Source of the DNA: Sinomicrobium sp.
GTDB taxonomy: Bacteria > Bacteroidota > Bacteroidia > Flavobacteriales > Flavobacteriaceae
Direction of reading: 5' to 3'
Length of the DNA stretch: 64,000 bases
Assembly (NCBI GenBank): GCA_029266035.1
Contig: JAJUFH010000012.1
Location: forward strand, 1 to 64,000
How positions within the stretch are numbered: the stretch's first letter is position 1; each line of letters begins with the position of its first letter. The notes under the pieces are model-generated. The model saw nothing but the letters and a program-made list of their open reading frames with translations. It searched no databases and had not been told where the DNA came from. This document shows, in pieces, positions 1-64,000 of this stretch. The position numbers were made by a program, and so were the translations under genes.

Positions 1-86
1 AACTCGGCCAAATAGCGCTTGCAGGAAGCATCATCCGGGAAAACTTTCAAAAAGTCTATGATATTTTGTCCTTTAAATTGTGTCAT
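1..86 (-). CDS. IS1595-family transposase, N-terminal fragment cut by the window edge
   Basis: The reverse strand reads an ATG at 86-84 followed by 28 codons that run off the window. The peptide starts MTQFKGQNIIDFLKVF and continues PDDASCKRYLAE, which matches the start of ISXO2/IS1595-type transposases, where a conserved Cys-x-x-Tyr-Leu stretch precedes a zinc ribbon. Only the N-terminal region is visible, so the zinc ribbon and the DDE-type catalytic domain cannot be checked. Terminal inverted repeats and target duplications cannot be assigned with confidence in 87-250. The family is recognised from sequence memory, and whether the element is intact is unknown. Confidence 0.7.
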   Translation of the reverse strand, partial: MTQFKGQNIIDFLKVFPDDASCKRYLAE

Positions 87-186
87 TTCCTTTGATTTTT
101 AAGGAATAAAAATATAGAATTTATATACATAACTCAAAAAATTTGTTAAAAATATGAATTTAATAAAGATCAGGCAAAGTGGAGGG

Positions 187-200
187 AGTGAAAAGTCACT
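187..200. repeat. Short inverted repeat near the transposase edge
   Basis: AGTGA (187-191) and TCACT (196-200) form a 5-bp inverted repeat with a 4-nt loop, between the transposase fragment and the his promoter. It could belong to the end of the insertion element or to a small hairpin ending transcription from the left. No T-run follows directly. The function is not known. Confidence 0.25.
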
Positions 201-260
201 TCTCTTTTTACTGTAGTTACAATATGATGAGGTATTGTTATAAAAAAAAAAGCCTTTTTC

Positions 261-293
261 TTGTTTTTATAATGGATTTTTCATTTAAATTTG
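261..293 (+). promoter_or_regulatory. Promoter of the his leader/operon (Bacteroidota type)
   Basis: TTG at 261-263 and TAAATTTG at 286-293 match the Bacteroidota sigma-A consensus (TTG, then TAnnTTTG), with a 22-bp spacer inside the usual 17-23 range. Transcription would begin near 298-300, about 12 nt before the leader-peptide ATG. This places the whole attenuator inside the transcript. Confidence 0.65.
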
Positions 294-311
294 CGGCATT
301 ACAAAAGAGAA

Positions 312-368
312 ATGAATATATCAGTATTGCATCATCACCATTTTTACACTTGCACTCAGGCGAGGTGA
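312..368 (+). CDS. hisL: His operon leader peptide with four consecutive histidines
   Basis: An 18-codon ORF encodes MNISVLHHHHFYTCTQAR and stops at TGA 366-368. Codons 7-10 (330-341) are CAT CAT CAC CAT. It lies just after a consensus promoter and 37 nt before a terminator hairpin that precedes hisG, which is the classical layout of a ribosome-stalling his attenuator. Its product is probably not functional; translation itself is the sensor. If ribosomes stall at the His codons for lack of charged tRNA-His, bases 353-362 remain free to pair with 409-418 and the terminator cannot form. If they reach the stop codon they cover 353-362 and the terminator folds. The pairing is seen in the sequence; the mechanism is inferred by analogy with known his leaders. 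Confidence 0.8.
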   Translation: MNISVLHHHHFYTCTQAR

Positions 369-418
369 GCATGGTATGTTTGTAATACATCAAAATCCAT
401 ATAGAGCCCGTTTGAGTG
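353..418 (+). promoter_or_regulatory. Antiterminator pairing of the his leader
   Basis: CACTCAGGCG (353-362) can pair with CGTTTGAGTG (409-418) over 10 positions, 8 Watson-Crick and 2 G-U. This takes up the 5' arm of the terminator hairpin at 405-415. In addition TCACC (335-339, within the His codons) can pair with GGTGA (364-368), giving a possible protector stem. The two alternative folds compete in the manner expected for attenuation. Confidence 0.65.
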
Positions 419-437
419 ATTCAGACGGGCTTTTTTT
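405..437 (+). terminator. Attenuator terminator before hisG
   Basis: Bases 405-415 pair with 421-431 in an 11-bp stem (core AGCCCGT/ACGGGCT) with a 5-nt loop, followed by seven T residues at 431-437. It sits between the leader stop codon and the hisG start, so it can only act as a conditional terminator of the his operon. Confidence 0.85.
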
Positions 438-487
438 ATGTAAAAACCGTATCAGCTAATTATCCTTAAGGGGACAAAACCAAAACA

Positions 488-1345
488 ATGAACAAACTAA
501 AAATTGCTATCCAGAAAAGTGGTCGTCTCAATGAAGATTCCCTGCAAATCCTCAAAGATTGCGGAATTTCGGTGAATAACGGCATAGACCAACTCAAGGC
601 AGAAGCCTCCGATTTTCCGATGGAGGTGCTTTTTCTTAGAAATTCAGATATTCCTCAGTACCTTATTGATGGGGTAGTTGATGTAGCTATTATTGGAGAA
701 AATCTCCTTGTCGAGAAAGGTGGTGATATCCAAGTGGTAGAGAAGCTCGGGTTTTCGAAGTGTAGGGTATCGGTAGCTGTACCGAAAACCTTTTCTTATC
801 AATCGGTTAAGGATTTGGACGGACTGAAAATTGCCACTTCTTATCCGAATACGGTAAACAGCTTTCTCGACGAAAAGGGAATCAAGGTCGAATTACATCA
901 AATATCGGGTTCGGTAGAGATAGCACCCAATATCGGTCTGGCCGATGCTATAGTCGATATAGTGTCGAGTGGTAGTACGCTCTTTAAAAACAACCTAAAA
1001 GAGGTAGAAGTTATACTGAAAAGTGAGGCCGTACTAGCGGTATCTCCAGCCATTACAGACGAGAGTAATGTTTTGCTCAACAGATTATTGTTTCGCATTC
1101 AGGCGGTGCTTAAAGCCAGAAATTCGAAATATATACTGATGAATGTCCCAAATGATAAGATAGAAGAAGTAGGTAGCATACTTCCGGTATTGAAAAGTCC
1201 GACCGTTATGCCCCTTGCCGAGGAGGGATGGAGCAGTGTACATTCGGTAATCGACAAGAATAAATTCTGGGAAGTTATCGACGAACTTAAAGCGGTAGGG
1301 GCCGAGGGTATTTTGGTGTGTCCTATTGAAAAAATGGTACTTTAA
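488..1345 (+). CDS. hisG: ATP phosphoribosyltransferase (long form)
   Basis: HisG catalyses the first committed step of histidine synthesis, joining ATP and PRPP to give phosphoribosyl-ATP in the cytosol. The 285-residue length is that of the long form, which carries a C-terminal ACT-like regulatory domain (about residues 215-285) that binds histidine and needs no HisZ. The PRPP-binding loop is visible at about 144-165 (EIAPNIGLADAIVDIVSSGS), and the GVVDVAIIGENLL stretch lies at 62-74. It is the first gene after the attenuator, with 50 nt between the terminator T-run and the ATG. hisD follows after 15 nt. End-product inhibition by histidine is expected from the family but is not shown by the sequence. 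Confidence 0.97.
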   Translation: MNKLKIAIQKSGRLNEDSLQILKDCGISVNNGIDQLKAEASDFPMEVLFLRNSDIPQYLIDGVVDVAIIGENLLVEKGGDIQVVEKLGFSKCRVSVAVPKTFSYQSVKDLDGLKIATSYPNTVNSFLDEKGIKVELHQISGSVEIAPNIGLADAIVDIVSSGSTLFKNNLKEVEVILKSEAVLAVSPAITDESNVLLNRLLFRIQAVLKARNSKYILMNVPNDKIEEVGSILPVLKSPTVMPLAEEGWSSVHSVIDKNKFWEVIDELKAVGAEGILVCPIEKMVL

Positions 1346-1360
1346 CAAACAGTAGTCAAG

Positions 1361-2653
1361 ATGAATAAGATATACAATCCCCAACGCAGTACATGGCCGG
1401 AATTACTGCAAAGGCCAACTCAAACCATAGGCGATATAGAGGCTATGGTGAAGGAGATTTTTAGAGAGGTAAGAGACAAAGGAGACCGGGCGGTTGCAAA
1501 ATACACCTCCTTGTTTGACGGGGTATCTCCAAAGAATGTAGCAGTGACTGCTGTCGAAATAGAAGCGGCCTCTGGTATGGTTTCCGATGAATTGAAGGAA
1601 GCCATAGCACTGGCAAAGAGCAATATAGAAAAATTTCACACCGCTCAAAAAACAGAACGAGTTACGGTTTCTACAGTACAAGGGGTGCAATGTTGGCAGG
1701 AAAAGAAACCTATCGACAAAATCGGACTGTATATTCCCGGAGGTACAGCTCCGCTGTTTTCCACAGTGCTTATGCTTGCCGTTCCGGCCGCTATTGCCGG
1801 TTGTGGAGAGATTGTGTTGTGCTCTCCCCCCGACAAACAGGGAAATATACACCCGGCCATTCTCTACACAGCCAAGTTGTGTGGAGTAGATCGCATCCTC
1901 AAGGTAGGAGGGATACAGGCCATAGCTGGAATGACCTTCGGCACCGAAAGTATTCCGCAGGTGTACAAAATATTTGGTCCGGGTAATCAGTATGTCACCG
2001 TCGCCAAACAACTGGCTACGCGATATGGTGTAGCTATCGATATGCCAGCAGGACCTTCAGAACTTCTCGTTTTGGCCGACGATAGTGCCGATACCGGTTT
2101 TGTGGCATCCGACTTGCTTTCACAAGCCGAACACGGCAAAGACAGTCAGGTGCTTTTAGTGTCTACCTCAAAAGATTTGATAGAGAGGGTAGAAGAGGAG
2201 CTGGAAGAACAAATAAAAGTCCTGCCTCGCAAAGAAATAGCCGCAGCAGCTATAGGGAATTCGAAGTTGATTTATGTAAAGGATAAAGAAACAGCCCTCG
2301 ATTTGGTAAACAGCTACGGTCCGGAACACCTTATTATCTGTAGTGATGAGGAAGAGTTTTATGTGAATGCTGTTGTCAATGCCGGCTCGGTGTTTATAGG
2401 TAATTATACCCCCGAAAGTGCAGGCGACTACGCTTCGGGAACCAACCACACTCTTCCGACCAACGGATATGCCCGTAATTACAGCGGTGTAAATTTAGAC
2501 AGTTTTACCAAAGCCATCACCTTTCAAAAAATTACGGAAAAAGGAATAGGGAATATAGGTAAAGCCATAGAATTGATGGCTGAAGCTGAAGGACTACAGG
2601 CGCATAAAAATGCAGTTAGCCTGAGGTTGAATCGTATAAAAGAAGGGAAGTGA
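1361..2653 (+). CDS. hisD: Histidinol dehydrogenase
   Basis: HisD carries out the last two oxidations, histidinol to histidinal to histidine, with NAD and a zinc ion. The length of 430 residues is normal. The expected residues are visible: SQAEH (Q255 and H258, zinc), E322-H323 in GPEHL (catalytic), D356 in AGDY (zinc) and H415 in QAHKN (zinc). The stop codon overlaps the hisC start by one base (TGATG at 2651-2655), which suggests coupled translation with hisC. Confidence 0.97.
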   Translation: MNKIYNPQRSTWPELLQRPTQTIGDIEAMVKEIFREVRDKGDRAVAKYTSLFDGVSPKNVAVTAVEIEAASGMVSDELKEAIALAKSNIEKFHTAQKTERVTVSTVQGVQCWQEKKPIDKIGLYIPGGTAPLFSTVLMLAVPAAIAGCGEIVLCSPPDKQGNIHPAILYTAKLCGVDRILKVGGIQAIAGMTFGTESIPQVYKIFGPGNQYVTVAKQLATRYGVAIDMPAGPSELLVLADDSADTGFVASDLLSQAEHGKDSQVLLVSTSKDLIERVEEELEEQIKVLPRKEIAAAAIGNSKLIYVKDKETALDLVNSYGPEHLIICSDEEEFYVNAVVNAGSVFIGNYTPESAGDYASGTNHTLPTNGYARNYSGVNLDSFTKAITFQKITEKGIGNIGKAIELMAEAEGLQAHKNAVSLRLNRIKEGK

Positions 2654-3705
2654 TGAAAGATATAAGTTTTGATATCAATGAGCTGATAAGACCTAATGTC
2701 GCCCGATTAAAGCCGTACTCTTCTGCAAGGGACGAGTTTGAAGATTTTGAGGCCGAAATGGTGTTTATCGACGCTAATGAGAATCCCTTTGAAAGTGATG
2801 TAAATCGCTATCCAGACCCGCAGCAGCGAAAACTAAAGGAGGTATTGGCAGCTCAACGAGGAGTGTCGGTAGAAAATATTCTTCTCGGCAACGGTAGCGA
2901 TGAGGTGCTCGACCTTTTGTTTAGGGCCTTCTGCGAACCGGCACAGGACAACGTGATTAGCCTGCCTCCAACCTATGGGATGTACAAGGTGTTGGCAGAG
3001 ATTAACAATGTAGAAAATAAGGAGGTGCTGTTGTCGTCAGATTACCAGCCCAAAGTAAAGGATATACTGGAAGTGGTAGACAAGAACACCAAGCTGTTGT
3101 TTCTGTGCTCTCCCAACAACCCTACGGGAAATTCCTTTTCAGATGAAAGTGTCACAGCATTGTTGGAGGGCTTTGGCGGACTGTTAGTAATCGACGAGGC
3201 CTATATCGATTTTTCATCTCAGGAAAGCTGGTTGCAAAGGCTAAAGGAATATCCCAATTTGGTGGTGACTCAAACTTTGTCTAAGGCCTACGGATTGGCA
3301 GGAATACGATTGGGTATCTGCTTTGCATCGCCCGAAGTCATCGCCGTACTCAACAGTATAAAACCACCCTACAACGTCAACGAGCTGACCCAGAGGCGAG
3401 CGTTGAATCGATTGAGTGATTTAGATGGTGTAAATAAGGAAGTGGCTGATATTAAATTAGAAAAAGAGATTTTATTTAAAGCATTACTTGAAGTTGGTTT
3501 TGTGTCAGAAGTATTCCCTTCCGATGCCAATTTTATACTGGCGAAAGTTGACGATGCCAATCTCAGATACCGTCAGTTACTAGACAAAGGTATAGTGGTG
3601 CGAAATCGGACTACGCAGCCTCTTTGCGAAAATTGCCTGCGCTTTACAGTGGGTACTCCTGAAGAGAATCAGAAGCTGATCAAAGAATTGAGAAGGATGC
3701 TTTGA
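2653..3705 (+). CDS. hisC: Histidinol-phosphate aminotransferase
   Basis: HisC is a PLP-dependent fold-type I aminotransferase that converts imidazole acetol-phosphate to histidinol phosphate using glutamate. The 350-residue protein has SPNNPTG at 153-159, DEAY at 181-184 and the PLP lysine K211 in TLSKAYGLAG. The ATG at 2653 was preferred to the GTG one codon earlier because it forms the usual TGATG overlap with hisD. A gap of 54 nt separates it from hisB. Confidence 0.96.
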   Translation: MKDISFDINELIRPNVARLKPYSSARDEFEDFEAEMVFIDANENPFESDVNRYPDPQQRKLKEVLAAQRGVSVENILLGNGSDEVLDLLFRAFCEPAQDNVISLPPTYGMYKVLAEINNVENKEVLLSSDYQPKVKDILEVVDKNTKLLFLCSPNNPTGNSFSDESVTALLEGFGGLLVIDEAYIDFSSQESWLQRLKEYPNLVVTQTLSKAYGLAGIRLGICFASPEVIAVLNSIKPPYNVNELTQRRALNRLSDLDGVNKEVADIKLEKEILFKALLEVGFVSEVFPSDANFILAKVDDANLRYRQLLDKGIVVRNRTTQPLCENCLRFTVGTPEENQKLIKELRRML

Positions 3706-3759
3706 GTCTGCAGGGGTGCAAATAAACCAGTTCTTTAATTAATTTTAAAATGTGTTTTT

Positions 3760-4893
3760 GTGAAAAAAGTATTGTTTATAGATCGTGATGGTACGTTGAT
3801 CAAAGAGCCGGAAGACGAACAGATTGACGCCTTTGAAAAACTGGAATTCTACCCCGGGATGTTTACCTGGATGGGACGCATTGCTCGCGAATTGGATTAC
3901 GAATTGGTGATGGTGACCAATCAGGACGGATTGGGAACAGATGCTTTTCCGGAAGATACCTTCTGGCCGGTACATAATCTGATTCTGAAAAGTTTGGAAA
4001 ATGAAGGGATTGTCTTTGACCAAATTTTTATAGACCACAGTTTTCCCGAAGAGAACTCGCCTAACAGAAAGCCCAAAACCGGCTTACTCAGCGGGTATTT
4101 TTCAGAGGAATACGACTTGGAGAATTCGTTGGTTATTGGTGATAGGCTCACCGATGTGGAACTGGCCAAAAACCTCGGGGCCAAGGCCGTGTTTATCAAC
4201 AATGACACCCAACTCGGAACAGGGGAAGTTACGACCGAAACTGAAGAGTTACAGGCTTGTATCGCTTTGGAAACCAGCAATTGGAAAGAGATATACGAAT
4301 TTTTAAAATTACAGAGACGTACGGCTTCGATTGCGAGAAAAACCAATGAGACCGATATAAGTATAGATATCAATCTGGATGGTAAGGGCAAGAGCGATAT
4401 CAGTACGGGTATTGCCTTTTTCGATCATATGCTCGATCAACTGGCAAGACACGGGCAGATGGATATCGTTATCCGTGTTGATGGCGATCTGGAAGTAGAT
4501 GAACACCACACTATCGAAGACACGGCTATTGCTCTTGGTGAGGTATTCCGAAAGGCATTGGGAGATAAATTGGGAATAGAACGTTACGGATTCTGTCTGC
4601 CAATGGACGATTGTCTCGCACAGGTAGCTATCGATTTCGGAGGGAGAAACTGGCTGGTGTGGGAAACGGAGTTTAAACGCGAAATGATAGGTAAGATGCC
4701 GACCGAGATGTTTTATCACTTCTTTAAGTCTTTTACCGATGGAGCGGGAGCCAATCTGAATATCAAGGCTGAGGGACAGAATGAACACCACAAGATTGAG
4801 GCCATTTTTAAAGCTTTTGCCAAGGCGATCAAGATGGCAGTGAAAAGAGATGTAGAAAAAATGGTACTCCCTACCACCAAGGGAATGATCTGA
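3760..4893 (+). CDS. hisB: Bifunctional histidinol-phosphatase / imidazoleglycerol-phosphate dehydratase
   Basis: This is a two-domain HisB of 377 residues. Residues 1 to about 165 are a HAD phosphatase (DRDGT at 8-12 with nucleophile D8 and D10; GDRLTD at 127-132). Residues about 187-377 are the dehydratase with the metal-binding HH at 249-250 in EHHTIEDTA and a second HH in NEHHKIEA. The N domain removes phosphate from histidinol phosphate and the C domain dehydrates imidazole glycerol phosphate. The loop that in the enterobacterial enzyme holds a Cys-His-Cys-Cys zinc site reads [14 protein letters not shown] here (92-105) and has no cysteine. The start is GTG 3760; the ATG at 3750 is out of frame. 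Confidence 0.95.
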
Positions 4894-4902
4894 TCCGGTA
4901 CT

Positions 4903-5493
4903 ATGAAAAACATCGTTATCATTGATTACGGAGCGGGAAACATACAGAGTGTGAAATTTGCCGTAGAGCGATTGGGCCATCAGGCTTTGCTATCAGATGA
5001 TGCACAAATCATAAAAAGTGCCGATAAGGTTATTTTTCCCGGTGTGGGAGCTGCGGGAAGTGCTATGAGTAAGCTCAGAGCTACCGGACTCGACAAATTG
5101 ATCCCGGAATTGAAGCAACCGGTATTAGGTATATGTCTCGGTATGCAGCTTATGTGTAGGTATTCTGAGGAGGGAAATACTCAGGGATTGGGTATATTCG
5201 ATACCGATGTACTCCGGTTTCCCGATATCGTAAAAGTGCCGCAAATAGGGTGGAATCGGATTTCTGATCTGAAATCGGATCTCTTTGACGGAATTAAAGA
5301 AGGAGAGTTTATGTACCTCGTACACAGCTATTATGTGCCCGATTGTTCGGAAGCCATTGCCCATACCTCTTATGGAACTGGATATGCTTCGGCTCTGAAA
5401 AAAGACAATTTTTATGGAGTTCAGTTCCACCCTGAAAAAAGCAGTACAGCCGGAGCAAGCGTTTTAAACAATTTTTTGGAAAGAGTTTCTTAA
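4903..5493 (+). CDS. hisH: Imidazole glycerol phosphate synthase, glutaminase subunit
   Basis: HisH is a class-I glutamine amidotransferase that supplies ammonia to HisF for the synthesis of imidazole glycerol phosphate and AICAR. The 196-residue protein shows the catalytic triad C78 (GICLGMQ), H176 and E178 (QFHPEKS), and the oxyanion-region PGVGA at 46-50. It starts 9 nt after hisB and ends 17 nt before hisA. Confidence 0.97.
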   Translation: MKNIVIIDYGAGNIQSVKFAVERLGHQALLSDDAQIIKSADKVIFPGVGAAGSAMSKLRATGLDKLIPELKQPVLGICLGMQLMCRYSEEGNTQGLGIFDTDVLRFPDIVKVPQIGWNRISDLKSDLFDGIKEGEFMYLVHSYYVPDCSEAIAHTSYGTGYASALKKDNFYGVQFHPEKSSTAGASVLNNFLERVS

Positions 5494-5510
5494 AGTTATA
5501 GTTATATCAC

Positions 5511-6245
5511 ATGAGAATAATACCAGCCATAGATATTATAGAAGGCAAATGTGTGCGGCTTTCAAAAGGCGATTACAGCACCAGTAAAGTGTATAATGAG
5601 AACCCTTTGGAGGTGGCCAAAGCCTTTGAGGCTCACGGCATAGAATACTTGCATCTGGTAGATCTGGACGGAGCCAAAAGCAGTCATATTGTAAATCACG
5701 AGATACTGGAGCAAATAGCTTCGAATACTGGGCTTAAGATAGATTTCGGAGGAGGACTCAAATCGGACGAAGATCTTAAAATAGCTTTTGAAAGCGGTGC
5801 CACACAGGTTACCGGTGGGAGCATAGCCGTAAAAGACAGGGAGACCTTTTTGGGGTGGATTGAGCGTTATGGAGCTGAAAGAATTATACTCGGTGCCGAC
5901 GTACAACCCGGTACGGATGGAAATAAAATCGCCATCAGCGGCTGGCTCGAAAGTTCAGGAATAGACCTGTTGCCGTTTGTCGATGGTTATAACAAAGAGG
6001 GAATAGAATATGTGATATGTACCGATATCAGTAAAGACGGTATGTTAAAAGGACCTGCCTTTGATTTGTACACTGAAATATTAGCACATAACAACAACAT
6101 AAAACTCATCGCTTCCGGTGGAATATCGGCCTTTGATGAACTGCCCAAACTCGCAGACTTGGGATGTGAGGGGACTATTATCGGCAAAGCTATATACGAA
6201 GGCAAGATAAGTTTGAAAGAATTGGAAAATTACATAGTAGCCTGA
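5511..6245 (+). CDS. hisA: Phosphoribosylformimino-AICAR ribotide isomerase
   Basis: HisA is a TIM-barrel isomerase that opens the ribose ring of ProFAR to give PRFAR. The length is 244 residues. The catalytic aspartates of the family are present, D8 in PAIDII and D130 in GADVQ, with phosphate-binding glycine stretches DFGGGL (78-83) and ASGGIS. The next gene, hisF, is its paralogue. Confidence 0.96.
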
Positions 6246-6281
6246 TGTAAAGGACAACAATCGTATTAAAGCTGAAAATAT

Positions 6282-7037
6282 ATGCTGACCAAAAGAATTA
6301 TACCCTGTTTGGATATCAAGAACGGGAGAACGGTAAAAGGAGTTAATTTTCTCAATCTCAGAGATGCAGGCGACCCTGTAGAGCTCGCCGCTATTTATGC
6401 GGCAGAGGGAGCAGACGAATTGGTTTTTCTCGATATTTCAGCTACTGAGGAAAAGCGAAAAACCCTATCTGATCTGGTGAGGAAGGTGGCAGAAAAAGTG
6501 GATATACCCTTTACGGTAGGAGGGGGAATTGCCTCTGTAGAGGATGTGGAAATACTATTGCAAAACGGTGCCGACAAGGTTTCGATAAATTCATCAGCGG
6601 TAAAACGCCCGGAACTGATCGACGAGCTTTCTAAGCGTTTCGGGAGTCAGTGTGTAGTTGTAGCCGTAGATGCGCGACAGCTAGAGGGGCAATGGCTGGT
6701 TCACCTCGTAGGAGGTAAAGAACCCACAGAAATCCCTTTATACGAATGGGTAAAGGAAGCAGAACAACGCGGTGCCGGTGAGATACTCTTTACTTCTATG
6801 GATCACGACGGGACAAAGAACGGTTTTGCCAATGAGGCTCTCGCTCGTATCTCGGAATTGGTCAATATCCCCGTAATCGCTTCGGGAGGTGCCGGAGAAA
6901 TGCAGCATTTTGCCGATGCCTTCCTAAAAGGTAAAGCCGACGCAGCCCTCGCAGCCAGCGTGTTTCACTTTAAGGAGATAAGGCTTGTTGAATTGAAACA
7001 TTTTTTAAAGACACAGGATATTGCAGTGCGATTGTAA
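6282..7037 (+). CDS. hisF: Imidazole glycerol phosphate synthase, cyclase subunit
   Basis: HisF is the TIM-barrel partner of HisH. It uses the ammonia to split PRFAR into imidazole glycerol phosphate and AICAR. The 251-residue protein carries D11 (CLDIKNGR) and D130 (VVAVDAR), the known catalytic pair, and the phosphate sites TVGGGI (78-83) and ASGGAGE. The gap to hisIE is unusually long for this operon (187 nt) and contains a hairpin repeat. Confidence 0.97.
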
Positions 7038-7121
7038 AGCGAAGGTTTTCAGTGCCATCCTACGTTTGTAGGAACAGAACAAATGTAGAAATAAAGCCTT
7101 GTGCTTTAACAGCTCCTTTGA

Positions 7122-7183
7122 TTCTGGAGAGAGATTGACAGTAGGGCATGCTCGCCGGACAGGCGGGTTCACTGTCTCCGGAA
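7122..7183. repeat. Hairpin-forming intergenic repeat between hisF and hisIE
   Basis: TTCTGGAGA (7122-7130) faces TCTCCGGAA (7175-7183), GACAGT (7137-7142) faces ACTGTC (7171-7176), and CGCC/GGCG forms an inner stem around the loop GGACA. The GC-rich core CGCCGGACAGGCGGG differs from the surrounding sequence. It looks like a short dispersed palindromic element that has inserted inside the his operon. It has no T-run on the plus strand, so it is not an obvious terminator, but it could adjust mRNA stability. Only one copy is seen in this window. Confidence 0.5.
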
Positions 7184-7224
7184 TGACAAATTGCAAAATG
7201 TAATTGTAAAAAAATAAGATTATT

Positions 7225-7821
7225 ATGAATATAGATTTTGAAAAAAATGACGGTCTTGTTCCGGCTGTAGTACAGGATGCCGAAACCAGGGCTGTACTGA
7301 TGCTGGGGTATATGAATGAGGCTGCCTATAAAAAGACTGTGGAAAGTGGCTTGGTGACCTTCTTTAGTCGCAGTAAACAGCGTTTGTGGACCAAGGGGGA
7401 GGAGAGTGGTAATACACTGTCCCTTGTCGATATTAAAGTAGATTGCGATAGAGATACTTTATTGGTCAAGGCACGTCCGAAAGGTCCCACTTGTCACACA
7501 GGTACCGATACTTGTTGGAGCGAAGAAAACCGTCCGCATTACGGCTTTTTGTCAGATTTGGAAGCGGTGATAGCGCAGAGAAAAGAAGAGGGAGGAAAGG
7601 AGAGTTATGTAGCTTCTCTTTTTGACAAAGGAATCAACAAGATTGCTCAGAAAGTAGGAGAAGAGGCGGTTGAAGTGGTTATAGAAGCCAAAGATGAGGA
7701 TGAAAATCTGTTTCTCAACGAGAGTGCCGACCTGCTTTTTCACTATCTCATACTGTTGCAAGCAAAGGGGTACACATTGAGTGATGTAGTAAAAATTCTC
7801 GAAGGTAGGCATAGGAAATAA
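7225..7821 (+). CDS. hisIE: Bifunctional phosphoribosyl-AMP cyclohydrolase / phosphoribosyl-ATP pyrophosphatase
   Basis: The 198-residue fusion performs steps two and three of histidine synthesis. Residues 1 to about 108 are the HisI cyclohydrolase with the metal/zinc residues C74, D75, D77, C90 and C97 (CDRDTLL, GPTCHTGTDTC). Residues about 110-198 are the HisE pyrophosphohydrolase with GEEAVEVVIEA (146-156) and ESADLL. It is the last his gene; no terminator lies between it and corA 26 nt downstream. Confidence 0.96.
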   Translation: MNIDFEKNDGLVPAVVQDAETRAVLMLGYMNEAAYKKTVESGLVTFFSRSKQRLWTKGEESGNTLSLVDIKVDCDRDTLLVKARPKGPTCHTGTDTCWSEENRPHYGFLSDLEAVIAQRKEEGGKESYVASLFDKGINKIAQKVGEEAVEVVIEAKDEDENLFLNESADLLFHYLILLQAKGYTLSDVVKILEGRHRK

Positions 7822-7847
7822 GACTGTTTCTAAGTATCTTTAGAGGT

Positions 7848-8921
7848 ATGAAGAAAAAGACCCGCCCGGAGAGGAAGAGAAGACGGAATATAGGTTCGGT
7901 ACCCGGAACGATGACCTATACCGGAGTGCGCCCGCAAGAAGAGACCCGAATAGAACTTATCGATTACGATAGAGATCGCTGCACGCATAAGCTATTTGAT
8001 CGGGTAGATGAGGTGTTGTCTTTCTGTAAAGGCCCTGGAACAAGCTGGGTGAATGTCAGCGGATTGCAGAACGTAAAGGCCATAGAAACTTTGGGTAGGC
8101 AACTCAACTGGCATCCGCTGGTGCTCGAGGGTATAGTGGATATCTATCAACGCCCCAAGGTCGACGAGTTTGAAGATTACCTCTTTGTGGTGTTCAAAAT
8201 GTTGTACTATCAAGATGAAAAACTGATTATAGAGCACCTCAGTCTTGTGATGGGACAAGGCTATGTAATCACCTTTCAAGAAGAGCCACAACACGATGTT
8301 TTTGGCGATTTGCGTAAGCGGATTACAGAAAACAGAGGGCGAGTGAGAAGTGAAAAATCGGATTATCTGTTGTTTGTCTTGCTCGACGCCGTAGTAGATC
8401 ATTATTTTCTGGTTGCAGAAACACTGGGGGATAAATTAGAAGATATTGAAGATCAATTATTTGAAGATAGTGCCAAACAAGATTTGAGTAAGGATATTCT
8501 GGTGCTGAAAAAAGAAATACTGCGTATGAAGCGCTCCGTATTCCCGGTGAGAGAGATTGTCAGCCGCATAGAAAAAACGAATTCAGTGCTCATCGGATCA
8601 CAAGTCAAGAACTTCTATCGCGATCTCTACGATCACGCCATACAGGTGGTAGAATATATAGAGATGTATAGGGAAATGACCATGAGTTTGATGGAGATGT
8701 ATATGAGTACTATAAGCAATAGGATGAACAATGTGATGAGAGTACTCACCGTAATAGCCACCATTTTTATTCCCCTTACGTTTATCGTCGGAGTATACGG
8801 AATGAATTTTGACCATATGCCCGAACTGCACGGAAAGTACAATTACTTTGTCTTACTCGGACTAATGCTGCTGATTTTTATTGGGATGTTGATCTACTTT
8901 AGAAGGAAAAAATGGTTGTAA
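7848..8921 (+). CDS. corA: CorA-type magnesium/cobalt transporter
   Basis: CorA is a homopentameric inner-membrane channel for magnesium and cobalt. The 357-residue protein has a large cytosolic alpha/beta domain followed by two C-terminal membrane segments (about 297-316 and 333-352). The signature YGMN is at 317-320, immediately after the first membrane helix as expected. It begins 26 nt after hisIE and may share its transcript. The N-terminal stretch of about 15 residues is very basic. Confidence 0.93.
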   Translation: MKKKTRPERKRRRNIGSVPGTMTYTGVRPQEETRIELIDYDRDRCTHKLFDRVDEVLSFCKGPGTSWVNVSGLQNVKAIETLGRQLNWHPLVLEGIVDIYQRPKVDEFEDYLFVVFKMLYYQDEKLIIEHLSLVMGQGYVITFQEEPQHDVFGDLRKRITENRGRVRSEKSDYLLFVLLDAVVDHYFLVAETLGDKLEDIEDQLFEDSAKQDLSKDILVLKKEILRMKRSVFPVREIVSRIEKTNSVLIGSQVKNFYRDLYDHAIQVVEYIEMYREMTMSLMEMYMSTISNRMNNVMRVLTVIATIFIPLTFIVGVYGMNFDHMPELHGKYNYFVLLGLMLLIFIGMLIYFRRKKWL

Positions 8922-8929
8922 GCTAACGA

Positions 8930-9343
8930 CTATATACTGTATTCCACCTCTACTTCCAGCAGTTGTAGGCAATCTTTAATCGTCTCGATAACGGTGTTCA
9001 TCATCCTCTTGTTCAGGGCAGACGAATTCTGTATGTATTCCCTGTATTCCTCCACGGTAAACTGACCTATAATCATGCCCTTTAGCGAATTCCTAAATTT
9101 GATGTCTTTTTGAATAGCGTTTTCGATATAGTGTTGTTTCTTTTCGGTATTCAGGGTGTAGAATACGCCTTTGTGTTTGTTAGCATAATTTCTGAAAGCC
9201 TCTACTAAGAGTTCCCTTTGCAATTTAATTACAGGCCGAAGTGTAGCGTTTTGAAAGTGTTCGTCGCTACTCATGGTGTCGTAAACAAGTGCGTTTGGGA
9301 TTTCGGGACGGATGTGAAGTAAGCCTTTTGATCTGGTGTCCAT
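8930..9343 (-). CDS. Conserved flavobacterial protein of unknown function
   Basis: This is a 137-residue soluble protein with no signal peptide or membrane segment. It is mostly charged and probably helical (for example NAIQKDIKFRNSLKGMIIGQ). Homologues with this central motif are common in Flavobacteriaceae and are sometimes labelled glyoxalase, but I see no glyoxalase metal-binding residues in a recognisable arrangement, so that label is not used here. It converges on corA with an 8-nt gap. Confidence 0.75.
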   Translation of the reverse strand: MDTRSKGLLHIRPEIPNALVYDTMSSDEHFQNATLRPVIKLQRELLVEAFRNYANKHKGVFYTLNTEKKQHYIENAIQKDIKFRNSLKGMIIGQFTVEEYREYIQNSSALNKRMMNTVIETIKDCLQLLEVEVEYSI

Positions 9344-9552
9344 AATAGCAGTTTTACTAAAGGTACTTCTTATATAGATGCTCTGGCGAAATACAACTTA
9401 TAGTTGTTAACTATCTTATAAACACCCCGTTTTACGCAACCTATAGGGAATTTAACATCTTATAAGTACATATTGTGTGTGGCTTTATCTATTTTTGGAT
9501 GTCAATTGCCTATAAAATGTTGTTAGGGCATGAATTTTGTCGTATTCAACCT

Positions 9553-10239
9553 ATGAAAAAACTATTTTTTATACTTGTTTTGTTAGTGGTTGTGGGGCGT
9601 CTATCCGCTCAAGGTGATATTCCCATAAAAAGTATTCCCGTTCCGGCGGAGCGAACACCACTTCCCAAAAGCAATTCTAACGGAGAAGGAGGGGCTATTC
9701 TCAATGTGCCCGACATTATGGAATCTCCTATGCTAAATCCCTACCGGAAAAACACAAACTATTCTCTCGATCTCTCTGAGGATCAGAGCAATTTTATGCA
9801 AAAAGAACAATTTCTCAATCCGGGAGAGCGATATAATTCAAACCTAAACCGACAATTTAAAGATGTAGAAGGTGAAGATCGCAAAGGCAATTATACCACT
9901 ACTGGTTATCTCGGAGATTTTAAGACGAACTCTAAAATGATAGGTATTGCCTGTAGAGATCACGAGTATGTGGATGGCGATCGGGTGCGTATCTATCTCA
10001 ACGACAGTATAGTGGTGTATGATGTGATATTGGAATCCGCTTTTAAGGTTTTTAAAATACCACTGCAAACCGGCTTCAATACCATAGAATTTCAGGCTTT
10101 AAATCAGGGAAGCTCTGGTCCTAATACCGCCGAACTTCGGGTTTTTGGAGATGAAGGAGAGCTGCTTGCAGCCCAAGAATGGCTGCTGAATACTGGTGGA
10201 AAGGCCACCATGATAGTCGTTAAAGACGAAGAGGAGTAA
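9553..10239 (+). CDS. Secreted protein of unknown function
   Basis: Starting at the ATG at 9553 gives a 228-residue protein with a clean signal peptide (MKKLFFILVLLVVVGRLSAQ, then GD). The ORF opens further upstream at 9475, but the added residues would bury the signal peptide. The mature part contains a Pro/Asn-rich stretch and a C-terminal region of beta-strand character with motifs such as DGDRVRIYLNDSIVV, which suggests an all-beta exported domain. A -7 element TATTTTTG lies at 9490-9497. I do not recognise a family; the function is unknown. Confidence 0.75.
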   Translation: MKKLFFILVLLVVVGRLSAQGDIPIKSIPVPAERTPLPKSNSNGEGGAILNVPDIMESPMLNPYRKNTNYSLDLSEDQSNFMQKEQFLNPGERYNSNLNRQFKDVEGEDRKGNYTTTGYLGDFKTNSKMIGIACRDHEYVDGDRVRIYLNDSIVVYDVILESAFKVFKIPLQTGFNTIEFQALNQGSSGPNTAELRVFGDEGELLAAQEWLLNTGGKATMIVVKDEEE

Positions 10240-10314
10240 TCATAATACTTCACAATAACACAGCTTGTACAGTTTCCGTACTTTTCCATTGGTCTTTTGT
10301 TATATATTTGCTTT

Positions 10315-11316
10315 ATGGAATTGGAATTTTCTTTTGTAGTTCCGGTGTATAACAGGCCGGAGGAATTGACGGAGCTGCTGGATAGCATAAGTTGCTTAAA
10401 GTATGAAAGATCTTTTGAGGTCGTAGTAGTAGAAGACGGCTCTACAATAAGATCGGATGAGGTGGTGAAGCGGTATTCCGACAAGATGAATATTTCTTAC
10501 TTTTACAAGGATAATACCGGTCCCGGGGATTCCCGAAACTACGGCATGCGAAAAGCCAAGGGAAACTACTTTCTCATTCTGGATTCCGATTGTATTCTCC
10601 CTCCTAACTACCTTGGAGAGGTAGAGCGTGAATTAGAGGGCGATTTTGTACATTGTTTTGGAGGACCAGATACCGCTCATCCTTCTTTTTCGTCCTTGCA
10701 AAAAGCCATCAACTACGCTATGACTTCTACACTTACCACTGGAGGTATAAGAGGAAAAAAGAAAGCTGTCGGAAAATTTCAACCCAGAAGTTTTAATATG
10801 GGAATTTCTAAAGAGGCTTTTCTGCACACTGGAGGCTTTGGTAAAATACATCCTGGAGAGGATCCTGATCTCACCATCCGCCTTTGGGAAGCTGGTTATA
10901 ACACACGTTTTTTTGAAGCGGCTTACGTGTATCACAAAAGGCGTATATCCTGGAAAAAGTTTTACACTCAGGTATACAAATTTGGGATGACTAGGCCCAT
11001 TCTCAACCGTTGGCACCCTCAAACGGAAAAACCGGTGTATTGGCTTCCGTCGCTTTTTGTAATCGGATTGCTGTTTAGCTTGTCGGTATGTTTTTTGGGA
11101 CATCCGTTTTACCTTAAATTGTATCTCATATTTTTTGGGGTAATACTTTTTGATGCTTGGTACAGCAGTGGTAGAATAAAGATCGCTTTAATGTCGGTTT
11201 TTGCCGTGCTCGTACAATTTTTCGGATACGGTTACGGATTTATAAAAAGTACCTTTTATATCAAAATATTAAAGAGAGTACCAGAAAAAGTGTTTCCCAA
11301 ACTATTTTTTCAATAA
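10315..11316 (+). CDS. Family 2 glycosyltransferase with C-terminal membrane segments
   Basis: A GT-A fold glycosyltransferase of 333 residues. Visible features are the nucleotide-binding start FSFVVPVYNRPEE (5-17), the DSD metal motif at 90-92 and a GEDPDL catalytic-type motif at 181-186. Hydrophobic segments at about 244-263 and in the last 80 residues anchor it to the membrane. It probably adds a sugar to a lipid or surface polysaccharide; donor and acceptor are unknown. The chosen ATG at 10315 lies 4 nt after a TATATTTG element (10303-10310), so the transcript may be leaderless or nearly so. The stop codon is followed directly by the next gene. Confidence 0.85.
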   Translation: MELEFSFVVPVYNRPEELTELLDSISCLKYERSFEVVVVEDGSTIRSDEVVKRYSDKMNISYFYKDNTGPGDSRNYGMRKAKGNYFLILDSDCILPPNYLGEVERELEGDFVHCFGGPDTAHPSFSSLQKAINYAMTSTLTTGGIRGKKKAVGKFQPRSFNMGISKEAFLHTGGFGKIHPGEDPDLTIRLWEAGYNTRFFEAAYVYHKRRISWKKFYTQVYKFGMTRPILNRWHPQTEKPVYWLPSLFVIGLLFSLSVCFLGHPFYLKLYLIFFGVILFDAWYSSGRIKIALMSVFAVLVQFFGYGYGFIKSTFYIKILKRVPEKVFPKLFFQ

Positions 11317-11319
11317 TTG

Positions 11320-12309
11320 ATGAAAGAACGAGACAAGCCAAATAGATCGAAGATAAGAAGGAGTGGAAAGGCTTCGTTGTTTATGCTGTTTTTCTTTCTT
11401 TCCTCTGCCTTGTGGTTTCTTATCAAATTGCCTAACAAGTATACCACCTCGGTCACTTTTAGAGTGCATTATTCAGGGATTCCTAAAGACAAACTTCTTA
11501 TAAAACCTCAGAAAACCATTGAGGTCGACCTCAGCGCAAAAGGGTTTCGCTTATTAGGGCTTAAGTATTTTAGTCAAAGCCTGAATTTGGATCTCACTGG
11601 GGTTAAGCAAAATGGGACACGATATTATCTGCTCGATACGGATGTTCAAAGGCAATTGCGAACAAGTCTTCCTTCTGAAATAAACATCTTGCAAATGGAG
11701 AGAGACACACTGTTTTTAGACCTTGCGAGTAATATTACCAAAGATATACCGGTAGTACTCAAAGCACATTTGTCGTTTGCACGCGATTATAAGATACACG
11801 ACAGTCTAGTGTTGTCTCCTAAGCGCATAAAAGTATACGGCCCTGATATAGAGGTCGACAAGATAGATACACTTTATACTTCTGAGCTGGTGCTAAAGCA
11901 CATAGATTCTGATATCAAACGAAAAATTCCCATAGATATTCCCGTAGAATTTAGGCATTTGCGCTTTGAACATAAAAATGTACAACTCAGTGCCGGAGTG
12001 GCTCGTTTTTCTGAACGTAGGATAGTCGTTCCTATTACAGTAACTAACCTACCGGAAGATGTAGAGGTCAGGACCTTTCCTTCTGAAATTGAAATTCGCT
12101 GTGAGGGACCTCTCGAAGAGCTTTCAAAAATAAGTCCCTCCGATTTTGTCATTGCCGGAGATTACAACAATATACTGTCCGACAGTACTCGTTACCTCAC
12201 TTTAGACGTACTGCAAATGCCCAATGCTGTAAAGAGTGTCAATCTGTCGCAATGGGAGGTGGATATTTTAAAACAAGACAATACTTCGGGAAATACAGAA
12301 CAAGAATAA
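11320..12309 (+). CDS. YbbR-like domain protein
   Basis: A 329-residue protein with a basic N-terminus, one membrane helix at about 18-36 and an extracytoplasmic region rich in beta strands with repeated patterns such as KTIEVDLSAKG and SEIEIRCEGP, typical of YbbR repeats. YbbR/CdaR proteins in Firmicutes regulate a diadenylate cyclase; no cyclase is seen here, so that role is not claimed. It starts 3 nt after the glycosyltransferase stop and is followed by coaE, an arrangement common in flavobacteria. Confidence 0.8.
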   Translation: MKERDKPNRSKIRRSGKASLFMLFFFLSSALWFLIKLPNKYTTSVTFRVHYSGIPKDKLLIKPQKTIEVDLSAKGFRLLGLKYFSQSLNLDLTGVKQNGTRYYLLDTDVQRQLRTSLPSEINILQMERDTLFLDLASNITKDIPVVLKAHLSFARDYKIHDSLVLSPKRIKVYGPDIEVDKIDTLYTSELVLKHIDSDIKRKIPIDIPVEFRHLRFEHKNVQLSAGVARFSERRIVVPITVTNLPEDVEVRTFPSEIEIRCEGPLEELSKISPSDFVIAGDYNNILSDSTRYLTLDVLQMPNAVKSVNLSQWEVDILKQDNTSGNTEQE

Positions 12310-12343
12310 TGTTGTTTGAACCTTGTTGAAATAATACATAAAA

Positions 12344-12931
12344 ATGATTGTTATAGGATTGACAGGAGGAATAGGCAGTGGGAAATCTACGGTAGCTCGT
12401 ATGTTTTCAAAGCTTGGAGTACCGGTGTATATAGCCGATATCGAAGCGGCAAAATTAATGCGAACAGATCCGGCGATCAAATCGGCCATAGTGGCGTTGT
12501 TGGGAGAGAGTGCTTATACAGAGAATGGACCAGACAATGCCTATATTGCGAGTAAGGTTTTTACCGATAAGGAATTACTAGATGGCTTGAACGGTATTAT
12601 TCATCCGGCAGTAGGTGTGCATTTTAAGCAATGGTGTACACAGCAACACACCCACTATGTCGTGAAAGAAGCTGCCGTGCTCTTTGAAAGCGGTGGCGAC
12701 AGAGAATGCGATGCGGTGATACTGGTAACAGCCCCTGAAGAAACCAGAGTAAAACGAGTGATGCAACGCGATGGGGTGAGTAGGGAAAAGGTACTCCAAC
12801 GAATCGACAATCAGTGGAGTGAGGCGAGGAAAGAAGTACTTTCAGACTATGTGATTGTCAATACGGATCTCGAACAAACCGAGAGAGAGGTCGGAGTATT
12901 GCATAAGGTTTTGTCAAATCTTAAAGTATAA
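12344..12931 (+). CDS. coaE: Dephospho-CoA kinase
   Basis: CoaE phosphorylates the 3'-hydroxyl of dephospho-CoA, the last step of coenzyme A synthesis. The 195-residue protein has a P-loop GGIGSGKST at 8-16 and the usual VLFESG segment. The length is normal. It follows the YbbR gene by 34 nt. Confidence 0.95.
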   Translation: MIVIGLTGGIGSGKSTVARMFSKLGVPVYIADIEAAKLMRTDPAIKSAIVALLGESAYTENGPDNAYIASKVFTDKELLDGLNGIIHPAVGVHFKQWCTQQHTHYVVKEAAVLFESGGDRECDAVILVTAPEETRVKRVMQRDGVSREKVLQRIDNQWSEARKEVLSDYVIVNTDLEQTEREVGVLHKVLSNLKV

Positions 12932-13009
12932 CGTTAAATATTATTTATTTTTGTTAAGGTTTGGTTAAAGACCAGGTAAACTGTATATTTAACTTTTAAT
13001 TTTGCTTTG

Positions 13010-14578
13010 ATGAGCAAGAAATTATTCGTTCTGCTGGTAGCCTTGATGAGCTTGTCCTTGATCGGAATCATTTTTGTGCAGGGATATTGGATAAAAACTG
13101 CGGTAGATGATAAAGAGGAGCAGTTTTCTACAAGCGTTATGCAGATACTGAAGTCGGTTGCAGAGAAAATCGAAAAAAGAGAGATAGAAGATTATTCCAA
13201 CAGATACCTGCAACTCGTAGATAGCATAGGAGAGTTTAAGGAAGCAGAACTCCGGCAGATTTTGTTTACAGTCCGCAATGAGGAAAATAATGAGACCTTT
13301 ATTTATTCTCACGGTGTTTTAGAAGAGGATTACGGAATATCTTCTACGTTCTTTGATAGCGATTCAGATTCTATCCCCATTAAAAACTTTAATAGTAAGC
13401 GAACCATCATCGTAGAGAAAGAGATAGAGATAGATGGTAAAAAGTCATATACCCCTGCGGAAAGGATAGAAAAAATCGGTGGGATGTCGGCTATAGATAA
13501 AGCGCAGTTTGAAACCTATTTTCAGTTTTATGCCAAGCGAAAACCTATTAGCGAAAGAGTATCCGATCAGGAAATTCAACTGCTTTTACAGCGGGAGCTC
13601 TCTGCGGCAGAAATTGATCTCGATTTTGAATACGGGGTATATGGCAATGGATTAGCTACCAAGGTGAGATCGAGAGGATTTTCCTTGAGTAAGAGCACAA
13701 AGTACAGGGTGCCCATTTTTTTGGATGAAGAAGGAAAAACGGATTTCGAGCTGTTGGTGACATTCCCCCAAAAAAAGAAATTCGTCGTATCGAGTATTAT
13801 GGGAATGGCTGTGTTGTCTATTGTTTTTACGCTGATTATAATTATAGCCTATTCGGGAGCCATTCATCAACTGCTCCGTCAAAAGCAGATATCCGAAATT
13901 AAAACTGATTTTATCAACAATATGACGCATGAGTTTAAGACTCCGATCGCCACTATCAATCTCGCCTTGGACGCCATTCAAAACCCTAAGGTTCTCGAAA
14001 GTAGCGATAGGGTGAGTCAGTATCTGCAGATGATAAGGGATGAAAATAAGAGAATGCACGCTCAGGTAGAAAATGTATTGCGCATATCAAAATTGGAGAA
14101 AAACCAGTTAGAGATTGGCAAGGAAAATGTAGATATACACGATATAATAGAAGAAGCCATAGCACATATATCCCTAATGGTGGAAAATCGTGGAGGAAGT
14201 ATTAACACGGAATTTAAAGCCGGTAGAAGTGAAGTGTTGGCCAACGAATTCCACTTTACCAATGTGTTGGTCAACATAATGGACAACGCTATAAAATACT
14301 CTCCCGATGCGCCTCAAATCGATATAAGGACAGAAACCGTAAAAAACAATATAGTGATTAAGGTACAGGATCAGGGGATGGGGATGAGCAAGGCTGTACT
14401 CAAGAGGATATTTGAAAAATTTTACCGGGAGCATACCGGGAACATACACAATGTGAAAGGGCACGGTTTGGGATTAGCCTATGTAAAGAATATTGTAGAA
14501 GATCACCAAGGAGAGGTGTATGTAGAAAGTGAAAAAGATAAAGGAAGTACCTTTTTTATAAAGTTACCTTTAATATAA
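13010..14578 (+). CDS. Sensor histidine kinase
   Basis: A 522-residue two-component sensor. It has membrane helices at about 5-27 and 259-283 flanking a periplasmic sensor region of about 230 residues, then HisKA with the phosphorylated H307 (MTHEFKTPI), and an HATPase with N426 (N box), DQGMGM (454-459) and GHGLGL (484-489). No HAMP domain is visible between the second helix and HisKA. The ATG at 13010 was chosen over the TTG one codon earlier. A TAATTTTG element lies at 12997-13004 without a good -33 box. The response regulator follows 9 nt downstream. The signal is unknown; the architecture resembles RprX-type sensors of Bacteroidota. Confidence 0.9.
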   Translation: MSKKLFVLLVALMSLSLIGIIFVQGYWIKTAVDDKEEQFSTSVMQILKSVAEKIEKREIEDYSNRYLQLVDSIGEFKEAELRQILFTVRNEENNETFIYSHGVLEEDYGISSTFFDSDSDSIPIKNFNSKRTIIVEKEIEIDGKKSYTPAERIEKIGGMSAIDKAQFETYFQFYAKRKPISERVSDQEIQLLLQRELSAAEIDLDFEYGVYGNGLATKVRSRGFSLSKSTKYRVPIFLDEEGKTDFELLVTFPQKKKFVVSSIMGMAVLSIVFTLIIIIAYSGAIHQLLRQKQISEIKTDFINNMTHEFKTPIATINLALDAIQNPKVLESSDRVSQYLQMIRDENKRMHAQVENVLRISKLEKNQLEIGKENVDIHDIIEEAIAHISLMVENRGGSINTEFKAGRSEVLANEFHFTNVLVNIMDNAIKYSPDAPQIDIRTETVKNNIVIKVQDQGMGMSKAVLKRIFEKFYREHTGNIHNVKGHGLGLAYVKNIVEDHQGEVYVESEKDKGSTFFIKLPLI

Positions 14579-14587
14579 TTATGGATT

Positions 14588-15298
14588 ATGGAAGCAGTAA
14601 ATAAGAAGATCTTGCTGGTTGAAGACGATCCTAACTTTGGGATTGTTTTGAAAGATTATTTAGCGCTAAACAATTTTGATGTGGTTTTAGCAAAAAACGG
14701 AATGGAGGGGTTTGAAAAGTTTCGAAAGGAAAATTTTGATCTGTGCATTCTCGATGTCATGATGCCTTACAAAGACGGGTTTACCTTAGCTAAGGAGATA
14801 AGAGAAAAAAACAAGCATGTGCCGATTATTTTCCTCACTGCAAAAACCATGAAGGAAGATGTACTCAAAGGATATAAGGCAGGAGCAGACGACTATCTGA
14901 ACAAACCTTTTGATTCTGAGGTATTGCTCTTTAAGATAAAAGCTATTCTTCAACGCAAGGTAAACAGTAGTCCCGACAACAATCAGTTTGAATTTCAGAT
15001 TGGAAAATTTCATCTGAATTCCAAGCTGCGGTTTCTCACTTTTGAAAAAGAAGAACCCATTAAATTGTCGCCCAAGGAAAACGAATTGTTGCGCTTGTTG
15101 GCACTACACGAAAACGACTTGATGCCGAGAGAACTGGCACTGACTAAGATTTGGAGAGACGACAACTATTTTACTTCCAGAAGTATGGATGTGTATATCG
15201 CTAAACTGAGGAAGTACCTCAAGAGAGATGAAGAGGTTGAAATCCTAAACATTCACGGTGAGGGATTCCGATTGGTCATTAAAAGTAGAGCCGAATAG
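14588..15298 (+). CDS. OmpR-family response regulator
   Basis: A 236-residue regulator with a receiver domain (acidic D13-D14, phospho-acceptor D56 in LDVMMP, T84, K106) and a C-terminal winged helix ending in the typical VYIAKLRKYLK and HGEGFRLV stretches. It is encoded directly after the kinase and is certainly its partner. Targets are unknown. It resembles RprY-type regulators. Confidence 0.92.
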   Translation: MEAVNKKILLVEDDPNFGIVLKDYLALNNFDVVLAKNGMEGFEKFRKENFDLCILDVMMPYKDGFTLAKEIREKNKHVPIIFLTAKTMKEDVLKGYKAGADDYLNKPFDSEVLLFKIKAILQRKVNSSPDNNQFEFQIGKFHLNSKLRFLTFEKEEPIKLSPKENELLRLLALHENDLMPRELALTKIWRDDNYFTSRSMDVYIAKLRKYLKRDEEVEILNIHGEGFRLVIKSRAE

Positions 15299-15318
15299 TT
15301 GCATTATAGAAAGCAAAT

Positions 15319-16077
15319 TTAAGAAAGCCTGCCATTATTCGCAGGCTTTTTTTGTCGACATGCTTTCCACAGGGCGTCTTTTTCCGGTGGAGGAGCAATT
15401 AACACCATCTTTTCCTTTTTTACCGGATGGGTAAAGCGGAGTGAACGTGCGTGCAGGTGTATGCTACCATCTCGGTTGCTACGGCTGTAGCCGTATTTGA
15501 GATCTCCTTTTATAGGTGATCCTATAGCGGATAGTTGAGCGCGAATCTGATGATGTCTCCCAGTGTGTAGGTCTATCTCCAACAGAAAATAACGATCTAG
15601 TTTTTTGACAAGTCGATAGCTCAACGACGCTTTTTTTGCACCTTCTACCTGTTTTAGGTGTGCGTAAGAACGATTTTGAATTTGGTTGCGCTTCAACCAG
15701 TGTTCCAGTCTGCCTTCTGGCGGAGAAGGACACTGCTCAACAATAGTCCAATACGTTTTTTGAGCTTCTTTTTCAGCGAAGAGTTTGTTTAAGCGAGGGA
15801 GAGCCTTCGAGGTCTTTGCAAAGATGACAATACCACTTGTAGGACGGTCTAAACGATGTACCACTCCCAGGTATACATTGCCGGGTTTGTCGTATTTGTA
15901 CTTGATGTATTCTTTGACCACTTCACTGAGTGGTTGGTCTCCCGTTTTATCTCCTTGAACAATATCACCGGGCCTTTTGTTGACGGCGATGATGTGGTTG
16001 TCTTCGTAGAGAACGATAAGATTGTTCCTGTCTGAGCGTATACTCATAATCTCAGTTTGTCGTTCAACCGATTGCAA
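15319..16077 (-). CDS. RluA-family pseudouridine synthase
   Basis: A 252-residue RNA pseudouridine synthase with the HRLDRPTSG motif and catalytic D77. There is no N-terminal S4 domain, unlike RluC or RluD. The substrate uridine in rRNA or tRNA cannot be told from sequence. A second possible start lies at residue 11 (MSIRSD). It begins 6 nt after panB and is probably cotranscribed with it. Its last codons form part of a terminator hairpin. Confidence 0.88.
   Translation of the reverse strand: MQSVERQTEIMSIRSDRNNLIVLYEDNHIIAVNKRPGDIVQGDKTGDQPLSEVVKEYIKYKYDKPGNVYLGVVHRLDRPTSGIVIFAKTSKALPRLNKLFAEKEAQKTYWTIVEQCPSPPEGRLEHWLKRNQIQNRSYAHLKQVEGAKKASLSYRLVKKLDRYFLLEIDLHTGRHHQIRAQLSAIGSPIKGDLKYGYSRSNRDGSIHLHARSLRFTHPVKKEKMVLIAPPPEKDALWKACRQKKPANNGRLS
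15324..15353. terminator. Bidirectional terminator after the two-component operon
   Basis: AAAGCCTGC (15324-15332) pairs with GCAGGCTTT (15341-15349) around an 8-nt loop, followed by a T-run on the plus strand. On the minus strand it overlaps the last codons of the pseudouridine synthase gene, so the two convergent genes share it. Confidence 0.8.
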
Positions 16078-16083
16078 ACTTCC

Positions 16084-16902
16084 TTAATACTGTTCGTCGT
16101 CACTCGGAAAATCCCTGCTCTTTACATCGTCGACATACTGAGAAATGGCTTTGGTCATATCCTCGTAAAGGTTCATATAACGACGGAGAAAACGCGGATT
16201 AAATTCGTAGGTCATGCCCAGTAGATCGTGGAGTACCAAAACCTGTCCATCTACACCGTTTCCGGCACCGATACCAATAACAGGTATAGAGACACTTTCG
16301 GCTACTTTTCGAGCCAAATCAGCCGGAATTTTTTCAAGTACAATGGCAAAACATCCCATTTTTTCTAGCAGAATAGCATCTTCGACAAGTTTTTCGGCCT
16401 CCTCTTCTTCTTTGGCTCTTACGGTATAAGACCCGAATTTGTAGATAGATTGCGGTGTGAGTCCGAGATGTCCCATCACCGGTATTCCTGCGTGAAGTAT
16501 CTTTTTTACAGATTCCTTGATTTCTTTTCCCCCTTCAATTTTTACGCCGTGAGCACCGCTCTCTTTCATAATCCGTATGGCAGAGCGAAGCGCTTCTTTA
16601 GGATCCGACTGATAGCTTCCGAAGGGAAGGTCTACTACAACCAGCGCTCGTTTTACAGCCCTAATGACAGAAGAAGCGTGGTAAATCATCTGGTCGAGAG
16701 TTATGGGAAGGGTGGTTTCGTGCCCGGCCATAACATTGCTGGCAGAATCTCCCACTAGTATAACATCTATCCCTGCACCGTCTACTATATTGGCCATGGA
16801 ATAATCGTAAGCGGTGAGCATACTTATTTTCTCACCGTTTTCTTTCATTTCGGATAGCGACTTTACAGTCACTCTCTTGTATTCTTTTTTTGCAACCGAC
16901 AT
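16084..16902 (-). CDS. panB: Ketopantoate hydroxymethyltransferase
   Basis: PanB transfers a hydroxymethyl group from methylenetetrahydrofolate to 2-oxoisovalerate, the first step of pantothenate synthesis. The 272-residue length and the segments [34 protein letters not shown] and [17 protein letters not shown] are typical of the TIM-barrel family. It is the first gene of a two-gene unit with the pseudouridine synthase, and feeds coenzyme A synthesis along with coaE upstream. Confidence 0.95.
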
Positions 16903-17171
16903 GGTAATTTCGTTTGTGTTAGTATTAGGGACTTCCGATTAAGATGTTGTAAAAGTACTAAATTGTACGTACCCCACCAGCATAGACTTGAGGATTTCCC
17001 AGAATGCATATCCTCAAACCTCTCCCGAAAACTCGGTATTTTTTGATGTTTTGCCATTAAAGATTAGGTCTTTATTCGAAACAATCTTTACTTTACAGAA
17101 AATAATACCACAGCTTGGTTTTAAAAATACCCTCATATCTCAACGAATTTATAAACCTGTTGATCAGTACG

Positions 17172-18644
17172 ATGAAATATATGGCAGCGGTTTGCCTGAC
17201 CGTGTTTTTTTTGATACCGGTATACGGGCAGTACTCTGTAGAGGAGGTTCCAAATCCTAAGGGAAGGGGACAGGATTATTTTGTGAGCAACCCAGATGAG
17301 ATACTGAGTGTCGTTGTCGTAGATTCCATAAACGCTATTGCTGTTACTATAGAGCGGGAAACTACTGCAGAAGTAGCAATAGTGGTTATCGATGATTTTG
17401 AAGGACAGGACGATTTTCAGTTTGCTTTTGAGCTATTTGAACACTGGAAAATAGGCAAGAAAGACAAGGATAATGGGCTGTTGCTGTTAGTAGCTGTCGA
17501 TAGGAGAAAATATCGATTTATTAGTGGCAAAGGTATGGAAGCTATATTTCCTGATGCGCTGCTCAAACGAATAGGTGAGCGTTATATGATTCCTTCTTTT
17601 AAATCGGGAAATTACGGGGAAGGAGTGCTAAACAGTGTGAAGATTATCCAAAACATTGCTATGTCGCCTGAAAGGGCAGATGAAATAATAGCCGATTTAA
17701 GTGGGCCTTCATTCCTGGATCGATACGGAATAAAGTTGGTGTATGTGGCCATTATTACTGCGCTTGTCATACTCCTGATGAAATATACAGACCGTATTGT
17801 GGCAAAGTCAGTAAAACGGGGTACATGGCTTGGAAAAGGTGTGAGAGAATTTATGAATACCATTGGCGGCGGATTTGCCGGTTTCTTTTTTCTTGCTTTT
17901 ATCGCTATTTTCGGATTGGCATTTGGAGGAATTAATCCGGTCGAACTATTTCGTCCGGTCTGGATTCCGTGGTATGCCGTTGTTTTTGGCAGCCTGATTT
18001 TGTTTTTTAAATACCTCAGAGGTAAGGAGGTGATTTCTAAGTCCTTCTGGGACGAAAAAAACAGATTGGAGGCCTTGGAAGAATACCACCGAAAGATGTT
18101 GTTGCCCATGCTGTTATCACCCCTGACTTTTTTGATATTACTCAGATTCCAAAAGAGGAGAAAAAAGACAGGAGAACGGTTTATACCTCCTGACAATAGT
18201 GGAATGTGGGTGAGACTGGATCGCGACAAATTAAAGAAATCTACCGATTTGCTCAGTGACGGACAGCTTAAGGAAGAGTGGGCATTATCGCAAAGTTATG
18301 AAATATGGAAACACAAGGATACCGGTGAGATCGAGACGGTGAGCTGGCCCGGATCTCGTTTCCGAAAATACGACGACTGTCCGTCTTGCGGGTTCAGAAC
18401 ACTGGGGCAGGAAACCGTAAAGACCATTACTTCGGCAACGCACAAGAGAGCGGGAAGTGGGAAGCGCATTCGAAAATGTGTGTACTGTAATCACACAGTA
18501 AACTTGGGAATAAAAATACTCCCCCGTTTGAGGAAGAGTTCGTCGTCTTCCGGCGGAGGTTCGGGTTGGAGTTCGTCCTCTTCTTCCGGTGGAAGTTTTG
18601 GCGGAGGTAGCAGTGGTGGGGGTGGAGCCGGAGGTAGCTGGTAA
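17172..18644 (+). CDS. TPM-domain membrane protein with zinc ribbon and Gly/Ser tail
   Basis: From the ATG at 17172 the protein has 490 residues. A signal peptide (1-19, ending VYGQ) is followed by a TPM domain (about 35-165), membrane segments near 187-204, 234-253, 267-281 and 311-326, a zinc-ribbon pair C403-C406 and C436-C439, and a tail from 456 to 490 made almost only of Ser, Gly and Trp. TPM proteins such as YgcG are exported and membrane-anchored; some act in protein quality control of membranes. The exact role here is unknown. It converges on sdaA with a 12-nt gap. Confidence 0.82.
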   Translation: MKYMAAVCLTVFFLIPVYGQYSVEEVPNPKGRGQDYFVSNPDEILSVVVVDSINAIAVTIERETTAEVAIVVIDDFEGQDDFQFAFELFEHWKIGKKDKDNGLLLLVAVDRRKYRFISGKGMEAIFPDALLKRIGERYMIPSFKSGNYGEGVLNSVKIIQNIAMSPERADEIIADLSGPSFLDRYGIKLVYVAIITALVILLMKYTDRIVAKSVKRGTWLGKGVREFMNTIGGGFAGFFFLAFIAIFGLAFGGINPVELFRPVWIPWYAVVFGSLILFFKYLRGKEVISKSFWDEKNRLEALEEYHRKMLLPMLLSPLTFLILLRFQKRRKKTGERFIPPDNSGMWVRLDRDKLKKSTDLLSDGQLKEEWALSQSYEIWKHKDTGEIETVSWPGSRFRKYDDCPSCGFRTLGQETVKTITSATHKRAGSGKRIRKCVYCNHTVNLGIKILPRLRKSSSSSGGGSGWSSSSSSGGSFGGGSSGGGGAGGSW

Positions 18645-18656
18645 ACGTACCAAATA

Positions 18657-20081
18657 TCAACAATCGGATAAAAAGACCCCAACTGCGAGTCCGCCCTCCG
18701 AAGTCTCTTTGTATTTAGAGCTCATATCTCTGGCAGTTTCCCACATGGTTTGTATCACCTTGTCCAGCGGAACCTTAGCATCGAGAGGATCGCTATCCAT
18801 TGCGAGTTCTGCAGCGCTGATAGCCTTGATAGCCCCCATAGCATTGCGTTCAATACAAGGCACCTGAACGAGTCCGCCTATGGGGTCACAGGTAAGTCCT
18901 AAGTGGTGCTCCATAGCTATTTCTGCAGCCATGAGTATCTGCTCGGTAGAACCTCCGGCAAGGGATGTCAGTCCCGCTGCAGCCATAGCCGAAGATACTC
19001 CGATTTCTGCCTGGCAGCCTCCCATTGCCGCCGATATGGTGGCATTTCTCTTAAAAATACTACCTATAACTCCGGCTACAAGTAGGAAGCGTTTTATCTG
19101 TTCAAATCCGGCTTTGTGGTTTTCGATAACCATGTAGTACATCAATACTGCAGGTACTACTCCGGCACTGCCGTTTGTAGGTGCGGTAACCACTCTGCCC
19201 AAAGAGGCGTTTACCTCGTTTACGCTGAGTGCAAAACAACTGACCCATTTAAAGATCTGTCTGAATTTTACTTTGGTTTTTCTTATGACTTGCAGCCATT
19301 CTTCAGGGGTTTGATAGGGGAGATCTCCTATTAATTTCTGATGCAGATCGTATGCGCGTCGCTTAACCTGTAGACCTCCGGGAAGTGTACCCTCGGTATG
19401 ACAGCCTGTGTACATACACTCCAGCATAGTGTTCCATATTCTTTTGAGCTCCTTGTCTATATCCTCCGAAGTTCTGAGGGTTTGCTCATTTTCATATACA
19501 ATATCCCATATACTCCTGTTTTCCTTTTTGCAGTATTTCTCTAGCTGGGCGGCATTTTCTACCGGAAAGGGAAACTGTTTAAACACTTTTTCGTTTTCCT
19601 CGCCCGAGTGACCTTCCTCTTTAACTACAAATCCACCTCCTATAGAGTAATAGGCCTCACTGTATGTCTTCCCGTCGTCGGTAGTGGCTGTAAAACGCAT
19701 ACCATTGGCGTGGAAAGGAAGAAATTCTCTTTGAAAAACGATGTCTGACTGAAAGTCGAAAGCAATTCGTTTTGTATTGTCTAAGAGCAGTGTTTTACTG
19801 GTTTTGACTTCGTTTATGATTTTTGAAATATCCTCTACGGGCATGCGTTCAGGATCCTTTCCCGAAAGGCCCAACACCAAAGCAAAATCGGTGGCATGGC
19901 CTTTCCCGGTAAGCGACAATGAGCCGTACAGGTCAATTTTTACGCGCTCTACTTTTTCAAATAACTGTTGCGATTTTAACTCGTCTATCCATTGTTCAGC
20001 TGCCCTCCAAGGACCAAGGGTGTGCGAACTGGAAGGTCCGACCCCTATTTTTAACATATCGAAAACACTAATACACTCCAT
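18657..20081 (-). CDS. sdaA: L-serine ammonia-lyase, single chain, iron-sulfur type
   Basis: The enzyme converts L-serine to pyruvate and ammonia using a [4Fe-4S] cluster. The 474-residue one-chain form has the beta domain at the N-terminus (starting MECISVFDMLKIGVGPSSSHT) and the alpha domain at the C-terminus, with conserved cysteines in GGCQAEIG and in LTCDPIGGLVQVPCIERNAMGA. Length and motifs are normal. Confidence 0.95.
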   Translation of the reverse strand: MECISVFDMLKIGVGPSSSHTLGPWRAAEQWIDELKSQQLFEKVERVKIDLYGSLSLTGKGHATDFALVLGLSGKDPERMPVEDISKIINEVKTSKTLLLDNTKRIAFDFQSDIVFQREFLPFHANGMRFTATTDDGKTYSEAYYSIGGGFVVKEEGHSGEENEKVFKQFPFPVENAAQLEKYCKKENRSIWDIVYENEQTLRTSEDIDKELKRIWNTMLECMYTGCHTEGTLPGGLQVKRRAYDLHQKLIGDLPYQTPEEWLQVIRKTKVKFRQIFKWVSCFALSVNEVNASLGRVVTAPTNGSAGVVPAVLMYYMVIENHKAGFEQIKRFLLVAGVIGSIFKRNATISAAMGGCQAEIGVSSAMAAAGLTSLAGGSTEQILMAAEIAMEHHLGLTCDPIGGLVQVPCIERNAMGAIKAISAAELAMDSDPLDAKVPLDKVIQTMWETARDMSSKYKETSEGGLAVGVFLSDC

Positions 20082-20233
20082 AATAACGGTCGCTTTAATT
20101 GGTCTCCGGATATAAGAACCGGTTGTGTTATAAACTGAATTCAGACAACAGCATTGTCAGATATACGCATCGTATTCATAGCAAATATAATCGAATAGTT
20201 TCAACCTTTGCATTTCCCCTCAATCAATTTGAG

Positions 20234-20250
20234 GCAGACAAGCTGTCTGC
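20234..20250. repeat. Perfect 7-bp hairpin upstream of dnaK
   Basis: GCAGACA and TGTCTGC form a perfect stem around AGC, directly after a weaker CCTCAA/TTGAGG repeat. It may be a short dispersed repeat or an mRNA end for transcripts from the left. There is no T-run. Confidence 0.45.
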
Positions 20251-20318
20251 ACCTTAGATACGGTCAAAATGACAGTAATGTTTTGAAATATGGCAGTAAA
20301 ATCTCGCAGGTCTTTTTT

Positions 20319-20334
20319 TGGCATAGTCATTGAC
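20319..20334 (+). promoter_or_regulatory. Possible sigma-54-like promoter of dnaK
   Basis: TGGCAT-AGTCA-TTGAC matches the -24/-12 pattern TGGCAC-N5-TTGCA in spacing and in the GG, but has GA instead of GC at -12. It would start transcription about 45 nt before the dnaK ATG. No good TAnnTTTG element is visible in this region. It remains a candidate. Confidence 0.35.
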
Positions 20335-20391
20335 TAACTGATATAACAACAATATAAAATCTAAAAAAAATTAAAATAAGAACACACTGTT

Positions 20392-22302
20392 ATGAGTAAA
20401 ATTATTGGAATCGATTTAGGTACTACCAACTCCTGCGTTTCCGTAATGGAGGGCAACGAACCGGTAGTAATACCTAATGCCGAAGGAAAGAGAACAACTC
20501 CTTCCGTAATCGCGTTTGTAGAAGGAGGAGAGATAAAGGTGGGAGACCCGGCAAAAAGACAGGCAGTGACCAATCCTCATAAAACTATTTATTCTATCAA
20601 ACGTTTTATGGGGAATAAGTTTTCGGAGTCTGAAGAAGAAGTAGGCAGGGTACCTTATAAGGTAGTAAAAGGAGATAACGACACCCCTCGTGTGGATATA
20701 GACGGACGTCTGTATACCGCTCAGGAATTGTCGGCTATGATTCTCCAAAAAATGAAAAAGACCGCCGAGGATTACCTCGGACAAGAAGTGTCGGAAGCTG
20801 TGGTTACAGTTCCTGCATACTTCAACGATGCACAGCGACAGGCTACCAAAGAAGCCGGTGAAATCGCCGGACTTAAAGTACAGCGAATCATCAACGAACC
20901 TACGGCAGCAGCATTGGCTTACGGACTTGACAAGTCCAACAAAGACCAGAAGATCGCTGTATACGACCTCGGAGGAGGTACTTTTGATATCTCCATACTC
21001 GAATTGGGTGATGGTGTATTTGAAGTGCTTTCTACCAACGGAGATACTCACCTCGGGGGAGATGATTTTGATGAAGTAATCATCAACTGGTTGGCCGATG
21101 AGTTCAACAACGAAGAGCAAGTAGACCTTCGCAAAGACCCTATGGCGTTACAGCGTTTGAAAGAGGCAGCAGAAAAAGCTAAAATAGAGCTTTCTTCCTC
21201 TTCTCAAACCGAGATAAACCTGCCTTATGTTACTGCTACAGCTTCTGGACCTAAGCACCTTGTAAAAACACTTACAAGAGCTAAGTTTGAGCAATTGGCA
21301 GACGAATTGGTCAAAAGATCTATGCTACCTTGCGAAAAAGCACTCAAAGACGCAGGTATCTCCAAATCTGACATCGATGAAGTCATTCTGGTAGGAGGAT
21401 CTACCCGTATTCCTAAAATTCAGGAAGAAGTAGAGAAGTTTTTCGGGAAGAAGCCTTCCAAAGGAGTAAATGCTGATGAGGTTGTCGCTATTGGAGCTGC
21501 AATTCAAGGAGGTGTACTTACCGGAGATGTAAAAGACGTATTGTTGCTCGATGTTACTCCGCTGTCTCTCGGTATTGAGACTATGGGAAGTGTGATGACT
21601 AAGCTGATAGATGCCAATACCACTATCCCAACCAAAAAGTCGCAGGTGTTCTCTACGGCAGTAGACAATCAGCCTTCAGTAGAGATCCACGTACTTCAAG
21701 GAGAGCGACCAATGGCCAACGACAACAAAACCATAGGGCGTTTCCACCTCGACGGCATCCCGCCAGCTCCTCGTGGAGTGCCACAGATAGAAGTTACTTT
21801 CGATATCGATGCCAACGGTATTATCAAAGTATCAGCTACAGATAAGGCTACCGGAAAATCTCAGGATATCCGTATAGAAGCTTCTTCCGGACTTACCGAA
21901 GAGGAAATCGAAAAGATGAAAAGAGAGGCAGAAGCTAATGCCGAAGCGGATAAGAAAGCCAAGGAAACAGCTGATAAGCTCAACGAGGCCGACGGTATGA
22001 TCTTCCAGACAGAAAAACAGCTCAAGGAATTTGGCGACAAGCTGTCTGACGACAAGAAAAAACCAATTGAAGAAGCCTTGGAAGAGCTCAAAAAAGCCTA
22101 TGAAAGCAAGGATATAGCGGTCATAGAACCCGCCCTTGCCAAGATCAACGAAGCCTGGAAAACTGCCAGTGAAGAGATGTATAAGGCTCAGGCCGAAGCA
22201 CAGCAAAACGGCAGTGCCCAAGCCGAAACCGCCGATGCAGCGGCCAATGGCAAACAAGAAGGCGACGACGTACAGGATGTAGACTTCGAAGAAGTGAAGT
22301 AA
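20392..22302 (+). CDS. dnaK: Molecular chaperone DnaK (Hsp70)
   Basis: DnaK binds exposed hydrophobic peptides in an ATP-driven cycle with DnaJ and GrpE. The 636-residue protein has the ATPase domain ([11 protein letters not shown] at 5-15, DLGGGTFD and VGGSTRIP motifs), the substrate-binding domain (from about 390) and the helical lid with an acidic tail ending DVDFEEVK. dnaJ and grpE are not adjacent. A strong terminator follows. Confidence 0.98.
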
Positions 22303-22334
22303 GTATCGTTTAGAACGATCAATAATAAGTGATA

Positions 22335-22371
22335 AACCGCTGTAGATGTTATGTTTACAGCGGTTTTTTTT
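22335..22371 (+). terminator. Terminator of dnaK
   Basis: AACCGCTGTA (22335-22344) pairs with TACAGCGGTT (22356-22365) in a 10-bp stem, followed by T residues to 22371. It lies 32 nt after the dnaK stop codon. Confidence 0.9.
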
Positions 22372-22693
22372 GTATTAATTATTTTACTTGATTTAAGTGC
22401 GAAATGAGAATGTAATAGCGATAAGTGATTTTAGGTAAAGTTTGCTTAAACTAAAGTTTTGCCGGTGGAAATAAATATTTTCGTTTTTAAATTTTTCGGA
22501 AATTGTGAAATTGTAATGATAAATAGATATACACCAATAGAACAATTAAAAACTTTGAATGATGTGAACTTATCAGAGATGGCAGCACGCAATATTATCA
22601 GGTGACGATGAGTATGCGGAACGAAGATACCGAAAATGAAAATAATAATCCAAGTCCTCATAGTCTGATGATTTGTCAAAGTTGTTTTGGTTG
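22372..22693. other. Intergenic stretch with two possible very small ORFs
   Basis: No gene of ordinary size is supported here. Two small plus-strand ORFs occur back to back: 29 codons at 22516-22605 and 35 codons at 22608-22715 (the latter with CQSCFGC and running into the end of the converging serine hydrolase gene). Neither is recognised and neither has a clear promoter, so they are recorded only as candidates. Confidence 0.25.
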
Positions 22694-24223
22694 TTATTTT
22701 TTTGTGAAGTCGTAAGTACTTATTTCTACAAAGTGATCTGCCGACAGGGTAAATCCGGTCACTTTTCCATCTTTAATCACAAACGGAAATTCTAGGGCTG
22801 AACCGTAGGTTGGGATGGAGTAGTCGCACAAAAATGTATTGTCTTTCAGGTGCTGCAGTTTTGCGGTTAGGTTGGGGTGGTTGGAGAAGTGAATAATCAG
22901 GTCTCCTTTTTTAGCCTCTATGAAAATATCGCCGTAGAGTTCGTGGGTGTAATCACCAGTGAATTTTTCAAGGGGTAAATCCATTTTGTTCCTTTGAGCG
23001 ACAACAGCGCGAAGCGAATCTATTCTTGCCTTCTTTTTGGCTGCATTTTCACGAGATGTTTTAAGTGCTTTTGTACTGTAGTTTTCGTAAGGAATACCCA
23101 GATAGGCATCGACAATTTGTCGGTTTAAAATGCGAAACAGCGAGTTTGAATTCGTATTGGTCAGCACCACAACCCCCAATTGTTCTTCGGGGATAAAAGA
23201 TACCGATGAAGTAAATCCGTCTACGCCACCCGTATGTCCGAATTCTATTCTATTGTCTCTGTCCTGCACGGTCAGTCCGAGTCCGTACATATAGAAATGC
23301 GTGTATTTTTCCTTCTCTTGGTCAAATTGCTTTACGGTTTGCAGCTGTCGCGTGGCCAAAATAGCATCTTTGCTAATTAGCTGTTTACCCTCAAATTTTC
23401 CGCTTTGCAGTTGTGCTATAAGCCAGTTGGCCATATCTTTTACATTTGAGCTCATAGAACCGGCGGGAGCCATATTGTCGATCATCGGAAAGTCTATTTT
23501 TGTCATTTTTCCGTCGATATCGGTATGAGGAAAAGCGATGTTTTTGGCGTCCGATATTTCCCGGGCAAGCATTAAGGTGCTGTTCATCCTTAGTGGGCTA
23601 AGAATATTTTTCTTTACAAAAGTTTCCCATTTTTCACCCGAAACAGCTTCTACAACCTCCCCCGAGGCAACAAATGCCGCATTGCAGTACCCCCAGGTAG
23701 TTCGAAAATCGTAGGCTAAATCGGCAATAGCCATTTTTCTTACGATCTCTTCGCGTGTGAGATTGGAGCACCAATAGGTGAAATCACCCTTGTAAGATTC
23801 AAAACCTATGCGATGAGAGAGCAAGTCCTTTATTGTTACTGCGCTTCCGGTTGAGTTGTCTTTTAAATTGAAGTAGGGCAGCCATTTTTTTGCCTTGTCG
23901 TCTAAGGATAGTTTTTTGTCTTGTTCCAGTATGGCGAGCGCAGTTGCCGTAAACAATTTGCTATTGCTACCAATCATAAACAGCGTATTTTCATCGACTG
24001 CATCATCAGAATCTACACTTTTTGTTCCATAGCCTTTAAGGTGAACGATCTTCCCGTCTTTTACAATGGCTACGGCAAGCGCGGGAATTCGCCAGTCTTT
24101 CATCTCTCTTTCAATATAGGTGTCCAGACTGTCACTTATAAAAGCAGGTTGCTGGGCAGTTGAAATCTGAGCAATTAATAATACACAGAAGATAAGGAGG
24201 TGTTTTAGTAATTTTGTGGTCAT
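22694..24223 (-). CDS. Exported serine hydrolase (class C beta-lactamase fold)
   Basis: A 509-residue protein with a signal peptide ending ISTAQ (residue 24), a beta-lactamase/transpeptidase-like domain with S86-x-x-K89 (SNSK), a Y-C-N motif near residue 175 (WGYCN) and an HTG box (FGHTGG), then a C-terminal extra domain of about 100 residues often called DUF3471. All three active-site boxes are present, so it is probably active, as a peptidase or esterase rather than as a true beta-lactamase. The substrate is unknown. It acts in the periplasm. Confidence 0.88.
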   Translation of the reverse strand: MTTKLLKHLLIFCVLLIAQISTAQQPAFISDSLDTYIEREMKDWRIPALAVAIVKDGKIVHLKGYGTKSVDSDDAVDENTLFMIGSNSKLFTATALAILEQDKKLSLDDKAKKWLPYFNLKDNSTGSAVTIKDLLSHRIGFESYKGDFTYWCSNLTREEIVRKMAIADLAYDFRTTWGYCNAAFVASGEVVEAVSGEKWETFVKKNILSPLRMNSTLMLAREISDAKNIAFPHTDIDGKMTKIDFPMIDNMAPAGSMSSNVKDMANWLIAQLQSGKFEGKQLISKDAILATRQLQTVKQFDQEKEKYTHFYMYGLGLTVQDRDNRIEFGHTGGVDGFTSSVSFIPEEQLGVVVLTNTNSNSLFRILNRQIVDAYLGIPYENYSTKALKTSRENAAKKKARIDSLRAVVAQRNKMDLPLEKFTGDYTHELYGDIFIEAKKGDLIIHFSNHPNLTAKLQHLKDNTFLCDYSIPTYGSALEFPFVIKDGKVTGFTLSADHFVEISTYDFTKK

Positions 24224-24389
24224 GGTTTAGGTTTTGGCAATTAACTCTCATTTTTGTACAGCTGTGGTGGCAACTGTCGATTGAAGTTTAAATATACAGA
24301 AATAATCGGTATTTAGTAAACTTGGTCAATCTATTGTTGTAGTGTCGTTGTTTTAGTATTTTGAGAATGCAAAAAATCAATACTTTAAA

Positions 24390-24421
24390 TTTGGTATGTA
24401 TCTTTTAAAAGAGTATTTTTG
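24390..24421 (+). promoter_or_regulatory. Promoter of the rpsF-rpsR-rplI operon
   Basis: TTTGG at 24390-24394 (TTG 24391-24393) and TATTTTTG at 24414-24421 match the Bacteroidota consensus with a 20-bp spacer. This is the best promoter match in the window. Transcription would start near 24427, some 15 nt before the rpsF ATG, as expected for a strong ribosomal-protein promoter. Confidence 0.8.
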
Positions 24422-24441
24422 CAGCCTTAAAATAAATAATT

Positions 24442-24780
24442 ATGAATCATTACGAAACTGTTTTCATTCTCAATCCCGTTTTATCTGACACTCAGGTAAA
24501 GGAAACAGTAAAGAAGTTCGAGGATTTCTTGCTTTCCAGAGGGGCAGAGTTTGTATCTAAAGAAGATTGGGGGCTTAAAAAACTGGCTTACCCAATTCAG
24601 AACAAAAAAAGCGGATTTTATCACCTGTTCGAGTTTAAAGTGAACGGAGAGGCGATCAATCCTTACGAAGTGGAATTCCGGAGAGATGAGCGGGTAATGC
24701 GTTTCCTTACCGTTAAATTGGATAAGCACGCTGTAGCCTGGGCTGAAAAACGAAGGAATAAGTTGAACCAAAAAGCTTAG
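24442..24780 (+). CDS. rpsF: 30S ribosomal protein S6
   Basis: S6 binds S18 in the platform of the small subunit. The 112-residue sequence begins [16 protein letters not shown] and contains [16 protein letters not shown], typical of S6. It is the first gene of a three-gene operon whose order rpsF-rpsR-rplI is conserved in many bacteria; no ssb or priB gene is inserted. Confidence 0.97.
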
Positions 24781-24785
24781 AAATT

Positions 24786-25082
24786 ATGTCATCTATCGAA
24801 CAACAAGCCAAAGGAAAAAAAGACGGAGAGATCAGATATCTTACTCCTCTTAATATAGAGACTGCTAAAGCCAAGAAATACTGCCGCTTCAAAAAATCAG
24901 GAATCAAGTATATCGATTACAAGGATCCGGATTTTCTATTGAAATTTGTGAATGAGCAAGGGAAAATCCTGCCTCGCAGACTTACCGGAACATCGTTGAA
25001 GTACCAGAGAAAAGTGTCTGTTGCCGTGAAAAGGGCGCGTCACCTGGCTTTGATGCCTTATGTAGCTGATTTGTTAAAATAA
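24786..25082 (+). CDS. rpsR: 30S ribosomal protein S18
   Basis: S18 is a small basic protein that pairs with S6 on 16S rRNA. The 98-residue protein has [17 protein letters not shown] and the C-terminal [25 protein letters not shown], which are hallmark S18 stretches. It lies 5 nt after rpsF. A single Cys remains, so this is a form without a full zinc site. Confidence 0.97.
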
Positions 25083-25095
25083 AAAAGGGCAGACA

Positions 25096-25548
25096 ATGGA
25101 ATTAATACTGAAGAAAGACGTAGATAATTTAGGGTTTAAAGATGATGTGGTAACGGTTAAAAACGGTTACGGTCGCAATTATCTTATTCCGCAAGGATTT
25201 GCCGTATTGGCTACTCCTTCGGCCAAAAAAGTGCTGGCGGAAAACCTTAAACAAAGAGCATTTAAAGAGCAGAAAATAGTCGATGATGCTAAAAAGGTAG
25301 CTGACGAACTCGCTAAACTGGAGATCAAAATCGTTGCAAAAACAGGTGCTGGAGATAAACTCTTTGGTTCTGTAAGCAATATCGACCTCGCAGAAGCTCT
25401 TGAAAAAGAAGGACAAAGCATCGAACGCAAATACATCAGCATCAATGGTGGAAGCGTAAAACGCATCGGAAAATACAATGCTGTGATTAGGCTTCACCGG
25501 GAAGTTATTGTAGACTTTCCTTTTGAAGTAGTTGCCGAAGCAAAGTAA
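25096..25548 (+). CDS. rplI: 50S ribosomal protein L9
   Basis: L9 has two RNA-binding domains joined by a long helix and helps keep frame during translation. The 150-residue sequence starts MELILKKDVDNLGFKDDVVTVKNGYGRNYLIPQG, the classical L9 N-domain. The middle is a charged helix and the C-domain ends in a VDFPFEVVAEAK strand. It is the last gene of the operon and is followed by a terminator. Confidence 0.97.
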   Translation: MELILKKDVDNLGFKDDVVTVKNGYGRNYLIPQGFAVLATPSAKKVLAENLKQRAFKEQKIVDDAKKVADELAKLEIKIVAKTGAGDKLFGSVSNIDLAEALEKEGQSIERKYISINGGSVKRIGKYNAVIRLHREVIVDFPFEVVAEAK

Positions 25549-25575
25549 ACTACATCGTAGTCATAATACCGGAAG

Positions 25576-25611
25576 TCGCCTAAAAGATCATTTTTAGGCG
25601 ATTTTCTTTTT
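25576..25611 (+). terminator. Terminator of the ribosomal-protein operon
   Basis: TCGCCTAAAA (25576-25585) pairs with TTTTAGGCGA (25592-25601) in a 10-bp stem, followed by a T-rich run. It lies 27 nt after the rplI stop. Confidence 0.88.
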
Positions 25612-25702
25612 TGTGCTATACCATCAGAGGTGAAATTACAGCCTGGCAATCTGCAATAGTACAAATCGAGAGTCTATAAACTACAAACTGATAAACTGAG
25701 CT

Positions 25703-26185
25703 ATGAAGTACAGACGACTTACCAAAGAGCAGTTGGAAGAACTGCATCCGGAATTCATCAACTTTCTCGCTACCCAGTCTATTACCGCGGAGGAGTGGAG
25801 TAAGATAAAGGCAGAACAGCCGGAAACAGCCGAACAGGAAATAGACGTTTTTAGTGACCTTATCTGGGAAGGGGTATTGCAAAAAGTAGAGTACCTAGAA
25901 AATATATCTCAGCGACAAATGCATCTTTTTTATCTGACGGATAAAGAGATGAAACTGATAGGTATACGCGTGCTCAACCCCGATATAGACCTTGCTACAA
26001 AGGAGGGTTTTAGCTGGTTTAAAAAGCACTTTATGACCGATATGGTGGAGATTATGACGGCAGCCAAAGCTTATTCTGACGACAAAAATCGGGATAAGTT
26101 TGAACTGATAGAGAAAGGGGCAGTAATCACCAAGGGTGAACTGTACCGCTGGTTTGACGATATACTGGCTGCAGGAGAGTTGTAG
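25703..26185 (+). CDS. Conserved Bacteroidota protein of unknown function (possibly DUF6495)
   Basis: A 160-residue soluble acidic protein, MKYRRLTKEQLEELHPEFINFLATQSITAEEW at the start, without signal peptide or membrane segment. Similar proteins are widespread next to hisS or ribosomal genes in flavobacteria; I believe they are grouped as DUF6495, but the name is from memory. Regular helical heptads suggest an all-helical fold. The role is unknown. Confidence 0.75.
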   Translation: MKYRRLTKEQLEELHPEFINFLATQSITAEEWSKIKAEQPETAEQEIDVFSDLIWEGVLQKVEYLENISQRQMHLFYLTDKEMKLIGIRVLNPDIDLATKEGFSWFKKHFMTDMVEIMTAAKAYSDDKNRDKFELIEKGAVITKGELYRWFDDILAAGEL

Positions 26186-26193
26186 TTGAGGTT

Positions 26194-26221
26194 GGGACGG
26201 TGAACTTAATAGGGGCGTCCC
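26194..26221 (+). repeat. GGGACG/CGTCCC inverted repeat before hisS
   Basis: GGGACG and CGTCCC at the two ends of 26194-26221 are perfect 6-bp arms with a 16-nt loop. It starts 9 nt after the previous stop codon, and might be a weak terminator or a leader structure for hisS. No T-run follows. Confidence 0.35.
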
Positions 26222-26330
26222 GCTCTGAAATGATTAAAAATTATGATATTTGTCTTCGGGTATCTCGGGTTTATTTCACCCCCCGGACTATTTGTATAGA
26301 TTTAGAAAAACCAATCACAAGAGCTGTTAC

Positions 26331-27704
26331 ATGGCACAGAAACCAAGTATTCCCAAGGGAACACGCGATTTTTCACCGGCAGAGGTTGCTCGGAGGAATT
26401 ATATAGTCACTACCATTCGAAATCAATTTGAACGCTTCGGTTTTCAACCGATAGAGACTCCTAGTTTCGAGAATTTTTCCACGCTTATGGGAAAATATGG
26501 CGAAGAAGGAGACCGATTGATTTTTAAGATTCTGAATTCAGGAGATTACCTCAATAAGGTAGACGATAAGTTGTACGCAGAAAGAGATAGTTTGCGCATC
26601 ACTCCCAGTATTTCTGAAAAGGCGTTGAGATACGATCTTACCGTGCCTTTTGCACGCTATGTAGTACAGCATCAAAACGATATAGACTTTCCTTTTAAAC
26701 GATATCAAATACAACCCGTATGGAGAGCCGACCGACCGCAGAAAGGGAGATTCCGCGAGTTTTATCAATGCGATGCCGATGTGGTCGGATCGCAGTCGCT
26801 GTGGCAGGAAGTGGAATTTGTACAACTCTACGATGCGGTATTTACCACTTTGGGACTGGAGGGAGTAACCGTAAAGCTAAACAATAGAAAAATACTTTCC
26901 GGAATAGCCGAAGTAATCGGTGCCGGAGATAAACTGGTCGATTTTACCGTTGCCTTAGACAAGCTCGACAAGATAGGAGAAGAGGGAGTGAAAAAAGAGA
27001 TGAGGGAAAAGGGAATTCCCGAAGATGCGATAGACAGAGTACAGCCCTTATTCAATCTCGAAGGAACTACCACTGATAAGTTGGAGCAACTATCTACACT
27101 TTTGCAAAACTCAGAAATGGGGAAAAAGGGAGTAGAGGAGCTGCGTTTTATCTGTGATGCCATTGCTGAATTAGGTTTGCAAACAGCGATACTGGACTTA
27201 GATGTAACCTTGGCTCGCGGTCTCAATTACTATACGGGAGCTATTTTTGAAGTCTCAGCTCCTCGGGGAGTAGCTATGGGATCTATTGGGGGTGGAGGCC
27301 GGTATGACGATCTCACAGGGATCTTCGGCTTGAAAGGTATAAGTGGTGTAGGGATTTCTTTCGGACTGGATCGCATATATCTCGTTATGGAAGAGCTTTC
27401 ACTTTTTCCGGAAACCGTAAATCCGACTTCGAGAGCACTGTTTATCAATTTTGGAACAGAGGAAGTTCGCTACGGATTGAAAGCCTTGGCAGCACTGCGA
27501 AAACAGGGGATAAGGGCTGAGCTTTATCCCGACAATGCCAAAATGAAAAAACAGATGCAATACGCCGATAAACGGGGTATTCCCTATACCGTACTCGTCG
27601 GAGATAATGAAATAAGAGAGGGAAACTACACCCTTAAAAATATGGAGACTGGCGAACAAAAAGCAGTGAGTCTGGAAGAGTTGATTACAATATTGTCGGT
27701 GTAA
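26331..27704 (+). CDS. hisS: Histidyl-tRNA synthetase
   Basis: HisRS charges tRNA-His. The ATG at 26331 gives 457 residues starting [16 protein letters not shown], the normal N-terminus; the ORF opens further upstream but only with a TTG. Class II motif 2 ([24 protein letters not shown]), the histidine-binding [10 protein letters not shown] and GGGGRYDDL stretches, and a C-terminal anticodon-binding domain (from about 365) are present. Its product sets the charged tRNA-His level that the his attenuator at 261-437 would sense. Confidence 0.97.
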
Positions 27705-27719
27705 ACGGACATAAAATAG

Positions 27720-27762
27720 AAATAGCCATGGAACAAAAAGAATGTCGTTCCTATGGCTATTT
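27720..27762. terminator. Long hairpin after hisS
   Basis: AAATAGCCATGGAAC (27720-27734) can pair with GTTCCTATGGCTATTT (27747-27762), with one bulged base. It lies 15 nt after hisS. The T-run is weak, so it may act with the next hairpin rather than alone. Confidence 0.55.
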
Positions 27763-27786
27763 CATTACCCCAAACTTACTGATCCA

Positions 27787-27829
27787 GAAAGCGGATGAGT
27801 AGGAATAATCATTGTCCGCTTTCTTTTTA
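27787..27829. terminator. Second hairpin with T-run after hisS
   Basis: GAAAGCGGA (27787-27795) pairs with TCCGCTTTC (27815-27823), followed by TTTTT. It is a good plus-strand terminator for hisS. Confidence 0.75.
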
Positions 27830-27868
27830 AAGTATTTTCAAATATAACGGCTTTTTTAAAAACTAAAA

Positions 27869-27886
27869 ATCCCTAAAAACAGGGAT
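27869..27886. repeat. ATCCCT/AGGGAT inverted repeat
   Basis: ATCCCT and AGGGAT flank AAAAAC, forming a 6-bp stem followed by ATTTTG. It lies between hisS and the converging FUSC gene. It may be a minimal terminator or an operator-like palindrome; the function is not known. Confidence 0.4.
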
Positions 27887-27968
27887 ATTTTGCATTTGTT
27901 TCACAAAAAACAAGTGTTTTTCTGTGGAAGATATGTTTTTGGCAGGTTCTATCGATTATATTCTATCG

Positions 27969-30224
27969 TTAAAATCTAAGTATACCCGCAGTTTTTTCTT
28001 TTTTCTCAATTTTTCCCACGGCTTTGTTTATGTTTTCAGAGAGATTGGTAAGGCCTATAAGATGTTCGATAACGAGTTGAGCTTCCTCCATTCTGAATTT
28101 GAAATCTTCGCCTTTTGCATTACCCAAGGCCTTTAGTTCTCGCTCCCTAATCTCTTTCAATTCCGTAAAACGAAGGTTGAGTTGATTTTCAGTTTCTATG
28201 TCTTCTTCCCCTTGTTTGGGAGATTCCGACAACTGTCTAATTGCATTGTCGAGATTTTGGATAATGGCTTCGGCTATGGCGTTGAAAGTCTCAGAAGCCT
28301 TGGTAGTTTGGCGCGATTGTATAAATGCGCCTAGCGAAGCTGCAGAAGAGAGCAGGGTGTGGTTGAGTACTACAAGTTCGTACAATTCGCCTAATTGCTT
28401 TTGTTGCGACTTGGGTTCTTGTGTCATTCTCTGAAAAGAAGCCATAAGGTTTCCAATCTCGATAAAAGCGTGTTTTCGGGCGAGCCGGTATGATAGTGGT
28501 ACCTCTCCTTTAAGATTGTAATAGTTAGAAATTTCTCTGATATAATCTCGAGTAGCCTTGATAGAATTTTCAAGAAAACCAGGAAGATTTCTGAATTCCC
28601 AACTGGGCCATAAAAAATGATTGGCCGTAAATGCCAGTGTAGTACCGATAAGAGTATCTGTTATGCGATATAGTATGACATCGTGTACATTTGGGGTGAG
28701 CATACCGTATACGAAAATGACATAAAGTGTGACAAAGGTGGCGGCAATAGAGTAATTGCGCTGTGAAAAAGAAAACCCGAGTACCATACAGCTCATAGCC
28801 AATATGCCGAGTACAGTGACATTGTGGATTACCGAAATTATACCAAATGCAATTACCCCTCCCATGAGAGTGCCTAAGGTACGGTTAAAAGAGCGTTTCT
28901 TGGTAAGTCCGTATCCCGGCCGCATAATCACCACTATGGTGAGCAGTATCCAATAGGTGTTCTGAATGGTTAACAGATTGCCTATGATGAAACCTACAAA
29001 TATGGTAATAGTAAGCCTGAGTGCGTGCCGAAAAATAGTGGAGGAAAAACTAAGGTTTTGAGTGATGGTAATCAGGGAATAGTGCTGAGGGGTAAGCAGT
29101 TTTTCCAATTCCGGATCTTTTCGCTTTAATTCTTGTCTAGAGGGGGTTAAATTGGTAAAAGAGCGCTCAACCACTTTGATTTTTTCTACCTGTTTTTCCA
29201 CGTAGTTGAACATATTGACTAAGGCGAGTACTTCTTCCGTATCTTCCTCGTCGGTTACTTCGATTTCTTGGCGGAAGCGATCTATACTTTTCTTGAACTT
29301 CTGCAGATCTTTATACGGAGCGATGTCTGCAGCGGTATACTTTTTGTTTTTTTCCACACTTTGTCCCAGTTGAGACAACAAACTCGACAGGTTGTATACA
29401 AGGTTTCGATATGCGTTGAGTACGTAGGGATAGTGGTGAAACGCCTGATAGAGCTTTTCGTAGTCGAAAGAAGTAGCCATAGCCAATTCGAGTATCTCTA
29501 CCAATTCGATATGAGCGATAAGCAGACGTCTATTCCGGTTTGAAGAACCTCCTCTTGTTCTGTTTCGAATAAGTGTTTCCCGAAGTTTTTCGTGAATTTC
29601 GTTGAGTTCTATCTGTAAATCCAACAATTCTCGGGTAATCTTTTTTATATCGGTTTTCTCGTCCCACAAGCGTCCTCTGAGTTTGAGATAACGGGAAGTG
29701 AGCATAATGCATTCGGCCATCTGCAGTTCACCGTAGCGAAATGGTCGTATGAAGTAAAACACCATAGATACCCCGAGGTAGAAAAAACCTCCACACAACA
29801 TGAGTAGAACGTGCTCTAATAAGACTTGTCCCGTATAGTTATGGCCTAGCGCTAACGACATGGCAATTAGACCTGAAAAGGAAACCAATGTAGCTCGATG
29901 CCCGTATACGGCTATTAGTGATAAAAAGAAAATCAATCCAAGAAAAAGAGGATAAAAAATCCACCCACTTATCGTGGCGATGCTGATAATTATCGTACTT
30001 CCCGCAGCGATAAAATTAGAGATCAACATCCCGTTGATACGGTGGCGAAGATTTCCGGGGATATCACTGATAAATGTAAACAAGGCTCCCAAGGCAACGG
30101 TAAAGCCGGTGGAAAACATATCGAGATACGAAAACAGTATCACCGGTGTGGCCGCAGCCAGTGTTACTTTTACAGCCCGGATAAAATCGGTACTTTCCAG
30201 GAATTTCTGTAACTGATGGTTCAT
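27969..30224 (-). CDS. FUSC-family inner-membrane protein (YccS/aromatic acid exporter type)
   Basis: A 751-residue protein with two clusters of membrane helices (within about 20-165 and 410-535), each followed by a large soluble helical region. This two-fold arrangement is that of the FUSC/YccS family, related to aromatic acid exporters such as AaeB and plant ALMT channels. RKDPELEKLLTPQHYSLITITQNLSFSSTIFRHALRL precedes the second cluster as in YccS. The substrate is unknown. It converges on hisS. [Motif named across residues about 374-411.]. Confidence 0.85.
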   Translation of the reverse strand: MNHQLQKFLESTDFIRAVKVTLAAATPVILFSYLDMFSTGFTVALGALFTFISDIPGNLRHRINGMLISNFIAAGSTIIISIATISGWIFYPLFLGLIFFLSLIAVYGHRATLVSFSGLIAMSLALGHNYTGQVLLEHVLLMLCGGFFYLGVSMVFYFIRPFRYGELQMAECIMLTSRYLKLRGRLWDEKTDIKKITRELLDLQIELNEIHEKLRETLIRNRTRGGSSNRNRRLLIAHIELVEILELAMATSFDYEKLYQAFHHYPYVLNAYRNLVYNLSSLLSQLGQSVEKNKKYTAADIAPYKDLQKFKKSIDRFRQEIEVTDEEDTEEVLALVNMFNYVEKQVEKIKVVERSFTNLTPSRQELKRKDPELEKLLTPQHYSLITITQNLSFSSTIFRHALRLTITIFVGFIIGNLLTIQNTYWILLTIVVIMRPGYGLTKKRSFNRTLGTLMGGVIAFGIISVIHNVTVLGILAMSCMVLGFSFSQRNYSIAATFVTLYVIFVYGMLTPNVHDVILYRITDTLIGTTLAFTANHFLWPSWEFRNLPGFLENSIKATRDYIREISNYYNLKGEVPLSYRLARKHAFIEIGNLMASFQRMTQEPKSQQKQLGELYELVVLNHTLLSSAASLGAFIQSRQTTKASETFNAIAEAIIQNLDNAIRQLSESPKQGEEDIETENQLNLRFTELKEIRERELKALGNAKGEDFKFRMEEAQLVIEHLIGLTNLSENINKAVGKIEKKEKTAGILRF

Positions 30225-30524
30225 ATTTAGAGATACCGGCTAAATTGCGTATATGTTCCGCAGTTGTTTTCCGGTAGCAAAAGTAAGCATAAGCCGGAGA
30301 CTATAGAAAAAGATTGTGTATTTATTGCCAAGTATGGCTCCGATGAGCCCATAAATATTAATAGGTTCGCTTTTTTGTGTCAAGAAGTATACAAATTGTC
30401 TTGAATAAGTCATAATGTTATAAAATGAGCTATTTATACCATAAAATGAAATAAAGTGTATTTATAGAAATAGGGAGGATGGAGTATATTAGTTTTCGAT
30501 AACTAATTCTAATTTTTAAACACC
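30225..30524. other. Divergent intergenic region between the FUSC gene and the GH2 gene
   Basis: This 300-bp AT-rich spacer contains a loose direct repeat of ATAAAATGA (near 30422 and 30441) separated by about 19 nt, which could be a regulator site for the GH2 gene. No consensus TAnnTTTG promoter is clear. No ORF is supported. Confidence 0.3.
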
Positions 30525-32354
30525 ATGCTAAAAAAAGGAAGTTTGACAAAGCTGTTTCTGATGTCGGTACTTATGACACTTCAGGTATCGCATGCACAGT
30601 GGAGTCCGAAAGGCGACAAGATCAAAACGCCTTGGGCGGAAAAAGTAAACCCAGACAATGTATTGCCAGAATATCCCAGACCCATAATGGAACGCAGTCA
30701 GTGGAAAAACTTGAACGGACTGTGGAACTACAGTATATCCGGAAGGGAAAAAGCACAGCCCGATGTTGCACAAGGGGAAATACTAGTACCTTTTGCGGCA
30801 GAATCCAGTTTGTCTGGTGTTATGAAAGAGGTAGGTAGTGAAAATGTACTTTGGTACGACAGAGACTTTTCGGTCCCCGAGGAATGGGCCGGTAAAAATA
30901 TCGTATTGCATTTCGGTGCAGTAGACTGGCAGGCCGATGTGTGGATCAACGATATTAAGGTAACTACACACACAGGAGGATTCGAGCCTTTTTCCATCGA
31001 TATCACCCCCTTCCTAAACGACAGCGGTAGTCAGAAACTCAAAGTGAGAGTTTGGGATCCTTCCGATGAGGGACCTCAACCGAGGGGAAAACAGGTTAAA
31101 GAACCCAAGGGAATCTGGTATACCCCTGTTACCGGAATATGGCAAACGGTATGGCTGGAACCAGTAGACAAAAAGCATATTACAGCATTGAGGGTGGTAC
31201 CCGATTTAGATAAGAATTCGGTGCATTTTAAAGCCGATATCGCCAATGCCGCTTATGGCGACCTTATTGAAGTTACAGTATTTGACGGATCAAAAGAGCT
31301 AAAAACAGTAAAAGCCGCTGCCGGAAGTGCGTTTGATATACAACTCGAATCCCCTAAACTGTGGTCGCCGGAATCTCCTTTTCTCTACAGAACCGTGGTC
31401 AAATTGAAAAGTGGCGGAAAAGTAACCGATGAATTCAAAAGCTATTTTGCCATGCGTAAAATATCTACGCGTAGGGATGAGAACGGAGTTCTGAGAATGC
31501 AGCTCAACAACAAAGATTACTTCCACTTTGGTCCGCTAGATCAAGGGTGGTGGCCTGACGGACTTTACACGGCTCCTACCGATGAAGCGCTGAAATACGA
31601 TATTGTACGCACCAAAGAAATGGGATACAACACCATTCGTAAGCACGTAAAGGTAGAGCCGGCGCGATGGTACACCTACTGCGATGAAATCGGTATGTTG
31701 GTATGGCAGGATATGCCGAGTGGTGACGAGCAGAAAGAATGGCAGATGCAAAAGTATTTCGACGGAAAAGAACTGCAACGCAGCTCGGAGTCTGAAGCCA
31801 TTTACCGGAAAGAGTGGAAAGGGATTATGGATTATCTGTACTCTTACCCCAGTATAGTGGTATGGGTTCCGTTTAACGAGGCCTGGGGGCAATTCAAAAC
31901 TGTAGAACTCACGGAGTGGACCGTAGATTACGACCCCAGCCGCTTGGTCAATTCGGCCAGTGGAGGGAATCATTTTCACACCGGACACATCCTCGACTTA
32001 CACCATTATCCCGACCCTGATCTTTTTCTTTACGATGCCAAACGCGTTACAGTGCTCGGAGAATATGGAGGTATAGGATTGCCACTTAAAGATCACCTGT
32101 GGGAAAACAAAAACAATTGGGGATATATACAGTTTAAAAACTCTAAAGAGGTTACCGATGAATACGAAAAGTATGCAGAAAAACTTAAAAAACTAATCGT
32201 ACGAGGATTCTCTGCCGCAATTTATACCCAGACTACAGATGTGGAAGGAGAGGTAAATGGACTGATGACCTACGACAGAAAAAAGGATAAAATGGATCTT
32301 AAACGCATTCAGAAGATAAACCGTGAGGTTATCGATATGGTAAACCAGAAATAA
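30525..32354 (+). CDS. Exported family 2 glycoside hydrolase
   Basis: A 609-residue GH2 enzyme with a signal peptide (1-24, ending VSHAQ), an N-terminal sugar-binding jelly roll (about 50-200), an immunoglobulin-like middle domain, and a C-terminal TIM barrel. The acid/base E452 (FNEAWGQF) and the likely nucleophile E513 (LGEYGG) are present. Substrate could be a beta-galactoside, beta-glucuronide or beta-mannoside and cannot be fixed from sequence. No SusC/SusD or other polysaccharide genes adjoin it, so it is a lone enzyme rather than part of a PUL. Confidence 0.9.
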   Translation: MLKKGSLTKLFLMSVLMTLQVSHAQWSPKGDKIKTPWAEKVNPDNVLPEYPRPIMERSQWKNLNGLWNYSISGREKAQPDVAQGEILVPFAAESSLSGVMKEVGSENVLWYDRDFSVPEEWAGKNIVLHFGAVDWQADVWINDIKVTTHTGGFEPFSIDITPFLNDSGSQKLKVRVWDPSDEGPQPRGKQVKEPKGIWYTPVTGIWQTVWLEPVDKKHITALRVVPDLDKNSVHFKADIANAAYGDLIEVTVFDGSKELKTVKAAAGSAFDIQLESPKLWSPESPFLYRTVVKLKSGGKVTDEFKSYFAMRKISTRRDENGVLRMQLNNKDYFHFGPLDQGWWPDGLYTAPTDEALKYDIVRTKEMGYNTIRKHVKVEPARWYTYCDEIGMLVWQDMPSGDEQKEWQMQKYFDGKELQRSSESEAIYRKEWKGIMDYLYSYPSIVVWVPFNEAWGQFKTVELTEWTVDYDPSRLVNSASGGNHFHTGHILDLHHYPDPDLFLYDAKRVTVLGEYGGIGLPLKDHLWENKNNWGYIQFKNSKEVTDEYEKYAEKLKKLIVRGFSAAIYTQTTDVEGEVNGLMTYDRKKDKMDLKRIQKINREVIDMVNQK

Positions 32355-32400
32355 GTGCCGTTTTTGAATTGAACTCAAAATGGTTTTATCAAACACAGAG

Positions 32401-32434
32401 CATCCTCGGCAGTATACGTCGGGGATGTTTTTTT
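32401..32434 (+). terminator. Terminator after the GH2 gene
   Basis: Bases 32401-32410 pair with 32418-32427 (two G-U pairs), followed by seven T residues. It lies 46 nt after the GH2 stop codon. Confidence 0.8.
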
Positions 32435-32594
32435 GTAGGAATAACCAATACAGCAAAGGTTTGCAGATTGAACCGTAAGAAATAAGGTGTAATACCGAAG
32501 ATGAACAGCTCTGAATTATTTTTTTTTCTGGAGAATTGAATATCAGTAATTTGTGAATTTTGTATTGTTTAGAAGATGAAAGCGGTTAATTGTT

Positions 32595-32602
32595 TATATT
32601 TG
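32595..32602 (+). promoter_or_regulatory. -7 element before the broken toxin-antitoxin remnant
   Basis: TATATTTG matches TAnnTTTG and is followed at 32607-32614 by the palindrome ACGTACGT. A TTG at 32565-32567 is 27 bp upstream, longer than usual. Such palindromes next to the -7 element are typical of autorepressed toxin-antitoxin promoters, so this may be the old higBA promoter. Confidence 0.4.
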
Positions 32603-32642
32603 AGAAACGTACGTAATTATCTACCCTCGGAATTGCAGTAAA

Positions 32643-32699
32643 ATAGGAAACGAAATTGCTGAACAGATAAAGAGAGAATACTATGAAAGCAAAAAATAA
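32643..32699 (+). pseudogene. C-terminal remnant of a RelE/HigB-type toxin
   Basis: A short plus-strand frame without start codon ends with NEIAEQIKREYYESKK and a TAA at 32697-32699. Upstream in this frame a stop occurs near 32615. The ending closely resembles the tail of RelE/ParE toxins found before HigA-type antitoxins in Bacteroidota, and its stop overlaps the following antitoxin start by 17 nt, as in intact pairs. The body of the toxin gene is deleted. Confidence 0.55.
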
Positions 32700-32859
32700 A
32701 AATCTAAAAAGTCTCGATCAATTTATCGATGAAAAAATCGGTAAAAGAGGCACTGAAAAACGCGAAGAATTTGAAACGGAATACGATGCTTTTAAACTTG
32801 GAGTCTTAATTCAACAGGCGAGAGAGGAAAAAGGTCTTATTTCCCCTCCCTATCCCTAA
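32683..32859 (+). pseudogene. Truncated HigA-type antitoxin
   Basis: A 58-codon ORF, not long enough for a full antitoxin. It starts MKAKNKNLKSLDQFIDEK and contains GKRGTEKREEFETEYDAF and LGVLIQQAREEKGL, the N-terminal arm and first helix seen in XRE-family antitoxins of HigA type. In such proteins the next residues begin the helix-turn-helix (typically TQEELA); here the frame changes to ISPPYP and stops, so the DNA-binding domain is missing. The 3' end overlaps the converging deaminase gene by 4 nt, suggesting a deletion joined it to that gene. Confidence 0.65.
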
Positions 32860-33335
32860 TACCGTTTTCTGTCTTCCAGTCGTTTCCAGTATTCAAATGC
32901 TTCCTGGGCATCTTCGTCTTCATAGTGGATAAAGGGAATCTTTCGCTCACTGTCTTTTAGATTGATCTCTTTGTAAATAAAGTCGTCGTCAAATCCGGCA
33001 TCTGCAGCGGCAAATCTTGTAGCTGCATACAGCACTCGTTCGGGACGAGCCCAGTAAATGGCACCCAAGCACATAGGGCAGGGCTCACAGGAGGTGTAGA
33101 GCGTGCATCCGTCCAATTGGTAAGTTCCGAGTTGTTTGCAGGCATCTCGTATGGCTACTACTTCGGCATGGGCGGTAGGATCGTTGTCTGAGGTGACGCG
33201 ATTATACCCTTTGCCTACTATTTTTCCGTCTTTGACGATGATACAGCCAAAAGGTCCCCCAGCTCCTTCCTCAACACCTTCAAGTGCCAAGGCAATCACC
33301 TGTTTTAAATACGTAACATCCTTTTCGCTAAGCAT
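32856..33335 (-). CDS. guaD: Guanine deaminase-like nucleoside deaminase
   Basis: A 159-residue cytidine-deaminase-fold enzyme with the zinc site H56-A-E58 and P85-C86-P-M-C89. The C-terminal GFDDDFIYKEI segment is characteristic of the Bacillus GuaD type, which converts guanine to xanthine, rather than of the tRNA adenosine deaminase TadA. A purine salvage or degradation role is likely. No other purine genes are next to it. Confidence 0.82.
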   Translation of the reverse strand: MLSEKDVTYLKQVIALALEGVEEGAGGPFGCIIVKDGKIVGKGYNRVTSDNDPTAHAEVVAIRDACKQLGTYQLDGCTLYTSCEPCPMCLGAIYWARPERVLYAATRFAAADAGFDDDFIYKEINLKDSERKIPFIHYEDEDAQEAFEYWKRLEDRKRY

Positions 33336-33480
33336 AAGAGTCAGTTCTTTCTGTTTTCAAGAGTTTTTTCAAATATACTAAAATGACATGAGATTTAATC
33401 GAGTAAACAGAGCAGTGTCGCCGTTTTTTAAACAGGATTTTAATCAGGGGATAGTACTGAAAAAATCATGGTCTCTTGGT

Positions 33481-33500
33481 TCACAACACTATTGTTGTGA
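33481..33500. repeat. TCACAAC/GTTGTGA inverted repeat
   Basis: A perfect 7-bp stem with a 6-nt loop lies between guaD and the following membrane-protein gene. There is no T-run on either side. It may be an operator or an mRNA structure. Confidence 0.35.
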
Positions 33501-33550
33501 TATAAGATACCGATTTTCGTTATTCACTGTAAAACTATTTTATTCACGCT

Positions 33551-34039
33551 TTACTTTAACCCCTGTAAGCGATACGTTTTGTGCAGGGCCATACAATATA
33601 ACACAATGCTTATAACAACTAATACACTACGAACCCAATTCATATTCTGCCATTCGGTTATGGCCTTTTCCATGGCGTTGATATCCTTAATATTGCCAGT
33701 CTGAAACACAAACTCGTTTCTCGGATAGAAATAGGTAAAAGTAAGCACATCGCCAATCAGATAAATAATTAAGGCAATTAGTAAATAGTATCGAATTTGT
33801 TTTGACGACTTCCAAAATAATAAAACAGTGAGTAAACAAATCAACTGAACAACAGGTGTTACACCTCGATAGTAGTTTCCCGGATTTACCGATTTGTAAT
33901 ATTCTCTTACTGTTCTAATAGAATCCGGAATGTCTGCACCCCAAGAGGTTGCGTCGACCAAGGAGTTGTAAAGATTGGTGAATAAGATACCGCTTGTAAG
34001 TACAATACAAACATAAAGGGAAATTTGCTTTAACTTCAT
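33551..34039 (-). CDS. Small four-helix membrane protein (resembles DUF1772)
   Basis: From the ATG at 34039 the product has 162 residues with four hydrophobic helices (about 5-22, 58-72, 78-98 and 137-155). The order and size resemble DUF1772/anthrone-oxygenase-like membrane proteins, but the family call is tentative. It lies 64 nt downstream of the AraC gene on the same strand and may be its target. Function unknown. Confidence 0.7.
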   Translation of the reverse strand: MKLKQISLYVCIVLTSGILFTNLYNSLVDATSWGADIPDSIRTVREYYKSVNPGNYYRGVTPVVQLICLLTVLLFWKSSKQIRYYLLIALIIYLIGDVLTFTYFYPRNEFVFQTGNIKDINAMEKAITEWQNMNWVRSVLVVISIVLYCMALHKTYRLQGLK

Positions 34040-34103
34040 GGCTAAATTGTTTCTGCAAAGTACCTCAATACGCACAGTTCAAAATTGTATTCAGCGGACA
34101 ATG

Positions 34104-34922
34104 TTACCTGTAAATATGTCCCGTCATTTGACTCTTTTGTTTGCGGTAATCACTTGGTAAGAGGTGCGTAAAATGTTTAAATGATTTCGTGAAGTGTGCC
34201 TGGTCGGCAAACCCACTTTTATATGCGATTTCGGTAAGCGAGAAGTCGGTGTCATGAATGTAGTGCAAAGACCGCAAATATTTTTTGTGCCAGATGAATT
34301 CTTCTGTATTCATACCGCTCAAATTCTTAATTTTTCTAGAAAGATTGCGAATGGAATAATTGACTATTTGAGAGAGCGCTGTTGCAGATAGTATCTGATT
34401 GTTTATCGTATCATTGAGAAAAGTATCCAATAGCTGTACTCGTCTATCAGTATCTTTATCTTCTTTCAAAGCGAATGTAGAAAAAAGCCTTACCTTTTCG
34501 TTAAAAGTTCGCTTTTCGGACATTTGATGCCACATCGTTTCCATGCGTTTGTCAATCAATGTAAGGTCTATACATCTATTTAATAATTCTCCGGTATTGA
34601 CACCAAATATTTTTTTTATAGCCGATGGAAGTAACTGAACACCAAAAAGATTTTGATATTTAGGTAATTGCAGGTGAAAAGGAATAGTGTTATAACCGTT
34701 TATAAAACACTTCGGCATTTGGTATTTATCAATTGCTTCACTTTCAAATAAAGCTTGTTCATCGGAAAAGGAAAATATTATTTCCGTAATTCCCTTAGGT
34801 AATATAGTTTCATTTGAAACAACACAGTTTTTCCTTTGAACTTGCCAAAAATAATGTACTATATCCTTTAACGGTGATTTTTGAGGAATGAAAACCTTGT
34901 TTTCAAATACTGTACAATCCAT
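34104..34922 (-). CDS. AraC-family transcriptional regulator
   Basis: A 272-residue protein with an N-terminal ligand-binding type region and a C-terminal AraC double helix-turn-helix (about 160-265, with SLTEIAYKSGFADQAHFTKSFKHF). DUF6597-like N-terminal features (VHYFWQVQ, LPKGITEIIFSF) are visible. It is followed on the same strand by the small membrane protein gene. Confidence 0.85.
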   Translation of the reverse strand: MDCTVFENKVFIPQKSPLKDIVHYFWQVQRKNCVVSNETILPKGITEIIFSFSDEQALFESEAIDKYQMPKCFINGYNTIPFHLQLPKYQNLFGVQLLPSAIKKIFGVNTGELLNRCIDLTLIDKRMETMWHQMSEKRTFNEKVRLFSTFALKEDKDTDRRVQLLDTFLNDTINNQILSATALSQIVNYSIRNLSRKIKNLSGMNTEEFIWHKKYLRSLHYIHDTDFSLTEIAYKSGFADQAHFTKSFKHFTHLLPSDYRKQKSQMTGHIYR

Positions 34923-35050
34923 CGTTTTGAAATTAATCCTTGGTTACGAAGTTACACAAATCATGTGATTTTTTTCTTCTATTCCCGGCGATAATAGGAC
35001 AATGCATAAATGGAGATTCTTTGTGAATATCCCGTTACAGATGTCTAAAG

Positions 35051-35087
35051 CAAAAACCCCTGCGACAAAATTGTCACAGAGGTTTTG
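35051..35087 (-). terminator. Terminator of the PepSY-like gene
   Basis: On the minus strand an imperfect stem of about 16 bp (CAAAACC.../...GGTTTTTG) is followed by TTTTTGCTTT. It lies 29 nt after the stop codon of the small exported protein. Confidence 0.6.
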
Positions 35088-35116
35088 CGAGTTGTTTGGA
35101 TCTATGAGGCTATGCC

Positions 35117-35410
35117 TTATTTCTGAATCCACTCTCCGTTTTCTTTAGCGTAGAGTACCCCGGTTTGTTCTCCCATGGTAATTTCCAGCTTGTATTCTTT
35201 GGCCTCATTTACATAGGCCTTGTTTATAACGGCACCTTTAAAATCTTTTTCAAGTGCTGTGGTAATCGCTTCAGGAACTTGGTCGACCGCAATCTCGGTA
35301 AACTCTTCCTGGCTAATAACTAGCGCGGTATTATCATTCTCTACTGTGGTTATTGCCTGTGCAGCAAATCCTCCTAAAATTAAGGCCGAAGCCAACAATA
35401 CTTTTCTCAT
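35117..35410 (-). CDS. Small exported PepSY-like protein
   Basis: A 97-residue protein with a signal peptide (MRKVLLASALILGGFAAQA) and a mature part of about 78 residues with strand-helix-strand character (AVDQVPEAITTALEKDFKG, then YKLEITMGEQTGVLYAKENGEWI), as in PepSY-like/BLIP-fold proteins (DUF2874). Such proteins often inhibit proteases or bind the cell envelope, but the role here is unknown. It is a single-gene unit. Confidence 0.75.
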   Translation of the reverse strand: MRKVLLASALILGGFAAQAITTVENDNTALVISQEEFTEIAVDQVPEAITTALEKDFKGAVINKAYVNEAKEYKLEITMGEQTGVLYAKENGEWIQK

Positions 35411-35619
35411 GACTACTAAGGTTTAAATGTTTAACTTTTGTTTCAGTTACTTATACTGAAAACTTTGTGCCGCAAATACCACCTAATTATTAAATACCTG
35501 TAAATGAAGGTGATGGGTTTTAATAGGTGTAGATGAACTGTGTAATTTTTCCAATAAAGATGATTTTATGTGTAATGATTATACAAATAGATTACAAGTG
35601 CCAATGGTAGTTTTGCAAG

Positions 35620-36687
35620 TTATAAAGGTTTATTCTTGTGATAATTAACTAATAGAGCCACCACATAGCTATAAGTCTTTATCCCATCAGTTTGTTTGTT
35701 GGCTTTGAGGTAAATGTTGAATGCATTTTTAAAGATGGGTTCCAATGGGTTTTCATATTTTTTCCAGAAGAGAGAGGTCTCCTTGTAATTTTCGAAAACT
35801 CCTTGGTACAAACTGTTTGTGAGATAGGTGTATTTTTCCCGATCTCTGCGATATACTTCATTTAAGCAATAGCGCAGCATATAAGCATAACCCGAATATT
35901 GGAAATAAGGATCGGGATTAGCTGTGGCAGCGAGATAACCGATAAAATTGGCTTCGTTCTCTGCCGAATATCCGATTTGGTGTGCTTCTTCGTGACAGGA
36001 GACTATCGGATATCGATAATCGACCTGCATACTGTTTACCTGGGCTTCGTTGGTAAACGGATTGAGGTACCCCCCGTATCCCATATAGCTGAGTGGTAGG
36101 GAGAAAAGAGAACTTTTAATGCTTGTAGGGCTATAAGAGAGATGCGGATTTTCTTTGGACAGTTGGGCATAACCTTCTGCCGATTTTTGGTAGATCTCCT
36201 TGCGAGAATAGGGGAGTTGTACCGCAGATGAATCGCTGGTAGCAAGAGCGCTGTGTAGGGTATTGGTGCGTTTTATGAGTTTTTCGGTAAAGGAAATCAG
36301 CTCTTCGGTGGTGTATTCAGCTTCGATCTTAAGGTTGCGGTGTAGGGGTAAGCGGTAGTAATTGAGTCCCCAAGACAGGTAAAAGAGCAGATGTACCAAA
36401 GATAGGGTAAGGAGTATTTCTCTAAAAAACATCCATGGACGCTGTCTTACAGATCTTGTATTGAGCCATAGAAACCGAAGTAGTGCTATCGCAGCCAATG
36501 CATAGAAAATATCTCCAACGGAAAAGGGTATCCACCCGAAAGCATAGCGATAAGCGGATGCTATAAAGCGATAGACTCCGTTGCTGTAATAGCTCTCGAC
36601 CACATCCGGGAACCCGGCCAAAATCCGAATCAGTAATGCCTGTGGTACGATAGAGAGTGCCAAGAGGTTTTTAGCTTTTTCCGACAT
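35620..36687 (-). CDS. DUF3810 membrane protein with a metalloprotease motif
   Basis: A 355-residue protein with three N-terminal membrane helices (about 8-25, 55-74, 91-108) and a large soluble domain with the zincin motif H232-E-E-A-H236 followed by E243/E245 (ENEANF), a gluzincin-like arrangement. The family is called DUF3810. The motif suggests an active peptidase; the substrate is unknown. Confidence 0.83.
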   Translation of the reverse strand: MSEKAKNLLALSIVPQALLIRILAGFPDVVESYYSNGVYRFIASAYRYAFGWIPFSVGDIFYALAAIALLRFLWLNTRSVRQRPWMFFREILLTLSLVHLLFYLSWGLNYYRLPLHRNLKIEAEYTTEELISFTEKLIKRTNTLHSALATSDSSAVQLPYSRKEIYQKSAEGYAQLSKENPHLSYSPTSIKSSLFSLPLSYMGYGGYLNPFTNEAQVNSMQVDYRYPIVSCHEEAHQIGYSAENEANFIGYLAATANPDPYFQYSGYAYMLRYCLNEVYRRDREKYTYLTNSLYQGVFENYKETSLFWKKYENPLEPIFKNAFNIYLKANKQTDGIKTYSYVVALLVNYHKNKPL

Positions 36688-36786
36688 GGGTTAAAATTAG
36701 AAAAATATACTAAATTTTCAGAGGTGAAGGAGGTGAAGTTGCTATTTACTCAGTTTAAAAAACTATGACAAGAAAAAAGATTGTGT

Positions 36787-36794
36787 TAGCTTTG
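36787..36794 (+). promoter_or_regulatory. -7 element before pepD
   Basis: TAGCTTTG matches TAnnTTTG and lies 26 nt before the pepD start codon. No convincing -33 box is seen at the normal distance, so confidence is moderate. Confidence 0.4.
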
Positions 36795-36819
36795 TAAAAG
36801 ACAATTAAGCACGATATTT

Positions 36820-38283
36820 ATGAATTCAGAAATAAAAGCCCTGGAACCCAAGCAAGTATGGGGCAACTTTGACGCACTCAACGCTGTTCCAAGAGCTTCG
36901 AAGAAAGAGGAAAAAGTAATTGCTTTTATGTTGGATTTCGGTAAAGGCTTGGGACTGGAAACTTATAGAGATGAAACCGGAAATGTGATTATCCGCAAAC
37001 CGGCTACTCCGGGCATGGAAAACAAAAAGATGGTAGTACTGCAATCGCATCTCGATATGGTACACCAGAAGAATGCCGATACCGATTTCGACTTCGATAC
37101 TCAAGGCATACAGATGTATGTCGATGCCGACTGGGTTAGAGCCCGAGGTACCACCCTTGGGGCAGACAATGGATTGGGAGTGGCAGCCATTATGGGATTA
37201 CTGCAAAGTACAGATATACCTCACCCTGAATTGGAAGCTCTATTTACCGTAGATGAGGAAACCGGGATGACAGGTGCTCAGGGATTGAAAGCAGGGGAGT
37301 TGAAAGGCGAAATACTCTTGAATCTCGACACAGAAGAAGATGACGAAATAGGTATAGGATGTGCCGGAGGTATCGATGTTACCGCACGTAGAACTTATAA
37401 GGAAGAAGCGGTGCCTGATGGGGTGAAAGCCTTCCGCATTTCGGTAAAAGGTTTACAAGGAGGGCATAGCGGAATGGATATCCACAAAGGCTTGGCCAAT
37501 GCCAATAAGATAATGAACCGCTTGTTGTTTGAAGGTTTTGAAAATTACGGACTGCGTATTGCAACTCTCGATGGAGGAGGACTTCGAAATGCCATCCCTA
37601 GAGAGAGTACGGCTCTTGTAGTGGTAGATAAAACCCACAGCGATGCTTTTACTCTTGATTTTGAGGCTATGAGAGCGGATATTGAAAAGGAATTCCAGGC
37701 TTTGGAACCTTCTATGGAAATCACAGCCAAACCCGCCGAAATGCCGAAAAAGCTGATGGATCTTGGAGTACAGGAAGGTATATTGCGTTCGCTGTACACC
37801 GCTCATAACGGAGTGTACCGTATGAGTCCGGAGATAGAGGGACTTACGGAAACTTCCAACAATATCGCTCGAGTGGAAATAGGAAGAGGAGAGCTAAAGG
37901 TAGCCTGCCTTACCCGATCGTCGGTGGAAAGTTCTAAAATGGATCTCGCCAATGCGCTCAGAGCGGCTTTTGAGCTCTCAGGATGTGAGGTAGAATTTTC
38001 TGGAAGCTATCCCGGTTGGAGTCCGGATATCAATTCGCCCATACTCAAGGTAGTCCGGGAAAAATACGAAACACTATTCGGAGAGAAACCTAAAGTGGAA
38101 GCCTGTCACGCCGGACTGGAATGCGGTATCTTGGGGCAGAATTATCCGGAGATGGATATGATAAGCTTCGGACCTACCATTAGAGGAGCTCATTCGCCAG
38201 ACGAAAGAGCCAGTATTAGATCGGTGGAGAAATTCTGGAAGTTCCTCCAGGCCATCCTCAAAGACATTCCGGAAAAGGGATAA
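36820..38283 (+). CDS. pepD: Aminoacyl-histidine dipeptidase (PepD, M20 family)
   Basis: A 487-residue zinc dipeptidase of the M20C type that cleaves Xaa-His dipeptides such as carnosine. The two-metal site is visible in QSHLDMVHQK, the bridging GADNG and the catalytic DEETGMTGAQGL. A lid/dimerisation domain fills the middle. It may recycle histidine from peptides, a salvage counterpart of the his operon, though it is not linked to it. Confidence 0.93.
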   Translation: MNSEIKALEPKQVWGNFDALNAVPRASKKEEKVIAFMLDFGKGLGLETYRDETGNVIIRKPATPGMENKKMVVLQSHLDMVHQKNADTDFDFDTQGIQMYVDADWVRARGTTLGADNGLGVAAIMGLLQSTDIPHPELEALFTVDEETGMTGAQGLKAGELKGEILLNLDTEEDDEIGIGCAGGIDVTARRTYKEEAVPDGVKAFRISVKGLQGGHSGMDIHKGLANANKIMNRLLFEGFENYGLRIATLDGGGLRNAIPRESTALVVVDKTHSDAFTLDFEAMRADIEKEFQALEPSMEITAKPAEMPKKLMDLGVQEGILRSLYTAHNGVYRMSPEIEGLTETSNNIARVEIGRGELKVACLTRSSVESSKMDLANALRAAFELSGCEVEFSGSYPGWSPDINSPILKVVREKYETLFGEKPKVEACHAGLECGILGQNYPEMDMISFGPTIRGAHSPDERASIRSVEKFWKFLQAILKDIPEKG

Positions 38284-38352
38284 TTTTAGAATGCCTCAAA
38301 CCGTGTAAATCACATCAGCTTAAAAATTAAAACTGAGTATTTTTCATATTCT

Positions 38353-39210
38353 TTGACTTCTATAAAAACATATCACCATATAAATCCTGCCGATAGCGAG
38401 ATGGGGTTTTGTGTACAGGATATAGGAGAGATATATGAGAAACAGGATGAAAAGCACAGTACTGCCCACCGTCACGATTACTACGTCGTTTTGCTGTTGC
38501 TCAAAGGTAAAGGAGAGCACGTAATAGACTTTAACAGATATCCCCTCTCGGGCAGACAGGTCTATTTTATCAGTCCGGGACAGGTACATCAGATAAAAGA
38601 CGAAGAAAAACCCGAAGGGTATATGCTGAGTTTTTCATCCCGGTTTATGGAGGAAAATCAGATAGAATCTTGTTTTATAGAAGATATAAACCTCTTTAAC
38701 GACTACGGGGAATCTCCGCCTTTGCCGCTGAATAAGGATCAGGAAAAACTACTTGAAAGCTATTGTTTGCAAATGAGGGATTGGAGTGATAAACCAGTCA
38801 AATTCCAACTGCAAGGGCTGGCCTCTCTACTCAAGTTATTTCTGATAAGCTGTAATAATGTATGTAGCCTGCACGGCGATAATCCACAGAAACTTCAAGG
38901 AGGTAGTAGCCTTTTGCGCAATTATAAGCAACTGGTAGAGGAGCATTTTAAAGAGTGGCACCGGGTATCGCAATACGCAAATGCCCTCAATGTAACCCCC
39001 GATCACCTGAATCGAACGGTAAAAGGACTGATAGGAAAAACGGCAAAGGAATACTTACTCACTCGCATTGTAATTGGTGCGCGGCGGATGTTGTATTTTT
39101 CTGACAGCACCCAAAAGGAAATCGCCTATGCACTTGGGTTTAAGGAGCAGTCGTATTTTAGCAATTTCTTTAAAAAATGCACCGGAAAGTCACCTTCCGA
39201 CTTCAGGTGA
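38353..39210 (+). CDS. AraC-family transcriptional regulator
   Basis: A 285-residue regulator with a cupin-like N-terminal sensor (HRHDYYVVLLLLKGKGEHVID, residues about 38-58) and an AraC helix-turn-helix at the C-terminus (YANALNVTPDHLNRTVKG, then IAYALGFKEQSYFSNFFKK). The start is a TTG; an ATG at 38401 would cut off 16 residues before the cupin. Targets are unknown; the pirin-family genes downstream are candidates. Confidence 0.83.
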   Translation: MTSIKTYHHINPADSEMGFCVQDIGEIYEKQDEKHSTAHRHDYYVVLLLLKGKGEHVIDFNRYPLSGRQVYFISPGQVHQIKDEEKPEGYMLSFSSRFMEENQIESCFIEDINLFNDYGESPPLPLNKDQEKLLESYCLQMRDWSDKPVKFQLQGLASLLKLFLISCNNVCSLHGDNPQKLQGGSSLLRNYKQLVEEHFKEWHRVSQYANALNVTPDHLNRTVKGLIGKTAKEYLLTRIVIGARRMLYFSDSTQKEIAYALGFKEQSYFSNFFKKCTGKSPSDFR

Positions 39211-39384
39211 CCACTGATGTCGTATTTTTATAAGTCTTTCCCGTATTCTCGCATGTTCTCGCTTCGTTTTTATGATGAATTTTGTACGGAGATAAGTAAA
39301 GGAATTAGGAGTTGAAGACTCGACCTTCACTTTTCTTTTGCTTATAATCAAATGGTGTAAAATTTTTAAACTAAATTTATTCGT

Positions 39385-40098
39385 ATGAAAACAATCGTTC
39401 ACAAAGCTGATAGTAGAGGTCATGCCGACCACGGTTGGCTCAATGCACATCACAGTTTCAGTTTTGCCAATTACTACAACCCTAACCGTATGAATTTTGG
39501 AGTACTCCGCGTACTCAACGACGATATCATAAGTGGAGGTATGGGGTTTGGTATGCACCCTCACGACAATATGGAAATTATCACCATACCACTGAGAGGA
39601 GAGTTGGAGCACAAGGATAGTATGGACAATATCGGACGCATAAAAAGTGGTGAAATACAGGTGATGAGCGCCGGTACAGGAGTGTTTCACAGTGAGTATA
39701 ATCCGATTCCGGATCAGGAGACCAATCTTTTACAGATATGGGTGATACCCAATAAGCGAAATGTACAGCCGAGATACGACCAGATATCCATACAGGAATA
39801 CCACAGGAAAAACGAGCTCTATCAGGTGGTGTCACCCGATGCAGAGGGGCAGGGAACTTGGATACATCAGGACGCCTGGTTCTTCCTCGGCGATTTTGAT
39901 CAGGGGACAACTACCTCTTATAACCTTAACAAAAAGGGCAATGGCGTTTATCTGTTTGTATTGGAAGGCAGTGTAAATGTTGAAGGAGAAGTGCTAGAAA
40001 GCAGAGATGCCATAGGAATTTCTGATTTGGACACCTTTAATCTAAAAGCAGATAGCGATGCTCGTTTTCTGTTGATGGAGGTGCCTATGACTTTCTGA
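39385..40098 (+). CDS. Pirin-family bicupin protein
   Basis: A 237-residue pirin with two cupin domains; the first holds the metal ligands in MHPHDNMEIITIPLRGELEHKDS (H53, H55 and others). The YhhW/YhaK subgroup has quercetinase activity in E. coli, but physiological roles are unclear. A GNAT gene and a second pirin follow downstream. Confidence 0.88.
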   Translation: MKTIVHKADSRGHADHGWLNAHHSFSFANYYNPNRMNFGVLRVLNDDIISGGMGFGMHPHDNMEIITIPLRGELEHKDSMDNIGRIKSGEIQVMSAGTGVFHSEYNPIPDQETNLLQIWVIPNKRNVQPRYDQISIQEYHRKNELYQVVSPDAEGQGTWIHQDAWFFLGDFDQGTTTSYNLNKKGNGVYLFVLEGSVNVEGEVLESRDAIGISDLDTFNLKADSDARFLLMEVPMTF

Positions 40099-40103
40099 GA
40101 AAG

Positions 40104-40140
40104 AGCTGCCCGGATGTTTGTTCGGGCTAGCTTGTATATT
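40104..40140 (+). terminator. Possible terminator after the first pirin gene
   Basis: AGCTGCCCG (40104-40112) pairs with CGGGCTAGCT (40123-40132), one bulge. A T-rich stretch follows but not as an uninterrupted run. Confidence 0.5.
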
Positions 40141-40207
40141 TTTTGTACCTTAAATATTTCTAATCGCAAAGAAACCTCGGTTTCTAAAATGCACAAATAC
40201 CACAACA

Positions 40208-40492
40208 ATGGGAGAAATAAAACATATTCACAACGATAGCAAGGGAGCTTTTACTTATGAAGAAGACGGAAAGCGGCTGGCTGAGATGACTTACGTTATG
40301 GCTGGCAGCGGAAAAATGATTATAGAACACACTGGGGTAGACGAGTCCCTCAAAGGACAAGGCATAGGTAAAAAATTGCTACACACCCTAGTAGATCACG
40401 TAAGGGAAAGCGGTATAAAAGTGGTACCTCTTTGTCCTTTTGCCAACGCCATGTTTAAGAAGAATACTGCATTACAAGACGTATTGGCCTGA
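40208..40492 (+). CDS. GNAT-type N-acetyltransferase (YjdJ-like)
   Basis: A 94-residue short GNAT protein with the acetyl-CoA-binding loop in LKGQGIGKKLLHTLVDHVR and the closing LCPFANAMFKKN, typical of the small YjdJ/NATD1-like group. The substrate is unknown. It sits between two pirin genes. Confidence 0.85.
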   Translation: MGEIKHIHNDSKGAFTYEEDGKRLAEMTYVMAGSGKMIIEHTGVDESLKGQGIGKKLLHTLVDHVRESGIKVVPLCPFANAMFKKNTALQDVLA

Positions 40493-40569
40493 AATAAGAG
40501 CTTCTTTTTTGCAGATAGGGTTTTATAACCCGGAAAGACGTATTATCTAACCGCATTAAAAATAAAACA

Positions 40570-41448
40570 ATGTCTAATACCAGTTTGATTATAGCAGAGA
40601 GAAGCAGGGATATCGGCGATTTCCTGGTGGGAAGGTTAATACCCTTTCGCAAAAAACGCATGGTAGGCCCTTTTATCTTCATAGATCATATGGGACCTGA
40701 AAAAATAGGACCTGAGCACTATATGGATGTCGACCAGCACCCACATATAGGCTTGTGTACACTTACTTATCTGCTCGAGGGAGAGATTGCACACCGGGAT
40801 AGCATCGGTACAGAACAAAATATTACCCCGGGATCGGTAAATTTGATGGTAGCAGGAAAAGGGGTGACCCATACCGAACGCACACCGGTATCTCTAAGAG
40901 ACGGAAAGGAATCCGTTTTACACGGATATCAGATATGGATAGCACTGCCACGAGAACTGGAAGATATGGATCCGGAGTTTTATCATATTGACCGAAAAGA
41001 TCTCCCTTCGTGGACAGATGGTGATGCTACTTTCACTCTGGTGGCGGGAAAGGGGTTTGGTAAAACATCGCCGGTACCTTCGTATTCCGAACTCTTTATG
41101 GTATCGGTAAAAACGGATGCGGATTACGCCTTAGACATAGCCGGAAATCTCGAAGGGGAAATCGGCATTTGTGTGGTAGAGGGTAAGGTCAATGCCTGTG
41201 GAGAAGAAGTAGGGAAGGGGAATATGCTGGTCTCTAAACTCGACAACCAATGTGCTCTACAAGTGGCTGCAGGATCTCATCTATTACTCTTTGGAGGGCA
41301 GCCATTGGAAGAAGAACGACATATTTACTGGAATTTTGTGTCTTCTGATCAGCAAAAAATAGAAAAGGCTAAAGAAGATTGGAGGTCTCATCTTTTTCCT
41401 AAAGTAGGAGGAGATAACACCTATATTCCACTGCCTAAAAGTAAGTGA
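40570..41448 (+). CDS. Pirin-family bicupin protein
   Basis: A 292-residue pirin, the longer canonical form, with metal ligands in VDQHPHIGLCTLTYLLEGEIAHRDS (H56-H58-type pattern). It is only distantly similar to the pirin at 39385. Pirins bind iron and are linked to redox or flavonoid-type oxidation. No sign of an operon with the preceding GNAT gene beyond 77-nt proximity. Confidence 0.88.
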   Translation: MSNTSLIIAERSRDIGDFLVGRLIPFRKKRMVGPFIFIDHMGPEKIGPEHYMDVDQHPHIGLCTLTYLLEGEIAHRDSIGTEQNITPGSVNLMVAGKGVTHTERTPVSLRDGKESVLHGYQIWIALPRELEDMDPEFYHIDRKDLPSWTDGDATFTLVAGKGFGKTSPVPSYSELFMVSVKTDADYALDIAGNLEGEIGICVVEGKVNACGEEVGKGNMLVSKLDNQCALQVAAGSHLLLFGGQPLEEERHIYWNFVSSDQQKIEKAKEDWRSHLFPKVGGDNTYIPLPKSK

Positions 41449-41577
41449 AAACAGTGAGAGCCATTGCTGTGACCTTACAGTAAGCACCGGATTTTTACAG
41501 CTTGTCAAAGAAGAGGTATAATCTAGTGTTTCTTGGTATTTTGCCGTATCTTGTACCTGTTTTTCAATAGAATTAAT

Positions 41578-42972
41578 ATGCTGAAATACCTACTTAAATA
41601 CGGATTTGCGGTGCTGTGGTTTATTGCGCCAGTTTGTTCCTTTTCTCAAGATACTCATTTGCAGAAAGGAGTGATAAACGATTCGATATCCATACCGGGA
41701 ACCGATTTATTGAGTTATTCTGTTTATCTACCAGGTAGTTATGACACTGCAGAGAAATGGCCGGTGTTTTTTGTCTTTGATCCCGAAGGAGGAAGTGCAA
41801 AGGCTATAGCGGCATTAACTGAGGCACCAGGAGCGAAACAAGTTATAGTTGTGGCTCCGGATCAGCTTTCTAAAGAATCTTACGAAGCCAATTTTTACCT
41901 GATTAAAAAACTATTCGACTTGGTATTGCAGAATTTTGCAATAGACAAACAGCGAATATATACCGCCGGCTTTGGAGAAGGAGGGAGACTGGCCACAGCA
42001 GTGGCAGCACTGTCTACTGATGTAGATGGAGTATTGGCTGTAGGTGGTGCACTACCTGAACAAGGGGCCTATATTCCCGTGAAAAATAATTTTGTATTTG
42101 TGGGTATGGGCGGAGATGAATCACTGTATTACCGGCAAATGAAGTCTTCGATAGACGTACTCAAATCGCGGAAATTCGAAGCGCAAATGGTGACTTACGA
42201 CGGTGATTCTCATTACCCTCCAGTTCCTTATACCGACAGAGCACTAAGGGTGTTGACTTTGCAATCTATGGGCAAAGGATTGGTGCCCACTACACTTAAA
42301 GACTCTCTCTTTGCTGCAGATATGTCGTTTAACAGATGGTTGGAAGGACAGGGCAGAGCCCTAGATGCATTTGATGAAGTCGGTAATATGAAAGACCACT
42401 ACACAGAAGATCGATTTGAGGAGGTGTGGAAGGAAAGGAAGAAAGCACTGCGTAAAAGTCCTCTTTTTCGAAAACAACGAGGGGATAGTTATGGAATAGA
42501 AGAAGAAGAGACCTTGTATTTGGAAGACTATATCTCTTTTCTGTCGGCCGATATGCTCAAAGGAGATACCGGTCAGTTGCCGTCTTGGGAGGAAGAGCTC
42601 AAAGTACTCGATCAACGAGCGGAAGGCGACAATATGCCCAAAAGTAAAATGGTGAAAAGGATAAGAAAGGTGCTGCAAGCATCGGTAAAGGCCACGATAA
42701 GCGATAGAAAACTCAAAGACGATCAGCTGTTGTTTGCCAATGCTTTCTTGGTATTGTTAGATCCGAAGGCAGAAGAGGCCACTCTTGAAGTTATCAGGTA
42801 TAGTACCAAGAAAAGCGAATACGGTATGGCTTTGTTTTACCTGGAGCAATTGCTAAAAAACGGTTTCACCGATATAGCCCGACTCAATGCTATGGACGAC
42901 ATTGCTCTGCTCCGTATTCTTCCAGAATACAGCGATATTCTGGAAGAGAACGGTCTGAAAACTATTTATTAG
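41578..42972 (+). CDS. Exported alpha/beta-hydrolase-fold protein lacking the nucleophile serine
   Basis: From the ATG at 41578 the protein has 464 residues and a signal peptide (1-24, ending CSFSQ). Residues about 30-240 look like an alpha/beta hydrolase of dienelactone-hydrolase/esterase type (YSVYLPGSY, FVFDPEGG, then RIYTAGFGEGG). The expected nucleophile elbow G-x-S-x-G reads G131-F-G133-E-G135, with Gly in place of Ser, so the fold may no longer be catalytic. The C-terminal half is helical and unrecognised. It converges on the barrel protein with a 4-nt overlap. Confidence 0.75.
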   Translation: MLKYLLKYGFAVLWFIAPVCSFSQDTHLQKGVINDSISIPGTDLLSYSVYLPGSYDTAEKWPVFFVFDPEGGSAKAIAALTEAPGAKQVIVVAPDQLSKESYEANFYLIKKLFDLVLQNFAIDKQRIYTAGFGEGGRLATAVAALSTDVDGVLAVGGALPEQGAYIPVKNNFVFVGMGGDESLYYRQMKSSIDVLKSRKFEAQMVTYDGDSHYPPVPYTDRALRVLTLQSMGKGLVPTTLKDSLFAADMSFNRWLEGQGRALDAFDEVGNMKDHYTEDRFEEVWKERKKALRKSPLFRKQRGDSYGIEEEETLYLEDYISFLSADMLKGDTGQLPSWEEELKVLDQRAEGDNMPKSKMVKRIRKVLQASVKATISDRKLKDDQLLFANAFLVLLDPKAEEATLEVIRYSTKKSEYGMALFYLEQLLKNGFTDIARLNAMDDIALLRILPEYSDILEENGLKTIY

Positions 42973-45791
42973 AATGCCCTTGTGCGAAAGCGCATTCTAT
43001 GTCTGGATCTTCGGGTATTGCGCTCGGGTTTTGCCCCTCCGAATTTATCCAATTTAGCACTCAGAGAAAACATGACGTAGCGCTTTAATACCGTGTTTTC
43101 CACATCCTGTATATAAGATTCGGAAATATTGCGCATGGTGCCAACGTTCTGGTCGAGCAGGTCGTATACCTTTATTTTGAACGTCATTTTATCCTTGTAA
43201 AAATTATAGCCAATACTGCTGTTCCACAACCAGAACGATTTTCGGAATCCATCGGCTATATTGGAGTTGTAGGTGTATCCGAAATCATTTCCGAAAACCA
43301 CATTTTTGGGCCAGTAAGAAGTGGTCTGTATTCTGAAATTGTGACGGAAACTGGAGGTTTTGTCTATTCTGTAATTGGTGTATGAAGATTGATTGTAATT
43401 GAAATTATAAGAGGGCTCAACCGTCAGTAATTCGCCGTATTCCCATGCTAGGGAAGTGGATGGACTTAGAGAGAGGTTTCTCGATTTAAAACTCTCGTTA
43501 TTGGTAATTCCCTTGTTCAGGCTGAGGTTTGCACGTACCCCCAATCGGTATTGAAATGTACTTATTCCTTTTTTGTACGATTTGTTCCAAAAGAGCCCGG
43601 CACTAGAATTAAAGGTGCCGTCTATATTGGTATAGGTTGTTGTACTCTTGTAGTTTTCGTCGTATTCTGTTACCGATACAATGTTATTTTCGTCATAATT
43701 AAATCTCAGGAAGGTGAATATACCTCTTCTTTTGGCGAAATCGTAATTGTTGAATCCGAAATTGATGGCGTGTGACCTTGTGGGATCTAGGTCGGGATTA
43801 CCTATGATGGTTCTCAAGGGATTGGACAGATCTTCTACCGGAAGCAATCGAGAGGCAGAGGGAGGGGTTACATTGTAATTGTAGTTCATACTCCAGGTCT
43901 TGCCTTTGTCCACAGTATACCGGAGGTTACCGCGGATACTCGGATAAACATAGTTTTCCTTTAATGCCGTTTTATCTCCCATATAGAGAGCGGCATTGTC
44001 GTATTTTGTGAAATTCATCCCCATATTCAATCGCCCTCTCAGGTTGCGTTTTCTCAACTGAAAGTTTATATAGGGGTTGAAATCGTTCTGCTTCGATTCG
44101 ATATAGCGCGAGAGTTCGTCGTTTAGATCACTAAAGTCTCCGGTGCTTTCTACAAAGTTGAATGCTTCACGTTTTGTAGTATTCTTGTTGGTGTTGTACG
44201 ATATTCCCGTCGATATTCTCACCGAATCCAACAGCGGGAAGGTATACCTCAAACTCAGTGAGTAGCTATCGGTTTTGTTGTTGTTGAATGTTCGCTGATT
44301 CCTGATATCGTCAGGATCACTATTTTGGTAGAATACCGTAGACGACCGATCAAAACCTTCAGATTCGTTTTCGGAGTTGTTGTTGTTGAACCGGAAATTG
44401 AGATAGTGTCCTTTTTTTCGGAATCGTCTAATAATAAAGAGTCTCGAACCAAAGTCATTGTTGGTATTACTCCTGTTATTCACCGATTCGCTTTCGTTGA
44501 GTAAATCGCCGTTCTCATCTATGGAAACAGAGTTTTGATTTGAGCTCGAAGAGGTTTTGGTCATATTGATATTGGGGATAAAACCTATGGTGGTCAGAGA
44601 GTCGAGATCAAACTCGAAATTGGCGTTGAAGGCGTGACTTCGCGACTCGTTTTCGGTATGGCTTTCCGAATTAGTGATAAACTCGCCTTGGGGAGTCAGG
44701 TTGATCTGCTCTGTGCGATTGTCGTTTTCGCGATTGGTCTGGCTGTAAAAATAACTGCCGTCGGCTTCTAGTTTATCTTTAAAAAAATTGTCTGCAAAGG
44801 TAATTCCGGCCATATTCGAGGTGGTGATTCCCGATCCGGTAGATCCGAAAGAAACCCCACCTATATTTATTCCCCCACCTCTTCCGCCGCCTGACCATAC
44901 ATTTCGTCCGCCTCCCATAGCGTCAAAAATTTCGTCCATCGAAAAACCGATACTGTTTATATTATTGGAGCTTCCTAGAACGCTGATACGCTGATCGTCG
45001 TTGAAATAATTGAAGAACAGATTTCCTTCGTATCTGTCGTCGGTACCATAACCTGCCGATGCACGACCGAAGTATCCTTTGTTTTTACCTTCTTTTACAG
45101 TGAGGTTTATCGTTTTATTTTCCGAACTGGCCATCTCACCCGAAAGCTCTTCTTCTTTGGTTTTGGTATCTGAAACCTGTACTTTTTCGATGATGTCAGA
45201 AGGCAAGTTTTTGGTGGCTATCTTGCCATCTTCTCCAAAAAAGGCCTTTCCATTTACCAATACCTTATCTACTTCTTTACCGTTTACGGTCATTTTACCA
45301 TCGATATCTATCTCTATACCAGGTAGTTCCTTTAAAAGGGTTTCGACATTGGAGTCGGGACGTACCTTAAAAGAAGAGGCATTAAACTCCAAAGTGTCTT
45401 GTTTTATCCTGATGGGTGGAGCTTCGCCTTGTACGACCACTTCGTCTAATTGGTCGGCATTTGGGCGTAGTTTTATTGTACCGAGGTCTACCGCAGCATC
45501 TATTTTGTCGAATGGTTTGGAATACATGCGATAACCTATAAAGGAAATCTTTAAAACCGTGGGAAGATCCGTTTTCCTGACTTCGAGATTAAAATTGCCC
45601 TCCCGGTTACTGGTGGTATAATCGATAACTGTAGAGTCTTGCGCAGACTGTAGATAAACTGTTGCGGACTCCAACTCCGTATTGTCGGAGGTGTCTGTAA
45701 TTTTACCCTTAATTTCCACGATGTTCTGAGACTGTGCGGAAGCATAAGATGCTAAAAAGACGAGGGACAGTAAAAGTATTTTCGGATGCAT
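42969..45791 (-). CDS. Outer-membrane beta-barrel protein with CarboxypepD-regulatory N-domain (TonB-receptor-like)
   Basis: A 940-residue outer-membrane protein. After the signal peptide (1-19, ending ASAQ) comes a carboxypeptidase-regulatory-like domain (about 26-105), a plug-like region (about 110-230, with VVVQGEAPPIRI and NVETLLKELPGIEID) and a long barrel region rich in Asn, Ser and aromatic strands. A Gly-rich loop lies at about 288-320. The end RNTRRSRHRMRFRTRAF is very basic with a terminal aromatic residue. No SusD partner adjoins it. It probably takes up a small ligand; the ligand is unknown. Confidence 0.85.
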   Translation of the reverse strand: MHPKILLLSLVFLASYASAQSQNIVEIKGKITDTSDNTELESATVYLQSAQDSTVIDYTTSNREGNFNLEVRKTDLPTVLKISFIGYRMYSKPFDKIDAAVDLGTIKLRPNADQLDEVVVQGEAPPIRIKQDTLEFNASSFKVRPDSNVETLLKELPGIEIDIDGKMTVNGKEVDKVLVNGKAFFGEDGKIATKNLPSDIIEKVQVSDTKTKEEELSGEMASSENKTINLTVKEGKNKGYFGRASAGYGTDDRYEGNLFFNYFNDDQRISVLGSSNNINSIGFSMDEIFDAMGGGRNVWSGGGRGGGINIGGVSFGSTGSGITTSNMAGITFADNFFKDKLEADGSYFYSQTNRENDNRTEQINLTPQGEFITNSESHTENESRSHAFNANFEFDLDSLTTIGFIPNINMTKTSSSSNQNSVSIDENGDLLNESESVNNRSNTNNDFGSRLFIIRRFRKKGHYLNFRFNNNNSENESEGFDRSSTVFYQNSDPDDIRNQRTFNNNKTDSYSLSLRYTFPLLDSVRISTGISYNTNKNTTKREAFNFVESTGDFSDLNDELSRYIESKQNDFNPYINFQLRKRNLRGRLNMGMNFTKYDNAALYMGDKTALKENYVYPSIRGNLRYTVDKGKTWSMNYNYNVTPPSASRLLPVEDLSNPLRTIIGNPDLDPTRSHAINFGFNNYDFAKRRGIFTFLRFNYDENNIVSVTEYDENYKSTTTYTNIDGTFNSSAGLFWNKSYKKGISTFQYRLGVRANLSLNKGITNNESFKSRNLSLSPSTSLAWEYGELLTVEPSYNFNYNQSSYTNYRIDKTSSFRHNFRIQTTSYWPKNVVFGNDFGYTYNSNIADGFRKSFWLWNSSIGYNFYKDKMTFKIKVYDLLDQNVGTMRNISESYIQDVENTVLKRYVMFSLSAKLDKFGGAKPERNTRRSRHRMRFRTRAF

Positions 45792-46178
45792 TATTACGGT
45801 GATGTGATTTATGTGATTGTAATAGGCTATATTAGTCGTATTTTTAAAGGATTCCTATTTTCTTATCATAATATTAATATAGTTTAACAGCATATTAATG
45901 TATCGGTTGGTTCTGTTTAGACTCCGTGTTGTTTATCAGGTTTAAAAGAGGGTGCGATTTTAACATTATTTTTTGACTTAAACCAGAATATTGGTTACAT
46001 AAACGTGTGGAGAATGGTTTTGTCTATATCAATTAAGATGGTTCAGTGCGCGTGATGTATATCTTTTACTAAAAAATGCGATTCGAATATTTTTCTTAAA
46101 TTGCAATTAGGAAAATAACTTGTTACAACCAGTCTAATTCTAATAAAATTTGAAATTAGCCCTAAATCAATTGTGTTT
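45792..46178. other. AT-rich divergent region between barrel gene and decayed-signal gene
   Basis: This 387-bp stretch has no ORF and no consensus promoter that I can defend. It probably holds the promoters of both flanking genes. Confidence 0.3.
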
Positions 46179-46262
46179 ATGTGAACTATTACTTTTTGTT
46201 TTTTACTCTTTATCGGATTTGCAATCAACGCTCAGGAATCGGGTAAATACGATCTGCTCTGA
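46179..46262 (+). pseudogene. Detached signal-peptide remnant of the following gene
   Basis: Frame 46179 begins with ATG, is followed at once by TGA (46182-46184), then reads TITFCFLLFIGFAINAQE and GKYDLL before a TGA at 46260-46262. This looks like a signal peptide and mature start, broken by one nonsense codon and then by a one-base deletion that puts the rest into the frame of the next ORF. In related flavobacterial proteins the sequence ...AQ-x(2-4)-KYDLI-x(2)-NGE... is continuous. Confidence 0.55.
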
Positions 46263-46984
46263 TGATTAATGGAGAACAGCGAACGGGAAACGTAACCGAA
46301 ATTTCCGATAGTGATATAAAGTTTACTTACGCCAATGAATCGTTAGTTTACACTATTAAAAAAGCGGATATACGAAAGATTACCTTTGGCAGTGGTCGTA
46401 TAGAATATTTTAATGCAGATGGGGGTGATAACGATCAAACTTCGGATTTTTACAATAAGCTTGCCGTTTTGCCCTTTGCATACATCGCAGATGGAAAGGA
46501 AGGCGGAAGGGAGATGTCTCTTAAAATCCAGCAAGAATGTTTTAATATACTCAGTAGCAAAGCGGATAAATTACAACTACAAGACGTGCAAACAACAAAT
46601 GCTCTTTTGGCTAAGGCAGGCGTTGACAACGGCAATATTCAAGGGTACACCATGGGCGAAATATGCCATATTTTAAATGTAGAATATGTTATCCAGGGGA
46701 TGATAACTACCAACGAAACGGGTGAATACATCTCTAGCTCTGGGGCTAGTAAGTCTGTGGTAAAAGACAGTGATAAAAAGAATGTTATCGGGAAGATACT
46801 GAACACTACAACCAACACTACTGTTTCAACGAAAAATTACGATACAACAGTTAATATGAATATATATGACCACAACGGTCAGCATCTTTTCGGGCAGGAG
46901 CACAACTCGTTTTGGCCTGAAGTAGATGCATATCGCGTCACCTTGCATTACCTTCTGAAAAGAACACCTGTATTTGGGAAGTAA
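46262..46984 (+). CDS. Protein of unknown function that has lost its signal peptide by frameshift
   Basis: A 240-residue ORF starting MINGEQRTGNVTEISDSD. The N-terminal 45 residues match the short beta motif seen in exported flavobacterial proteins (NGE...G.VTEI), and residues about 65-135 (KLAVLPFAYIADGKEG... CHILNVEYVIQGMI) resemble the fold of CsgG/LpoB-type or TolB-like periplasmic proteins. The signal peptide lies upstream in another frame. As written it would be cytosolic, so the gene is probably a recent pseudogene, or the ATG at 46262 is used in a new way. Confidence 0.6.
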   Translation: MINGEQRTGNVTEISDSDIKFTYANESLVYTIKKADIRKITFGSGRIEYFNADGGDNDQTSDFYNKLAVLPFAYIADGKEGGREMSLKIQQECFNILSSKADKLQLQDVQTTNALLAKAGVDNGNIQGYTMGEICHILNVEYVIQGMITTNETGEYISSSGASKSVVKDSDKKNVIGKILNTTTNTTVSTKNYDTTVNMNIYDHNGQHLFGQEHNSFWPEVDAYRVTLHYLLKRTPVFGK

Positions 46985-47019
46985 GTTCTTAAAGCATAGT
47001 GCAAGCTTCAAAAGCCTTA

Positions 47020-47616
47020 CTAAAACTGTTGTTCAATTTCGGCTATTTGAGTTTTGGCGAATTTTATGAGCTCATTGAAAAACCGTGTAAACTCTTCTTC
47101 AAACAATGCATAATACTCTTTCAGGTCGCGAATGGCGAACTGCATCTGTGAGCGGTTTTTTGTCCTGCGATTCATCTGTTCCAGAATGTATTCGAGTCCT
47201 TCGGTTGAAGCATAGCTGCAAAGCCAGTTTTCCCGTATCATCATTGGCATCATATTTTTAGTGCGTTCTGGAAGAATATCGTAGTGGTCTTGTAGCGAAT
47301 TGTAAAAATCTCTCACATAATCTTCAAGTGGAATATCGGAATAATTTTTCCATTTGACCGACAGAAAGTGATCGTAAAACATGTCTACAATCACCCCGCT
47401 GTAGTGACTGTATCCCGAGTGCAGTCGTTTTGTGCTTTGGCGTACTATGGGATGCTGATCGGTGAAGGTGTCAATCTGGCGATGAAGGAGTATGCCTTTT
47501 TGTACTCCCGCAGGAAAATCCCGGTATTTTTTTCCCTTGATACCGTCGGCGATAAAATTGCCAATGCGAATTAGTTCATCATCTCCGGAAAGATATATAT
47601 GTGCGAGAAAATTCAT
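47020..47616 (-). CDS. acpH: Acyl-carrier-protein phosphodiesterase-like protein (AcpH)
   Basis: A 198-residue protein starting MNFLAHIYLSGDDELIRIGNFIADGIKGK, the AcpH/DUF479 signature, with conserved LHRQIDTFTDQHP. AcpH removes phosphopantetheine from ACP in E. coli; activity has been questioned in some members. Single-gene unit. Confidence 0.87.
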   Translation of the reverse strand: MNFLAHIYLSGDDELIRIGNFIADGIKGKKYRDFPAGVQKGILLHRQIDTFTDQHPIVRQSTKRLHSGYSHYSGVIVDMFYDHFLSVKWKNYSDIPLEDYVRDFYNSLQDHYDILPERTKNMMPMMIRENWLCSYASTEGLEYILEQMNRRTKNRSQMQFAIRDLKEYYALFEEEFTRFFNELIKFAKTQIAEIEQQF

Positions 47617-47746
47617 TTTCCGAATATACGAAAAAAGCTTTTGCTCTTTGTGAAGACTACATATTTTTCACAAAGGAATAGCCGATAGCTAAAAAAAGAT
47701 AAAAAACGGATTATAGCAGTGTGCCGACACCTGCACATATAATTGT

Positions 47747-47754
47747 ATATTTGT
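47747..47754 (+). promoter_or_regulatory. -7 element before glmM
   Basis: TATATTTG matches TAnnTTTG and lies 54 nt before the glmM ATG. The -33 region is weak. Confidence 0.4.
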
Positions 47755-47808
47755 TTCGTTTCAATACAACCTTGAGGTAGTTAGAACAATAAAAAACAGA
47801 ACTTAAAA

Positions 47809-49197
47809 ATGACATTAATCAAATCCATATCCGGGATACGAGGCACTATAGGTGGAGTTCCCGGCGACAATCTCACCCCTATAGATGCGGTAAAATTTGC
47901 CGCTGCCTATGGAATGTGGCTAAAAGAAGAGAACCCAGGAAAAGAAAAACTCAGAATGGTAATAGGCAGAGATGCTCGCATATCGGGTGAAATGATACAG
48001 GAGCTGGTAATTCACACGCTTATCGGCTTGGGGATAGATGTGGTAAAACTCGATTTGTCTACCACTCCCACGGTAGAAGTAGCGGTACCTCTCGAAGGTG
48101 CCGATGGAGGAATTATACTGACTGCAAGTCACAATCCCAAACAGTGGAATGCATTAAAGTTGTTGAATCACAAGGGAGAATTTATAGATGCAGTTCAGGG
48201 GAACAAAATACTCGAATTGGCAGAAGGGGACGAATTTGTATTTGCCGATATAGACCAACTCGGAAAGTTGAGCCTTAACGAAGCTTATATAGACACCCAT
48301 ATCGATGAGGTATTGAAATTGCCCTTAGTCGATGCCCGAGCCATAAAGGAGGCTCGTTTTAGGGTAGTGGTAGACGGAGTAAATTCTACCGGAGGAATTG
48401 CTATTCCTCGTCTGCTGGAAAGACTGGGGGTAGAAGCGATAAAACTTTACTGTGAACCCAACGGGCATTTTCCTCATAATCCGGAACCTCTTAAAGAACA
48501 CCTTACCGATATTTCGGACTTGGTGGTTGAGGAGAAAGCCGATCTCGGTATCGTGGTAGATCCCGACGTTGATCGCTTAGCATTTATAAGCGAAGACGGC
48601 GAAATGTTTGGAGAAGAATACACTCTGGTAGCCTGTGCCGATTACGTACTGAGTAAGACTCCCGGAAATACAGTTTCCAACATGTCGTCTACCAGAGCAT
48701 TAAAAGATATTACCCAAAAACACGGAGGAAGTTATCAAGCCAGCGCAGTAGGAGAGGTCAATGTGGTGAGTTTGATGAAAGAGACCAATGCCGTTATAGG
48801 AGGAGAAGGCAATGGTGGGATTATTTATCCCGAACTCCACTACGGGCGAGACGCCCTGGTTGGTGTGGCACTTTTCCTTTCGCTATTGGCAGAGAAAAAA
48901 ATAAAAGTAAGCGAATTGAGGGCTGGCTACCCTTCGTACTTTATGAGCAAAAAGAAAATAGCACTTACGCCTCAAATCGATGTAGATGCTGTATTGAAAA
49001 CTATGGAAGAGCGGTATAAAGATGAAGAAATCTCTACCGTAGATGGAGTAAAGATCGATTTTCCTGAAAATTGGGTACATCTTCGAAAATCGAACACCGA
49101 ACCTATAATCCGTGTCTATACCGAAGCTAAAAGTCAGCAAGAAGCCGATGGGCTCGCAGATAGGATTATGGAGGAGATAAAGGGGGTAATAGGTTAA
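47809..49197 (+). CDS. glmM: Phosphoglucosamine mutase
   Basis: GlmM converts glucosamine-6-phosphate to glucosamine-1-phosphate for peptidoglycan and LPS precursors. The 462-residue protein has the phosphorylated S107 in TASHNP, the magnesium loop DPDVDRLAF and the sugar-binding EGNGG. It is of the Bacteroidota type and could also act on other hexose phosphates. Confidence 0.88.
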   Translation: MTLIKSISGIRGTIGGVPGDNLTPIDAVKFAAAYGMWLKEENPGKEKLRMVIGRDARISGEMIQELVIHTLIGLGIDVVKLDLSTTPTVEVAVPLEGADGGIILTASHNPKQWNALKLLNHKGEFIDAVQGNKILELAEGDEFVFADIDQLGKLSLNEAYIDTHIDEVLKLPLVDARAIKEARFRVVVDGVNSTGGIAIPRLLERLGVEAIKLYCEPNGHFPHNPEPLKEHLTDISDLVVEEKADLGIVVDPDVDRLAFISEDGEMFGEEYTLVACADYVLSKTPGNTVSNMSSTRALKDITQKHGGSYQASAVGEVNVVSLMKETNAVIGGEGNGGIIYPELHYGRDALVGVALFLSLLAEKKIKVSELRAGYPSYFMSKKKIALTPQIDVDAVLKTMEERYKDEEISTVDGVKIDFPENWVHLRKSNTEPIIRVYTEAKSQQEADGLADRIMEEIKGVIG

Positions 49198-49231
49198 TAG
49201 GTTATTGGTTAATAAGTTATTGGGTTATTTA
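49188..49231. repeat. Degenerate short tandem repeat after glmM
   Basis: The sequence repeats a 7-8-bp unit of the form GGTTAWTA/GGTTATT about five times, starting within the glmM stop region. It is likely to arise by replication slippage. Confidence 0.5.
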
Positions 49232-49259
49232 GTAAAATGTATTAGTTAAAGCAGCTATT

Positions 49260-50774
49260 ATGGTAACAACAGCAGAAGGATCTAAGATATTCAGAACAGA
49301 GTTGGAAGCGTATTTCAAACCCTTTCGCGACAATATTGTTGGTATAGATCAGGAGTTCGAATCGCCTTACGGAACAAAGCGCATAGTGTATACCGATTGG
49401 ACTGCAAGCGGACGCTTGTATCGTCCTATAGAAGAAAAACTACTGCGAGATTTCGGACCTTATGTAGCCAATACGCATACCGAGACCACAGTATCTGGAA
49501 CAGCGATGACCCTGGCCTATCACGAGGCTAGAAATATTATCAAAGAACACCTCAACGGAAGAGAAGACGATATATTGATTACCTCCGGTAGTGGAATGAC
49601 AGGAGTAATCAACAAGTTTCAACGTATTTTGGGACTCAAGGTTCCAGAAAACCTCAGAAAGCATACTGAAGTTCCCGACGATATGCGTCCGGTAGTCTTT
49701 GTTACTCATATGGAACACCATTCCAATCAGACCTCCTGGCTGGAAACTATAGCCATTGTAGAAGTTATTCCCTCAGACGATGAGGGCTTGTTTTGTATGG
49801 AAAACTTTTTGGAGCTGTTGGATAAACACCGCGATCGACCTTTAAAAATAGCTTCGGTTACCGCTTGCAGTAATGTTACGGGTATACAAACTCCCTACCA
49901 CGATATTGCCAAAGTGATGCACCGACACGGCGGAGTGTGTTTTGTAGATTTTGCATGTTCTGCACCTTATGTAGATATCAATATGCATCCTGAAGACGAA
50001 GAGGCTGCACTCGATGCTGTTTTCTTATCGCCTCATAAGTTTCTCGGAGGCCCCGGAACTTCTGGTGTTTTGCTGTTCAACAAAAAACTTTACAAAAATA
50101 TGATTCCCGATTCTCCCGGCGGGGGTACGGTGAGTTGGACCAACCCCTGGGGCGAACACAAGTACATCGACAATATAGAAGAAAGGGAAGACGGTGGAAC
50201 CCCGGGCTTTTTGCAGGCCATAAAAACAGCACTGTCTATCAAGCTCAAGGAGCAGATGGGAGTAAAAAATATACTGGATCGAGAGCACGAAATTATGGAA
50301 CAGGTGTTCAATTTTCTTTCCGATATTCCCAATGTAAAGATACTGGCACCACAACACAAGAACAGACTAGGGGTACTGTCGTTCTTTATAGACGATTTGC
50401 ATTACAATCTCGGAGTCAAAATCCTCAACGATCGCTTCGGAATACAAACTAGGGGAGGCTGTAGTTGTGCGGGTACTTATGGGCATTACTTGCTGCACGT
50501 AGACCAGGAGACTTCTCACAAATTGGTGGAGGAAATCAGTCTTGGCGACCTTATCCGGAAGCCGGGTTGGATCAGAATGTCTATCCATCCGACGCTGAGT
50601 TGCGATGAGATAAGATACGTATGCGAGAGTATTCAGGCCTTGGCAGAACACCATCGGGAATGGGCGGAAGATTACGCCTACGACAAATCCAGAAACGAAT
50701 TTATTCACAAGTCTCATAACACTACAGGCACGGGAGATTTGGTGAAGTCTTGGTTTGAGTTTGACAGTAAATAA
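49260..50774 (+). CDS. Class-V-fold PLP aminotransferase (cysteine-desulfurase-like)
   Basis: A 504-residue PLP enzyme of the aminotransferase class V superfamily. The PLP lysine is in LSPHKFLGGPGTSG (about residue 260), and a C-terminal GGCSCAG stretch at about 400 recalls the active-site cysteine loop of cysteine desulfurases. Substrate is not known; members of this long subgroup are common in Bacteroidota. No isc/suf genes are next to it. Confidence 0.82.
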   Translation: MVTTAEGSKIFRTELEAYFKPFRDNIVGIDQEFESPYGTKRIVYTDWTASGRLYRPIEEKLLRDFGPYVANTHTETTVSGTAMTLAYHEARNIIKEHLNGREDDILITSGSGMTGVINKFQRILGLKVPENLRKHTEVPDDMRPVVFVTHMEHHSNQTSWLETIAIVEVIPSDDEGLFCMENFLELLDKHRDRPLKIASVTACSNVTGIQTPYHDIAKVMHRHGGVCFVDFACSAPYVDINMHPEDEEAALDAVFLSPHKFLGGPGTSGVLLFNKKLYKNMIPDSPGGGTVSWTNPWGEHKYIDNIEEREDGGTPGFLQAIKTALSIKLKEQMGVKNILDREHEIMEQVFNFLSDIPNVKILAPQHKNRLGVLSFFIDDLHYNLGVKILNDRFGIQTRGGCSCAGTYGHYLLHVDQETSHKLVEEISLGDLIRKPGWIRMSIHPTLSCDEIRYVCESIQALAEHHREWAEDYAYDKSRNEFIHKSHNTTGTGDLVKSWFEFDSK

Positions 50775-50809
50775 GCTGTTGGATATACGGCAAATTGGAG
50801 CCACTCAGG

Positions 50810-51226
50810 CTATTCGATAAATTTTGCTTTGAGCTCTGGTGTGGGAATCATACACTGTTCTTTTTTGCCGTACCATTTGTATCTGTTTTTGGCCACAAAG
50901 TTGTATAAACGATCCCGTAGTCCGGAGGGGAGTAGGTATTGGAATACGCGTATGGAAGGCCACAATCCACCCAAATTGGATGCGATTTCTATCGCAGCTT
51001 GCGAACGAGTGTAATAAGCCTGGCCTGGCTCTACCAGTACGATAGAATCTGTATCACGAGGATCTATCCCCCGATCGGAGAGCATTTTTTGTCCGATCTC
51101 ACTTTGTAGGGAAGCAAAACGGAAAACATCCTTTCTATCCCTTTTTATAACAAAGCGGACGGCATTGTTGCACAGATTACACAGCCCGTCGAACAGTATG
51201 ATCTTTTTGGTATTTTCTTTGTCCAT
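50810..51226 (-). CDS. DCC-family thiol-disulfide oxidoreductase-like protein (DUF393)
   Basis: A 138-residue protein with the DCC signature D13-G-L-C16-N-L-C19, a thioredoxin-like CxxC within the first strand. The function of the family is not settled. It converges on the aminotransferase. Confidence 0.88.
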   Translation of the reverse strand: MDKENTKKIILFDGLCNLCNNAVRFVIKRDRKDVFRFASLQSEIGQKMLSDRGIDPRDTDSIVLVEPGQAYYTRSQAAIEIASNLGGLWPSIRVFQYLLPSGLRDRLYNFVAKNRYKWYGKKEQCMIPTPELKAKFIE

Positions 51227-51412
51227 AGTAGTCGCTCCTTATCACTGTACAAAGATAGGGGAAATACAGCTATAGGTTTTAGTAACCTACAGAATAAACT
51301 AGGTGATAAATTCGGGATTCAATCCGGTGTTCGGGGCTAGGGAATGGTAATTCTTCGCTATCTTTAGTTCGATTTTTTGACAATATCTATTAACTCTAAA
51401 AAAAATGCATTC

Positions 51413-52261
51413 ATGAAAAAACAGATTATTTCTCTTTTTGGATTTGCAATGGCTTGTTTTACTGTAGGGGCACAAGTACAAACCCCGGCTGCCAGTCCTT
51501 CGGCAACTATAGAACAACAAGTGGGCCTCACCGATATCAGCGTGTCGTACTCCCGTCCGGCTATGAGAGGGAGAACTATTTTTGGCAATCTCGTTCCTTA
51601 CGGAAAAGTATGGCGTACCGGGGCGAACGTAAACACGAAAATTAGTTTTAGCGACGATGTGACTATAGGAGGAAAGTCTCTCAAAAAAGGAACCTATTCC
51701 CTGTACACCATTCCGGGAAAAACCTCTTGGGATGTTATTTTCTACTCCGATAGTGACAATTGGGGCAACCCGCAGGAATGGGACGAAAGTAAGATTGCTT
51801 TAAAAACTACGGTAAGTCCGGTTACACTTCCTTTCGATATTACCTCTTTCACTATTCTATTAAGCGATATTACCAACGACTCGGCAGAACTCGGTATCAT
51901 GTGGGAGAAAACCTATGTAGGTGTAACTGTAGAAGTGCCTACCGAAGAGAAGACTATGGCCAGTATAGAGAGTGTGTTAGAAGGCCCTTCTTCCCGCGAC
52001 TATATGTCGGCAGCGGTGTATTATATGGAAGCCGGAAAAGACATGAACAAGGCAAAAGAGTGGATAGACAAGGCAGTATCTATGCAAGAAGATGCCCCTT
52101 ATTGGATGTTGCGACAAAAATCACTTATCTACGCAAAAGTAGGAGATAAGAAGGGAGCAATAGAAGCGGCAAAAGCCTCTTTGGAAGCAGCAAAAAAAGC
52201 CGGTAATCCCGACTATATAAAACTCAATACGGATAGTTTGAAAGAGTGGGGAGCACTATAA
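51413..52261 (+). CDS. Exported DUF2911 protein
   Basis: From the ATG at 51413 the protein has 282 residues with a signal peptide (ending TVGAQ). The DUF2911 domain (about 35-165) contains VSYSRPAMRGRTIFG and YGKVWRTGANVNTKI, the family signatures. The C-terminal part has TPR-like helical pairs. The role is unknown. A TATCTTTA element lies at 51359-51366. Confidence 0.85.
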   Translation: MKKQIISLFGFAMACFTVGAQVQTPAASPSATIEQQVGLTDISVSYSRPAMRGRTIFGNLVPYGKVWRTGANVNTKISFSDDVTIGGKSLKKGTYSLYTIPGKTSWDVIFYSDSDNWGNPQEWDESKIALKTTVSPVTLPFDITSFTILLSDITNDSAELGIMWEKTYVGVTVEVPTEEKTMASIESVLEGPSSRDYMSAAVYYMEAGKDMNKAKEWIDKAVSMQEDAPYWMLRQKSLIYAKVGDKKGAIEAAKASLEAAKKAGNPDYIKLNTDSLKEWGAL

Positions 52262-52286
52262 GTTTACAACAGATTGTGATATAGTA

Positions 52287-52328
52287 TTAAAATATGGTAT
52301 GGAGTATTGGCTCCATACCATATTTTAA
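52287..52328. terminator. Perfect 18-bp inverted repeat after the DUF2911 gene
   Basis: Bases 52287-52304 and 52311-52328 are an 18-bp perfect inverted repeat with a 6-nt loop (TATTGG). The outer pairs are A-T rich, so the plus strand carries TTTT in the 3' arm and can act as a terminator in either direction. It separates the DUF2911 gene from the metal operon. Confidence 0.7.
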
Positions 52329-52397
52329 TTGGAATGCCTTAATCTCATTTTTTCCCTTGTCTTGTATAATCCTAATCAAAAACCAAAATCCGAAATT

Positions 52398-52427
52398 TTG
52401 CTGATATCGCTTGAATAATTACTTTTG
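52398..52427 (+). promoter_or_regulatory. Promoter of the metal-efflux operon
   Basis: TTG at 52398-52400 and TACTTTTG at 52420-52427 with a 19-bp spacer match the Bacteroidota consensus. Transcription would start near 52432, so the first gene would have little or no leader if GTG 52432 is its start. Confidence 0.65.
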
Positions 52428-52431
52428 TGAG

Positions 52432-52803
52432 GTGTCTAATTTCAGCGTTTACATACTCGTCCTCGTATTGAATATAAACAATTGTTTTTTTCAGCAATTG
52501 TTTAAGCTTCCTGTACTATTTCAGCACTATTCTGAACATCAGCAGGGTTCACCTTTGAGTTTTGCCGAATATCTAGATATGCACTACTGGGGGCAGGACA
52601 TCGAAGACGACGATGACGACCGCGATATGCAGCTGCCGTTCAAGCAGGTAGATTGCGGAGCTATACACACCGTATTTATTCCCACTAACTTATTTGCAAT
52701 GAACTGTTTTGTTCCGGATGTATGCTTCGAGCACAGCGATTTCAGGACAGTTCTGTATTCCAATCCCAATCAGGGAGAGCTCTTCAGACCTCCGATGGTA
52801 TAA
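52432..52803 (+). CDS. Small metal-operon companion protein with acidic cluster
   Basis: A 123-residue protein if the GTG at 52432 is used; an earlier TTG at 52411 lies before the predicted transcription start, and a TTG at 52468 is also possible. It has a hydrophobic N-terminus, then KLPVLFQHYSEHQQGSPLSFAEYLDMHYWG, a run of five aspartates (DDDDD) and LPFKQVD. Short proteins with this H-x(2)-H-x(n)-SF-x-(E/F)-(Y/F)-L-x(2)-HY and D-x(n)-LPFK pattern occur before CusA-type pumps in Bacteroidota. It may bind metal ions in the periplasm. Start and role are uncertain. Confidence 0.6.
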   Translation: MSNFSVYILVLVLNINNCFFQQLFKLPVLFQHYSEHQQGSPLSFAEYLDMHYWGQDIEDDDDDRDMQLPFKQVDCGAIHTVFIPTNLFAMNCFVPDVCFEHSDFRTVLYSNPNQGELFRPPMV

Positions 52804-52979
52804 CTTTTCTATTAGATTTTTTGTGGCAATACGCATGGTTTTCAGTACTGTGCGAATGTCGATATCTGCGTTATCCCAGCTGTAATTAGACAGTGTATAG
52901 CTGTTTTTGCAAGCTCCAGGGAACCTAGCCGGATTATTGACCAAGTCGATATTTAAATTTTTAGAAAAATTATGCTGTT

Positions 52980-55900
52980 ATGCTTGACAGAATTATTCAG
53001 TTTTCCGTAAAAAACAAACTTGCCATAGGATTGTTTATCCTACTTTGGATTGCTTATGGTACATATCAGGTGACCCGCCTTCCCATAGATGCGGTACCCG
53101 ATATTACAAACAATCAGGTGCAGGTAATTACCACAGCTCCCTCCCTTGGAGGTGAAGATGTGGAACGCCTTATTACTTTTCCTATAGAACAGGCCTTGAG
53201 CAATATACCCGGGCTTCAAGAAAGCCGTAGTATTTCTCGTTTTGGTTTATCTGTAGTCACCGTGGTATTTGAAGAAGAAGCCGACGTATACTGGGCACGA
53301 CAGCAAGTGGCGGAGCGCTTACAGAATGTTGAAATTGCAGAAAATGCCAGTACGCCGGAAATGACACCAGTAACTACCGGACTTGGAGAGATTTACCAGT
53401 ACGTGCTAAAACCTGAACCTGGCTATGAAGACTCTTTTTCACTTACCGAATTGCGAACCATACAAGACTGGACCGTTAAACGACAGTTACAAGGAACCCC
53501 GGGAGTAGCCGAAGTGTCTACTTTTGGAGGTAAACTAAAGCAATATGAGGTAGCTGTCGACCCTTCAAGACTACAGGCTCATAATCTCGCGATGAGCGAG
53601 CTGTTTTCTGCACTCGAAAAGAGCAATGAGAACACGGGGGGAGCGTACATAGAAAAAGGACCCTCTGTATTGTATATCAGAAGTAAAGGACTCGCAGCTT
53701 CCGTGGAAGACATCGGTAATATTGTAATTAAAAATACCTCGACAGGTGTTCCCGTACTGGTAAAACAGGTGGCCGAGGTAAGGCAGTCGTCGGCTATTAG
53801 ATATGGGGCTCTTACTACCGACGATGCTGGTGAAACTGTAGGAGGGATCGTTATGATGCTCAAGGGAGAGAATGCCAATGAAGTCATCGCTCAAGTGAAG
53901 GATAGGGTAAAGACCATAGAAGAGATGCTGCCCGAAGGATTGAAAATTGTTCCCTTTCTCGACCGCACTAAAATGGTAGACAATGCCATTGGGACAGTAG
54001 AGAAAAATTTGCTCGAAGGGGCGCTTATAGTGGTATTGGTTCTGGTGCTTTTTCTCGGTAATCTCAGAGCCGGACTCATTGTGGCTTCGGTGATTCCGCT
54101 CTCCATGCTCTTTGCAATTAGTATGATGAATATTTTTGGAGTGAGCGGTAACCTCATGAGTCTTGGGGCATTGGATTTCGGACTGATTGTAGACGGGGCC
54201 GTCATTATAGTAGAAGCCATACTGCATCACCTGCACAATTCTTCCAAATACAAAACCACAATCTCTTCTAGAGAGATGGACAAAGAAGTTTCGGGCGCGG
54301 CTTCCAGAATGATGAATGCCGCCGTATTCGGACAAATTATTATTCTGATTGTTTATCTGCCCATACTCTCTCTTCAGGGCATAGAGGGAAAGATGTTTAA
54401 ACCCATGGCGCAAACCGTAGCTTTTGCCATTCTCGGAGCCTTTATTCTATCCCTGACCTATGTGCCTATGGTCAGTTCGCTGTTTATAAGCCGAAAGATA
54501 AAGAATACCCTCAACCTCTCCGACAGGGTGATGGGGCGTATAGAAGTTTTTTACGAAAAGTGCTTGTTGAGAGCTCTGAAAGTGAGAAGGGGAATTATCC
54601 TTGTAGCTTTATTGCTTTTTGGAGTGGCATTTTTTGTGTTCAGCAGAATGGGAGGAGAGTTTATCCCTCAGCTGGAGGAGGGAGATTTTGCCGTAGAAAC
54701 TCGATTATTGTTGGGAACTAACCTCACAACGACTACAGAGACCATACAGAAAATATCGATGAAGTTGCGTCAAAAATACCCGGAAGTAGAACAGGTAGTA
54801 TCTCGTATTGGTACAGCTGAGATACCCACCGATCCCATGCCTATAGAAGGAGGGGATATGATTGTGGTATTAAAAGATAAATCGGAATGGACCAGCGCAT
54901 CTTCTTTTGAAGAGCTAGCTGAAAAAATGGCTGCGACAGCTCAGGAAATTGCTCCGGGAGTAACAACCGGTTTTCAGTATCCGGTACAGATGCGTTTTAA
55001 CGAATTGATGACCGGTGCTAAACAAGATGTAGTGTGTAAAGTATACGGCGAAGATCTCGACAAACTTGCGGCTTATGCTGAGAAGTTGGGAGAGATAAGT
55101 CGTACTGTAGACGGAACAGCAGACCTCTACGTAGAAAAAGTTACAGGCATGCCTCAGATCGTGATAGATTACAACTGGGCTGAAATGGCAAAATACGGAC
55201 TTTTTGTACAGGACATCAACCGCACCGTGAATGCTGCTTTTGCAGGGGCTGTTGCGGGAACTATTTACGAGGGAGAAAAGAGTTTTGACCTAGTAGTACG
55301 ACTGAAAGATGAAAATCGACGAGATATAGAAGACGTGAGAAATCTGTTGATCCCTACAGCTTCAGGAATGCCGATACCACTATATCAGGTAGCTTTGGTA
55401 TCTGAAGTAGAGGGACCAAATCAGATACAAAGGGAAAACGCAAGACGAAGGATAATCGTCGGTTTTAACGTAAGAGGACGAGATGTGGAAAGCTTGGTCA
55501 ATGAATTACAACAAAAGGTTAACAGCGAAATGAATCTCGATCCTGGATATTATGTGACCTATGGAGGAGCTTTTGAAAATCTGAAAGCAGCAAAAAGTAG
55601 GCTGGGACTCGCTGTCCCCGTTGCTCTCCTCATGATATTTGGACTGTTGTACTTTGCCTTCGGAGCCATAAAAGAAGGGATTATCATTTTTACCGCCATT
55701 CCCCTTTCTGCCATAGGCGGTGTATTTGCCCTTGCTCTGCGCGATATGCCTTTTAGTATTTCAGCCGGAGTGGGATTTATCGCCCTGTTTGGAGTGGCGG
55801 TACTCAACGGAATTGTACTGATTTCTGAATTTAATCGTATTCGTAAACGAGGCGATATAACTTCTCCGATACAGCTCGTCTGTATGGGAACGAAAACCCG

Positions 55901-57344
55901 ACTGAGACCAGTGCTTATGACGGCAGCAGTAGCTTCGCTTGGATTTTTACCAATGGCTTTGAGTAATGGAGCGGGAGCTGAGGTTCAACGACCTCTTGCA
56001 ACAGTAGTTATAGGTGGACTTGTATCGGCGACCTTGCTTACGTTGTTTGTGCTTCCAATAGTATATCTTATGACATATCACGTGAAAGGAATTAAGAAAA
56101 TAAATAAGAATTCGAGTAGACTACTTTTGCTTTTACTTCTCTTATTGATTCCTGTAACAGAAATATTTTCTCAGCAAACTATATTGTCACTTGAAGAAGC
56201 TGAGCAACTCGCTTTGTCTAACAACAGAGGAGTTTTGGCTGTAAGACACGAAGAAAACGCGGCAGAATTTAAAACCGGTTCGGGATATACCGTTCCGCGA
56301 ACGGAGATAGATATGGACTACGGGCAGTTTAACAGTGATTATAAAGACACCCGTTTTGGCATCAGTCAGACCTTCGCTTTTCCCACGGTATATGTACGTC
56401 AGAAAAAAGTGTACAAACAGGAATATCTGTTGGCAGGGATACGTACAAAACTCGCCGAGGCAGAGATCAGAGCCGCAGTGCGTACCCTCTATTACAATTG
56501 GCAGTGGTTGAAAGGCAAAGAAGGTCTCCTGCACTATGCCGATAGTATATATCGCGAAATGGAAGAGAAATCGCGGCTGAGGTTTGAGCTCGGTGAAACC
56601 GATATCATGGAAAAGAGCGCAGCGGAATCGTCCAGACAATATTATACCAATCAGTTGAATATGGTGCGTCGTGATATGGAAGGGGTAATCAGTAGGTTCA
56701 ACGGACTTATACAAGACAGTATAAAATACGTTCCCCGTACAGAAGATGCAGTCGTAAGTCATTTTGTTCCAGAGCGGACAGGGGCAGACAGTATTGCTGA
56801 GGTGCAGCTTTCGGTAAATGAAGCAAAGGCTGCGCGATGGAGGTGGAAAACTGAACGAGCCCGCTTATTGCCTGATATTACAATAGGGTACAACAACCTG
56901 AGTATTATGGGAATGTATACCCAATCCGGTGGAGAAGAAGTGTTTTACGATAGAAGTCATCGGTTTGATTATATCAATGCAGGGCTCAGTATTCCGCTAT
57001 TTTTTGGAAGTCAACGAGCCAAGACCAAGGCTGCAAAGGCAGAGTGGGAAGCCTATAGTGCCAGAGCAGAAGATGCGAAGATTGAGATGGAAGTGGAGAT
57101 GGACAACGCTTATCGGGAGCTTCGCAAATATGAAGAAAGCCTTACCTACTACAAGGAAAACGGACTGGCCAATGCAACTGATATACTCGAGGCTGCCAAC
57201 AGAAGATTACAGGCTGGGGAAATAGACTATCTGAAATGGGTGTTATTGGTCAACCAAGCCATAACAATACGAAATGAATACCTCGATACGGCATATCAAT
57301 ACAACCGTGCCGTTATCACTTTACTCAAACTAAACAATCAATAG
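52980..57344 (+). CDS. CusA/CzcA-type RND heavy-metal pump fused to a TolC-type outer-membrane factor
   Basis: A 1454-residue fusion. Residues 1 to about 1040 are a heavy-metal RND pump (LPIDAVPDITNNQVQV near the start, proton-relay aspartates D399 and D405 in LDFGLIVDG, MRFNELMTGAKQD in the porter domain). Residues about 1066-1454 are an outer-membrane efflux protein with the coiled-coil repeat pair of TolC/CusC. Between them lies a run of nine leucines followed by FS-Q1065, which resembles a signal peptide with its cleavage site. Fused forms are known in Bacteroidota. The metal (Cu, Ag, Zn, Co, Cd) cannot be told. The adaptor gene follows after 2 nt. Confidence 0.92.
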   Translation: MLDRIIQFSVKNKLAIGLFILLWIAYGTYQVTRLPIDAVPDITNNQVQVITTAPSLGGEDVERLITFPIEQALSNIPGLQESRSISRFGLSVVTVVFEEEADVYWARQQVAERLQNVEIAENASTPEMTPVTTGLGEIYQYVLKPEPGYEDSFSLTELRTIQDWTVKRQLQGTPGVAEVSTFGGKLKQYEVAVDPSRLQAHNLAMSELFSALEKSNENTGGAYIEKGPSVLYIRSKGLAASVEDIGNIVIKNTSTGVPVLVKQVAEVRQSSAIRYGALTTDDAGETVGGIVMMLKGENANEVIAQVKDRVKTIEEMLPEGLKIVPFLDRTKMVDNAIGTVEKNLLEGALIVVLVLVLFLGNLRAGLIVASVIPLSMLFAISMMNIFGVSGNLMSLGALDFGLIVDGAVIIVEAILHHLHNSSKYKTTISSREMDKEVSGAASRMMNAAVFGQIIILIVYLPILSLQGIEGKMFKPMAQTVAFAILGAFILSLTYVPMVSSLFISRKIKNTLNLSDRVMGRIEVFYEKCLLRALKVRRGIILVALLLFGVAFFVFSRMGGEFIPQLEEGDFAVETRLLLGTNLTTTTETIQKISMKLRQKYPEVEQVVSRIGTAEIPTDPMPIEGGDMIVVLKDKSEWTSASSFEELAEKMAATAQEIAPGVTTGFQYPVQMRFNELMTGAKQDVVCKVYGEDLDKLAAYAEKLGEISRTVDGTADLYVEKVTGMPQIVIDYNWAEMAKYGLFVQDINRTVNAAFAGAVAGTIYEGEKSFDLVVRLKDENRRDIEDVRNLLIPTASGMPIPLYQVALVSEVEGPNQIQRENARRRIIVGFNVRGRDVESLVNELQQKVNSEMNLDPGYYVTYGGAFENLKAAKSRLGLAVPVALLMIFGLLYFAFGAIKEGIIIFTAIPLSAIGGVFALALRDMPFSISAGVGFIALFGVAVLNGIVLISEFNRIRKRGDITSPIQLVCMGTKTRLRPVLMTAAVASLGFLPMALSNGAGAEVQRPLATVVIGGLVSATLLTLFVLPIVYLMTYHVKGIKKINKNSSRLLLLLLLLLIPVTEIFSQQTILSLEEAEQLALSNNRGVLAVRHEENAAEFKTGSGYTVPRTEIDMDYGQFNSDYKDTRFGISQTFAFPTVYVRQKKVYKQEYLLAGIRTKLAEAEIRAAVRTLYYNWQWLKGKEGLLHYADSIYREMEEKSRLRFELGETDIMEKSAAESSRQYYTNQLNMVRRDMEGVISRFNGLIQDSIKYVPRTEDAVVSHFVPERTGADSIAEVQLSVNEAKAARWRWKTERARLLPDITIGYNNLSIMGMYTQSGGEEVFYDRSHRFDYINAGLSIPLFFGSQRAKTKAAKAEWEAYSARAEDAKIEMEVEMDNAYRELRKYEESLTYYKENGLANATDILEAANRRLQAGEIDYLKWVLLVNQAITIRNEYLDTAYQYNRAVITLLKLNNQ

Positions 57345-57346
57345 CA

Positions 57347-58486
57347 ATGAACACAATATACAGAACAGCAGCAGGAATAGCTCTGGTTTTTTTGACAGCC
57401 TGCGGGAATGGAGAAGTAAAAACAACCACAGTGGGAGAGGAAAAAGAAAACGACTCCTTGATCTCTCTAAGTGCGGAACAGATAGAAAATGCCGGTATAA
57501 AAACCGGATATCCACAGGAGAGAGAATTGAGCAGTACCATACAGCTCTACGGTACGGTAACAGTACCCCCAAATAATACAACAGAAATTACCTTTCCCCT
57601 AGGAGGATATGTACGTGAAGTAGCAGTGATGCCGGGAATGAAGGTGAACAAAGGAGATAGACTTGTGGTGCTAGAAGATATGCAGTACATACAGTTGCAA
57701 CAGGATTATCTTATAGCTAAAGAAAAATACACCTTGGCCGAAAAAGCATACCAGCGTTACAAGGAACTCAATCGAACTAAAGCTAGTAGTGATAAATTAC
57801 TGGAACAGGCCAGTGCAGAAAGGGAAACACAACGTATAAATACAGCTTCTCTTGCAAGAAAATTGGAGCTTATCGGTATAGATCCAAACCAATTGTCCGC
57901 TTCCAATATTAGACAAACCGCCCTTGTCAAGGCAGTTGTAAGCGGTATGGTAACTCAGGTGAATGTTCATTCCGGACAGTATGTAGCTTCGTCGGAAGCG
58001 CTTTTTGAGATTATAGATACAGAAAATATAACCTTGACATTCAAAGTTTTTGAAAAAGATATTCCATATCTGGGAGAAGGGCAGGAAATAGCAGTGTATT
58101 CCAACAATGACCCGAACAGAAAGTATATGGCAAAAGTGATTTATCTAAACAGAAAAATTGACGATGACCGTGCGGTTGAGATTATTTGTCGACTGACAGA
58201 CCAGGAGGAACACGATTTAATCCCCGGCCTTTTTGTCAATGCCGATCTCGCTGTAAAGAGTGCTTTGGGCTTGGTGTTGCCGGAAGACAGTGTGGTGAGG
58301 TGGAAAGGAAATGACTACGTCTTCCTCGCCAGAGAAAATACTTTTGAAATGCTTCCCGTTAAGGCGGGTATCGGACAAGACGGATGGCAAGAAGTCTCGT
58401 CGGAAAAACTGTCCGACCGCTCCGAAGTGGTGGTAAAAAATGCCTATGCCTTACTGATGAAAGCAATGAATACAGACGAAGACTAG
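57347..58486 (+). CDS. RND efflux periplasmic adaptor lipoprotein (CusB/CzcB type)
   Basis: A 379-residue membrane-fusion protein. The lipobox L16-T-A-C19 marks it as a lipoprotein. A barrel-sandwich hybrid (about 80-115 and 190-215) flanks a helical hairpin (120-170), followed by beta-barrel and membrane-proximal domains. It links the pump and the outer channel across the periplasm. It starts 2 nt after the pump gene. Confidence 0.92.
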   Translation: MNTIYRTAAGIALVFLTACGNGEVKTTTVGEEKENDSLISLSAEQIENAGIKTGYPQERELSSTIQLYGTVTVPPNNTTEITFPLGGYVREVAVMPGMKVNKGDRLVVLEDMQYIQLQQDYLIAKEKYTLAEKAYQRYKELNRTKASSDKLLEQASAERETQRINTASLARKLELIGIDPNQLSASNIRQTALVKAVVSGMVTQVNVHSGQYVASSEALFEIIDTENITLTFKVFEKDIPYLGEGQEIAVYSNNDPNRKYMAKVIYLNRKIDDDRAVEIICRLTDQEEHDLIPGLFVNADLAVKSALGLVLPEDSVVRWKGNDYVFLARENTFEMLPVKAGIGQDGWQEVSSEKLSDRSEVVVKNAYALLMKAMNTDED

Positions 58487-58535
58487 ATATAACTCATAGC
58501 GACAGAATGGTCCGGGTGTGATAACAAGCATCGGG

Positions 58536-58934
58536 TTAATCTTCGGTACGGAGCGTGATATTGGTGTGGTCTCTAAAGATATCGAGAACTATTTGGAAGA
58601 AAGTTTTTCCCTGGCCTTTGTTGAGTGCATCCAACTTGTGCTGTACCCATTCTCGTTCGAACACTTTTGGGTGTTTTAGTTTTTCCAGATAATAATTTCT
58701 GGTGGTCTCTATACCCAATGCATGCTTGCTATGTGTTAGTCCGGTCCAAGTAACAGTGACTTTTTCGAAATCTTTCATCACCCCAAATCCGCCGTAAAGC
58801 ATATCGTTGAGTGCATCGAGACTATGTCCGAGTTTCCAGTTTTCTCCAACCATAAACACCTGATTGATCTCGTCGTAAAAAGAGGGAATGTCGTCGATGA
58901 GTTCCCCGCGAATGGTAAGTTGAAGTTCTGTCAT
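58536..58934 (-). CDS. Barstar-family protein
   Basis: A 132-residue protein with IDDIPSFYDEINQVF and W-x(5)-SLDALNDMLYGGFG, the barstar fold signature (ribonuclease inhibitor family). No ribonuclease gene is next to it, so it may protect against an outside or distant nuclease. It converges on the adaptor gene. Confidence 0.83.
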   Translation of the reverse strand: MTELQLTIRGELIDDIPSFYDEINQVFMVGENWKLGHSLDALNDMLYGGFGVMKDFEKVTVTWTGLTHSKHALGIETTRNYYLEKLKHPKVFEREWVQHKLDALNKGQGKTFFQIVLDIFRDHTNITLRTED

Positions 58935-59201
58935 AATGAATTTTCATTTGGATACCGCTAATTTAGGTTTCTTTACTAAAATTGTTACATAGAAGAGAAA
59001 GATAGGTGCAAATTTATCTGCCGATTACCAAAGAGATATTTAGGTAATTTTTGATAATATTGGCATAAAAAATGCTGGGTAAAAGTATCGTTTTGGATGC
59101 GGATGATTTCTGAAAAAGATAAGTTTTCGGGAAGTTTGTATATCTGAGAACAGATCTTTTAGACGTACCTTTGAACAAGTTAATACAAAACAAATCAAGT
59201 G

Positions 59202-59876
59202 ATGAAAACAGTGCCTGTACAACACGGTTCCAGGATTTTTATCCTGCTTTTGACTGCGGGGATACTGACATCTTTTAATGGTTTAAAAACCGATAGTATC
59301 ATGACAAAAACGATGGTGAACACGGAAAGGGAAATAACGACAAATACAGAGACAGCTACTTTTGCGGCAGGGTGTTTCTGGTGTGTGGAAACACAATTCG
59401 AACAGCTTAAGGGAGTAGAAAGGGTGATTTCGGGATATACCGGGGGCACAGTGAAAAATCCTACCTACGAGCAAGTCTGTACCGGAACTACCGGGCATGC
59501 GGAGGCTTGTAACATTGTTTACAACCCAGATATTATCAGTTTTGACGAACTGTTGGAGGCCTTTTTTGTCGCTCACGATCCTACCCAACTGAACAGACAA
59601 GGTAATGATAGAGGTACTCAATACCGATCTGCTATATTTTATCACAATGAAAGCCAAAAGCGGAAAGCGGAGTATTACATCGGTAAATTGAACGAAGAAA
59701 AGGTATACGACAGTCCAATAGTGACAGAAGTAGAGCCCTATACTGTTTTTTATGAGGCAGAAAACTATCATCAAGGATATTACGACCAAAACAGATCGGT
59801 GCCTTACTGCCAATACGTGATACAACCCAAGTTGGAGAAATTCAAAAAGGTTTTTAAAGACAAATTAAAAAATTAA
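59202..59876 (+). CDS. msrA: Peptide-methionine (S)-S-oxide reductase, exported
   Basis: MsrA reduces the S-epimer of methionine sulfoxide. From ATG 59202 it has 224 residues. The catalytic C58 lies in GCFWC (57-61), with resolving cysteine candidates later (VPYCQYV). The N-terminal hydrophobic stretch (RIFILLLTAGILTSF) indicates export to the periplasm. A GTG start one codon earlier is possible. A TACCTTTG element is at 59166-59173. msrB follows after 9 nt. Confidence 0.93.
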   Translation: MKTVPVQHGSRIFILLLTAGILTSFNGLKTDSIMTKTMVNTEREITTNTETATFAAGCFWCVETQFEQLKGVERVISGYTGGTVKNPTYEQVCTGTTGHAEACNIVYNPDIISFDELLEAFFVAHDPTQLNRQGNDRGTQYRSAIFYHNESQKRKAEYYIGKLNEEKVYDSPIVTEVEPYTVFYEAENYHQGYYDQNRSVPYCQYVIQPKLEKFKKVFKDKLKN

Positions 59877-59885
59877 ATTAGCGGT

Positions 59886-60407
59886 ATGTCGATGAAGAAG
59901 GTAATAACAATATCGGTATTGATGATATGCTTAATCAGTGCCTCGGCACAAAAAGGAAAAAATATGGAAATAAAACACGAGAACAACCCCTATTACTCTC
60001 GCACCGACACTTCGCATTTGGAAGTGAGCAATGCGGAGTGGAAAAAAATACTCTCTCCAGAACTTTATTATATTGCACGCGAACAGGGTACGGAAAGGGC
60101 CTTTACAGGACAGTATTGGGACAGTGATACCAAGGGTACCTATTACTGTGCCGTATGCGGTAATCTGTTATTTCGGTCGGATGCCAAATTTGCAAGTAGT
60201 TGCGGATGGCCCAGTTTCTTTGAGACCGACAGAGAGGACAGCGTGATATACAAGGAAGACCACTCTCATGGTATGCACCGTATAGAAGTGGAGTGTGCCC
60301 GATGTAATTCTCACCTCGGACATATTTTTAACGACGGACCACCCCCGACTTACAAGAGGTTTTGTATGAATTCGATCTCCCTCGATTTCGAACCGGATAT
60401 GTTGTAA
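59886..60407 (+). CDS. msrB: Peptide-methionine (R)-S-oxide reductase, exported
   Basis: MsrB reduces the R-epimer of methionine sulfoxide. The 173-residue protein has a signal peptide (ending SASAQ), a zinc site from two CxxC pairs (YYCAVCG and VECARCN) and the catalytic cysteine in KRFCMNS. With the upstream msrA it repairs oxidised periplasmic proteins. Confidence 0.94.
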   Translation: MSMKKVITISVLMICLISASAQKGKNMEIKHENNPYYSRTDTSHLEVSNAEWKKILSPELYYIAREQGTERAFTGQYWDSDTKGTYYCAVCGNLLFRSDAKFASSCGWPSFFETDREDSVIYKEDHSHGMHRIEVECARCNSHLGHIFNDGPPPTYKRFCMNSISLDFEPDML

Positions 60408-60432
60408 TTCTGCTTACTTAAAAGATTGTAAA

Positions 60433-61281
60433 TTACAAGCTGTGCTGTATTCTGTACTGTGTGGGAGTCAGTTTTTTTAGTTCTTTGAATTTCCGATTAA
60501 AATTGGTGATATTTTGAAATCCACACATTTCCGAAATTACGGCTACAGACATTTCTGGATTGCGGTAGAGTAGTTTGCAAGCGTGTTCGATACGTATTTC
60601 TATGAGAAACTGAAAAAAGGTTTTGTTCGTTCGCTTTTTAAAATATCGACAAAAGGCATTCTTGCTCATATTGGCCTTATGAGCTACGGTTTCCAATGAT
60701 ATATGTTCGCCAAAGTGTTGCATGGCATGATCAAATACTGCGCTCATTCGTTTACCTTCATCGTCAGTATAGCGCTTTCGGTATACAAAGGAAGAGAGCG
60801 CCTGTCTTTCGGCATATAGAATAAGATTTATAATGCGCAACAAGGTTGCAATACGAGATATTTTGCTCTGTTGTTTGAGTTTTTCAAAATGACGAATGAT
60901 CTTCTTTTTGTTGGAAAGCACATTAATCCCGTATTCAGCTTCCTTAAAAAATATAGCGGTTTCTTCCATGTCTGGAATTTCAAAAAAAGTATTTCCGAAA
61001 GAATTTCTCGCAAAGAATAATGTGTACATCACCGATTTAGGGGTGGCGTTGAGGTCACTTCTGAATACGTGTGGGACGTTTTCTCCGATTACTAGTATAT
61101 CACCACTTCGGTATTGATTAATAGTGTCACCCAGTATCAATGAGCCTGACCCCTCTACGATATAACTGATTTGTATCTCTTCGTGTTGGTGTAGCTGATT
61201 ATAAAAGACAATCTCGTGGTCTTCTTGATAAACCAAAGCTTCCTGCTCTGGTTTTGGTATCTTGAATGGCAGTACTTTCAA
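60433..61281 (-). CDS. AraC-family regulator of the adjacent catabolic genes
   Basis: A 282-residue AraC regulator with a cupin-like N-domain (HQHEEIQISYIVEGSGSLILGD, about 32-53) and a C-terminal double helix-turn-helix (ETVAHKANMSKNAFCRYFKKRT, then ISEMCGFQNITNFNRKFKEL). It is divergent from the DHDPS-family gene, with 263 bp between their starts, and is the likely activator of that operon. Confidence 0.87.
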   Translation of the reverse strand: MKVLPFKIPKPEQEALVYQEDHEIVFYNQLHQHEEIQISYIVEGSGSLILGDTINQYRSGDILVIGENVPHVFRSDLNATPKSVMYTLFFARNSFGNTFFEIPDMEETAIFFKEAEYGINVLSNKKKIIRHFEKLKQQSKISRIATLLRIINLILYAERQALSSFVYRKRYTDDEGKRMSAVFDHAMQHFGEHISLETVAHKANMSKNAFCRYFKKRTNKTFFQFLIEIRIEHACKLLYRNPEMSVAVISEMCGFQNITNFNRKFKELKKLTPTQYRIQHSL

Positions 61282-61520
61282 TTGAGTTTAATATGTAGTT
61301 GACGGTTAATTTTCTTTGATTTTATTACAACTTTAATCTCTGTGTTCAGAGGAGAACTCAAAACATATGGTCTGATATCTGTGTTTAAATACCCTATTTT
61401 CAAGTCCTACTCCGATATTTTTGATTAAAATTACTAATAAAACATAAAATTTAGGCTATATCTGGTAATATAGTGTAGGTTTCCGTTAATAATGGTTTAT
61501 TATCACGAGTTTATTAGGCA

Positions 61521-61528
61521 TATTTTTG
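61521..61528 (+). promoter_or_regulatory. -7 element of the hydroxyproline-type operon
   Basis: TATTTTTG matches TAnnTTTG. No -33 TTG is found at the normal distance, as expected for a promoter that needs an activator such as the divergent AraC protein. The transcript would start near 61534, some 11 nt before the ATG. Confidence 0.55.
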
Positions 61529-61544
61529 TCAAAAATCAATCATT

Positions 61545-62471
61545 ATGAATATACAATGGAATGGTGTTATGCCAGCAGTGACTACCAAATTTACAGATGA
61601 TGACCATCTGGACATGGTAATGTTTAAAAGAAATGTTGAAGCACAATTGGAAGCTGGGGTAAACGGGATTATTCTCGGCGGTACTCTAGGAGAAGCCAGT
61701 ACGCTTACATCTGATGAGAAGGAGACCCTTATCAAAGAAACCCTAGAGATGGTGCAAGCAAAGGTGCCGGTAATTATTAATATTGCAGAGCAGAGTACTC
61801 GAGATGCAATAGCGGTAACCGAGAGAGCTGAAGCTTTGGGAGCGAATGGACTTATGGTTCTTCCGCCTATGAGGTACAAATCGACAGACAGAGAAACTGT
61901 TGTTTATCTTAAAGAAGTGGCAAAGAACACCAGCTTGCCAATTATGATTTACAACAACCCAACCGATTATAAGATAGAGATCACTCTTGATATGTTTGAG
62001 GAACTGCTGGAGTTAGATAATGTACAGGCTGTTAAAGAATCGACTCGCGATATTACCAATGTGACTCGTATTCGAAACCGTTTTGGAGATCGTCTTAAGA
62101 TATTCGGAGGGGTAGATACCCTGGCGTTTGAAAACCTAGTGGCAGGAGCTGATGGTTGGGTGGCCGGACTGGTCTGCGCTTTTCCTGCCGAGACCGTTGC
62201 CATTTATAAATTGATTAAGGCTGGAAGAATTAAAGAAGCCAGAGATATATACCGCTGGTTTATGCCGCTGTTAGAGCTCGATATAACGCCGCAATTGGTA
62301 CAGAATATCAAGTTGGCAGAAGTAGCTACCGGTATAGGAACCGAAAATGTTCGCCCTCCGCGATTACCTCTCGAAGGGGCAGAGCGTAAAAGGGTGTTGA
62401 GTATAATAGACAGCGCAGTGAAAGCCAGACCTGAACTCCCGGAGTATAAAAATTTAAATACAGTGTTATAA
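61545..62471 (+). CDS. DHDPS-family lyase/deaminase, likely of hydroxyproline breakdown
   Basis: A 308-residue TIM-barrel enzyme of the dihydrodipicolinate synthase/N-acetylneuraminate lyase family with the Schiff-base lysine in VQAVKEST and the PxYNNP-type YNNP stretch. It is placed between an AraC gene and an aldehyde dehydrogenase of the ketoglutarate-semialdehyde type, the layout of 4-hydroxyproline degradation, where a DHDPS-family enzyme deaminates pyrroline-4-hydroxy-2-carboxylate. A true lysine-pathway DapA is less likely given the context. Confidence 0.8.
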   Translation: MNIQWNGVMPAVTTKFTDDDHLDMVMFKRNVEAQLEAGVNGIILGGTLGEASTLTSDEKETLIKETLEMVQAKVPVIINIAEQSTRDAIAVTERAEALGANGLMVLPPMRYKSTDRETVVYLKEVAKNTSLPIMIYNNPTDYKIEITLDMFEELLELDNVQAVKESTRDITNVTRIRNRFGDRLKIFGGVDTLAFENLVAGADGWVAGLVCAFPAETVAIYKLIKAGRIKEARDIYRWFMPLLELDITPQLVQNIKLAEVATGIGTENVRPPRLPLEGAERKRVLSIIDSAVKARPELPEYKNLNTVL

Positions 62472-62488
62472 TCCTAAAATAAAAAGTT

Positions 62489-64000
62489 TTGATTACAGGA
62501 AAAAATCAAATAGCCGGAGCATTTTCAGGTGGGGGATCACACACTTTTAGAACTGTCAATCCTGTGACTGGAGATGAGAATCCGCAAGAGTTTTTTGAAG
62601 CAGATCAAACAGAGATAGATAGGGCGGTAAATCTTGCTTCGAAGGCGTTTACAACCTACAGAGATACGAGTGGGACAAGTCGCGCAGTATTTCTCGAGGC
62701 AATAGCTACTCAACTGGAAGCTGCCGAAGAAGAGATCATAGCCTATTACACCTTAGAATCAGCACTTCCGGAAGGACGTGCAAGAGGAGAGTTTGCCCGT
62801 ACTACCGGGCAAATTCGTGCCTTCGCTTCGATGTTGCGCGAAGGCTCTTGGGTTGAAGCTATTATATCAAATCTGGAGGGAAAACTCGATATACGGAGGG
62901 TGCAATGTCCTATAGGACCTGTAGTGGTATTTGGAGCTAGTAATTTTCCGTTGGCTTTCTCCACAGCTGGAGGAGATACCGCAAGCGCTTTGGCGGCGGG
63001 CTGTCCTGTGGTTGTTAAAGCTCACCCCATGCACGCTGCAACAGGTGAACTAGTAGCCCAGGCTATAACTAATGCTGTTCGAGAAACAGGAATGCCGGAA
63101 GGAGTGTTCTCTAACCTCAACGGTAAAAACTTTGAAATAGGACAGAGACTGGTAATGCATCCAGAGGTGAAAGCCGTGGGATTTACGGGAAGTATCAACG
63201 GAGGAACAGCCTTGTATCGTCTGGCGTGTACGCGTAAAGAGCCCATACCCGTTTATGCGGAAATGGGAAGTGTAAACCCCGTTGTTGTACTGCCGTCTGC
63301 CCTCCGAGAAAAGAGAGACTTTTGGGCAGAGCAGTATGCCGGATCCATTACTTTGGGTACCGGACAGTTCTGTACTAATCCTGGACTGCTTCTAGGGATA
63401 GAGGGGAGGGAACTGGACAGCTTTATTGAGGCACTTGGTGAGGCCATCGGGCAGAGGCAGGCCTCTTGTATGCTTCATCCTAATATCAAAAGTCAATACC
63501 TTGAAAAAAGAGATGAGGTGCTATCGTTACCAGATCATGCCATAGTAACTGCGCCAGAACCTGAAGCTGAAGGCAATTTTGCCTTGCCACATATCATTGC
63601 CGTAGATGCTGAATCTTATATGAAAAACAGACTGTATCAACAGGAGGTATTCGGACCGTTTTCGATAGTGGTAAAGTGTAAAAACAAGACGCAGCTTATA
63701 GAAGTATTGCAAAATTTGGAAGGACAGCTTACAGGTACTGTACTCTCAGAAAACACTTCAGAATTACAAGAGTTTTCCACTGTCATAAATGTTTTGAAAG
63801 AACGGGTAGGCAGGCTTATTTTTAACGGAGTCCCTACCGGAGTGGAAGTTTGTGCGGCGATGGTACATGGCGGACCTTTTCCGGCTTCTACAGATAGTAA
63901 GTTTACTTCGGTAGGACTTACTGCCGTTCAGCGTTGGGTACGACCGATAGCATTCCAGAACTGGCCCGATACCCTGCTTCCCGATGCTCTTAAGAATAAT
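62489..64000 (+). CDS. Aldehyde dehydrogenase (ketoglutarate-semialdehyde type), 3' end beyond the window
   Basis: The reading frame opens with TTG 62489, 17 nt after the preceding stop, and is open to the last base (504 codons). Catalytic E258 (AEMGSVNP) and C295 (GQFCTNPG) are present. The SNFPLAFSTAGGDTASALAAGCPVVVKAHP stretch (near residues 155-184) identifies the NADP-type fatty aldehyde/2,5-dioxovalerate dehydrogenase group, normally about 520-530 residues long, so few residues are missing. It would oxidise 2-oxoglutarate semialdehyde to 2-oxoglutarate at the end of the hydroxyproline pathway. Confidence 0.85.
   Translation, partial: MITGKNQIAGAFSGGGSHTFRTVNPVTGDENPQEFFEADQTEIDRAVNLASKAFTTYRDTSGTSRAVFLEAIATQLEAAEEEIIAYYTLESALPEGRARGEFARTTGQIRAFASMLREGSWVEAIISNLEGKLDIRRVQCPIGPVVVFGASNFPLAFSTAGGDTASALAAGCPVVVKAHPMHAATGELVAQAITNAVRETGMPEGVFSNLNGKNFEIGQRLVMHPEVKAVGFTGSINGGTALYRLACTRKEPIPVYAEMGSVNPVVVLPSALREKRDFWAEQYAGSITLGTGQFCTNPGLLLGIEGRELDSFIEALGEAIGQRQASCMLHPNIKSQYLEKRDEVLSLPDHAIVTAPEPEAEGNFALPHIIAVDAESYMKNRLYQQEVFGPFSIVVKCKNKTQLIEVLQNLEGQLTGTVLSENTSELQEFSTVINVLKERVGRLIFNGVPTGVEVCAAMVHGGPFPASTDSKFTSVGLTAVQRWVRPIAFQNWPDTLLPDALKNN

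Follow-up and report, generated by a model that had tools for sequence, protein, structure and literature searches.

The leader of hisG in the window (the whole 64,000-nucleotide stretch of Sinomicrobium sp. DNA analysed here) is, with a probability of about 0.92, a ribosome-mediated transcription attenuator of the his operon. It carries a short open reading frame (ORF) with a run of His codons, an intrinsic terminator and an antiterminator that excludes the terminator, and in many relatives within the Flavobacteriales the 5′ arm and loop of the terminator have a further complementary partner close to the start of hisG. The parts of the locus in the window are as follows, each with the basis of its assignment.

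286–293, + strand: −7 box of a Bacteroidota-type promoter, TAAATTTG; the sole TAnnTTTG in 1–320
312–368, + strand: leader peptide ORF of 18 codons, MNISVLHHHHFYTCTQAR and stop (ATG at 312, TGA at 366–368); kept across the family
330–341, + strand: four consecutive His codons, CAT CAT CAC CAT; read in the sequence
324–388, + strand: possible anti-antiterminator (pause-type) hairpin with segment 2 inside it; minimum-energy fold
353–362, + strand: segment 2, the antiterminator 5′ strand, within the leader ORF, CACUCAGGCG; complementarity and covariation
403–415, + strand: terminator 5′ arm, containing most of segment 3; fold, terminator scan and covariation
409–418, + strand: segment 3, the antiterminator 3′ strand, made of terminator 5′ arm and the start of the loop, CGUUUGAGUG; complementarity and covariation
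421–433, + strand: segment 4, the terminator 3′ arm; fold and covariation
431–437, + strand: terminator U run, seven T; read in the sequence
488–1345, + strand: hisG, first gene of the operon; TIGR00070, E 3.8e-57
1361–7821, + strand: hisD, hisC, hisB (bifunctional), hisH, hisA, hisF and hisIE; NCBIfam matches and ORFs

The his operon downstream of the leader is complete (hisGDCBHAFIE), and its HisG shares 93% identity with the HisG of Sinomicrobium sp. N-1-3-6 (among the best 80 of 546 relatives). The first-pass annotation of this DNA had placed a consensus promoter ahead of the leader; the sigma-70 promoter scan gave no entry for the + strand from 121 to 665, and the site is better read as the Bacteroidota-type −7 box TAAATTTG at 286–293. 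The motif TAnnTTTG, which we take to be the Bacteroidota −7 promoter consensus, was found no more than 50 nt upstream of the leader at 33 of 87 loci, the window among them, against 3.9 expected by shuffling. Further upstream of the his promoter, at 184–203 on the + strand, lies a terminator-like hairpin with a CTTTTT tail. The other parts described from the sequence at first pass are present: the 18-codon leader at 312–368 with its four His codons in a row at 330–341, the terminator with seven T at 403–437 (given as 11 bp, and 13 pairs long in the minimum-energy fold), and the alternative pairing of 353–362 with 409–418, in which segments 2 and 3 are complementary throughout their ten positions, with two G-U pairs, and which consumes the terminator 5′ arm. 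An intrinsic terminator lies between the leader ORF and hisG, and the antiterminator excludes it by taking its 5′ arm. The defining features of a leader-peptide attenuator that can be read in a sequence are thus all found here except for the upstream hairpin, which is predicted in the window and is weaker in relatives.

Folding of positions 300–436 gave a minimum-energy structure made of the terminator hairpin (403–415 with 421–433, 13 pairs) and the upstream hairpin at 324–388, which encloses segment 2. At −46.5 kcal/mol this fold lay far below the shuffled mean of −25.0 (z −6.4), and none of 200 shuffles was as low. Terminator-like sites as such are not rare in the first 9500 positions of the window (11, with 8.0 expected), and the his terminator has the longest stem and the most G-C pairs among them. 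To mimic RNA held by a ribosome, everything upstream of 343 or 353 was omitted and the transcript was ended at 421, at which point the terminator 3′ arm is still largely untranscribed; the antiterminator then folded, extended to 13 pairs, with a total energy of about −24 kcal/mol. Once the transcript reached 440, the terminator fold won over it. At equilibrium the complete leader had an energy of −47.6 kcal/mol with the terminator versus −27.4 kcal/mol with the antiterminator forced; since equilibrium folding prefers the terminator in the complete leader, the switch would rest on kinetics.

Leader-peptide attenuation requires a ribosome close behind RNA polymerase, and the size of the ribosome footprint was used for the geometry of masking. 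From the arrangement of these parts in the sequence we propose that transcription begins soon after 293 and that the leader is translated immediately. With ample charged tRNA-His, the ribosome would reach the stop codon at 366–368 and mask segment 2; segment 3 would then pair with segment 4, and RNA polymerase would terminate in the U run at 431–437, giving an RNA of roughly 140 nt. When histidine is scarce, the ribosome would stall at 330–341 and leave segment 2 (353–362) unmasked, so that free segment 2 could take segment 3 on its emergence; the terminator would then form too late, and the operon would be transcribed. If the leader were not translated at all, the hairpin at 324–388 would be expected to mask segment 2, with termination by default.

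Relatives were scored for a leader by a single rule, at least three His within five residues of a short ORF located within 260 nt upstream of hisG. The family set comprised 90 loci from the 166 hisG-bearing genomes among 199 Flavobacteriaceae genomes, with one locus per genus (two for the window's own genus), for the most part those with the best E values, some entries being passed over. The order, class and phylum sets were of 20 loci each, chosen for diversity; one locus fetched with the phylum set (L230) was counted with the class, and four phylum loci (L220 and L225–L227) were dropped because their orientation could not be resolved. By this rule 87 of the 90 Flavobacteriaceae loci have a leader, against 0.28 expected from shuffles, and none of the 90 has one on the reverse strand. 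The three loci that fail the rule (L088, L091 and L131) each have a leader with two His codons when read by eye. Outside the family, a leader was found at 19 of 20 loci from other Flavobacteriales families, 20 of 21 other loci of the same class and 10 of 15 other loci of the same phylum; the shuffle expectations, computed with L230 counted as phylum, were 0.14, 0.24 and 0.12, respectively, and thus below 0.3 in every set. In total, 136 of the 146 Bacteroidota loci sampled have a leader by rule, those that do not including five phylum loci and the class locus L204. The only one of the 20 order loci without a His leader by rule, L175, comes from a genome of about 600 kb, a size that suggests a reduced symbiont. 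A His ORF was also seen on the reverse strand at two of the 20 order loci. A second set, the best 80 of 546 relatives, had a leader in 79, with at least four consecutive His codons in 77 of these; the exception, L047, has just 40 nt of upstream sequence.

Across 87 family leaders examined, each holds two to five His residues, encoded in total by 329 CAT and 20 CAC codons. The peptides mostly end in Q-A and one or two further residues before the stop, and the codons for these residues are the antiterminator strand itself. Among the 87 leaders examined, 11 lack a match to the segment 2 core TCA(A/G)(G/A)CG; of the 76 that have one, 73 place the core 14 nt after the last His codon and 71 have the end of the stop codon 6 nt past segment 2. 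The geometry argued from the window at first pass, in which a stalled ribosome leaves the antiterminator strand free and a ribosome at the stop masks it, is therefore kept with little variation among the leaders that have the core.

Covariation was measured on an alignment of 89 Flavobacteriaceae loci, window included, which was made without the use of structure (alignment A1). This alignment omits L088, L091 and L117, which were missed by the run-based leader finder, and includes L083, for which the hisG start is doubtful. For the terminator, 98.4% of cells were paired and 32 cells were changed on both sides, against 4.1 in shuffles; for the antiterminator the corresponding values were 93.1% and 43, against 23.3. 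Sliding the partner by one column reduced pairing to 57% for the terminator and to 36–49% for the antiterminator. At column 144 of segment 3, T is replaced by C in 11 rows, and all 11 have G opposite it both in segment 2 and in segment 4. Changes were also counted on a HisG tree that used approximately 95 residues from the N-terminus and left out one row because of its length. By this rough count the antiterminator had 15 both-side changes on single branches (2 and 1 for its slid controls), and the terminator had 18, a count that stands without a slid control. Individually, the antiterminator was better than shuffles (p ≤ 0.05) at 74 of 87 family, 11 of 19 order, 10 of 15 class and 3 of 7 phylum loci (L230 as class), and one of its pairs, 78–149, is unpaired in 36 of 88 rows. 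The upstream hairpin fared less well on the same alignment, its outer helix being 60.6% paired with fewer pair types than in shuffles and a higher covariation score after a slide of −1, and its inner helix of four pairs being 86.3% paired. The comparison with relatives proposed in the first-pass annotation thus yielded both of the features it named, namely conserved His codons (in the leaders of 87 of 90 family loci) and stems that covary, the terminator as well as the antiterminator.

These results bear directly on two other ways of reading the element. A constitutive terminator preceded by a chance His-rich ORF, which would merely lower basal his expression and sense nothing, would account for a terminator that is strong on its own both in the fold and in the scan; it would leave unexplained a leader at 87 of 90 family loci where 0.28 were expected, the nearly fixed 14 nt between His codons and segment 2, and an antiterminator that covaries with the terminator, and we regard it as very improbable. 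Scarcely more probable is that the leader RNA is sensed otherwise than by a ribosome on the His codons, through a T-box, a riboswitch or an RNA-binding protein. Other his operons do use T-boxes or the HisR repressor, according to PMC9413887. In the window, no Rfam family matched at its gathering score, which speaks against both a T-box riboswitch and membership of the His_leader family RF00514, and the features conserved among relatives are a short ORF bearing a His run and the spacing between that run and segment 2. With the Rfam threshold relaxed to E values up to 5, positions 240–500 gave 12 matches, none of them a T-box; all were below their gathering scores and were taken as chance, the best by bits being trpB RF04312 (27.5 versus 59 needed). 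Ribosome-mediated attenuation is therefore retained as the reading of the element.

In many relatives the terminator 5′ arm and loop have a third partner, a segment between terminator and hisG that is complementary to them, often over 11–13 nt (segment 5; for example GTTTGAGTAAATC with GATTTACTCAAAC at L109). Compared with shuffles, segment 5 was significant at p ≤ 0.01 at 51 of 90 Flavobacteriaceae loci and at 14 of 20 order loci from other families, as well as at 75 of the 76 loci of L005–L081, nearly all of which are Flavobacterium. The laboratory strain of Flavobacterium johnsoniae (L036) has both a His leader and a segment 5. Beyond the order, among loci with a terminator, the same threshold was reached at a single class locus out of 17 and at none of the 9 phylum loci, and segment 5 is absent from the window and from the three Sinomicrobium loci tested. 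Its end lies a median of 16 nt upstream of the hisG ATG in the significant family loci (IQR 15–17, n = 51), and its distance from the terminator is more variable (IQR 16–22). On alignment A1 the helix of segments 3 and 5 (the 3:5 helix) was 84.8% paired, compared to 46–47% when slid by one column, and had 85 both-side cells against 40.0 in shuffles; 75 of these 85 cells are in columns 149, 150, 155 and 156, outside the terminator stem, with column 149 also being part of the antiterminator. On the rough HisG tree, 32 both-side changes were counted, against 3 to 12 in slid controls, and in the rows with C at column 144 segment 5 has G in 9 of the 10 that have a letter there. Other measures on A1 were closer to chance: there were 6 pairs changed on both sides, where shuffles gave 5.3 (and were as high in 169 of 500), further pair types numbered 24 against 21.0 (24 of 500 as high), and the outer four pairs were only 70.7% paired. 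The pairing is kept with quite different letters at the order loci L172, L176 and L189. To our knowledge, textbook accounts of attenuators do not include a third, covarying partner for the terminator arm, and we did not find this pairing in the literature, in searches that were not worded for it.

Two further structures were seen in the same part of the leader. Of four Sinomicrobium sequences that were folded, two, the window (at 463–474) and L002, formed a small hairpin immediately before the hisG start (−2.5 and −4.9 kcal/mol); its closeness to the position of segment 5 in relatives may be chance. At L111 and L169 the gap between terminator and hisG holds, at the place of segment 5, a similar palindromic stretch with CCCG and GGGA/CGGG arms followed by CTTTTTATCCCG and ACGGATAAC, which looks like a small repeated element present in two genera.

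Since segment 5 is transcribed only past the termination point, it can have no part in the termination decision, and its near-fixed distance from the hisG start suggests a role in translation. One tentative proposal is that segment 5 forms a translational layer, in which it pairs with and hides the hisG start and in which pairing of segment 3 with segment 5 would free that start. In keeping with this, segment 5 ends at a steadier distance from the hisG ATG than from the terminator and is present (p ≤ 0.02) at 51 of 55 loci where hisG starts with ATGAGT, versus 16 of 55 with other starts; pairing between the stretch before hisG and the start reached p ≤ 0.02 at 21 of 55 and 2 of 55 loci in the same two classes, although start class is confounded with ancestry. 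With the terminator hairpin taken out of the fold, the start was unpaired at 0.426, versus 0.538 with segment 5 shuffled; it was less accessible than with shuffled segment 5 at 55 of 67 loci (Wilcoxon p 1e-8), and the value rose to 0.572 at the 67 loci once segment 5 was occupied. The letters of the terminator loop and of the hisG start also often match (TAC/TAC, TAA/TAA and TAT/TAT), but the agreement is mostly within one genus. Against a pairing of segment 5 with the start, no covariation was found (69.9% paired versus 70.1% in shuffles), double changes on the rough tree numbered 9 versus 7 and 3 in slid controls, and the 16 segment 5 loci with another start had little or no occlusion (0.548 versus 0.565). 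Covariation thus gives no backing to it as a conserved pairing; accessibility supports it in the ATGAGT group, and we put it forward as a hypothesis only. Individual loci give mixed hints on which pairing of segment 5 is selected, in that at L098 and L160 segment 5 fits the hisG start better than it fits a changed terminator loop, and at L113 it fits the loop better.

An equally tentative proposal is that the 3:5 helix acts in the readthrough mRNA and has nothing to do with regulation by histidine, either setting stability or processing or keeping the U run off the A-rich landing site of the ribosome. Its persistence with quite different letters in other families and its excess of both-side cells over shuffles would be expected of such a helix, and forcing the 3:5 helix left positions −15 to +15 of hisG more open than forcing the terminator helix of segments 3 and 4 (0.75 versus 0.64). 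Both proposals have to contend with the terminator, whose refolding is better than the 3:5 helix by about 4.7 kcal/mol on average, the 3:5 helix being lower at only 3 of 137 loci. For the Flavobacteriales as a whole we offer, speculatively, a scheme in which the terminator 5′ arm and loop are common to three exclusive helices, with segments 2, 4 and 5; by resembling the hisG start, the loop would act as its competitor for the anti-start segment, so that one leader might control both termination and hisG translation. The translational arm of this arrangement would be missing from the window's genus, through loss or because it never arose there.

The occurrence of attenuator anatomy upstream of hisG at 136 of 146 loci makes coupling of transcription and translation in Bacteroidota, which largely lack Shine-Dalgarno-led initiation, testable with a natural reporter, and the 3:5 helix beside the hisG start offers a defined target for mutation. 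An Ile/Val-rich short ORF, LERLFCFKVVIVIQYSIIIVIVVVDLFSG, was also seen upstream of ilvD in the genome of the window (L282); it ends about 254 nt before ilvD and is followed by a weak terminator-like site. Similar Ile/Val-rich ORFs occur upstream of ilvD in other genera (L276, L285, L286 and L292), and the ilvD upstream ORF is possibly part of a branched-chain attenuator. Among 30 ilvD loci, 26 of them with a terminator-like site, there was no convincing case of a segment 5 near the start, the two loci at p ≤ 0.02 having their sites 190 and 40 nt from it.

Existing models do not recover these leaders. The His_leader model RF00514, run with Infernal's stricter filters, had no match over its cut-off in any of 198 Bacteroidota genomes (sub-threshold matches in 6); in controls it matched in E. 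coli and Corynebacterium glutamicum, one of the two over the cut-off. Model R1, a covariance model trained on 80 family loci with the window among them (alignment A2), hit the genome of the window once, at this leader (E 1.3e-17, with the window sequence in the training set), and matched in 74 of 146 Flavobacteriales genomes, where the strongest matches lie directly upstream of hisG and weak ones are not claimed. That the Rfam model misses these leaders points to a gap in RNA annotation. Vitreschak 2004 or Lopatovskaya 2010 may list Bacteroidetes his attenuators already. Rfam amino-acid attenuator motifs may originate in gamma-proteobacteria, according to PMC3766115; the Bacteroidota His leaders suggest that this picture depends on the models used.

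The element shares with the proteobacterial his leader (RF00514), as generally described in PMC9413887, a His-codon leader peptide, a terminator, an exclusive antiterminator and hisG as first gene; it appears to differ in the placing of segment 2, which here falls within the ORF and is almost a repeat of the terminator 3′ arm. The his attenuators of Firmicutes, as covered there, likewise have three to five consecutive His codons, a terminator and an antiterminator in a phylum where RF00514 is not found, but belong to another phylum and were counted in 17 genomes, compared with 136 of 146 Bacteroidota loci by rule here; the text of PMC9413887 that was searched does not mention Bacteroidetes. 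From Bacteroidetes themselves, reports describe leader-like small ORFs in B. thetaiotaomicron (PMC7366714) and the Bacteroid-trp RNA RF01692, a probable cis-regulatory RNA whose name suggests trp genes (PMC2864571) and which has no match in the window. The closest precedent is a structured 5′ element without an Rfam match reported in 2021 upstream of hisG in F. psychrophilum and conserved in other Flavobacteriaceae genera, together with clues of leader-peptide attenuation in that species (PMC9723704). The view taken at first pass, that such attenuators have hardly been described in Bacteroidota, is thus only partly right: the attenuation clues and the element were on record, but the section describing the element gives no anatomy, covariation, phylum-wide count or third partner (PMC9723704). 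The F. psychrophilum element is very probably the same as ours, although that species lies outside the loci sampled. The attenuator in the window had therefore already been noticed in outline in relatives, and it is the third partner, present across much of the order, that sets this family of attenuators apart and is the part worth following.
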